A DNA stretch of 64,000 nt from Glandiceps talaboti. Its lineage: Eukaryota; Hemichordata; Enteropneusta; Spengelidae. Shown piece by piece: positions 1 to 64,000 of the stretch (the first letter of the stretch is position 1; the number at the start of each line of letters is the position of its first letter). The notes beneath the pieces are model-generated. The model did no database searches. It saw only the letters and a program-made list of their open reading frames with translations, and was not told the origin of the DNA. A program made the translations under genes and the position numbers. The stretch spans positions 28,765,176-28,829,175 of the forward strand of contig NC_135550.1 in the NCBI RefSeq assembly GCF_964340395.1, in the 5' to 3' direction.

Positions 1-28
1 CTAAATGTGTTTTCCATTCATCACACAG

Positions 29-3000
29 ACTGAAAATGGTGTACCAGCAGGTGTTTCTGGAGAACGAAGACACAGTTCAATATTCCCTGAGTAAGCGCTT
101 TGTTCTTTTTATCGATCGTACTCTCTCACAAATATCAATTTCTGAGATGTTGTGAACAAATTAAGATCTAAATATCCACATCATTGCACCATGTTTCATG
201 ATGATGTAGTGTAAGTCAGATTTTATACCACTAGTAGTTACATCTAGGATGTTTGTGTCACACTAAACATTTTTTTTTGAGCAAGGTATAAGCAAGTGTG
301 AAATTTGTTGAGAGATATATTATTTAGTGTCAAATTTCATTTAACACAACACAGCACAGCACATAATACAACACAACACAATACAATATATCTTTTTTAT
401 TGTCCCAAAATGAGCAATTCATCGTGTGACAGTAGAGAATAAAAGTAGACATGAAAATCATTTAAAACAGGGACACATAAATTAAAATGCATACAATAAC
501 TACAATTCATGACTACTAAATACTTTATTGCTTGTTTCTGATACCAGAGGCCAACAAGAAATTCACAGCTTAAATAGTTAACTGAAGGTTTTGTCTTTCT
601 ACATAGCTTATTTCTGATACCAGAGGCCGGCAAGAAATTCACTGCTTAAATAGCTAACTGAATGTTTTGTCTTTCCACATAGCTTGTTTCTGATACCAGA
701 GGCCGACAAGGAAAGAAAGGAGGAGGAGAAAGAGGAAGAAATCCCAGAACCCAAAATCTCACAAGCAAGGCAGGCATTTTTAGTGAGTATAAACCAGATT
801 GAATATTTCTGGACTTGTATATTTCCTGTATATCTACATATGAAATAATCCAGATAAATTAAAGAACATTACGTGGCATATTATTTCCACTTTTAGCTGT
901 AAAAATTCAGCGAAATGTACCATCATACACTGTTTATGATAACATTAGATCATATGATGACACGAGAATTTAACATTTTTTGTATAGAATTGAAAAATTA
1001 TTTTGTCCCAACCCTATGATGTTCCAGTGTTTTATCAAATGTATTTGTTAAACTAATTATGTATTTGTCCTCTCTACAGAGTATGTTTGCCCGTAACTAT
1101 TACAGTCTCAAGTATGTGGCATTGGTACTTGCCTTTATCATCAACTTCATCCTGCTCTTCTTCAAGGTGACCAATTTGAAAGTTCTTAGACCTGTATGTA
1201 ATTCTAACATATTTTTTCGATGTCCAAATCCTCATTGTATCCCTTGGTGTGTTAGGGTTGGTCTACGTAGCCTTACCTTGCAACCTTACCTGTAGATATG
1301 TATGCATGAATCTGTCCTCAAAACACAATTGTGGTGTACATTATTACTATTTGCTGCATTATTATAAATTGAAACAAGCTATGACACCAGCGAATTGTGA
1401 CTTATGTGTGCATTGATTGAACTACAAATGTTTTGAATGAATTGATGTGAATGATTTAATTTGATTTTAAATGGTGTACATTGCATGTTGTAAAAGATGT
1501 AATAAGAAAAAGAAGAGTTGTGTATAAGTATTAATCATTGTTTAAAAATAGTCATTTTTCTCAGCTGTGATTAAAATTAGACTTTAAGGCTGTGAACATT
1601 TTCTTCAAAGTAGTTGTCTCACAAAGAGAAACATTGGAATATCAGCTAATACAAATTAACCATTCTCGCACACCAGAATTGTTATTTCTTCCACAACACT
1701 GCGAAATAATGAGCGTTTTGAATGATGTCGTAAAAAAGGCTGTGGTTTACGACGATGAAATTAACGCAATCACTGCACTGTACTTTGCAATTTCACAAAA
1801 GTGTTTTAATTCTGAGTGAATCTAATAAGTTACTTTCTGAATTAAATTATTAAAACTAAGAACATTAATTAAAGATGTTAGTATACACATAATTTGTATG
1901 ATATTGCAAACCCACAGGCCACTGCCCATGCTGCAGCATTCTATGGTGGTGATGGCGGTGACGACATTGAGTTGAATTTGAGTGAAATTAATGACAACAT
2001 CACTGATGTGGAGGAAGACGATGATTTAGAAGAATGGATAACCTTAGAAGACTCGTCAATATTTTTAGATCCGTTGCTGAAATTATTTGGAATATTACAC
2101 ACAGGAACAGCCCTCTCTATGTTGATTGCGTATTGTGCTCTCAAGGTATACACATCATATATGTACTTAAATGTCAAAAACATCAAGTTCAAGTGTGCTT
2201 TAATTAAAGGAACTTTGTCTATCTTCTCTGCACTCACCTTTATATATAGAATTTGTTGTAAATATTTATGATTCTGCCATTGAAATAGCAAATCCAAAAT
2301 ATATTGTCTATGTCTTCAGTTGTTGACATATCTTTTGTCATAGATATCTCTCCCATGTGAATTTTGTCACAGATACCCTATCCTCAAGTTCAAGTGAACT
2401 TTAACAGAACTTTATTCATCCTGCACTCACATTTATGTAATATATTCTTTGTTTAAAATTTTATGATTTTGTCATTAAAATAGGAAATCTAAAGTACATA
2501 TTTTTCTGATAATTCTGTTAACGTATTAGTTTAAAATAGATATCTCCCATTGTATTCTATTTTACCTCAGGTACCACTAGCCATCTTTAAGAGGGAAAAA
2601 GAAGTATCCAGGAAATTAGAATTTGATGGTACATGGATAACTGAACCACCAGAAGGAGGTGACATTAAAGGAATGTGGGATAGTTTGGTCATTAGTACAA
2701 GGTAAGAACTGTATAAAGTCTGATGTCTTACAATTTAATTTCTTATGAGTGTACACCTATAGATGTGTATGTCTTTAACAAGCATAATTATTTATCTGTT
2801 TGTATTTAGTATTTTTTTCCCACATGAAATTCCTTTTCTGTATTTAATACTTTTTTGTCTTCTTTCAGGTCATTTCCAGTTAATTACTGGGACAAGTTGG
2901 TGAAGAGAAAGGTATGTAATAATTTCATAATTATGATATTAAATATTAATCCAAAATGAGAAGCCAGGTCAATGCTTAGATTTCCATCATTATATATAAG

Positions 3001-6000
3001 TATTACCATCCAAATCAGGTTAGTTGGCAAAGGATACAGTTTTATAAAATACCTGTGGCATTGCACATGGCAGTGTGTGTTGGTTATACGTAGTTCACAG
3101 TTGTCAAATTTTAATATTACATGGCGATGGAGAAAATGATACACGTTGTACAAATTGAGTGGATGAGACACGGTATGGATAAATTGATGGATTGATTTAT
3201 GATTCTCCAATAATGCTGAGATTGCTGTGTACTGTAACTTTGACTGACTAATTCTGAGATTGCTGTGTACTGTAACTTTGACTGACTAATTCTGAGATTG
3301 CTGTGTACTGTAACTTTGATTGACTAGGTGAGGAAGAAGTACAGTGAGAGTCTGGATGATGACAAACTGTGTACACTACTTGGCATGGAGAAAGAAGATA
3401 ACTTGTTTGCAGAATCTGAAGATGAAGAACAAGACAGTATCCTGTCAGCAATGTGAGTACGACTGTGCTAACATTGTTGGTGGTCAGGTTTCTCACCTGC
3501 TCATGATTTGAATATCGCAGTTTGATTATGTAGTAATAATTGATGTACTACAGACAGTAAAAGTGTTGTTTTTTCAGATTATTAAACAACAGAGGTTTTG
3601 TCACACACTGTAATTTCCTTCAACATTGTAACTGAACCCATGGTTAGTGGCTCTTGCTGGATAGTTATTGATATAAAGGAAATTTAATTCTTGGCTACGG
3701 CGGTCGGTACATACCTGTAAAAAAATTATGTTGTATTGATAATGCAATTTCACGGTAAATAGTGTCAACTTTGTAGTTTTAGGTATTTCAAAATACAGAA
3801 TTTGTTGTACCTGTAAAATTGAGAGAATAACAAATGTCTATACCTGAATAAGATTTAATAAATGAAATAATTTATCAATTTCTTCCTTAGTGTGAAATCT
3901 GTGGACTGGAAGTACCAGCTGTGGAAATGTGGTGTTATCTGTACAGATAATGTAAGTTTACTTTGTTATAATTCTTGTCATGGAATTGAAACACTAAAAT
4001 TCAACTGAAACTGAAACACTTTATTTAAAAAAAAACAAAAAACAATTAGCACATACCAAAATACTGTATTTATATTTGTATATATTACAATCAATGGACA
4101 GATTGTTGTAATTGCATTCAGGGTGTTATAATAATAATGATTAATGTTTATTTCATTTCATCTCTATACAGTCCTTCCTGTACATTGCCTTCTACTTGAC
4201 CTTCTCAATCCTGGGTCACATCAATCCATTCTTCTTTGCTGCCCATCTATTGGACGTTGCCATGGGTTTCAAGACATTGAGGACAGTCTTACAATCTGTC
4301 ACTCACAATGGCAAACAGGCAAGTAGAGAAGGCCCCTTAGGTTACTGTTATAATTCAACCAAATCATAAACTAAGTCAGAATATGTTAATAAAAGAAGAT
4401 CAAGAGAGATGTATTTCATGAAGTCAAACACTGTGGCACAATAGCTATATTTAAAACATTTGTTAGACTTAGTGCTGTTCAATGGTTCTTCCTTCCATCC
4501 ATAAGAAAAATACAAATTGGCAAACAAAACAGTTAGTTGTTTCTTTTAGACAAGTAGAACTTCAACAACTTTGGTATTAGGAATGTGAAAAGACCAATAT
4601 GTAACTGTAGTACTCACAATTTACCAATGATTTAATACTCATGATGAATATTTAGGTGCAAACATTCTGTCAGATTTATATAACACACAACAACCAAACA
4701 GTCTTATATTGTGTGATTGTGAATACAACAAAGTAACTGGAGGAGCTGAACAAAATGTGATAGAGTTTGTCAATTTGATCATAATAATAACATTGTTGTA
4801 TTTTATCTTTCCAACAGTTGATCTTGACTGTGATGATGACATCCATTATAATCTGGCTGTACACTGTCATAGCATTCAACTTCTTCAGGAAGTTCTATCT
4901 GAAGGGTGAAGAGAATGAGGTGGAATTCAAATGTCATAACATGTTTACTGTAAGTTATCAACAAGTAGATTTACTGCTGTCACCCCCTCACCTAATATGT
5001 TCACTGTAAGTCATCAACAAGTAGATTTACTGCTGTCACCCCCTCACCTAGGATTGCTTGCTTTGGGTATCAAATAAGATATCTCACATACACAGAAGAA
5101 TGGATACAAGAACCTGTAATAGCCTGCGGAACTGGCTGAAACACATGAAGGATTCATAAATGATAACTTGGCAGTATCAACAATAGTTATAAAGAGTAAC
5201 TTTGACTAACATTTATAGTTTTTCTGTAAACCAGATTGATTGATTCAAGGTTATACCATACTTTGGAATCCAATGTGAATATTTTGGACTTCTATATTTG
5301 AATGATGTTTAGAAGAGCTTTATGTGGTATGGAGAGATGGTACACAAGAGAGCATTGTGTTGTCACTATTAACTTTAAGTCATACCCATTACTTGAATGA
5401 GATACTAACTTGTAAAAAATACAATGTTACAGCATTTTCAGGACGAAATACAATCATGTTGACACAAACAAGTACATGAATTTTTGTTGCTTGTTTTAAT
5501 AGCTGACCAGTAGATCTTAAAACTAATTTCTTGCACTTAAGTCATACTTTGTATGCACAATGTAGCTGTTGCATGGTATACTGTCTCTGACTGTCTCAAT
5601 TCTACCACCATTGCATGCTATAGTCAGTGTCTTTTTTATCTTTGCACATAGTAGCATGATAAACTGTCCACTTGGTGAACCTTTCCGATGCAAGCATTTC
5701 CTCAAAAACCAAAATCCTACAACTGTGACACCATTGGTATTGACAAGCTGAGACTAATACAAACTACTGCTATTTTGGCATTAATGTCATGTCACAATGA
5801 CGTTGTGGTTTGTGCGTCTTTTCTTGTCGAAACTGACTTTGCCACTGTAGTAAATATATCTAACAATTGTGTGTTGAATTTTTTGAACCAAAATGAACAA
5901 GATAGTCTGTTCTCTTTGAATCTTTCTACATTATGATAAAAAATTGTTTACCTACGAGTTGATTACTGTAACATTAAACTATGACATCAAAGGTTCTGTT

Positions 6001-9000
6001 CTATATTTTTCTCTTACTTTGGCTGAAGCTCATTGTCATTTTTCATCTCATGTTATTTTCTTTGATGTATGCCTTCATTTGGTTGTTGTTGTTTCTTATT
6101 GTTTTCAGTGTTTTGTGTTCCATTTGCACACTGGTTTACGAGCTGGTGGGGGTATAGGTATGTATAGCATACTGCTAGGTGTAGGTGTTCTCTTACTAAC
6201 ACAGTAGTCTTTTTACATTACAGTGTTTTGTCTATCACTTACACAGTGGCTTAAGAGCCGGAGGAGGAATTGGTAAGATCAGAATCACACAAATTTCTTT
6301 TTAAAAATAGTATTTTTCTGTCAAACAAGCATATCTGTTTCCAGTCATTCTTTGTGGGGTATTTTTTATAAATGTCCAAAGAGGTGCATAATTACCTTGT
6401 GTGCTATAAATTTACAAGGTTTGCTTTCACCAGCATATGATAACTTAAAAGTTAATTTATGTTATCATCTGTGAATCCAGAGTTCGGGACGTAGTCATGA
6501 TGATGTTTAGTAAGTTGTGCACCCAGATACTATGTTGTAATGTTTTCACTACTTTACAAGCATTCACAATTTTACAAAATGTTATGGTTTCTCATGAAGA
6601 TCTTTGCTGCATTTCAGATTTCCTTAGGTATTCCCCTCCTTGTATGGCCATCAGAAACCACCTTCAAAACGCCGTGGCGTCACAGCCAAATATGTTTCCC
6701 ATCAAATGAATGTGACAAAAACTAAGCATGTATGTCTGTTGTTAACAATGAAGCACTCTAATGATTTTGTACAAATTGATGTTTTCAGCTGATGAGATAG
6801 AACCACCAGATGGAGATCCTTATGAATTCTATCGTATCATCTTTGATATTACATTCTTCTTCTTTGTCATTGTCATTTTGTTGGCCATCATTCAGGGTGA
6901 GTTGACACTTTGTATTTTAGTTATTTATTTCATCCCTTTTGGATCAGGGCTCACTATGTTGGGAGCAGCATTCATAATACTAAAATGTTTTGGCAAATAC
7001 ATATTATTGGTGCAAAATGCTAGGTATGGACAAATATACAGTAAAGTATTGCATTAATGTAAAGAATGTATAGTGAGTTGTTGTCTTATATGAAATATGA
7101 CTGGGATGTTTTCATCTTTATAAATATTCAAGTTATGGGATAAAATAAGGTGATGTTGACACAACTGTTCATTATATAATTTTGATGGAAAGGCTGTTAT
7201 ATTCAAAATACTGAATTGTTGAAAATTAACACAACACTACAAGATAGGAAGTACACATAGAGATGATATAGTAGCCAATATTTTTTTAAAATCAGCTTGT
7301 CCTGAAATGTAAAGAGACAAATATTATCTCCTGAAATTTGGTCGAAAGGTATAAATAACAACTTATATTACATGGTAAAATACAGTGGTTATTGGTCATA
7401 ATGAGATGAGTTCACTGGATTAGTTTAGAAATTGTTATGGAGGCATTTCCTGTAAATATTAACTGAGTGTGTAGTATGAACTAAATGTACTATTATTATC
7501 ATGGCCATCCTTTAGGTTTGATTATTGATGCCTTTGGTGAATTGAGAGATCAAATAGAGCAAGTAAAAGAAGACATGGAGGTAAGTGTCAGAACATTTTG
7601 TGTTTTCAATTTTATAGATCAGCACCTAACATTTGCAGTCTCTGCACCGCCCAGAAACATACTACTTAGTAAAGTATGATTATAACAGAGTAATAGGGTA
7701 AATATGATACATGATATGCTACAAGTCCAAGTTCAAGGTGTATAGCAAATGTAACACGGCTTTCAGATAGATGATCCATCTAATCAACACAAGCAAGTTC
7801 TGTTTCACAATTTATAAGATTTCAGTCATTTTGAAGAAAATTTAGCAATAGAAGTCTAGAATATTTGAGGGTATTCAAATTCAGACTTGTCATGATTGAC
7901 AAAAAAAAACCTGTTAAAAACAGTTCTTCTTACATTAAAATCCACCTCAGATTGTGTCTCCTTTCTTTCTGTGTAATTTAAAAAAAAATGTTTATCTAAC
8001 TGTTAGAAATTGATTGTTTCCTCGTAGAGTAAATGCTTTATCTGTGGCATTGGCAAGGAGTACTTTGATCGAGAACCACATGGATTTGAGAAACATGTCA
8101 TGAAGGAACATGACTTTGCAAACTACATGTAAGTACATTAAAAACAACAATACAAACAGACTACTTTATTTGTGTTGTCATAATGAAGACAACCATAGCT
8201 GCTGAATGGTGGGAGTATATTCTTGGGTATGAGAAAGACTTTCATGTATGTCCTGTACTGTATAGATATTTCTGGAATACTTAAGTTATCGAGGAGAAGT
8301 GCTTGGTACATACTGTGACAAATACAGCTATTACAACTTTTGAACATATCATATATCCATGTAAAAGTTTTCTGTTTCATTAAATTTACAAATTTAAGAG
8401 TATTTTAACTATTTGTAATGGCAATCACCAGATCTGACAGGCATATTAAAAATTTATTTTAAAAATTATTTAAAATCTAAATGATACAATGAAGGGAAAT
8501 ACTGCTGCAGTGTATTTCATACAGGTCAGTAGGTCCACTAAACATGGACACACCATATACCCAGCTTCAGGTTTGTATGTGTTGTACAAATAACCGAGTC
8601 ACTATCTTTGTTTTCTGTTTGTAGGTTCTTCCTGATGCATTTGATTAACAAACCAGAAACAGAATACACAGGTCAGGTGAGTGTCAGTGCTTCATTGCCC
8701 TTTGACCTTAGATTGATGGATTTGTTGACCTACTCTTTTCACCTTCTGTGCTTTCAGCATGACCTAAAGTCATTGTGATGACAAGTCTTTTCACAGTAAT
8801 GTATGATCTGAAGAGTATACTTATGAAAAGTTGAGTCAATGTAGAACAGTGGACCAAAATCTCAGAAATTGTTTTTTTCTAAGGTTTGGGAATCTAGGTA
8901 ACAGAGATGGTAAAACTTGTATACTTTCTAATACTTTGAACCATAATTTTAATGGGGAACCATTGTAAAATACTCGGGGGATCTTGAGATTTTACTGAAA

Positions 9001-9636
9001 ATACCCAACTATATATACATGGTAGTCAACTATGATGTAACAAACACCAGCAATCCAGTACTTTTTATTACGAGTGTGAAGCCTCTAGGCTCAATCTGAA
9101 TATGATGATGGCTTCACACGTTCATCATCAGATTCGAAGTCTTCCGAATGGGCACGAACGCGAGTTCGTCAAATCACACAAATCCTTCATTGGCGGTTTG
9201 AAATCATGCGATTGTGATTACTTCTCACTTGAATTGCATGGATGTGCATGCTCCTTTTTTATTTTTGCCAGAGTATCCGATTTGCACCATGAATTACTGT
9301 TATCATAGACCATAATATGGAGCATGCAAACCCATGCAATTCAAGTGAAAAGTAATCACAATCGCATGATTTCAACCTGCCAATGACAGTTTTATGTGAT
9401 TTGACGTGTGAAGCCATCATCATATTCAGATTGAGCTAGAGGTGAACTTTTGAAACTGAATATGAATATGAATATGATGGTGGCTTCACACTCGTCTTTT
9501 TATTTGCATACAATCCTTATCTGACCTTTGACCTCATTTGTTCCAGGAGTCATATGTATGGGAACTGTACCAGGAAAGATGCTGGGACTTCTTCCCTGTC
9601 GGTAACTGTTTCAGAAAACAATATGAAGAGGAGTAA
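29..9636 (+). CDS. RyR: Ryanodine receptor, C-terminal channel part (5' end outside window)
   Basis: Intracellular Ca2+ release channel of the ER/SR membrane. Sixteen exons in phase give 520 residues: 29-90, 700-782, 1080-1166, 1918-2145, 2571-2701, 2869-2911, 3328-3452, 3891-3951, 4172-4318, 4818-4949, one of 6109-6157 or 6224-6272, 6789-6896, 7516-7580, 8028-8128, 8625-8676 and 9547-9636 (TAA). Recognisable blocks in order are [18 protein letters not shown] (first membrane helix here), [55 protein letters not shown], the pore helix and filter [24 protein letters not shown] (inner helix), the C-terminal zinc finger CFICGIG with [11 protein letters not shown], and the end [18 protein letters not shown]. 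These match the RyR family closely; IP3 receptors differ throughout. A complete RyR is about 5000 residues, so roughly the last tenth is here. An acidic insert (EDDDLEEW) lies between the first two helices, a region that is divergent across the family. The intron after 4318 begins with GC. Confidence 0.97.
528..710 (+). repeat. 76-bp tandem repeat, 3 copies, containing an RyR 3' splice site
   Basis: The block tttctgataccagaggcc occurs at 535, 611 and 687, a spacing of 76 bp each time. The third copy supplies the real acceptor and first bases of the RyR exon at 700-782. The two upstream copies carry the same acceptor-like sequence, but in the exon frame they soon meet a stop codon. Confidence 0.9.
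1661..1757 (+). repeat. Dispersed repeat of unknown type, copy 1
   Basis: About 95 bp from cattctcgca to gtttacgac, in a RyR intron. It is related to 55577-55692 and, in reverse, to 34222-34326. Shared blocks are a CCAGARTTGTTATTTCTTCC-like stretch and a GTGGTTTACGAC-like end. This copy lacks the GGGACGGCTC segment of the others. The family is not recognised. Confidence 0.65.
3214..3327 (+). repeat. 38-bp tandem repeat, 3 copies, ending at an RyR 3' splice site
   Basis: The string ctgagattgctgtgtactg starts at 3216, 3254 and 3292. The last copy runs directly into the acceptor tgactag of the RyR exon at 3328; the earlier copies end tgactaat and so lack a usable AG there. Confidence 0.9.
4938..5052 (+). 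repeat. 56-bp tandem duplication including an RyR 5' splice site
   Basis: Two near-identical copies, with actgtaagt starting at 4947 and 5003. The first is the real end of the RyR exon (…ACT|gtaagt); the second repeats the last exon bases and the donor inside the intron. Confidence 0.9.
6109..6157 (+). CDS. RyR: RyR pore exon, alternative copy A
   Basis: Flanked by ttttcag and gtatgt. The 49 nt read [16 protein letters not shown] plus one base, in phase with the exon ending at 4949 and the exon starting at 6789. It encodes the pore helix and start of the selectivity filter. A second copy of the same exon follows 66 bp downstream. Including both copies would add 49 nt and shift the frame, so the two should be used one at a time. 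Confidence 0.9.
6224..6272 (+). CDS. RyR: RyR pore exon, alternative copy B
   Basis: Flanked by acattacag and gtaaga. The 49 nt read [16 protein letters not shown] plus one base, with the same phases as copy A. About 13 of 49 bases differ from copy A, yet only two residues change (F to Y and T to S). Nearly all differences are synonymous, which argues that both copies are old and under selection rather than one being dead. Confidence 0.9.
9070..9495. mobile_element. Fold-back DNA element with 9-bp target duplication (Mutator-like?)
   Basis: A long inverted repeat inside the last RyR intron. The outer ends are acgagtgtgaagcc and its complement. The arms continue inward through a ctcaatctgaatatgatgat block to gcatgctcc (9247-9255) and ggagcatgc (9317-9325), around a loop of about 60 bp. 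It is flanked on both sides by ctttttatt (9061-9069 and 9496-9504), a perfect 9-bp direct repeat. Long terminal inverted repeats with a 9-bp target duplication are typical of Mutator-like elements. No transposase is encoded, so it is a non-autonomous copy. Confidence 0.75.
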
Positions 9637-9745
9637 GAGAGCCTGATGGTCCAAATTTTATATATAAGAAAATATACAAAAAAATAATGAAGTGAAAACA
9701 AGGAAACACTAACTGTAACATTTGAAAGGAAAAGGAAATGTTACA

Positions 9746-9875
9746 AGACAAAATGCAGTATCAAAAACTAAAATAAAATTATACTGCTAATATTTAAAGT
9801 AACTCTTAACAGACAAAATGCAGTATGAAAGAATAAAATATACTGCTAATATTTTAAATAAACTCTGTAAACTCA
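9746..9875 (+). repeat. Two-copy tandem repeat of about 65 bp
   Basis: agacaaaatgcagtat starts at 9746 and 9811, each followed by an ataaaattatactgctaat-like block with small indels. Confidence 0.75.
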
Positions 9876-9925
9876 TCTTGTCAGAAGTAAAAGATGAAAT
9901 CAAGGAACTAATTCAAACAATCAGA

Positions 9926-9981
9926 CACCATATTTGATTTAATTTGGTGAAATCACCATATTTGATTTACTTTGGTGAAAT
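9926..9981 (+). repeat. 28-bp tandem duplication
   Basis: caccatatttgattta occurs at 9926 and 9954, each followed by a ttggtgaaatc block. Confidence 0.8.
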
Positions 9982-11245
9982 CCAAGTCATATCTTGAAAT
10001 CAAGATAACAAACAGAGTTTTTGAAACAAATGGTTGTGCAACAAAAAAGAAATCTCTTAGAGGAACGTTTAAAAAAGAAGCATCAAATGGTTTTGGTGAA
10101 GCAACCAAGTGGAAGGCTATATTCACAATCATGAAACTAAAGAAAACGTCACTTTGAATTCCTCGACATCTTGAATTTTTTTTTCAAGCTCTCTAACAAT
10201 CCTAAAAGGATCAAACTTTATCTATGCAAAAACAAAACAACAAAAAAATTAAAACCAAAAAAACAAACTGTGCCTAATACAGGCGAGTAATTTTATGAGA
10301 TTTTGATCATGGTATGAGATAAGACAGAGTATGGTGATTTGATGCATGATAATAACAGCTTTTTGTATAAGTAGTTCTTCACAGACCATACACTCTAACG
10401 TTGCCAAAACCTGTATAGTACTCACATCTCATATCAACCATCAATTTTAGATAACACAAGATAAACTTTTTGATTTGAACATAACCATTACATTATTTAT
10501 TTGATTGTCATGTATAGAATCTACAAATACTGTTAAAAACTAATTTTGAAGTCAATATTTTTCATTATTCTTCAACTCTTGCTATTTTTTCTTTTTTTCC
10601 ATTTCCAATGAAATTTGTATCTAAAAAAGGGGCTCTGATTACATTGAAAGTAGTTTCAATAGCTCCACTAGATACCCTTTTGATTAAAATGAGTTTGAAT
10701 GTGCAATGATTTTAAGCTTTTCTGCTGCTGTGGTACAGTAACTTAAACTATTTAAATGTAATGGAAATTAGGGGTAACCACAAGTGTTGCCAATCATGTG
10801 CATGTGATTACATTTATTATTTTTATGAAATCATGGGAAGCCATTGGATTGTGGCTTAAATTATACTGTGCCAGTTTTCTTCCATTGGCTGTACTTGCCA
10901 GCATAATTGATTTTGTATTGAATATTGATTTGGATTGGTGTTCCAGTGTGTAAAATTAAATTATTATTAGGGTTTCCTAGGTAGAAATGATCATGAAGCT
11001 AGCTGGTCTTAGCTGATAGGATGATGTTTTCAAATCTGTCCAGATTCCAAACAGCTTGAATTTCACGTTTTGCAAATCTTCCGAGCCATTTGCAATTTAC
11101 TTTTTTTGTACAGCTTCCAACTCTTTAATTACATTAATATGCTAATGAATGTCATAACTCTGGCAGTTGATGTAATTTCAGAAATGACAATAAATCACAA
11201 TTTATTTGCTAAAAGTGAGACTATTGTGTCTTCTGTGTCATATCC

Positions 11246-11465
11246 CACTCCCAATTCCCGCATTCCATGTGTTTTGTTGCATTGAGCCTGGAAAACAGTT
11301 CACTCCCAATTCCCTCATTCCATGTGTTTTGGTGCATTGAGCCTGGAAAACAGTTTACTCCCAATTCCCTCATTCCATGTGTTTTGGTGCATTGAGCCTG
11401 GAAAACAGTTTACTCCCAATTCCCTCATTCCACGTGTTTTGGTGTATTGAGCCTGGAAAACAGTT
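11246..11465 (+). repeat. 55-bp minisatellite, 4 copies
   Basis: Units start at 11246, 11301, 11356 and 11411 with [ct]actcccaattccc and end gagcctggaaaacagtt. Copies differ at only a few bases. Confidence 0.92.
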
Positions 11466-11559
11466 CAGCGTTTTAGAAAGATCCACGTTGTTCAATTAAG
11501 GAACCTCTCACACCTCTGTTGATTTCAACTCTTCAGACTTCAGAGTAAATGAGTCAACA

Positions 11560-11695
11560 CAGTGCATCCTGATGTAAACGAGTCAACAGTGCAATATGTA
11601 AATGAAGTCAACAGTGCAATATGTAAATGAAGTCAACAGAGTGTAAAATGTAAATGAAGTCAACAGTGCAATATGTAAATGAAGTCAACAAGAAC
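11560..11695 (+). repeat. 25-bp minisatellite, about 5 copies
   Basis: The unit gtcaacagtgcaatatgtaa plus atgaa is repeated head to tail. One copy carries a gtgtaaaatg variant and the first copies are more diverged. Confidence 0.85.
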
Positions 11696-11985
11696 ATTGT
11701 ATGGTTCTTTCTTTTGAATTAACTGAAGTGGAACGGAATTTCGCTATACACATGATACAGGAAGAAAGTTACCATTCACTATAGATATATAAAGAATACT
11801 TCCTGCTGTGGAATGAATGATATAATGGAAAACACAAGACAAGTGGCACTGGCCAGTGGAGCATACTAGACTTGTTGAAAGTGATTTAATTTGATAATAG
11901 CAAAGGACAAGATGTGACAGCTTTATCAGTTTATTTAGGAATCTCCAATTTATACAAATCCTATCCAAAGTTTAATTCTCACATT

Positions 11986-12279
11986 GAACCATGTCACTGA
12001 CCACATACATATATTGACAACTCCTGCTGTCGGTGAACCATGTCACTGACCACATACATATATTGACAACTCCTGCTGTCGGTGAACCATGTCACTGACC
12101 ACATACATATATTGACAACTCCTGCTGTCGGTGAACCATGTCACTGACCACATACATATATTGACAACTCCTGCTGTCGGTGAACCATGTCACTGACCAC
12201 ATACATATATTGACAACTCCTGCTGTCGGTGAACCATGTCACTGACCACATACATATATTGACAACTCCTGCTGTCGGT
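11986..12279 (+). repeat. 49-bp minisatellite, 6 apparently identical copies
   Basis: gaaccatgtcactgaccaca begins at 11986, 12035, 12084, 12133, 12182 and 12231. I see no differences among the six units, which suggests recent expansion or homogenisation. Confidence 0.95.
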
Positions 12280-12430
12280 AGTGCTACATAAAATTTAGTC
12301 TTCAATCAAACTACGTATGTTGAACTGATGTAACACTTATTACTACAAAATTGACTGAAGGAAGCTTAGTACTCATAACAATCTTTTATTATAAATGATT
12401 GGAAACTGACATTTCAATCTGGATATAGAG

Positions 12431-12436
12431 TTTATT
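12431..12436 (-). terminator. Poly(A) signal candidate for NUDT14
   Basis: AATAAA on the minus strand, about 210 bp past the NUDT14 stop; a second AATAAA lies at 12385-12390. Confidence 0.45.
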
Positions 12437-12509
12437 GAATTATACAAAGTACAACAAATCATGGACAAAAGGTAAGAATAATGCTAAACATTTGGTAACA
12501 TTCACTGGT

Positions 12510-12523
12510 GCGCCCTCTGGTGT
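12510..12523 (-). promoter_or_regulatory. CTCF-like motif (minus orientation)
   Basis: Minus strand reads ACACCAGAGGGCGC, matching 13 of 14 positions of the CTCF core CCASYAGRKGGCRS. It lies just past the 3' end of NUDT14. Motif match only. Confidence 0.5.
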
Positions 12524-12645
12524 CAATGAGAAATACACAACTGCAAGGTTGACCTGGAGCCAATATTGGTATGACTTACAACCTCAATGTTATACCCTCA
12601 TGTCCATTTAATATTGACATCAATGACAAATAAACATTTATAAAA

Positions 12646-15600
12646 TCATTGAAATTGTTTGGCTTTATTTTCATAGAACCACATAAAAGCATACAAAAGT
12701 GCACCAGGTTTATCCTTGGATTCATCATTAAGGAATTGTCTTGAGTCTTTAAGAGGTATATCAACCACATCAATCAATTCACCTTCTTCCTTCAAACCAC
12801 CCCCTTCAGACACTCTCATATCATCTGTAACTTCAGTATAAAAGAGAGTTTGACGACTACCACTTGTACCAACTCCAGCTCTACAAGAAAGAAATATGGC
12901 CACTTCAATTCCAGCCTGTCAGCATTGTCAGGACTGACAGAGATCACTATGTGACAAACAATCACATCATGTAGTGAACTCCACAACTCAGGAATTCTTT
13001 AATACTTGACATAAGACATACTATTAATTTGGAAATTTTGAGAGCAATCATGATGTTTGCTTAGCTTTGAGGGTGGATGAACTGTTAGGAAGTCATTAAT
13101 CAGGGCAATACTATATTCTAAATTGTGACTATATGCTACCATTGACCTGTTTAACTTAGCATTTGCATTGTGCTATAGAAATGGATAATGGATAATGGAA
13201 GTTTTCTAGACAGTGGAAGAGTTTGAAAAATATCTTATTTCAAACCAAAACCAATTACTCTCTATCATTGGCATGGTAATACTGAACAAAAATAACTTAA
13301 GCTGCCCAGCCCCTCTACTTTCTGCATTGGCTGATACACATATAATAGCTAATATGTATATAGAAATGGTATTGTAAGTTAGCAATTTTTGCTTTTCAAA
13401 AATTACAGAGCATTAATTTTAACATTTATAAACCAGATTTCTTTATTTGAATGAGTTCATGACTCAACAAGTACATGTGACTTAGATGGAACATCCTGCT
13501 AAAAGACATATATGTAAAACCAATAGTATGTAGAAAAACATAAATAAAGATGTTGGCCCTTGGCCAGCCAAAGAGTTTATATTTGAGCAGCCTTCTTCTA
13601 GTATAAGCTCTTTCCCTTATTAAAGTTAGATACAACGTGGGTTTAAATTGACTAAAACCAGCACACAAGTAAAATTAAGCCTCAATGACACAACTTCCAT
13701 TACACATGTCAATTGCTACATGAATTTACTTCAAAACTACAACATCAATAATATGTTTGTTGTCACACCTGGCCAGTTATATTGTAATACTGGCCTATAG
13801 GGTATAATGGCTTACTACTTACCTGTATGAAGAGACTTTTTCTATTTTGTCTGCTGGGACAGCATACCCTGTTTCATCAAGGACTTCTGCAGCTGCCAAT
13901 TCTTGTAAACTACACTGTTTGTCCACAATGCCAGCACAGAGTTCATAGGTCATACCAATAGAACCTGGGTATTTGTCTGTGTCTACCTTGTCATTAGCAA
14001 TTTCAACTTTTGAAACATATACAGCTGAGAAGAGAAAAGGATGCAATCAATGATTAGATATGCTTCGAAAGGCTTGAAGAATTTTGAAAAGAGATGTTTT
14101 TTAGTCTACCCAAAATGATAAATTATGATTCCTAATCATTCTAACTGTGTCAGTAATTCTGACACTTATATTGTCCCTCACATGAAACTTGATTAAACTG
14201 GCAGTTCCAATACTATCAACTTTAGTCAGTAATAAGCATTACATTGTCAATAAATCAATGCAATTTGTAGCCAAAATGACGATTCATTCAAGACAGAAAC
14301 CATTTCCATAAAACAGTCAATAAACATTCAGAATACAGTTCTCATTTCATCTCAATTTCTTTTAATTGACAGAATGATGTTCCAAGGAGAATGTAAACTG
14401 GTAGAAACTAATATAAAGCCATTTAGGTTGTTTTACATCCTAGGAAAGATATATGTTTGGGTGTTTGAGTGTGTGAGTCGTGTGTCTTTTCAAAAAAGAG
14501 AAGTAAAATTGGGTTTTTTAAGAGTCAACATTTGTGCTCTGTATAGATGTGAATTGAACCCTGGGAAATAAGTAACTGCACCACATGAGCATTGTTTATT
14601 TCAAGGACTTTGCCATTGATAAAAGAAATAAATTTGTTTATCTGTTCTTGGGGGAAAATGGTTAAACTTGTGGATGATGTCACTTTGTCAATTTGTTGTC
14701 ACACTTGTCAGTCTACAACAAAACAGTACCTAACTGACTGGGGTCGCTGGAATAGCAAAAGTATTTTTGTGTCCTCTGCAATGGGTGGTTAGTTGCATTT
14801 TTTAATTGGCCATGAAATACATTTCAAAATGGCATATAATACTACATGCAACAAATATCAAATTTTATCAGGTATTTATATACATATATACCTTGCAGTA
14901 TATTATAACTTATCTGCTGGTTACCATATTGTTAAATATCTTGCTGCTTTTTTCAGGTAATAATCACAAACTGTAGGTAAGTGATCATACTAGAAAAATG
15001 ACAATCCATTTAAAGATTGAATTGCTGTATTACGAGCACCCAATTTTCCTTTCCACTTAAAGTGGCCATATATGGATGAGGATTGGGTTTGTTTTTTTTT
15101 ATTTATAAAACAATTTTATCATGGTTTCCTACTTGAAAAATCAATGTGAAACAACACATGCCAAGTCTTTGTTTGTATCTCAATACTTTGTAAAAAGCTA
15201 AAACATATGTAAAAAGTGTGTTATTGTACGTACAATAACAAAGATTTTACAAGTTTATTAAGCTTTTGCAATTTATTGAGTTACAAACAAATACTTGGCA
15301 TGTGTTGTTTCACATTGATTTTTCAAGTAGGAAACCATGATAAAATTGTTTTATAAATTAAAAATCCAAAATAAATATCAAATCCTCATCCATATGGCCA
15401 TTTTAAATTTCCATGTACATGACTTTAAATATATGTCAAATGCAGCTATACAATCCATGCAGAAAGCTCAAATAATTGTGTTACTTCTTACCTGGTCTGA
15501 ACTGTTTGACCATAACAAAGACTTTTCTGGTGACATTGAATATCATAATTATAACACTGAAAAATAAACAAACACATAATGTACATGTAATTAGAATATC

Positions 15601-16604
15601 AACCCTTGGTTACTGCTGATTTGGTGTGTAACAAACAATTAAAAAATGATGTCGTTTTCATTGTCATAAATATTTAACTATAAGTATCAATTGATACCGT
15701 ACATTATTAATACATTACTTTCCATGTGCTCTGTCTCATTCATGGACTATTTGTTGGTAGGGATATATAGCAGCCCTCTCCTGTGGCTGCAGCATGGATA
15801 TTTTTATTTTTATAGAAATTACAGTTACTCATTTTACAACACTAAAGTGACACTATACAGTATACTGAAGCTTTTGTTCCATTGATAACAATTCCAAAGA
15901 TAACAATTTTCTCTGGGGATGTTTTCCAAAATACTGTAAACCACCTCTTTTCTAGCTCTTTATCAAAAGTAGAGTTTTGACATGGTAAATGGAACCATTT
16001 AGATATTCCATGGAGTCAATGTGGTTTATAACTTAGGGGCTGTCGGTGGCCAAGTGGTTAAACCATTTGCCTCTTACCACTACCACATTCGGGGTTTGAT
16101 TAAAATTGACCACGCTGTCAGTAAGAAGCGTGTCGTTCAGTTTGACTCTATCGAACAACGCAGATTTTCCCTCCTGCATTAAACCCACGGCCCTGACACT
16201 AGACTTCTTGAGTGTTTATATAGTTAATACAGGCTATAAAGAACTATCCAGAATAAATAAATAAATAAATAATAAAGAAATAAAGAAATTCTACCCTAGT
16301 GAAATTATTTATTCTATTACACAATGCATGAAGTGAATGTGTAGACTTTCGAGACAACAAACCGTCATTTACCTGTCGTGTACTTTGGTGTAGTCCCATT
16401 TTTTCTGTTCACCGTTCTGTTGACAAAAATACCAAACGACGAAAGATTACATGTAAATGAATTTAAATCTTTATTATTCAAATTTTCGATCAAAAAATAA
16501 ACGCTTGACTTCAGCTGTACCTGTGTATAATTTATCGTGAAAGGCTTTATATATTTGGAATCCGAACACGGAAGTATGTGAACATCACTGATACGGTCTG
16601 CCAT
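12646..16604 (-). CDS. NUDT14: Nudix hydrolase, NUDT14-like UDP-sugar pyrophosphatase
   Basis: The family hydrolyses UDP-glucose (and ADP-ribose) to the sugar phosphate and nucleoside monophosphate in the cytosol. Five exons, read on the minus strand: 16604-16521 (MADRISDVHIL…INYTQ), 16416-16373 (NGEQKKWDYTKVHD), 15556-15492 (VIIMIFNVTRKVFVMVKQFRP), 14024-13823 (YPGSIGMTYELCAGIVDKQ…) and 12880-12646 (AGVGTSGSRQTLFYTEV…GGGLKEEGELIDVV…, TGA). All junctions are GT-AG and in phase, giving 209 residues against about 222 in human NUDT14, with the same block order. Exon 4 carries the Nudix helix as AEVLDETGY: the usual Arg of REUXEEXGU is Ala and the first Glu of the EE pair is Asp; human NUDT14 is also non-canonical here. 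The ATG at 16604 opens the conserved N-terminus. The C6orf120 homologue lies divergently 2.6 kb away. Family call firm; substrate inferred. Confidence 0.93.
15057..15406. mobile_element. Palindromic fold-back MITE with TTAA flanks
   Basis: Two arms of about 150 bp, roughly 15061-15208 and 15250-15402, are near-perfect reverse complements. The ends read A[AG]TGGCCATAT and are flanked by TTAA at 15057-15060 and 15403-15406. The exact centre is a palindrome (gttattgtacgtacaataac within 15219-15240). TTAA duplication is the habit of piggyBac-type transposons, but the end sequence is not one I recognise. It sits in the NUDT14 intron between exons 3 and 4. A single-arm relative lies at 52774-52927. 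Confidence 0.8.
16034..16290 (+). mobile_element. tRNA-derived SINE, copy 1
   Basis: Starts ggggctgtcggtggccaagt, with an A-box-like TGGCCAAGTGG, then a degraded B-box region. The body matches the SINE at 18059 (gtgtcgttcagtttgactct, gaacaacgcag, aaagaactatccag) but lacks part of the central cctccgggtactccgg segment. It ends in an (AATA)n tail. It lies inside the NUDT14 intron between exons 2 and 3, on the strand opposite to the gene. Confidence 0.85.
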
Positions 16605-17000
16605 ACTGACTCGTGAAGGGGAAGACCTTCGATATTCTCCTCATCCAACACATATATTTAAGACAAAGAAAAATCAGCTATATTTGGATGTAAATATGAA
16701 CAATATCATTTACAAACCTACAAATTTAGGTATAAAATCCGATTTGTTAATTTGCCTTTATTGGTCGTATTTACATACGCAAAAACTAAAATACATTATT
16801 ATACATTTTGACAAAGGCTGGACTCGAAAGTTCAAAGTTCAATACGCTCAACCCGTCGTGCGTGCGTTTGATGCATAGATTTCGTGGTATGGGAAGACAG
16901 GTTGATTTTCCGAGACTCCGAATAAGGCTATTGTCGGATGTTTATGTTCGTTTATGTAAAGGACAGAGTCACGAATCTACAGAATAACATAATTCAGGTA
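16605..17000. promoter_or_regulatory. Candidate bidirectional promoter, NUDT14 / C6orf120 homologue
   Basis: The region upstream of the NUDT14 start codon. A strong donor-like sequence (aattcag|gtaagac, after 16997, + strand) could end an untranslated first exon of the rightward gene, whose coding exon has an acceptor-like ttttctag at 19151-19158. No TATA box is obvious. Inferred from arrangement only. Confidence 0.3.
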
Positions 17001-18058
17001 AGACTTAAAATAACATTTAGGCAATGTGAACGAACAACTGTTGCACGTAGCCTCTCAGGCTCAGCATGGCCAACGCGACAAGCAACGTTTAGGCCGATAT
17101 TATGTAATGAACAATTTTGTCCCCATACCTAGACGAATATATATAATAGTATTTCATATATGTCTACAAATTCCTCCTGGAAGAACAGAAAGGAAACCAC
17201 AGAATAAACATTGCAGTTCGGTAACGACAGGTAATAACTGTCACACCCTGATGAGGGCGTTTTTCCTCGTCCTGTACGTAGAAAGTGTCCATGTAGTATC
17301 ACCATAGCTGCAAATAGTGGTAACATCTAGGGTCTATCGAAGTTATACTATCATTAAACCACAACACTCAATGCTGTAAGTGATGTATTTTTGGTTTGTT
17401 TGTTTTTGTGTATGCTCAAAACAACCAATAACTTTATGGTTGTTTATGTTTTGTTTGTGTATTTTTTGTTTATGTTTTATAGAACAAGCATACTGTTACT
17501 ACATTTAAACCTGCTGCATTCAATGCCAAATGATTTAACCACTGTGTTATTTCATTGGATTTGAAATGTATTACATGTATGATGCCATGGATGATATATA
17601 GTGAATATTATAAATCACACTACACTCAGAATTTTTTTTTATTAATATGACGACAGCTTCTTTCCATATTTTGGCTTCCATGCAATGAAATAAACATAGA
17701 TCCTAGTCTCTTCTCTATGTGCCACATACTTACATGTAATACTCTACGCCATATCAATTATATAGCAGATGATTATTCATTACAACATACACTGCATGCC
17801 ATTCAGCAGATACTTTTAATGCAATTAAGCTTGTACACTAGTATTATGTATATTTATCATAGATAAGTATAGGCACAATTCCCAATGGTATAATAACAAT
17901 GGCTCTGAAAAAACTCGGCCTAAAAATACTTATATAAAGATAGGTAATTTGATATTAAGACTGAGCATACAAGCCTTCTCTTCAGCAAATCAAACCTAGA
18001 TCTAAAACCCTAATATATTGGAATCTGTCCGTAGCTTGTCTGCCACCCCTAGCAACCC
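17001..18058. other. AT-rich intergenic stretch, nothing recognised
   Basis: Contains only short reading frames without recognisable domains. If the rightward gene has an untranslated first exon, this is part of its first intron. Confidence 0.4.
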
Positions 18059-18330
18059 TAGGGTTGTCGGTGGTCGAGTGGTTAAACCATCCGCCTCTTA
18101 CCAATGCGGTCAGGGTTCGAACCCCGTACAGGGCTTGATTAAATTTCCCTACTGTAAGTAAGAAGAGTGTCGTTCAGTTTGACTCTGCCGAACAACGCAG
18201 GTTTCCTCCGGGTACTCCGGTTTCCTCCTGCATTAACACTGAACCCGTGGGGGATGGCCCTCACTGGACTTCTTGGGAGACAAGCGTTCAATGCTTAAAG
18301 AACTATCCAGTATAAATAAAGATTATTAGA
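18059..18330 (+). mobile_element. tRNA-derived SINE, copy 2 (better preserved)
   Basis: The tRNA-like head has an A box (TGGTCGAGTGG) and a perfect B box (GGTTCGAACCC). The centre carries tttcctccgggtactccggt, which resembles the conserved central domain reported for widespread animal SINE superfamilies (Nin-DC / MetaSINE type; the assignment is from memory). The body ends aaagaactatccagtataaa. It belongs to the same family as 16034-16290. Confidence 0.88.
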
Positions 18331-18596
18331 TAGGGATTCAGGTATCTGCCTTTATGAATCATGCCCATATCATGAACTCCACTTGTAATGATAGAAAATA
18401 TAGATATAAGGTTAAAAGTCATAAGGTATTCAGTAATTTGTCTGCAGTATGATAATTCTAATATACAATGTATGTATAATGAATATACTTTCTCTCCTAC
18501 CTATATTTAGTCCTGTGACTATGATCAGTCCTTTTAACATTACAAGTAACTAGTGTCAGCTTTTTTATATTGATAGAATGCTCATAATTTATTTAT

Positions 18597-18629
18597 ACAT
18601 ACATACATACATACATACACACACACACA

Positions 18630-18699
<70 letters not shown>

Positions 18700-18755
18700 T
18701 ACATACATACATACATACATACATACATACATACATACATACATACATACATACA
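18597..18755 (+). repeat. Compound microsatellite (TACA)n(CA)n(CACG)n(CA)n(TACA)n
   Basis: About 160 bp of alternating tetranucleotide and dinucleotide blocks. Apparent reading frames through it are repeat artefacts. Confidence 0.97.
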
Positions 18756-19241
18756 ACTATTCATAGCTTTGCCCCTTTTTTTCTGTTAATTAAAAAAAAG
18801 ATTAAAATCAAAGAAAAAATATATATTGTTCACCTTCTAACATTATAAAGAGGTCATGTATCTGATAAAATTCTGTTATCCACAGATTTACAAAGATTGT
18901 TTTCATTCTTTTGTGTAGGTATACAAACAAAGTCTGGACTTTTGTCAGAATAAACATTAAAGTCCATACTGTAATCGAGTAAAGACTCACAATCAGAAAG
19001 ATGGTCAAAGGGCATGCTGTCTCCTGCTGTAATATGTTAGAGCTGGGGTTTCAAAACAAACTTTGAATCATACAATGTGTGACTATTGTTTTTAGAAGTT
19101 ACACTCAATGAATATATGAAACATTGACTGTCTATTTTTAACTCCTTGTCTTTTCTAGTAGCCCAAAAGTGGTGTGATTGTCACTCAAGTACCTGGCTTA
19201 TTATGTTGTAGAGGAAGTGATATTGCATTCAAGCCTTCACT

Positions 19242-19736
19242 ATGTCAGTCAACAACTATTTTGCTATTTGTGTCATCATGATTGTCACTGCTGTGTTCAA
19301 TCTATGTAGTGGACAGTATGTTATACAGACATTTACAGGGACAATTGGTTCTGGAAACTTTACATACTACAGATTGTCAAGAGAAGGTGATCTTTCTATA
19401 GTGCTTGATACTCTAAAGGGAGATGCAGATATCTATATATCTCAAACTAATATGAACCCTGACTATGATGACTATGACCTGAAGGCAGCTAGTTGTGGAC
19501 AAGACAGGGTGGAGATACCCAAAGATTTCAAGCGTCCTATAGGAGTGGGTGTTTATGGACATGTTTATTTCTTTAGCAGTGACTACAGACTTAGTGTAGT
19601 GTTAGACTATGCAACTGACTCCTCCAACCAATGGGACCAAGTCCAGCATAAGGGTCATTCTGATTCAGAAGAGGATAACATTCTATGGACTATTTTTGTC
19701 AACATTTTGAAAATATTATTTGATATATTAGTATGA
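19242..19736 (+). CDS. UPF0669 family protein, C6orf120 homologue
   Basis: A 164-residue protein from one open exon; human C6orf120 is about 191 residues. Residues 1-25 form a signal peptide with a hydrophobic core (ICVIMIVTAVFNLC). The conserved core follows: GTIGSGNFTYYRL (with an N-glycosylation site NFT, as in the human GNYSYLRL), LKGDADIYIS, DYDLKAASCGQDRVEIP and RPIGVGVYGH. The C-terminus is the family's hydrophobic helix after an acidic stretch (SEEDNILWTIFVNILKIL). The human protein is described as secreted and glycosylated; its biochemical role is not established and none should be inferred here. The start ATG directly precedes the signal peptide. A ttttctag acceptor-like site at 19151-19158 suggests an upstream untranslated exon. 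Confidence 0.93.
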   Translation: MSVNNYFAICVIMIVTAVFNLCSGQYVIQTFTGTIGSGNFTYYRLSREGDLSIVLDTLKGDADIYISQTNMNPDYDDYDLKAASCGQDRVEIPKDFKRPIGVGVYGHVYFFSSDYRLSVVLDYATDSSNQWDQVQHKGHSDSEEDNILWTIFVNILKILFDILV

Positions 19737-22700
19737 CCATGCTATCCAGCCCAAATTTCCACAACTCTGAAAAAAAAGCATTATCATTGCATATCATGGT
19801 TTCAGTAGTGATAATGTAGTTCAATACTACTAGTATAGACAAAGTTCAACTTCGGACTGAGTACCCATTGTAGGAAGCCCAGTAATCTTAAAAAGAAAAC
19901 ATTCACCTTTACAGCATTACAAATTGGCAGGTTGATAAGGTGATGGTTTCCCACCTTCAATATCCAAAAATATTTTTTTCAGTTACTTTGTTAATTTCAT
20001 TGGGTTGCAATTCTATGTAGTTGGAATGTAACTAGCCAACTTTACTAACCACCTTGTTAGCCATGTTTTCTATTAATACACAAATAGGGCGTTGTTATCG
20101 GTGCCTAAATTTTATTTTGAGAACATCAAATGTTTATTTTATTATGTTTATTTACAGATTAGGGATGTTGTTAAATAATAGGACAGCATAACTGCAGTAA
20201 AGTATGAAAGGAAAGTAAAAGATATAAAACCTGTTTAAAACTGACAGTCGATCATAAACTAGTGTTATCCTTTGACCAATTATGTCTATCTGGTGATCAC
20301 ATGCAATATTAGGTCTTATTTGATAAATGGAGTCACAGCTGATCACATGGGATAACATAACTACTGGAACTAAAAGAGAGGGAGGCATGTATAATGGAAT
20401 CTCTTCCTATAAAATATGAGGTAGTATTGAACATATGTATGTGCATATATACATAATAGCAACTGCTGTAACCAAGGCCTTTTTCAATAGCATTACATAA
20501 CACGTAGACACACAAATAGACTGCTCTCACAAAAGTCTGTTTGCAAAGATGACACCAATAACTAAGAGATCAATGAACCTTGGTAAAAGACAAGATGCAT
20601 TTGAAACGTAGAAATACAGATATTTTTTATAGATATTTTTTAACTGATCAAGTACAGTACTGTATAATTACAAGTGTACAAGTCTAAGTTCACCATGGTA
20701 TAAACTGTTATTGATAGAAGTCAAGTACTGGGGTATATGTAGTTTTCAACATAAATTTAATTCTTGCAAGTGATATCTTTATGTTATTAATACAGTATAT
20801 GGGCAAGCCATATATTGAAAGAAACAACTCGGTTGATTGTGTCAAGTAGTATATAGTTTTAGCTGAAAATGAACAAACCATCTAAATCATAGATTTGTAA
20901 ATACTGGAGGGAAAAATCAAGTTTTGTAAATTTTGATCATTCTAGGTAGATTTTCATACAGTTTTTCATTTCCTGTTAATAATTCACATCATATACATGT
21001 ATATGTGTTCTTATGTGAATATCAATGAATTTCAATCGGCAAATGGAAATTATTCGGAAATATCTATTAACATGACTGGCATACACATAGTAGGAAATCA
21101 TCAATAGTAAAACAACCTTTAAGTTTAATAGGAGTAGTAACCACTAAACAAGAAAAATGAACAATAGATAGAGGCACAGAAATTGATGAATTTTAACGTT
21201 TTTCATGATGAAACTGATCGTAGTAGTCTCTCAGCAAAAGTTTGTTTTGTTTGGATTGTGAGAGACAGTGTCCACATAAACAATACAATGCAATTGAATT
21301 ATCCTTAGTGTACATTCAAATTGTTTTATCCATAATTGAATATGTCACAATACACAACTGTACAAAATTGAATAAAGATGCATTTGACTATAAACCAAAA
21401 ACATCCAGAATTACCTATGATAATGGTATAGTATTTCACAATAGATTTAATCTCTGATGACGGTCTATGGTCTGACATTTAATAAATGCAATATGCAAAT
21501 ATTCGATATTTCATGTTATTCTTATGGTTAATGTGAAACTAAAGCTTTACAAATATTTTTCTCAATATTTGACTCAAACTAATCATATATATTTTTTCTG
21601 GATTGAATAATTTATGATAAATTGAGACTGTAAATATGAAATAATCTTTAGCTGCCAGTTTTAAAATCAGTGAATTTTTATTTCTACAAAAAGTTGACAA
21701 TATGAAGTCAAAAAAATAATGAGAACATGTGATCCTCACAATGTAGCATTTCTTTATATAAGCTTCAACTTTAGGTAGGCAACCAGGCGACCCATACTGA
21801 GTTTTCAGGTTGCTCACTGACAGTTTCTATGGTGCCCACAACAGTTTCTAGTATGCCCAATATCACTGAGTTTCTAGTTTCCCCATTCTCACAAGTCAGA
21901 GTATATATTTTCTACCTCTTTGAGGTGGTGTCTGTTAAGCACTGCCATAAAGAGGCTAGTGGCTTTACAATCATGAGTTTCCTCTTTGTAAAAATATTTG
22001 CCAAGCAATAGTACCGTACAAAATAACCATGAAACATTTGACAACATAATACTTACATGAAAATTAACCAGGGAACCCTGTTTATAAAGTTTTAAAGTGT
22101 AATCTTGCATTTGGTAAGAAAAATAACAGGTTACGGTTTACCATTTAATATATGGTAAACTTAACTTATGGTAAGGAGTTGATTCAGTTTTGAGAAATGA
22201 AATATTTTGAAGTTCAGATTGAAAGATACTAGGTTGACTTTCACCCAGAAATCCACAATCAGTAAGGATATAGTTTATATTGATAACAAGTGATCACATT
22301 CGTCATTCATATGTTCTCCTGCCACATCTTCAATGTAACCTTCAGTTGGAACTAGTTTAGTTACTAATACATCAGCGATAACAAACAATGATCTCTACAG
22401 GAAAATATCTACTATAATCACATGTAACTTTTGACTTTTTATGTAGTAAGATTAAGAACTTGTAGAATCTATTTTGTTATCATAAATTCTCAGGATCTTT
22501 AAAAGTCAAAATATTTGTGCCTTACACCATCATTGCATAATCTGTTGCATCTTCCTTACATTGTCTGTTCTTACAGTGATATACTTTCTTATTTTCTTGA
22601 TTTCCAGTCTTTATCATGGGAATATTTTAGTATTGTTAACTTTCAGAGCTGTAGTATTCTGTAAGTTTTTCTTTGCTAGTATTTGGTAATTGTATGTGTT

Positions 22701-23363
22701 ATATTAAACATAGATGAAATGGAAAGTAACTTTTGCTTTATTTTCAGTGAACTCATGAGTGAGTAAATAGATGCAAATTTCACTGAAATAAGTAGTAAAA
22801 ATTGTAAGCCATGTTGCATGTTATCAAACAAATAGTGTTAAGATTGAATGATACAAATGTAGATGTTGTAGAAGTGACAGTGAAATTAAAATGTGACTGA
22901 TTAACATTCAGAATAACCAATTACATGGCATGTTTCATACACACAGTGAATACTGATACTGCCATTACATTGGTATTACACTAAATTTGTTTATTTCTAC
23001 TTTCTCTTTTGATACAAATCACAGTATCTAGATAATAAATAGATAACCTTCCAAGTAATGGATTACGAGTGAATTTGCATGATTTCGAATAGCAACCTGG
23101 AATGTTCAAAATATCAACCAAGTAGAAATTATGAAACACATTCATCAATTTGGCCATGTACACAAGCTTTTGTGGTGACATTACTTATTACCTTTCACTA
23201 GTGTTTATTGTACTGTCATAAACCTGACAGTAAGATGTGGATGATTATTTTTCTGAACATTAATAAGTATTACACATGTATTTATTTTGACTACCAACAA
23301 GGGAACCAGGCTTATTTTTTGTATACAGTAAGCATGTCAACAACAACAAAAATATATAAGCAC

Positions 23364-23394
<31 letters not shown>

Positions 23395-23459
23395 CATACA
23401 TACATACATACATACATACATACATACATACATACATACATGTACATACGTACGTACAT
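23364..23459 (+). repeat. (ACAT)n microsatellite
   Basis: About 20 head-to-tail acat units ending in tacatacgtacgtacata. Confidence 0.97.
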
Positions 23460-25264
23460 AACAGCAACACAGCATACCATTTCAACATCCCAATTTTGTG
23501 TGCATAGGGTGACCATATGTTTTTGTTTCTCAATACTTTTTCATAGCAACTATTGGTTGGTCGGTCGATTTTATAAAACAACTTGAAAACAAGTGAAAAA
23601 ATCATCTCTGTCATGTTTTCTCTGCCTCTCCTTTTCCTCCTCTATCTTCTTTTTATTGGATTCCTGGTAACAAGCCCTTTCCCACCTTCCACACAATTGG
23701 CATGTGTTCAGACCCCCTAATTGAATAACTTCCATCATGAAAGAAATGCTCTGTTCGTGAACAAGTATCGTCGTCGCCGCCGCCATGACTGTACATGACG
23801 TCAACAGGCTAGACACGTTTTTATTCTTGCCAGAGAGGGCGCTGTTACGCAAATATTAAGGGCGAATATTTTGATGCCGGCGCTGAAAATTTGGGTTGGT
23901 CGAGTAATGAGAAACAAAACAAAATAGGGTCACCCTTATTTAAAGGTAACAATTTTATAGTTTGTATCTACAGTGATGCATCACGTATATGCCATAGTAT
24001 GTATCACAGTCTTGTTGAAAGTCTCGTTATACTTGTTATTAAAAATTATATCGTAATTGTCATACGATGATTACCTCAGTGACATGTACAGCAATTGTGA
24101 AATACAAACTAAATGAATGGTGGTGAAATGCTCATTGAGATAAGTGGTCCTAGGGGCTCAATTAGTGTAATTAGATAGCACCAAAGGGACGAGCCAAAAT
24201 GTAATTGACCTGAGAAGCATGTCACTAGTTTTAATTTTGTCCAGACTTGCCACACGACTGGTGTACAACGTATCTAGGAACGGATACAATCGTAAAGCAT
24301 TGTGATAAAAGTGTAAGTTCATAAACCATTCGTTACAGTCCGTCAACGGGTACTTAGGTCGAAATTCAATTGGCATATTGTAGATCACTAATGCATGATT
24401 GTGTATTACAAATGCGACACAAATGGTAAGTTTTACAACACAGAACAGAGGAAAAGTTTTCGAGAGAGAAAAAAAGTGAGTTTTGAGTAGTAAAGATATA
24501 TCTTGATCTATCCAACCATAAACATCTACATGTGTCACACACATTGTTCAATATTATTGTACATTATTGGTTCAGTTTTCTTTGCCTTCTAAATCATATA
24601 GCAATATTTCTAGGATGTTTCTGTCGTGGCGGACTTCAGAATAATGGCAGGTTAAGTAATAGTGAAGTTATGAAGTGAGTTTAAAAGTTCAAATACCAAC
24701 GGTAGCATTACTTTCTCCATATTGTACTCGAAGTCTGAAAGAATTGGTTGACTTTAATACGTCCTTGCTGTACTGTCTTTTCAAACCATGATAGTTTCCA
24801 AAGTATAGGCAACCGTTTCTATCGTACAAAGTTTCCATACAACACGTATTCAGAAGATTACATTGTTTTCTTAAGTATTAGTTATGCTTATCGCGAGATG
24901 AAAACAACTGCTGTTAAAGTGATAACAATTCTACTTTTATCAAGACTTACTTGGTGAACCTATACTTGAATAAACAACATCTGTTTGAAATCAAATCGTC
25001 ATCACTTCAGCAAAAGGTCAAACTATAACATATTTATCATGAGTTTGCGGCAAGTTTGACCTCAGTTGCTATCAGCTAGCTGTCTACAATTTTTTCCATT
25101 AATAATTTCCCCTTCACTTAGCTATCTGCACATACATGTATCAGTGTTTGTATTCGTTCACTTCTAATCATCCCTCGTCCAACTGTAGCGTTTAATATGT
25201 TTTGGGTCGTATTTCCTGCTGTCGTGCTTGAACGGCCAATACAACTACACACAGGTGTCACACT

Positions 25265-25267
<3 letters not shown>

Positions 25268-25316
<49 letters not shown>

Positions 25317-25381
25317 TTGGGGGTTGTGTGTGTGTGTGCGTGTGTGTGTGTGCATGTGCGTGCGTGTGCTTGTGCGTGTGC

Positions 25382-25434
<53 letters not shown>
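25268..25434 (+). repeat. (GT)n microsatellite, interrupted
   Basis: About 165 bp of GT with GC and AT interruptions in the middle; open in several frames only because of the repeat. Confidence 0.97.
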
Positions 25435-25438
<4 letters not shown>

Positions 25439-26779
25439 AAAGCTCAGTAACTTATTCTGTTTATATAAGATAAAGTTTCATTTCATCAATTTCTTTAAAA
25501 AATCGAATAAACATACTGGGTACCTCTTTGTAGTGTAACAGTTCAGACATTCTCTCTACGTAGTTTCATTTGTAATTCACCATTATAATGGGTTTGTAAA
25601 ATAAAGGACGTTGCCTATCAGATGTCATCAATTTCCTTATGAAAGCAGTGTTACATAAATTATATGAGCATAACATAACATACATGTAAAACTTTATATC
25701 TATTCAAACATCCGTCCGTTAAAATAACGACGATGGAAAATAAATTGCAACTTTAAAAACGAAATTTCGGTATTTTATGTAAAGAATGGGAATGTGCGAA
25801 TGTAGCATAACAGATATTTATTAAAATTGCAACTCTTTTTGAAGACACTATTTTTAATTCAGCATGGTTTTTGACAGTTTTGGCCTAATACATGTAAAAG
25901 TAACACGACTTGAACTGTGAGACTGGAAACTAACAATAACAATAAGAAAAGGGTGCATACACGTCGCCACTTGAATCTACAGCTATCATTATATTTTCCA
26001 TTCAGAATGTTGCCATTATCTTGTTTATATGGTCAAACTGTAATTGTAGTGTAAATAGACAATTGCATAATCACTTCACATGATTCTTTTATCTCTATGT
26101 TTCTCTTCAGTCAAAATACCAATTGTTTTCGTTTTTTCAATCAACGCGGGTAAATACTTATAGCGTCTTACAAAGACAACACGAACAGAAAGAAACGTGT
26201 AGGAGGATACAATTAAGTTGTAGTAGTTGAAGCCGCTGTCGAAGGTTTCCATACGATCACACTTAATTTAAAGTTTACTGTGTCCATCCAACCGTGGGAA
26301 AACATCATGACCGCTCTTACAATAACAATGAAGTACACAGTTAAATGAATAAAAATGAAATTCCAATTACATAATAAAAGTTTCTACAACGGAGGCCAAA
26401 TATTGAAACAAATGGGGTTCCTAGATATGTCAGACCGCCCTCTCTAGTGAGGATTGAGAGATTATAGTTTCATCCCAAATATAGCATGAAACTGGACAGA
26501 AACTGGACAAGCCTAGCAACAGGAAAGGGAACAGCGCTCGACAAATACTAGTACATTACATAAAGAAACGAGATGAAATATGTCCTTGGTCTGCTTCCAT
26601 GGTGTTAGCATGGCAACCCATACGTCAGTTGGTGTATACACCAATCTAGCGAAAGTGCTAAAGTTTCGGCTACAAATTATAACAATGATAAAAACATATC
26701 AGTGATAGTCAAAATTGTTTTTATTAAACTCTCAAAACAAATTACAATTCCGAATGAATATATTTATATCTAGAAAGAA

Positions 26780-27202
26780 ATGGGAATAAAAGCAGGACTA
26801 GAAATCGACATATTACAACTCAACTGCGAGTCTAAACATGAAAATATTCGCCATATATTTAAATACTATAATAGTACACAGTTTACATGTACACTCCCTT
26901 TAAATATAACACGTCACTGGGTTGGCAGACTTCTTTTAAAGCATATATTGTCTGGGATGCGACAAAGCGTCGATTCAGAAAATACTAATGGCGGTTGCAT
27001 TTTGGAGGAAATTTGGATGTCTTACATAACTCGTATCGACATCGATATCTTACGTAGAGGATGGTTGACACGAAAGATAACGACTACTGCTCTATGTGTA
27101 ATTAGGTCATCAATAGAACTAAAAATAACTAGGCCTCAGTCTGCACCTGTACTGCTTAGTTTCAACGAAGTCGTAGAATATTATGGGATACCATGGGTTT
27201 AA
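26780..27202 (+). CDS. Unrecognised 140-codon ORF
   Basis: Open from an ATG for 140 codons in AT-rich DNA, longer than most chance frames nearby. The predicted product is mixed hydrophilic, with no signal peptide, membrane helix, zinc ligands or coiled coil that I can see, and no family I recognise. There is no obvious splice partner. It could be a lineage-specific gene, a transposon remnant or chance; chance is the default. Confidence 0.2.
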   Translation: MGIKAGLEIDILQLNCESKHENIRHIFKYYNSTQFTCTLPLNITRHWVGRLLLKHILSGMRQSVDSENTNGGCILEEIWMSYITRIDIDILRRGWLTRKITTTALCVIRSSIELKITRPQSAPVLLSFNEVVEYYGIPWV

Positions 27203-29037
27203 TACTGTCGTTTAACTTACTTAGTTATACAGGTATTTCAAGTAAAGCTAGTTATGTCAAATAATATATCATAAATATACATTCAACCATAGATAATTAT
27301 CACCTCTATGGTTTAAACCACTGAAAGTATAGTCCTCGCTTTACATTTCACTATATTCTATAATAGTAATAATAATATTAATACATTTTAATTGTAAGCT
27401 TACCCACTACGATATCCCAGATTATGGAGACGTTCTTTTATATATTCTAGATCAGACTGATAAGCCCGGACCGATGACGTCATTAGTCTAGATCTATTCT
27501 AGCTACTAAATTTGACAGAGTACATTCAAATAACAAAATAGTTTGATTAAACGAGTCTAGTAATACGGCGTTTGCTGTATATTATACAAATAATTTGTCA
27601 TCTTATGGTATATAAAATACGTTTACCATTGCACCATTAGATCAAAACACGCGTGTAAAACTTGATAGTATGAAAGTGAAATTGTAGTAAACTGAATTCA
27701 CGCTGATTATAGGCAGGGAATACAAATGCTTACCAATGATTTTGTTAAATTTGGGTCAACTTTAGAAGTAGCTGGGACTAAAGTTCAATCATATTACATG
27801 TTAGCTACACTGGATACCAGCCACATTCTTTGGACCTGCTGCCTTGGGCCGTCATATGGATTGTTCATGCGTATCGCGTTCTAGTGTCAAATTATCAGCT
27901 ATACTAACATCATCTTTTATTACTCATTAACTTTGAAAGCTATTTGTAGTTGTGTAAAGATTCCTGACTAAAAACCAATGTCGTATTATTAAGTTTGCCT
28001 AATTAATTTTAGTGTAAAATATCCACATCTATACAGTCAGTGTGTTGGGTGTTTTAAGACTGCGAGACCGTCTACAAAGGTGAAATGTCGTATTAAGGAG
28101 TCTTATTGATCAGGAAGACACTTAGCATTAATTATCTCTTAGTGTGTTCTACGTAGGTATTTTCAGTGGTATGAACCACGATAGTGGATTGCTGAGGTGA
28201 AAACATGTTATAGTTGCTAAACTCATTTTCTATGTGACCTGACTTCTGAGGTTTCTCACTAAGGGCTGTGATGAGAGAAACATGTGATGATGTAAAATAG
28301 CAGCGTTTGGTGAAAAACGGCCCTACTAATACATTAGAAGGCAAGCTTACAAGTTACAATGTTTTGGCCACAGTTTGTGAGTTTCATGCTAAAATCATCC
28401 TGTACAAGTAAACTTGACATCAAAGACCAATATTTAATTTAGCAAACAACAACTTATATATATATATATCAATGGAAACCATTCACAGCGTACACATTTG
28501 ATATAGTTTAGAATTGTTTTACCTTCATCAATGAATATTTCAAGATATTTTGTATTCAAGTTTTACATTTGTCATTGTTTTAAATCTCACAATTTAAGTC
28601 GCGTGTATGTTGTTTCAAAACTTTGTCGGAAGGTGATACCCATAACTCATATACATGTAAATACATGTTCAGGATGGCAGTCATTAGTTAGAACAGCCAC
28701 ACCATTAATCACACTATTCATATGCTACAGTCGATCAGTTTACCAGACGCAAGACCATTTGTTTCATGAAATCGATCTGCAATGTGGTGTATTATGCCAC
28801 TTTAGCCAATTTATCCTGTAAAGAATGTAGTCATATTGTCAATAATTGCCATCTATCATTTTACATGGGTCGTAACCCTATATAATATAGTCTGTTTACA
28901 AGATCAAACAAGATGATGATGTATCACCTCTATCTTACTCGGACACTGTCAGGCATATCACCAACACAGTAACAAACTTGGTGTGTTTTTTCTAAATACC
29001 ACGTGTATGGTACGAAGCCAGCCTCAAGGCACAGCAA
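27203..29037. other. Intergenic, nothing recognised
   Basis: AT-rich with only short frames. The right part must hold the 3' UTR of the leftward coiled-coil gene; no AATAAA was placed with confidence. Confidence 0.4.
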
Positions 29038-30528
29038 TTAAAAGAGTTTGAATTTTCCGCCTTTCTTTGATTTTTTGCTCGACGTTTGCTCTTCGCTACT
29101 CTCAGCTTGGTTTGCGTTTTGTTGTGCCATGGCTTTCTGACTTTGAGCCTCTTGTTTCAGAGTGATAATTGTAGCTTCTGCCTGCGAAAGTTGTAATTTC
29201 ACATTCGATATCTGTTGTTCCAGTTCTTTGACTTTCGACTCTTTGGTTTGTACAGTTGTAGTCAAGGTTTGCACCTTTGCTGACTCTGTTTTCAAGCTGG
29301 CCATTTCACGCTCCATTTGTTTTATTCTCTCAGTTTTCTCAGTCAAAGTTTTGGAAACCATTTCTAGTTTGCTGGCATCTTTTTGTAGATTTGACTTTTC
29401 GAGTTCAAGTTTCCGAATTTGTTCATCTTTATCGGTTGAACGTTTAGCAAGATCAAGTTGCCTATTTGACTCCAGTTTCAGTTTATTATTTTCTTGTTCA
29501 AGTTTCTGAATCATCGCCTCTTTTTCTTGCAGTCGTCTTGTTGTCGCATCCATTTGGGCAACTTTGGCTCTTAAAGTAGCGTTTTCGACTTGCAATTCTT
29601 GAGTTTTGTCTCCGGTTTCAAATAACTGTTTAGTCATATTTTCCATGTCTGTTTTGATATTCCCCGTTATTTTCTGTTCGGTTTGCACCATGTTATTCTG
29701 CAGACCTGTTATTTTCTCTGCCATTTCCGTGAGTATTGTATTTGTAATACTCTGAATAGTTTGGATGGTTGACTCGTTATTGGACACCACAGCTTCTAAT
29801 TTGTCCTCCAAATGAGTGAGTTTTTCCATGGTTTCTACTCCACGTGCTTCTTCGACGTCACTCTGTTTGGTTTCGGTGCCGTTCAGCATATTTGGTTGCT
29901 TTGCTACTTCTTCTAGAATTTTGAAATTTTGGTCTTCCAATTGGTTCATGCGTTCGTGAATAGCTGATAATCTTTCAAGGGTGTCTAGACTGGACAGTCC
30001 GGTATCTTTCGATACAGAGTCTAATCTTTCTTCCAGTACTGTCAGCTTCTCAAATAAAACAGTTGACGATGATTGGTTAAAGTCGACCTCATCTTCACCC
30101 CGTGTTAATCGTTGTGAGTTAACTTCCTCTGTATCATAATCTGGCGTTTTCAAATCACGTACAAGTACTTCTGCACTACGAGTTCTCGAAGGTGTCCCAC
30201 TACTCCTATGTTGTGTAGATGTAGGTGGTTTGTTATCTGGGGTATCTGTTCTGGTTCTGTCTTTAGCTGGGCTTATCTTTCTTGTTTCATTTCGATGCTT
30301 AGGTAGGGGAATACCCGACGAACGTCGCTTTGGTATTTTGCTAGTTTGTGCAGCTGCAGATGGCGATGTCTTGGACCTGTTGACAAATGCCTGACCTTGA
30401 GGCTCTGATACCATTGTTTCATCCGACACGCCACCGTACTGACCAATGCCATATCTATACTCGCCGTTCTCTTCATACTCCATGTCGTAGTAGTGGGACG
30501 TATCATCTCGCTCATCGTAGTAAGCCAT
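29038..30528 (-). CDS. Coiled-coil protein with two SxIP motifs, function unknown
   Basis: A 496-residue single-exon ORF, by far the longest in the window and higher in GC than its surroundings. Residues 1-40 are acidic and Tyr-rich (DMEYEENGEYRYGIGQYGG). Residues 50-125 are basic and Ser/Pro-rich and contain SKIP (63-66) and SGIP (71-74), eight residues apart. Residues ~155-475 are almost continuous heptad-like coiled coil rich in E, K, Q, L and T. The tail is lysine-rich (SSKKSKKGGKFKLF). SxIP within a basic Ser/Pro-rich stretch is the known EB1-binding signal of microtubule plus-end proteins, so a role at microtubule ends is a reasonable inference, not a demonstration. I recognise no named orthologue. 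An acceptor-like sequence on the minus strand near 30701 hints at a 5' UTR intron. Confidence 0.85.
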   Translation of the reverse strand: MAYYDERDDTSHYYDMEYEENGEYRYGIGQYGGVSDETMVSEPQGQAFVNRSKTSPSAAAQTSKIPKRRSSGIPLPKHRNETRKISPAKDRTRTDTPDNKPPTSTQHRSSGTPSRTRSAEVLVRDLKTPDYDTEEVNSQRLTRGEDEVDFNQSSSTVLFEKLTVLEERLDSVSKDTGLSSLDTLERLSAIHERMNQLEDQNFKILEEVAKQPNMLNGTETKQSDVEEARGVETMEKLTHLEDKLEAVVSNNESTIQTIQSITNTILTEMAEKITGLQNNMVQTEQKITGNIKTDMENMTKQLFETGDKTQELQVENATLRAKVAQMDATTRRLQEKEAMIQKLEQENNKLKLESNRQLDLAKRSTDKDEQIRKLELEKSNLQKDASKLEMVSKTLTEKTERIKQMEREMASLKTESAKVQTLTTTVQTKESKVKELEQQISNVKLQLSQAEATIITLKQEAQSQKAMAQQNANQAESSEEQTSSKKSKKGGKFKLF

Positions 30529-33500
30529 GTTAGTTTACTTACTGGTTGTCAAGATAACGTGTTCACTGGTTACCTCCCGTGATATATGTTGTACAAGTTA
30601 ATTACCAATATGGTTCATTTCATATGTGAAGGCTGGTACATGTAGCATGTAAATCTATAGTCTCCTCAGGTCGTTTTGGTCGGGTAGTCAAGCTAATCTA
30701 CAAAAGAAAGGTGTACATTTTAAGTTAATTTCACCATGAGCGTTTTGAAAGCAATACCTTACATATGTAACAAATACTGTCAAGTTGTTAACACCATACT
30801 CACCCAGGTGTCAATGTCAGGGTAGTACTAGTATTCGACTTTGGAGATGACCGCGCCTGGATAAATACTACAACATAATACAGCTTACTTGCCAACCCAG
30901 GTGGTGAATAAACAATGTCAACTGTCAAGGTACAATTGAACTTTACAACAAGAATGTAGATGAGTACTTTAAAGTACCACAGGTGAATAAATCAAGGCCG
31001 CACTTTTCTAGCCACCAAATTTACACAACTTGCTGCCCTTTGCTAGTACACGACTGGTTGAAAAAGGGCATGCTTTCCACCTAGTCATGAAGCTCCATGA
31101 ACCGAAAACTTACTTTCAATACTTGTTGTCCTCTCAATTGTCTGGGTGTGACTACACTGTGGAATACGCAGTGCAAGAGGTTAAAATATGGCAAGGTCTC
31201 CCGCCAACTTACTTGAATTCCAGATACAAGCTCGCAGTGTCCTGGTAGAATAACAGTGGTGAGTACTATCTGCCCATCAGTTAATACGTACAACAAAGAC
31301 CTCTACGCATTAGATCAATGTATCGATTCAACCACTTCACCATTTAGACGGAGCTCTGCTGAATAGGTGCATACCATTCACGATACTGGTAAAAATAGCA
31401 TGAAAGTAGTCCGCTCAAGAATACAATGTATCACTGGCGCGTCATAGACACAGAAGACTGCCCGCAGCTATTAATAAATGTAAGTCGACTTGGTACAATT
31501 CAATAATAAATAAGTCTCACTTCTGTAAAATACTCGTCGTACTCGTACGAAATGTTAGTCTGATTTGCATAACGGCAGATTTACTTTCTAATCTTCTTTT
31601 CGAAAAGTCTCACCGCTGTTCCTTTGAATACATGTAAACCCCACCGGGAACATGACAGTAACGATAACAATTTACATGTATTAATACATCTCAACGCTAG
31701 CAGCCAGGGGATGACATCATCGTGTCAGGAAATGGTGACTTGCTTTCAAAGAGAGGAAAAAACATCCTGGTATTTGTTTTATTTTTAGCATTATACGTTT
31801 GATATCGAGGCCATGCTAAGGGAGACATGTCGTCATCTCACTATGTTCCATTTGGGCTGGAGTTTCTGGTCTACCAATATTTACATTTGTATACATTGGT
31901 GAGTCATTGACCAAACTATCATTGAATATTAAACCAGTCAGCCACCACCAAGTCATAGCATGCATAGTGCAGTATGCATTGTGTCATACTGATGCCAGAT
32001 AACCTCTGTCAGAAATGATAACAGCAGACCGTTAGAATCGAAGTAAGATGAAAACAAACATCTCTAGCAAGTTAACTTGTCGTGATTGTCAGATATTAGA
32101 CAACTGTGGATTGTTGCCTGGTATCATGGGTATTGGCAACAACAAAGGAATGTTTGCGTTCACTATGTGGAGGACTTGTGTAATACGTATAATGAGTAAT
32201 ATCTAGTTTAATTGGCAGCCCTAGAAGCCTTTCAGTGTAATAGTAGTGTAAAGGAATTTAACTTTAATACAATGCTGCTTTCATTGCAGGTGAGCGTTTA
32301 TCGTAATCCGGGTTAGTGGAACGAACTCTGCTGCACTTAGGTTGTCAATTTGTAACACTGGGCACATTGAACGATAGCTATAGACCACAGGGGCGTGTAA
32401 TATTTCATAGATTGTTGTTTTTTAGGTCTACAAACTAAATATAACAACCCTTTGACTATATATTCCTACCTGTGAGTTCTACTAGTATAGTATAGAGCAT
32501 GCCCCCGCGCTATAGACGATCCCTTCCACTGTCTGAGAGGGTCATATTTACACATGTAATTAATCATGTACAGATTGAAGTGAACCCACACATCAATGAT
32601 TTATCTATGTCCAATTCCGTTGTTGGTTTTTAAATAAAATGTTATCCATTTTTTATTGATTTTTAGGCACAGCGTTCACTCTATGTAAATACATGTAAAT
32701 ACGTTACATCTAATAATGTAACATGTAAACGTGTTTCAGTTTGGACTGTCCATTTCATTCGTATGCCATTGTTCTATTTTGGGTATCATCATGCCTCAGA
32801 ACATCATTATAGATTAGATTGTTAACTAAAGATCACTACATGGAACTTAAAATTTTATTTTAAAAACCTCGTGAAGATATTAATTTTGTGTCGGATTAAA
32901 TCTGGCAGATGGAAATACCAGTAGTTGATTAGTGGGGTGACAATAGGTGTGCAATACCTATCAAAAAGTATAGTTAAAATGCATAATATGTAGTCGTGGC
33001 GTGATTATTTCATATAAGCTTACTCAACATAATAATGATATTGTGTGTACAAAATGAACATTTATTTCTCTTTTCGTCATTTTTTTGCCCAGTGAACGCC
33101 ACTACAATAAATCATCCCCCTCCTGTGAATTATATCATTAGCAAGGAAACTATAGCAGTTCTACCTCTTTTTTGTGTGTGGACAGTTTATATTCTTTTAA
33201 CGGGCAATGCCGAACTCGACGGAACATCGCCCTATCAGTGACAAAGAGATTTGGCTGAGTCCAAGAGACCTGTTGGTGTACACTGAGAATGCTGGGATTA
33301 CAAGTCAATTCTCACCTGGCTATCATGCCTGGCTAGAAAAAAAGTTGATTTAAGAGATCCTTACCCTCTGACCCCTATACACATTTAATAGTAACGCGAT
33401 TTAATCGTAGTAATATTTCTCCAGACAACCATTGCTACCACACACTGAATTCTTTATATGTCACATGAGATCTCCATAGAAATCTACAAGGCTTTGCAGA

Positions 33501-34221
33501 AATGTGGTATTCTTTATCCAACATCCGGTCATACTGGATACCTGTAGATTTAACGTCTTTACTCTATACAAAGAACCTTTTGACAATGTTTGCATTGACA
33601 TTGTCATTGCAAAAGTATTACAGATTTATTGTGACACTCAGCAATTTACACATGTACATGTGTACACGTGGTTGGTAAAATGCTGTCTAAAGGTTATCAA
33701 AAAATGACCTGTTTGTACATAAAATCTACAGAACACTTTGAATATCTGTAGTGTATGGGGAATTCCAAAACATTTCTTGTGAGCAGTATAGTCGAATACT
33801 GGAAAGTCAAATAAATGAAAGTATATACGCAGTACCATAACAATAGAGTTTCACCTTTACTGATATATGCGGGTAATTAATTCTAAATCTAATGACATAC
33901 TAGTCTATCAGCTAGCCCTCGGATGTTCTTCCGATAAAATACGACACACAGCCGAACAACGCTATCGAGGATGGCAGGCCCTCACATGCGAACTTCGTTC
34001 GCTTATAGTTATAGCATCGAAAGAAAGCCCGAACGTCTAGCAGCAAGACTAATGACATACAGCTATAAACCACACCTGTCTGCCGTGAACAATTATGACT
34101 AAGCTTCACGTCAATTAATCAGTCACGTTAATTTTAATTCTTCCACACACCCACCCTCTTGGACAAGCAAGCCATATAATCATCCGGATATGAAGCAAAA
34201 AACATATTTTCATACACAATA

Positions 34222-34326
34222 CCATCGTCGCAAAGCACGGTCTGTTTTACGGCACCGTTCTCAAGGAGCCGTCCCACTGGAGTGTACTGGAAGAAATTAA
34301 ATAACAGCTCTGGTTTGCGAGAATGA
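34222..34326 (-). repeat. Dispersed repeat of unknown type, copy 2 (reverse)
   Basis: On the minus strand it reads cattctcgcaaaccagagct, then a ttatttaatttcttcca variant, then ccagtgggacggctcct and the gacgatgg end. It is the same family as 1661-1757 and 55577-55692. Confidence 0.7.
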
Positions 34327-35617
34327 CACAATACAAATGTTAACTTGTCACGTTTGCACCATGTATTAGAACAAAGTAGTCAGTCAATTTGTCTCAACAA
34401 CACATAAAACTTGGAACAAGTAATGCCAACAAGAACTTATTTTAGCCTGGCTCCATAGTGAAACGTTAGTTATTTTTTTTTATTGACAGAGCTAAGTTTC
34501 CATCAGACTTTAACCTTGTTTAACGATAATGGTTACCAGGAGATTTAAGACGTACAAGACTACTAAAATCAAGTGAATACGTGTACTTCTAAGGAAACAA
34601 TAAAGATTGATTGTTATCAAGTGGTTGTCAATGACCCGATTCACATAGGTATTTATTATAGTCAGGGGGTAACACGATGAAAAGAAGTAAAGAGGGTTGC
34701 CAAGTTATTGAAGAACTTGAATGCTAGTAAAGAAATCAACTGTTATAAATATGAGATAAGACAAAGTAATGTAACACCGTGTTTACTGTCGTTTAGTAGA
34801 AGAATAACCTTACTTGTGTACAACACTGAATGTGTAAACTCTATGGGTCATCACATACCTGCCTGGGTATTGGGTTTAACAATCGATAAACCCACTGGAT
34901 GAATTATGGCATGATTTGACTCTGCCATAAATTAGTCGGAAGATCCAATGTCAACGCCTTTTATTTTAAGGACAAATAAAATTTCACACCAACTTTTACA
35001 ATCGGCACTAGCTGCAACTGGGACATTTTTTTCATCAAGTAACCAAAGATATATTCACTAAAAATTGGTCAGTTACTTATAAAAAGACATTGTATCTGTT
35101 AATTAGTGGTCAATATTATCCATAGGTGATGTAGTAACAAGTTTAAATCTTGAGCGAAAGCTTGGTTTTGAATATGTCGCCATGTTAAAACTGCACTAGT
35201 TTGTACTGTAGTATCGCTTAATCGATCACACAACCACAATCTATTTACTTATTGACTGAAAAGTGTTAAACTATAAATAATTAGATATTTCACTTGTCAA
35301 TTAGTGGTCGATCTTATCCATAAGTATTGCAGTAACAGGTTTAAATCATCATCGACGTTGAGGACGCTGGTTCTTAGGTGCGGACCCAAAAATCAATCTG
35401 ATTTAATTAAAGATTTATAAAACTACAATAAATACGTTTACCCGCAAGTAATTCAATTCGGTATTACGAGTAAATTATTGTAATTAACACACTATTCTTC
35501 TAAAAAAAAATGTTCAATTGCAGCTAGTGCAGCTTTAAAACAAAAAGATATGAAGACTTTGTTACAGAATTTATTTGAAATAAAATTTAATCGGCGTCTT
35601 GAGACATATTTTGTTTG

Positions 35618-35679
35618 TTTGTTTGTTTGTTTGTTGTTGTTGTTATTATTGTTGTTATTATTATTGTTGTTGTTGTTGC

Positions 35680-35731
<52 letters not shown>
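35618..35731 (+). repeat. (GTT)n microsatellite
   Basis: Begins with several GTTT units, then about 100 bp of GTT with ATT interruptions. The poly-Leu and poly-Asn frames are artefacts. Confidence 0.97.
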
Positions 35732-35733
<2 letters not shown>

Positions 35734-36757
35734 AAGTAGAAAACACATCTAAATAATTTTTTTTGTATCTCGCATTCTACCCTAGGTTTAGTTGCTGTCA
35801 TTTTTTACAAGCCTTTCTATTTTATTCAAAGAACATTTCTCTTGTTAAAACGCACGATTATGGAAATTCTACGATATAATCAATTGTGTCAACAATGGCA
35901 TAGGCTTATAACTGATACTGTCACGCACAATTTTATATAAAAACGCACCATGAAGAGTGTACCACTTGTTGTCACTTAAGTGAATGACCTAAAGTTCATT
36001 CAAGGACAGCACTACACATCAGCACGGACAAAATAAGATGATAAATTAACCTGCCTGGCGTGTCATCATATGATACTATTGATGATTTTGTGGACTGATT
36101 AGCCCGGCATCCTGTCGGTCAATCTTGTTCACTCCTTTCTTTGTCACGGATTTTTTTTTTTAAATTCTTTTTATGGTTCGATCAGCCTATTGATATATGT
36201 ATATGTTTGTACATATCGTAAACTTAGATAAATCACGAGTACTCCAAAATGTTGTAATTCTAGATCTAATTATTTCTCCCATTGCCAAGTCATTCAGAGC
36301 GAGTTGCTTTTGATGTGATATGATATAAATTGTAGTCAAGATTGATCAAAACAGTCCCTAGAGGGTCGATCACAAACTACACCTCACTGTAATAGAGACA
36401 TTATGAATTGTCAGACATTGACAGGTGGAAGCACTGACCCTCGTTTGTTAAATTATCGGACCATCATCAAATAAAACCAAGTCCTTGAAACGGGGGGAAA
36501 CGGGTGCGTGCCGTCGATAAAATACACACCATATTTAACATTTAATATCAATAGACCATGTAGATATTACAAGTACCTGCTGTACATGTGTCAAGGAGAT
36601 TTAAAAGACACTCGAGTATTGGTCACGTGTTAACAACACCGTAAATGTGACAAAGTTCAACCATTTATGAATTCCCCGACATTTACATGAATGAGTGTTC
36701 AAATGTCAAGCTGTCAGCTGTTGAATGTATTGAGATAAACAGATTGAGTGTGTTATC

Positions 36758-36940
36758 ATGAGTATAGTACAGTATATGCACTTAGAAACGTTGAATCAGG
36801 TGGCCAAGTGTAAGTTAAAGTCTGAGATTGAACATTTTATGTTGGAGACTGACGTAGCTGCCACTCTTGTCATTATCGTTTTCTTGTCTGTTGTATTCTA
36901 CATGTATGTTATGTTTATAAGTAAATCTCATATTGAATGA
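36758..36940 (+). CDS. Possible small membrane-protein ORF (60 codons)
   Basis: Reads MSIVQYMHLETLN at the start, has a hydrophilic middle, then one hydrophobic stretch (VAATLVIIVFLSVVFYMYVM) and a short charged tail: the layout of a single-pass micropeptide. It matches no known regulin or small membrane protein that I can recall. With so many 60-codon frames in the window, chance is likely. Confidence 0.18.
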   Translation: MSIVQYMHLETLNQVAKCKLKSEIEHFMLETDVAATLVIIVFLSVVFYMYVMFISKSHIE

Positions 36941-37364
36941 AATATGTTTGACTTTTAATATGTAAGCTTACACAAATAAATATTTATCACAGACCATCGA
37001 ATATCAATATAGAACTAGAGAATTTGTATGATTACGTATATTTGCCTTTGTGGTTTGCTGCTATTATAAAGGTGTAAATAGTAACGTAAAGTCTATGAAT
37101 CCAGGCACGGCTTGGTTAAATAAAGAATTAACCATGATCTCCAACTCGAAACATCCATAAACTGCAGTCGAAATCGAAGCCACCATTTTTATTGTTTTCA
37201 GTAAGGAATTCAACATGCTTTATAATTATTAAGTTTAAAATAAAACGTGCAAGTATCTATTTCACGGATCATAGGAAGCGAAACAGTCACAACTATTTCT
37301 TTATGTGCAAATATTTCAGGCACGGCGCACAGAAATCGAAAGTTTTTAACGCCTGTTAACATTG

Positions 37365-37378
37365 CCACTAGATGGCGC
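37365..37378 (+). promoter_or_regulatory. CTCF-like motif, perfect core (plus orientation)
   Basis: CCACTAGATGGCGC matches all 14 positions of the bilaterian CTCF core CCASYAGRKGGCRS. Sequence match only. Confidence 0.6.
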
Positions 37379-38583
37379 CCTACTATATCAACATTAAAAT
37401 TCAAATTCCTGCTTCTGTACCAAAGACGTAATAATATTCTGATATGTTGTTTATTTACTTATTCAACAGAGTTATTTAACATAAACGTGTCATCAGTAAA
37501 ATTGCATGTCAATAGTAGATACAGAGACTACAATCTAGAAAGCTAAAAAACATACTTACATACCAATGAACACAGTCGTGCGAATGTTGAATGTCGAAAC
37601 GATGGAATGTCTCTAAGATTATGGTATGGTGAGTTAGGCCGTAGCTAGGTGGTAACCAGGTTATATAAATACCTTCACAGTTAAACAGCACTCAAATCCA
37701 ATGTCGTTTGAAAAAAAATACCAAAGCAAATTTTCCATAGGTGAAAATTCGATTGTTGTGTTTTCTGTCATCAGGGTCAAGTTCGGTCATTGGATTAGCA
37801 CGGTGAACAGAAGTCCCTAGGCCCTGTGCAGTAACTCAATTTTCGTCAAATATACAACCGTTCATGTAGTTGGATATAATATGCCACTTTCGTTCGTTCA
37901 GATGATTGATTTTAGCAACATAGAAATAAGTAGGAGTTGGGGATTAGATTAAAGAAAATATGTGAAAATTGGCCGGGTAAAGACTAATTTTATTTTCGGA
38001 CTAAAAAGAAGCCGTATCAACAGACAATATACAATTTATTCTTCTTGCTATGTCGACAGATGTCCAAGTTTTATTAAAATTGTCGACTCTTTACAGAAAT
38101 CGATTGTAATGTTATACCTGTCACACTGACACATGTATACTTTGCACAATATTAATTGATTGCACAAAAGTAGTGATACTTGAGCACTGTCCTTATTATG
38201 TTGGTGATATAAGTGGGAACAGAATGGGACAAAGATATTATTTCAGTGTTTTTCTGTAAAATATATATCGAACTAAAACTAGCATCTGCAAACAAGAAGT
38301 TCTATCTATCCTCTATCGCGGAAAGTCATCACTAATCAGAAAAAAAATTGAACAACTCATGCATCTCATTTACTTGCATGGTTTTGTCCATTTCATTCTG
38401 CCAACTAGATCTTTTAATACGTACTGAACAGTTAGTTTGTGTTTGCTGCTGAGAAACCTTCACTTGAATTCTTGGAGGTACAGTAGAACGAAATTGTGTT
38501 TCAATTTCTTTTTGAATGATGTTACATAAAGGAAAATAATCATCCTCGCGTACCTAACGTAAAAAAAACCCCTCAGTTATGTG

Positions 38584-38597
38584 ACCACAGAGGGCGC
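38584..38597 (+). promoter_or_regulatory. Weak CTCF-like motif (plus orientation)
   Basis: ACCACAGAGGGCGC has the AGAGGGCGC half intact but matches only about 11 of 14 core positions. Confidence 0.3.
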
Positions 38598-39678
38598 ACT
38601 CATGCTATGTCGAACCAATGCCACCATCCTTGTGCTCAGTACACTCATACTTTTGTCTCTCACATTGGTACAAAGTTTAGTGATAGACATAGTTTTACAG
38701 TCACAGCGTATTTGTAAAGAATACATATATAGAAACATAGTATATTATTCAAATAGTGTACATGTCCGTATATACATAATATATACTCATGTATATAGAT
38801 AGTTATTTCATCTATATTTTGTACCCATGCATATTTCGTTTGTTTATTTGTGACACGGTCCCTGAGCTCCCTGTGCATTAGCCAGCCTTCCTGCCACCTC
38901 GTCACAATTTTCATCAACATCAGGGTATACTGTCATTGTCATTTGGACCACTTAGCACACGTCACGTATGATCATATAATCCCCATCACCACCACTGTCT
39001 TCTGTTTCACTACCAGCATTAGCCACAACCAGGTCACAATATGCTTTTAAAGTTTGATTGTGTTTCTAACAGTCATTATTTTTTTTTTACTTTATCTCCC
39101 TTCATGTTCAGTCGATAGTGTTCTAAATCTTGGTCAAGTTAATTAACTTTCAATTTGGAAAGTGTTCCAGCCGGAGTCAATGAAAACCAAAGATCCATCT
39201 CATATGTGTGCATTCCTTGATTAGATGGCAGTGTTGTCTTTTGTTTCAGCATTTGCCAATTTGCAACTGTATAGTAGGCCCTATAAACCTTTGATATGGA
39301 AATTTGACATTTGCATAATTTGTAGCACAACAGCTATTTTTTTTATAGTTCTTACGCTGGAAACATATTTTCTATTTGTCTTGATTTGGTCGTCATACTT
39401 TTTACGCTTTCAGTGGTCTGCGACAATTTTTTTCTTCGAAAATCCTCCAGCCCATGTTCACCTGTGAACTAATATTCTGTTCAAGAAATAATAGTCATTA
39501 TACAAAATAATGACGGTATTAGGTATTTTCGACGAATATTTAAAAAATACCGTTACTAGTACCAGTTACCAAAACGTTTTTGGGAAGACATCCTTGAAAA
39601 GAATATTACAGTGTCGCTCACAAGTAACTGTGAAGATCGATCCAGCCGACCCCCCCCCCCCCCCCATCAAACTTTTAC

Positions 39679-39718
39679 CCCAATTCCCCTATTAATGGTA
39701 TTATAGGGGAATTGGGGC
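39679..39718. repeat. Perfect 15-bp inverted repeat beside poly-C
   Basis: ccccaattcccctat and its exact complement are separated by about 10 bp, just after a run of ~15 C. It abuts the 5' end of the LINE remnant. Confidence 0.85.
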
Positions 39719-40450
39719 GTTTTCCTGTTAATTTTGTTGTTATTAAGCATATGTTGAAGTATTGGCATAGATTAGTTATTAGTGTTGATTGTTTATTAAA
39801 GTCAGTATACTTATCTTCCATGCGTTATTCAAATTGGGGAAACTATATAACAGATATGCTTGATAAATATAGTGAGAGCAATATTTGGTCTTGTATTTGT
39901 AATTTTAATTCTAACCTTAATACAATTCAGGACAATCTATGCAAAGACTTTTGTAAATCTTGGTTTAATGATTTTAGAAGAAATGGTAGTGATAAAAACA
40001 AACTTAGAACTTATAGAACTTTTAAATCTGTATTCAAACTAGAAAACTACCTAATCAAGATTAAGAATCCCACTTGTCGTAGATTCATTACGAAATTTAG
40101 AGTCTCTGATTTTCATTTACAAATAGAATTGGGTAGAAGGTGTATGCCGAAAGTTCCTGCCAATGAAAGATTTTGCAAGTATTGCCCTTAAATGGTTGAA
40201 GATTTATTTTCTTCGATATCTTTGAAATGTGCTTATTTTAATATTTTAAACAGTCAAGAGAAATTTTTGTATATTCTCAGTTCAGATGATAAACTTCCTT
40301 TTGCCAAATTCCTTTTAGATACATCTCGAAAGATATCCTCAGCAGAGAAGTAATGTGTATTGCTATTTTTGTCTTGTATTGTATTGTGTTTACTATACCA
40401 TGCTTTCCACAGCATGTTGTTAAGTAATAAAGAATTATTTAATAATTTGT
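39706..40450 (+). mobile_element. 5'-truncated LINE remnant, end of ORF2
   Basis: 39712-40191 reads GRFPVNFVVIKHMLKYWHRL at the start, then a KLRTYRTFKS block, CRRFITKFRVSDFHLQIELG and KVPANERFCKYC. This is the segment after the reverse transcriptase domain in Jockey/CR1-like non-LTR elements of marine invertebrates. TAA at 40189-40191 interrupts the frame; 40192-40353 continues in the same frame with the usual ED-rich end (MVEDLFSSISLKCAYFN). The reverse transcriptase and endonuclease are absent, as expected of 5' truncation on insertion. The 3' tail ends in an AT-rich ataaagaattatttaat stretch. The copy is dead. Confidence 0.8.
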
Positions 40451-41305
40451 ACATCTGTTGTGCAAATGATTTACCGAATCAACTAATGTACAGTGTAATC
40501 TAACCGGAGACATATCGGAGTTCTCTATTTCCAATGCTAGCTAGGTCCGTAAGTAGTCATAGGTCATAGGAGCTTGTTGCTCAATATCGTAAACATCGTC
40601 CAATACCCAAGATCCACTGCTCGAGGCCTACTTATCTCTTTCCTTTTGGGCGTGATTATGCAAACGGTATATATTCATTCTACTGTCGATTTGTGTCGAA
40701 ATTGCTTGATGTTAGAGTGTTTGAATTAGTTTTGCTATGTATCATGCAAGGGGCCAAGTGTAGAGATCCAACTAATTACACATTTCCAGGGCCGTACTGC
40801 GATATCGACGACCATCGGACCCACTAGGTTAGCATAAATAACAAGTACCGGTATTGAGGTTCGGGTAAACTACTTCACAGTGCAGTGCACTTGGGTGTAT
40901 GCAAGTTTACTTCCTTGGTAAGATACTCGTCTGCTGTCATCTCGTGAAGACTGTTCGTACTCATTTTTGATTTGCATCCCACTCGTTGAAAGCACGGGTA
41001 TCTGGTCTATATACCGATTAGAGGAAAGTTGAACAGAATGCCCCGGTGTGGCCGGCGAACACTGCGCTAGCTGTAAATATTAAAAGCGCTGGCGGTGACA
41101 CTTTCACAGTAAACAACGTGTAAACTAACTATCCTCGAATCAAAACGTTCACTAGGCACTCAACTTCACATATTAGCAGAGAGTGTCCGCACTTTAACCT
41201 GGATACAGGGTTCTGTTCCTGTAGACAGATAAACCCTTTCATTTGCTTTGGATATTTTTTCCCGAAGACAGTTCTGTTATTTTTACCAAGGAAATAGCGA
41301 ACCCG

Positions 41306-59340
<18,035 letters not shown>

Positions 59341-59747
59341 GGTGAAGAACAAGTATCAGAGCTTATCTATTGGTATCCTGTAGTCCATACTATAGAATAC
59401 AACTTTGATCAAGTCAATTTTATTGAAATATCTTTGAACAAAAATAAGTATTTAGTAATGAGTACTGTGTACGTAGTATCCTTCACATCCCAATATATCA
59501 ACTTATCACTTGGAGTAGAGAATACTTGGTTTGTTGTTGGTAATATTTCAAGTTTCTGTTGTGTTAGATAAGTTGTGGGTATTGGCTGTGTGGAAAACTT
59601 GAGAAATGTCTTTAAAGGGTTCACCATGTGAACCCGTTTTTATTATCTCCTATGTATGTACATGTACTTTGGGGCTAAAAATACTGGTACGTTCTATGAA
59701 TGTAGATGTATATGTAGATCCCAATCTTGTATCTTTGCTATGATTTC

Positions 59748-59753
59748 AATAAA
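59748..59753 (+). terminator. Poly(A) signal of the nuclear receptor gene
   Basis: AATAAA about 410 bp after the stop codon, within tttcaataaagcctatttg; the following T/G-rich ttgttgtct would serve as the downstream element. Confidence 0.6.
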
Positions 59754-61338
59754 GCCTATTTGTTGTCTATTACTGATATCAATGCTCCTTTTGGTGAAGA
59801 TTTTCACAAATGCTTTCAATTAACCCATTTGTTTAAAACACCTGTCATGAAAAAAGTACTGCTTATTTGATGAAAATATGTGGAAGATTTCCTTTGGAAT
59901 ATAATATGAAGGAGTTCATTGCAATATTAGTGTACTGTAACCAACTGTATTAATGCTATATGTCCTGCCAAGGTTCAATGTAGAATGGATAAATGCTGTA
60001 TTTATAGTGTATATGCGCTAACTAGAGGACTGCCTCTGATGACAAAAACTAACCCTGGGAAATTCTTCATGTTTGATCACATGCATGTTTACTTCATTTA
60101 TTTTAATAGCAAAGTTAATATTCTGGACGTACATAACATATCAAATTAGAATGCTTAAGAGGTAATCTGTAACAAGAAAACTAAGTGATGTATGTTTGTT
60201 ATCCTTTATTAGTCTAAACTGCTTTAGAAATTTCACACAGGTACATCTGTAATTCTTGATATGTTTGTTGTTAAGTAACAGTTTTTATTGACGTCATGTG
60301 AAATTTTGTTGTCCATTCTGAGGCAAATACTATGAAGAGAATGAGCCAAGATTGATCAAAGACAGACATCCCCACCGCTATATTAATTCCATGAAATTAC
60401 TCAACAAATGTAAAACCAACTAATTGTTGTGGTACTCGAGGTTATTCTTCTTGGACTGGTTGAGGAAATACCCAAATACATCCTGTGCTAAAAGGTTACA
60501 CACAATTGACTGGACAATGGGAAGTCAGGATGCTGGACATCCAAGTAATTGTTAGAGAGGTATCCTTAGTATTACTGAGGTAATTGAAAACTTGTCTACC
60601 AATAAGGGGAGAATAATCTTCATTAAACTATCATTTTAGCATAAATTTATATTTAAAAGAATTCAGTTTTGTATTTTTATACCAAAAGACAGTGGAAGCC
60701 TGGTGTAATGGTTTGTTGTTCTAACAATGGTCACCATGTGTATATATTCTAAGGAAGGTTTGGTGGGTTTGGGGTATGTGTATTGACCATGTAAATTAAG
60801 TTGAAAGAGAGATGCACTGCATTACACATTGTGTTACACCAATGCATAGACAAGAACAGTTATAGCAGTGCACTAAAAAAAAAAACGCTCTAAAAATTTT
60901 TAGATTCATATAAAATTAGTTCAAATACCTTTAGTTATCTCTTTATTATTGTGATATTGATATACCTTTGCATTAATACTTACTTCTCTTGATGTGTTTT
61001 TGCATTTTAATGCCTAACTAAAAATAGATTTGTTTTTCACTTATGAAACATATATTTAGTATTTGAAATTTGCCTCAATATATATTTTGTAGAGCCATAG
61101 TATGGTCGTGAAAACCTTTGGAAAATATTATGATATGTATTTTTCATTTTTTATTATGTATATTCATGTTTATATTCTGTTAGATTGTAAATCAGGGTGC
61201 ATGGTGTTTATTTAAATAAAAGAGTCTTTCCAGTATGCCTTTGTGGTTATTAGTGGTTTCTCAAATGTATATGAACAATCAATGAAACTAGATGCTCTGA
61301 TGATGATTTGAAAAAATAGTCCGTAGTTCATGTTGAGT

Positions 61339-61352
61339 GCGCCCTCTAGTGG
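61339..61352 (-). promoter_or_regulatory. CTCF-like motif, perfect core (minus orientation)
   Basis: The minus strand reads CCACTAGAGGGCGC, matching all 14 positions of the CTCF core. It faces the plus-oriented perfect motif at 37365. Confidence 0.6.
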
Positions 61353-62039
61353 TGATTGGTGTCTTTGCTTCACATAAACGTGTCCTAAAAAAATGCATGT
61401 AAACATACTAATTAACATTTGAGGAAGGAAATTTAAAACATACTTACACAAAGAGTATATTAATAAGGTATGATGTAATCCTAATCACATGTAAAACATT
61501 TGATATCCCATGTGATATAACATATCTGTATAGGCGTACACGATGTACACCCATACTAATGACACACACATTTCTACTTTTTTTCTCAAGCAATTGTTTG
61601 AACACCAGTCAGTCCAGTATCATCTTGTCCACTGAGGTTTATATTCCATATTTCTATTGCCATGGCAATGCATCATGTGCCATTGGATGTTAAACATTCT
61701 CCTTCCCAATGCAATTATTACATTGTTGGTTGCCAGTAATATGTCACTCTTGAAATAGAAGACAACTTGACCCTTTGGCCTATGACAAACCTCAGAACAA
61801 TAAATATGTTGAAGTGTCCTGTTCTTTATCTCATAAAATATATTTTGGTTCATTACGCTGAGTGATTGCCTTGGGGTCGACAAGGTCTTTCCAAAGCAGT
61901 CAGTGATTGTGTTACTATTCCAGTTTTGTTTCTCATCCCTGTATGCATCACCTGAGAACATGTGTCAGAACTTTTTTTCTGTCTTTTTTTATCATACCTA
62001 TGAAGTGACAGGCTTCTTGTCAGTTTTTTTAGCACAAAA

Positions 62040-62071
<32 letters not shown>

Positions 62072-62081
62072 TGTGTGTGCA

Positions 62082-62125
<44 letters not shown>

Positions 62126-62137
62126 TGTGTGTGTGCA

Positions 62138-62199
<62 letters not shown>
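62040..62199 (+). repeat. (GT)n microsatellite with two internal tttttgtgtg / catacatg units
   Basis: About 160 bp of GT. The interruption gtttttgtgtgtgcatacat occurs twice about 60 bp apart, so part of the tract was itself duplicated. Confidence 0.95.
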
Positions 62200-62203
<4 letters not shown>

Positions 62204-62480
62204 ATTTACAAAGTCAAAAATCACCAGACCAATTGCCTTGACTTTTAGTAGGGACATTACTTAGGGCATGTTTAGATGGAAAATTGTTCAAATGAAAATG
62301 GTAACAAAACTTAAACTCTAAAACTACTGGGCAGATTGGCATGAAATTTGGTTTTGATGTTCTGTGCAATAGGATGAGTGTTCATGACATGGTAATTCTG
62401 TCAGTAATATGCAACTTAGGTATAAAAAATATGACTTTTTGGTCAAACATCTCCAATTCCCAAAGTAAAATAGCAATCAT

Positions 62481-62795
62481 GACCATGCCCTTAGCAACAT
62501 CCCTATGATGCTACATATTGCAAGATAATACTGTTGGGTAGGCAAATGAATAAAACATTCAAAAATGTATGCAGATATGTCCAGCAACAAGACCACGCCC
62601 ATAGCAACAGCCAAATGATGGTGTATGTTGCAAAGATGACAATAGGGTTGGACATGCAAATGGAGAAATATTTGGCAAATGAACACACGTGCCTAGCAAC
62701 TAGCCCATGGCCATAGTAACAGTGAAATTATGATATATATTGCCTAAATAACAACATCGATGGTTAGGCAAGTGGATAAGCATTTTTAAAAATAA
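62481..62795 (+). repeat. Diverged 110-bp tandem repeat, 3 copies
   Basis: Units start near 62481, 62591 and 62702, each with a gacca[tc]gccc[at]tagcaaca-like start, an atgatg block, a ttgc block and ggtaggcaaatg / ggacatgcaaatg / ggttaggcaagtg. The copies are clearly diverged. Confidence 0.75.
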
Positions 62796-62802
62796 CATAA
62801 AC

Positions 62803-63432
62803 TACACCAGCACCATAAGAATGTCATGGGTACAGTTTAGTAATACACCAGCACCATAAGAATGTCATGGGTACAGTTTAGTAATACACCAGCACCATAA
62901 GAATGTCATGGTTACAGTTTAGTAATACACCAGCACCATAAGAATGTCATGGTTACAGTTTAGTAATACACCAGCACCATAAGAATGTCATGGGTATACA
63001 GTTTAGTAATACACCAGCACCATAAGAATGTCATGGGTACAGTTTAGTAATACACCAGCAGCATAAGAATGTCATGGGTACAGTTTTAAATAGTAATACA
63101 CCAGCACCATAAGAATGTCATGGGTACAGTTTAGTAATACACCAGCACCATAAGAATGTCATGGGTACAGTTTAGTAATACACCAGCAGCATAAGAATGT
63201 CATGGGTACAGTTTTAAATAGTAATACACCAGCACCATAAGAATGTCATGGGTACAGTTTAGTAATACACCAGCACCATAAGAATGTCATGGGTACAGTT
63301 TAGTAATACACTAGCACCATAAGAATGTCATGGGTACAGTTTAGTAATACACCAGCAGCATAAGAATGTCATGGGTACAGTTTTAAATAGTAATACACCA
63401 GCACCATAAGAATGTCATGGGTACAGTTTTAG
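62803..63432 (+). repeat. 41-bp minisatellite, 15 copies, with linked variants
   Basis: The unit contains caccataagaatgtcatggg followed by tacagtttagtaatacacca. Three units (near 63058, 63187 and 63356) share both a cagcagcataag change and a ttttaaatag insertion of five bases, so they descend from one variant unit. Some other units carry gttacag or ggtatacag. Confidence 0.95.
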
Positions 63433-64000
63433 CCATTTGGTTTTGAATAATAAGACACATATCTGTTCAATATACTATGTTTATTGTAGACTTGAATAAA
63501 ACTTTGATAACCTGTTATGTTTGTCTTTTTCTCTCTGTGGACAATGCTATTGAGCAGTATGATAGTGTTTTAAAATACAACGTCTCCACATTACCTTTGC
63601 ATTTTCCCCAGGAGGAGAAACAAGACATTACTTTTTTCTTAGACCAGAAATATTCTATCTCAACAGTAAACCTCTGAATATAGTTATAGTGACCTAGGCC
63701 CTACCCACCTATTGTTCTTTTCCTATCAAAATGGACATAAACATGTGTCTACTTGGGTGAAATATTTTAAGAATGTTTTATTCACTATTAAAATATGTCT
63801 CATTCACTGGATTGTTAACTTTGTAATTTACAGCTTGACTCAAGAGTTCTCGTGTTTAAAACACATCTATACTGGTCTGAACTCGTTAATATTTCATGTA
63901 TTGATTTCTTCAACTATGTCACTGGTGAATAGTATATGAAACGTTGTATTCTGTTTTCTGCATCCAATACCTACTACCTTTATATATGCACTGTATTAAC

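Follow-up and report, generated by a model that had tools for sequence, protein, structure and literature searches.

Tandem pore-helix exons, probably mutually exclusive, in the ryanodine receptor gene of an acorn worm

The closest precedent for a channel gene that exchanges part of its pore by splicing is NALCN, whose exons 15a/15b are described, in the accessible part of the source, as mutually exclusive pore exons found in echinoderms and hemichordates among others (PMC3557258). In NALCN exons 15a/15b and 31a/31b, as in the ryanodine receptor (RyR) pair presented here, a tandemly duplicated exon covers the re-entrant pore loop of a cation channel, but NALCN swaps a key residue of the selectivity filter (E/K) and, as proposed, thereby the type of ion, whereas the RyR pair keeps the filter letters, differs at two residues of the pore helix and belongs to an intracellular release channel. 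Invertebrate Cav3 channels have alternative exons 12a/12b that, in the available text of their description, change ion selectivity (PMC4436565); they too lie beside a channel pore, but encode an extracellular turret of differing lengths and not the pore helix. Within the RyR family, mutually exclusive exons are known from the second SPRY domain of insects, where the accessible portion of one study counts them in 21 of 26 species (PMC6026295), and in Bactrocera the exclusive exons (ASI a/b) are, according to the part of the paper at hand, regulated by stage and body part (PMC3989282). The remark in a first-pass annotation of the present locus, that known alternative RyR exons, for example those of insects, lie elsewhere, agrees with this SPRY position, as far as the source is available. 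The insect exons are mutually exclusive members of the same gene family, but they encode a cytosolic domain, and 20 of 31 residues differ in Bactrocera, as against 2 of 16 here.

For the mechanism of exclusion, the nearest comparison is with OGDH and alpha-tropomyosin; in the latter, exons are reportedly kept apart because the branch point crowds the donor. The study of OGDH exons 4a/4b quotes, citing alpha-tropomyosin, a steric threshold of ~50 nt between donor and branch point (PMC7969005, in the portion available). A branch site less than ~50 nt from the upstream donor is what those two genes, on the evidence of that portion, may share with the RyR pair, where a candidate motif stands at such a distance; the branch points of OGDH are distant from the 3′ splice site (118–131 nt in birds and mammals, same portion) within a longer intron, whereas here the whole intron is 66 bp. 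Among the matches listed in the open-licence literature, judged by titles and abstract starts and with subscription papers and preprints outside the scope, we recognised no description of an RyR pore exon pair. The way to tune Ca2+ release that the first-pass annotation suggested would be new for RyR as far as searched, but the principle is known from NALCN, hemichordates included; within the same search, mutually exclusive pore exons are new for RyR rather than new in kind.

The window, that is, the whole stretch of 64,000 nucleotides analysed here, comes from Glandiceps talaboti, an acorn worm and hence a member of the Hemichordata. Translation of the window exons yields a 247-residue C terminus, of which residues 1–246 align with RyR structures. 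Its PDB matches comprise 51 distinct sequences, the best 39 of which are RyRs (E 2.5e-130 to 1.4e-121) and the remaining 12 IP3 receptors (E 1.9e-44 or worse), an order that upholds the initial assignment to a ryanodine receptor, the principal channel for calcium release inside cells. The annotated protein P0122, ‘ryanodine receptor 2-like [Glandiceps talaboti]’ (5212 aa), carries RyR Pfam domains and covers a 251-residue query region completely at 100% identity; among the matches listed in the protein search, the RyR of Ptychodera flava reaches 96% and those of seven echinoderms 81–85%. In the window together with the preceding 80 kb, P0122 aligns from residue 120 to its end across 129 introns with no mismatch at the joins (70 plus 59 introns from two spliced alignments, with one 18-nt exon, acceptor AAAAAG, doubtful), and the gene extends at least 79 kb upstream of the window. 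The features of its 3′ part are collected in Table 1.

Table 1. Exons of the RyR gene and the spacer of the pore exon pair, in window positions.
Feature	Position	Strand	Remarks
RyR exons, C-terminal part, first six of nine	29-90, 683-782, 1080-1193, 1918-2145, 2571-2701, 2869-2911	+	Spliced alignment
RyR exons, C-terminal part, last three of nine	3328-3452, 3891-3951, 4172-4318	+	Spliced alignment
RyR exon upstream of A/B pair	4818..4949	+	S5 helix and luminal loop, ...KCHNMFT; end phase 0; spliced alignment to P0122
Pore exon A	6109..6157	+	49 nt = 16 codons + 1 nt; copy present in annotated protein P0122
Spacer between exons A and B	6158..6223	+	66 bp; TACTAAC branch-site-like motif inside
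Alternative pore exon B	6224..6272	+	49 nt = 16 codons + 1 nt; not in annotated protein
Common downstream exon	6789..6896	+	Rest of filter A-D-E, luminal entrance, S6 start; completes GGGI-A-D
RyR exon, S6 end	7516..7580	+	Spliced alignment to P0122
RyR exon, C-terminal domain	8028..8128	+	SKCFICGIG...; spliced alignment to P0122
RyR exon	8625..8676	+	Spliced alignment to P0122
Last RyR exon with stop codon	9547..9636	+	Spliced alignment to P0122

No second RyR gene was found among the best-scored candidates of an RR_TM4-6 profile search and a pore-query search of the genome, and a second gene was rejected as the source of the variation described below. Outside this locus the profile passed the family cut-off at two places, one on C5 (E 1.6e-4) and one on C11 (E 4.1e-4), each with internal stop codons. 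The pore query returned this locus, four places of ~50% identity and one of 33% with E 1.6; the four, one of which reads GLRNGGGLGDVL, look like IP3 receptors. IP3-receptor-like pore/S6 exons lie at G000:C1:4041816 and at C12:12031881, 12156656 and 12206143, so that three share a contig and span less than 175 kb. RyR is likely to be single copy in this genome, a statement short of proof because the genome searches score the best candidates only.

Exons A and B both start in phase 0, end with one extra base and are bordered by AG and GT. They differ at 13 of 49 nucleotides, spread over codon positions 1/2/3 as 1/2/10, and from A to B two of the 16 residues change, F4Y and T8S. The likeness stops at the splice sites, the flanks more than 6 nt outside being only 25–40% identical. 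The locus has the tandem homologous exons with equal phases and their own splice sites by which a mutually exclusive pair is recognised. Recomputation reproduced every anatomical detail of the first-pass annotation, from coordinates, lengths (49/49) and splice dinucleotides to the 66-bp spacer, the 13 differences and the two residue changes, and the spliced alignment places the neighbouring exon ends where it had them (4949, in phase 0, and 6789).

A Nei–Gojobori count of A against B finds changes at 11 of 11.3 synonymous sites, which are saturated, and at 2 of 36.7 non-synonymous sites (pN 0.055 versus pS 0.97; Fisher P = 3.5e-9), 11 of the 13 changes being synonymous. When 13 random substitutions were introduced into exon A, two or fewer amino-acid changes arose in a fraction of 1.5e-5 of 200,000 simulations, and in 8e-5 of 50,000 with a transition bias of 4. 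With synonymous sites saturated and non-synonymous sites nearly frozen, A and B must both have served as coding sequence for a long time; judged from the nucleotide letters, the duplication is old and each copy has long been under selection for its encoded peptide. That both copies look selected, as had been remarked on first inspection, is borne out by the Fisher test and the simulation alike.

The explanation that we favour, and consider probable, is an old tandem duplication of a pore exon, with each mRNA carrying A or B, the choice enforced by steric exclusion and mRNA decay, and two receptor forms as the outcome. Splice matrices trained on 66 introns of this gene (the 70 mapped, minus two with GC donors and two beside the pair) place the donors of exons A and B at the 30th and 14th percentiles of the training introns and their acceptors at the 83rd and 36th. 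All of these sites fall within the range of the training introns, and scores that high are rare inside introns, being reached by no more than 1.8% of the GTs (n = 1,897) and 1.0% of the AGs (n = 1,442); the donor of exon B is on the weak side, which counts against use of that exon. The spacer is shorter than all 129 mapped introns (106 to 2995 bp, median 416), a comparison confined to the introns of one gene; introns of ~66 bp are routinely spliced in some animals. Its TACTAAC motif offers the adenosine at 6199 as a candidate branch point, with 42 nt to donor A and 24 nt to acceptor B. The shorter CTAAC occurs in the 3′ window of 9 of the 129 introns (7%), versus 1% of mid-intron windows, and the perfect TACTAAC in the 3′ window of just 1 of 129, so that it is atypical for this RyR gene.

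We take steric hindrance, with mRNA decay as a second safeguard, to be the most likely basis of the presumed mutual exclusion, because the spacer is shorter than the mapped introns and holds a TACTAAC 42 nt from the donor, inside the ~50-nt threshold. Joining A to B would be hard, the likely branch site standing so close to the donor that both ends could not be bound, and each mRNA would contain exon A or exon B. The gene holds another tandem exon pair, whose spacer is likewise unusually short (73 bp), and this speaks for the same explanation. RNA pairing was rejected as a selector between A and B: the predicted fold of positions 6060-6300 does not stand out (z -1.17; 20 of 200 shuffled sequences did equally well or better), and no Rfam family reaches its gathering score within 4000-10000.

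By our own count through structure-alignment coordinates, the altered residues correspond to Phe 4885 and Val 4889 of rabbit RyR1. A published RyR1 model, in the part of the paper available, has the pore helix at M4879–A4893 and the filter GGGIGD from 4894 (PMC2668181), which puts both changes in the pore helix; the two forms have their filter letters in common. Both exons encode GLRAGGG, with the RyR pore-loop core G-x-R-x-GGG, and the same GGGI; A-D-E comes from the common next exon, and a filter residue is not swapped as it is in NALCN. The first-pass annotation was right to assign the pore helix and the start of the filter to the pair, but ‘swapping the permeation pore itself’ overstated a change of two pore-helix residues. 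The two receptor forms would carry Phe/Tyr and Thr/Ser in the pore helix, behind a filter that stays the same, and would probably be used in different tissues or stages. Because two pore-helix residues change and not the filter letters, any effect of the swap on gating or conductance is probably modest, a fine tuning of one or the other.

These residues were compared with a pore sample of 360 proteins (the best 120 of 298, of 2359 and of 267), of which 336 matched the pore motif and 24 did not. Among the 336, which are 90%-cluster representatives with many insect isoforms and give non-independent counts, position 4 is occupied by Phe in 300 cases and by Tyr, as in exon B, in 36, and position 8 by Thr in 34 and by Ser, as in exon B, in 12; the pair Tyr+Ser of exon B occurs in none of them. 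Within the favoured explanation, the exons could be exclusive but functionally equivalent, each suited to a different splicing environment, with Phe/Tyr and Thr/Ser neutral. We regard this sub-case as possible but lean against it: the changes are conservative, each residue occurs singly in other RyRs and the filter letters are identical in A and B, but saturated synonymous divergence with two replacements indicates strong constraint on the peptide.

The reading frame is kept with exon A alone or exon B alone. Inclusion of both leads to a stop at the 18th codon after A and skipping of both to a stop at the 4th codon, so the prediction that using both would break the frame holds, and extends to double skipping; in either frameshifted transcript, exon junctions still remain downstream of the early stop. 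A premature stop with exon junctions downstream should trigger mRNA decay, and transcripts with both exons or neither would be removed by the nonsense-mediated pathway. The early stop of the A+B transcript is equally what a poison exon would produce, an added copy that shifts the frame, lowers RyR output through mRNA decay and is itself never translated. Such a role would fit the protein record, in which the single annotated isoform found contains exon A only: exon B is in none of the annotated RyR proteins examined, exon A is in P0122, and the P0122 cluster is one sequence, with no second isoform in that protein collection. We nonetheless consider a poison exon unlikely, since codon meaning is not expected to persist in one, yet the changes between A and B are nearly all synonymous, and the 66-bp spacer makes A–B joining improbable in the first place. 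It is very improbable that exon B is a decaying relic or was duplicated by the assembly, as its absence from the annotated protein might suggest, with 13 of 49 nucleotides different, which excludes an assembly duplicate, and ~8 residue changes expected of an unselected copy under the random-substitution simulation, which creates a stop in 34% of cases. A recent duplication is ruled out together with the assembly duplicate by these differences and the saturated synonymous sites, and a pseudo-exon was rejected on the simulation result, the splice-site scores and the divergence of the flanks at the exon borders.

The filter that both forms share reads GGGIAD, with an Ala, at 6789-6790, in place of the Gly equivalent to RyR1 G4898. 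This Ala is present in all nine named ambulacrarian RyRs (2 hemichordates and 7 echinoderms) and in 13 of the 336 pore sequences overall, including two bivalves (Tegillarca and Mya) and two unnamed sequences. No further copy of the downstream exon that would restore the filter Gly was seen in the locus. In RyR1, replacement of G4898 by Arg, a central-core-disease change, abolished Ca2+ permeation, as stated in the accessible text (PMC2668181). A review of insect channels, in the portion available, calls GXRXGGGXGD a characteristic motif (PMC8301844); going by the sequences at hand, the motif is not fully valid in RyRs with the filter Ala, because its last Gly is Ala in these species.

If the favoured explanation of mutually exclusive exons is taken further, ambulacrarian RyRs may possess an ancient regulated pore-helix switch, with the isoforms in different cells and Phe/Tyr plus Thr/Ser behind GGGIAD giving two Ca2+-release conductances, or graded mixed tetramers, from one gene. 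We put this forward tentatively and would sooner bet against it; if true, it would be the first known case of an intracellular Ca2+ release channel whose pore is switched by splicing. As RyR is tetrameric, the two pore forms could combine within a channel, with several conductances as the result. Vertebrates diversified Ca2+ release via three RyR genes, and an acorn worm with apparently one RyR gene, if it varies the pore helix by splicing, would have arrived at a different solution to the same need. The A/B pair also offers natural, evolution-tested substitutions beside the filter of a channel whose filter mutations cause disease.

The second tandem exon pair of the RyR gene lies outside the window at L003:1507-1581 and L003:1655-1762 (G000:C2:28746682-28746756 and 28746830-28746937). 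It consists of a 75-nt exon, KLTAQDVNEFVRNSLHIGKRKKPPT, which the annotated protein lacks, and a 108-nt exon, KQTEKDVSEFLRNALNVGEEKVEENDETSESSNAQP, which it includes; both are phase 0-0 exons, and the distance between them is below every mapped intron. Since 75 and 108 are divisible by three, a transcript with both exons would stay in frame. A GC donor directly follows the annotated exon of this pair, and a GC-AG intron begins at 4319 (GCAAGT donor), after exon 4172-4318. The end of the exon upstream of A and B, including its donor GTAAGT, is duplicated in a 56-bp direct repeat (95% identity) at 4937-5048. Splicing from the second donor, after 5005, would lengthen the message by 56 nt and put it out of frame. 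A minisatellite at L002:8530-9882, upstream of the window and with a unit near WNNYRYGHRPQSGTKV, lies directly behind an RyR exon and forms one open frame of 525 aa with that preceding exon; it is spliced out in the annotated protein. Elsewhere in the window, an open frame at 53878-54366 encodes CPITPGTRSTCQYCRFQKCLAAGM, which we take to resemble part of a nuclear receptor DNA-binding domain.
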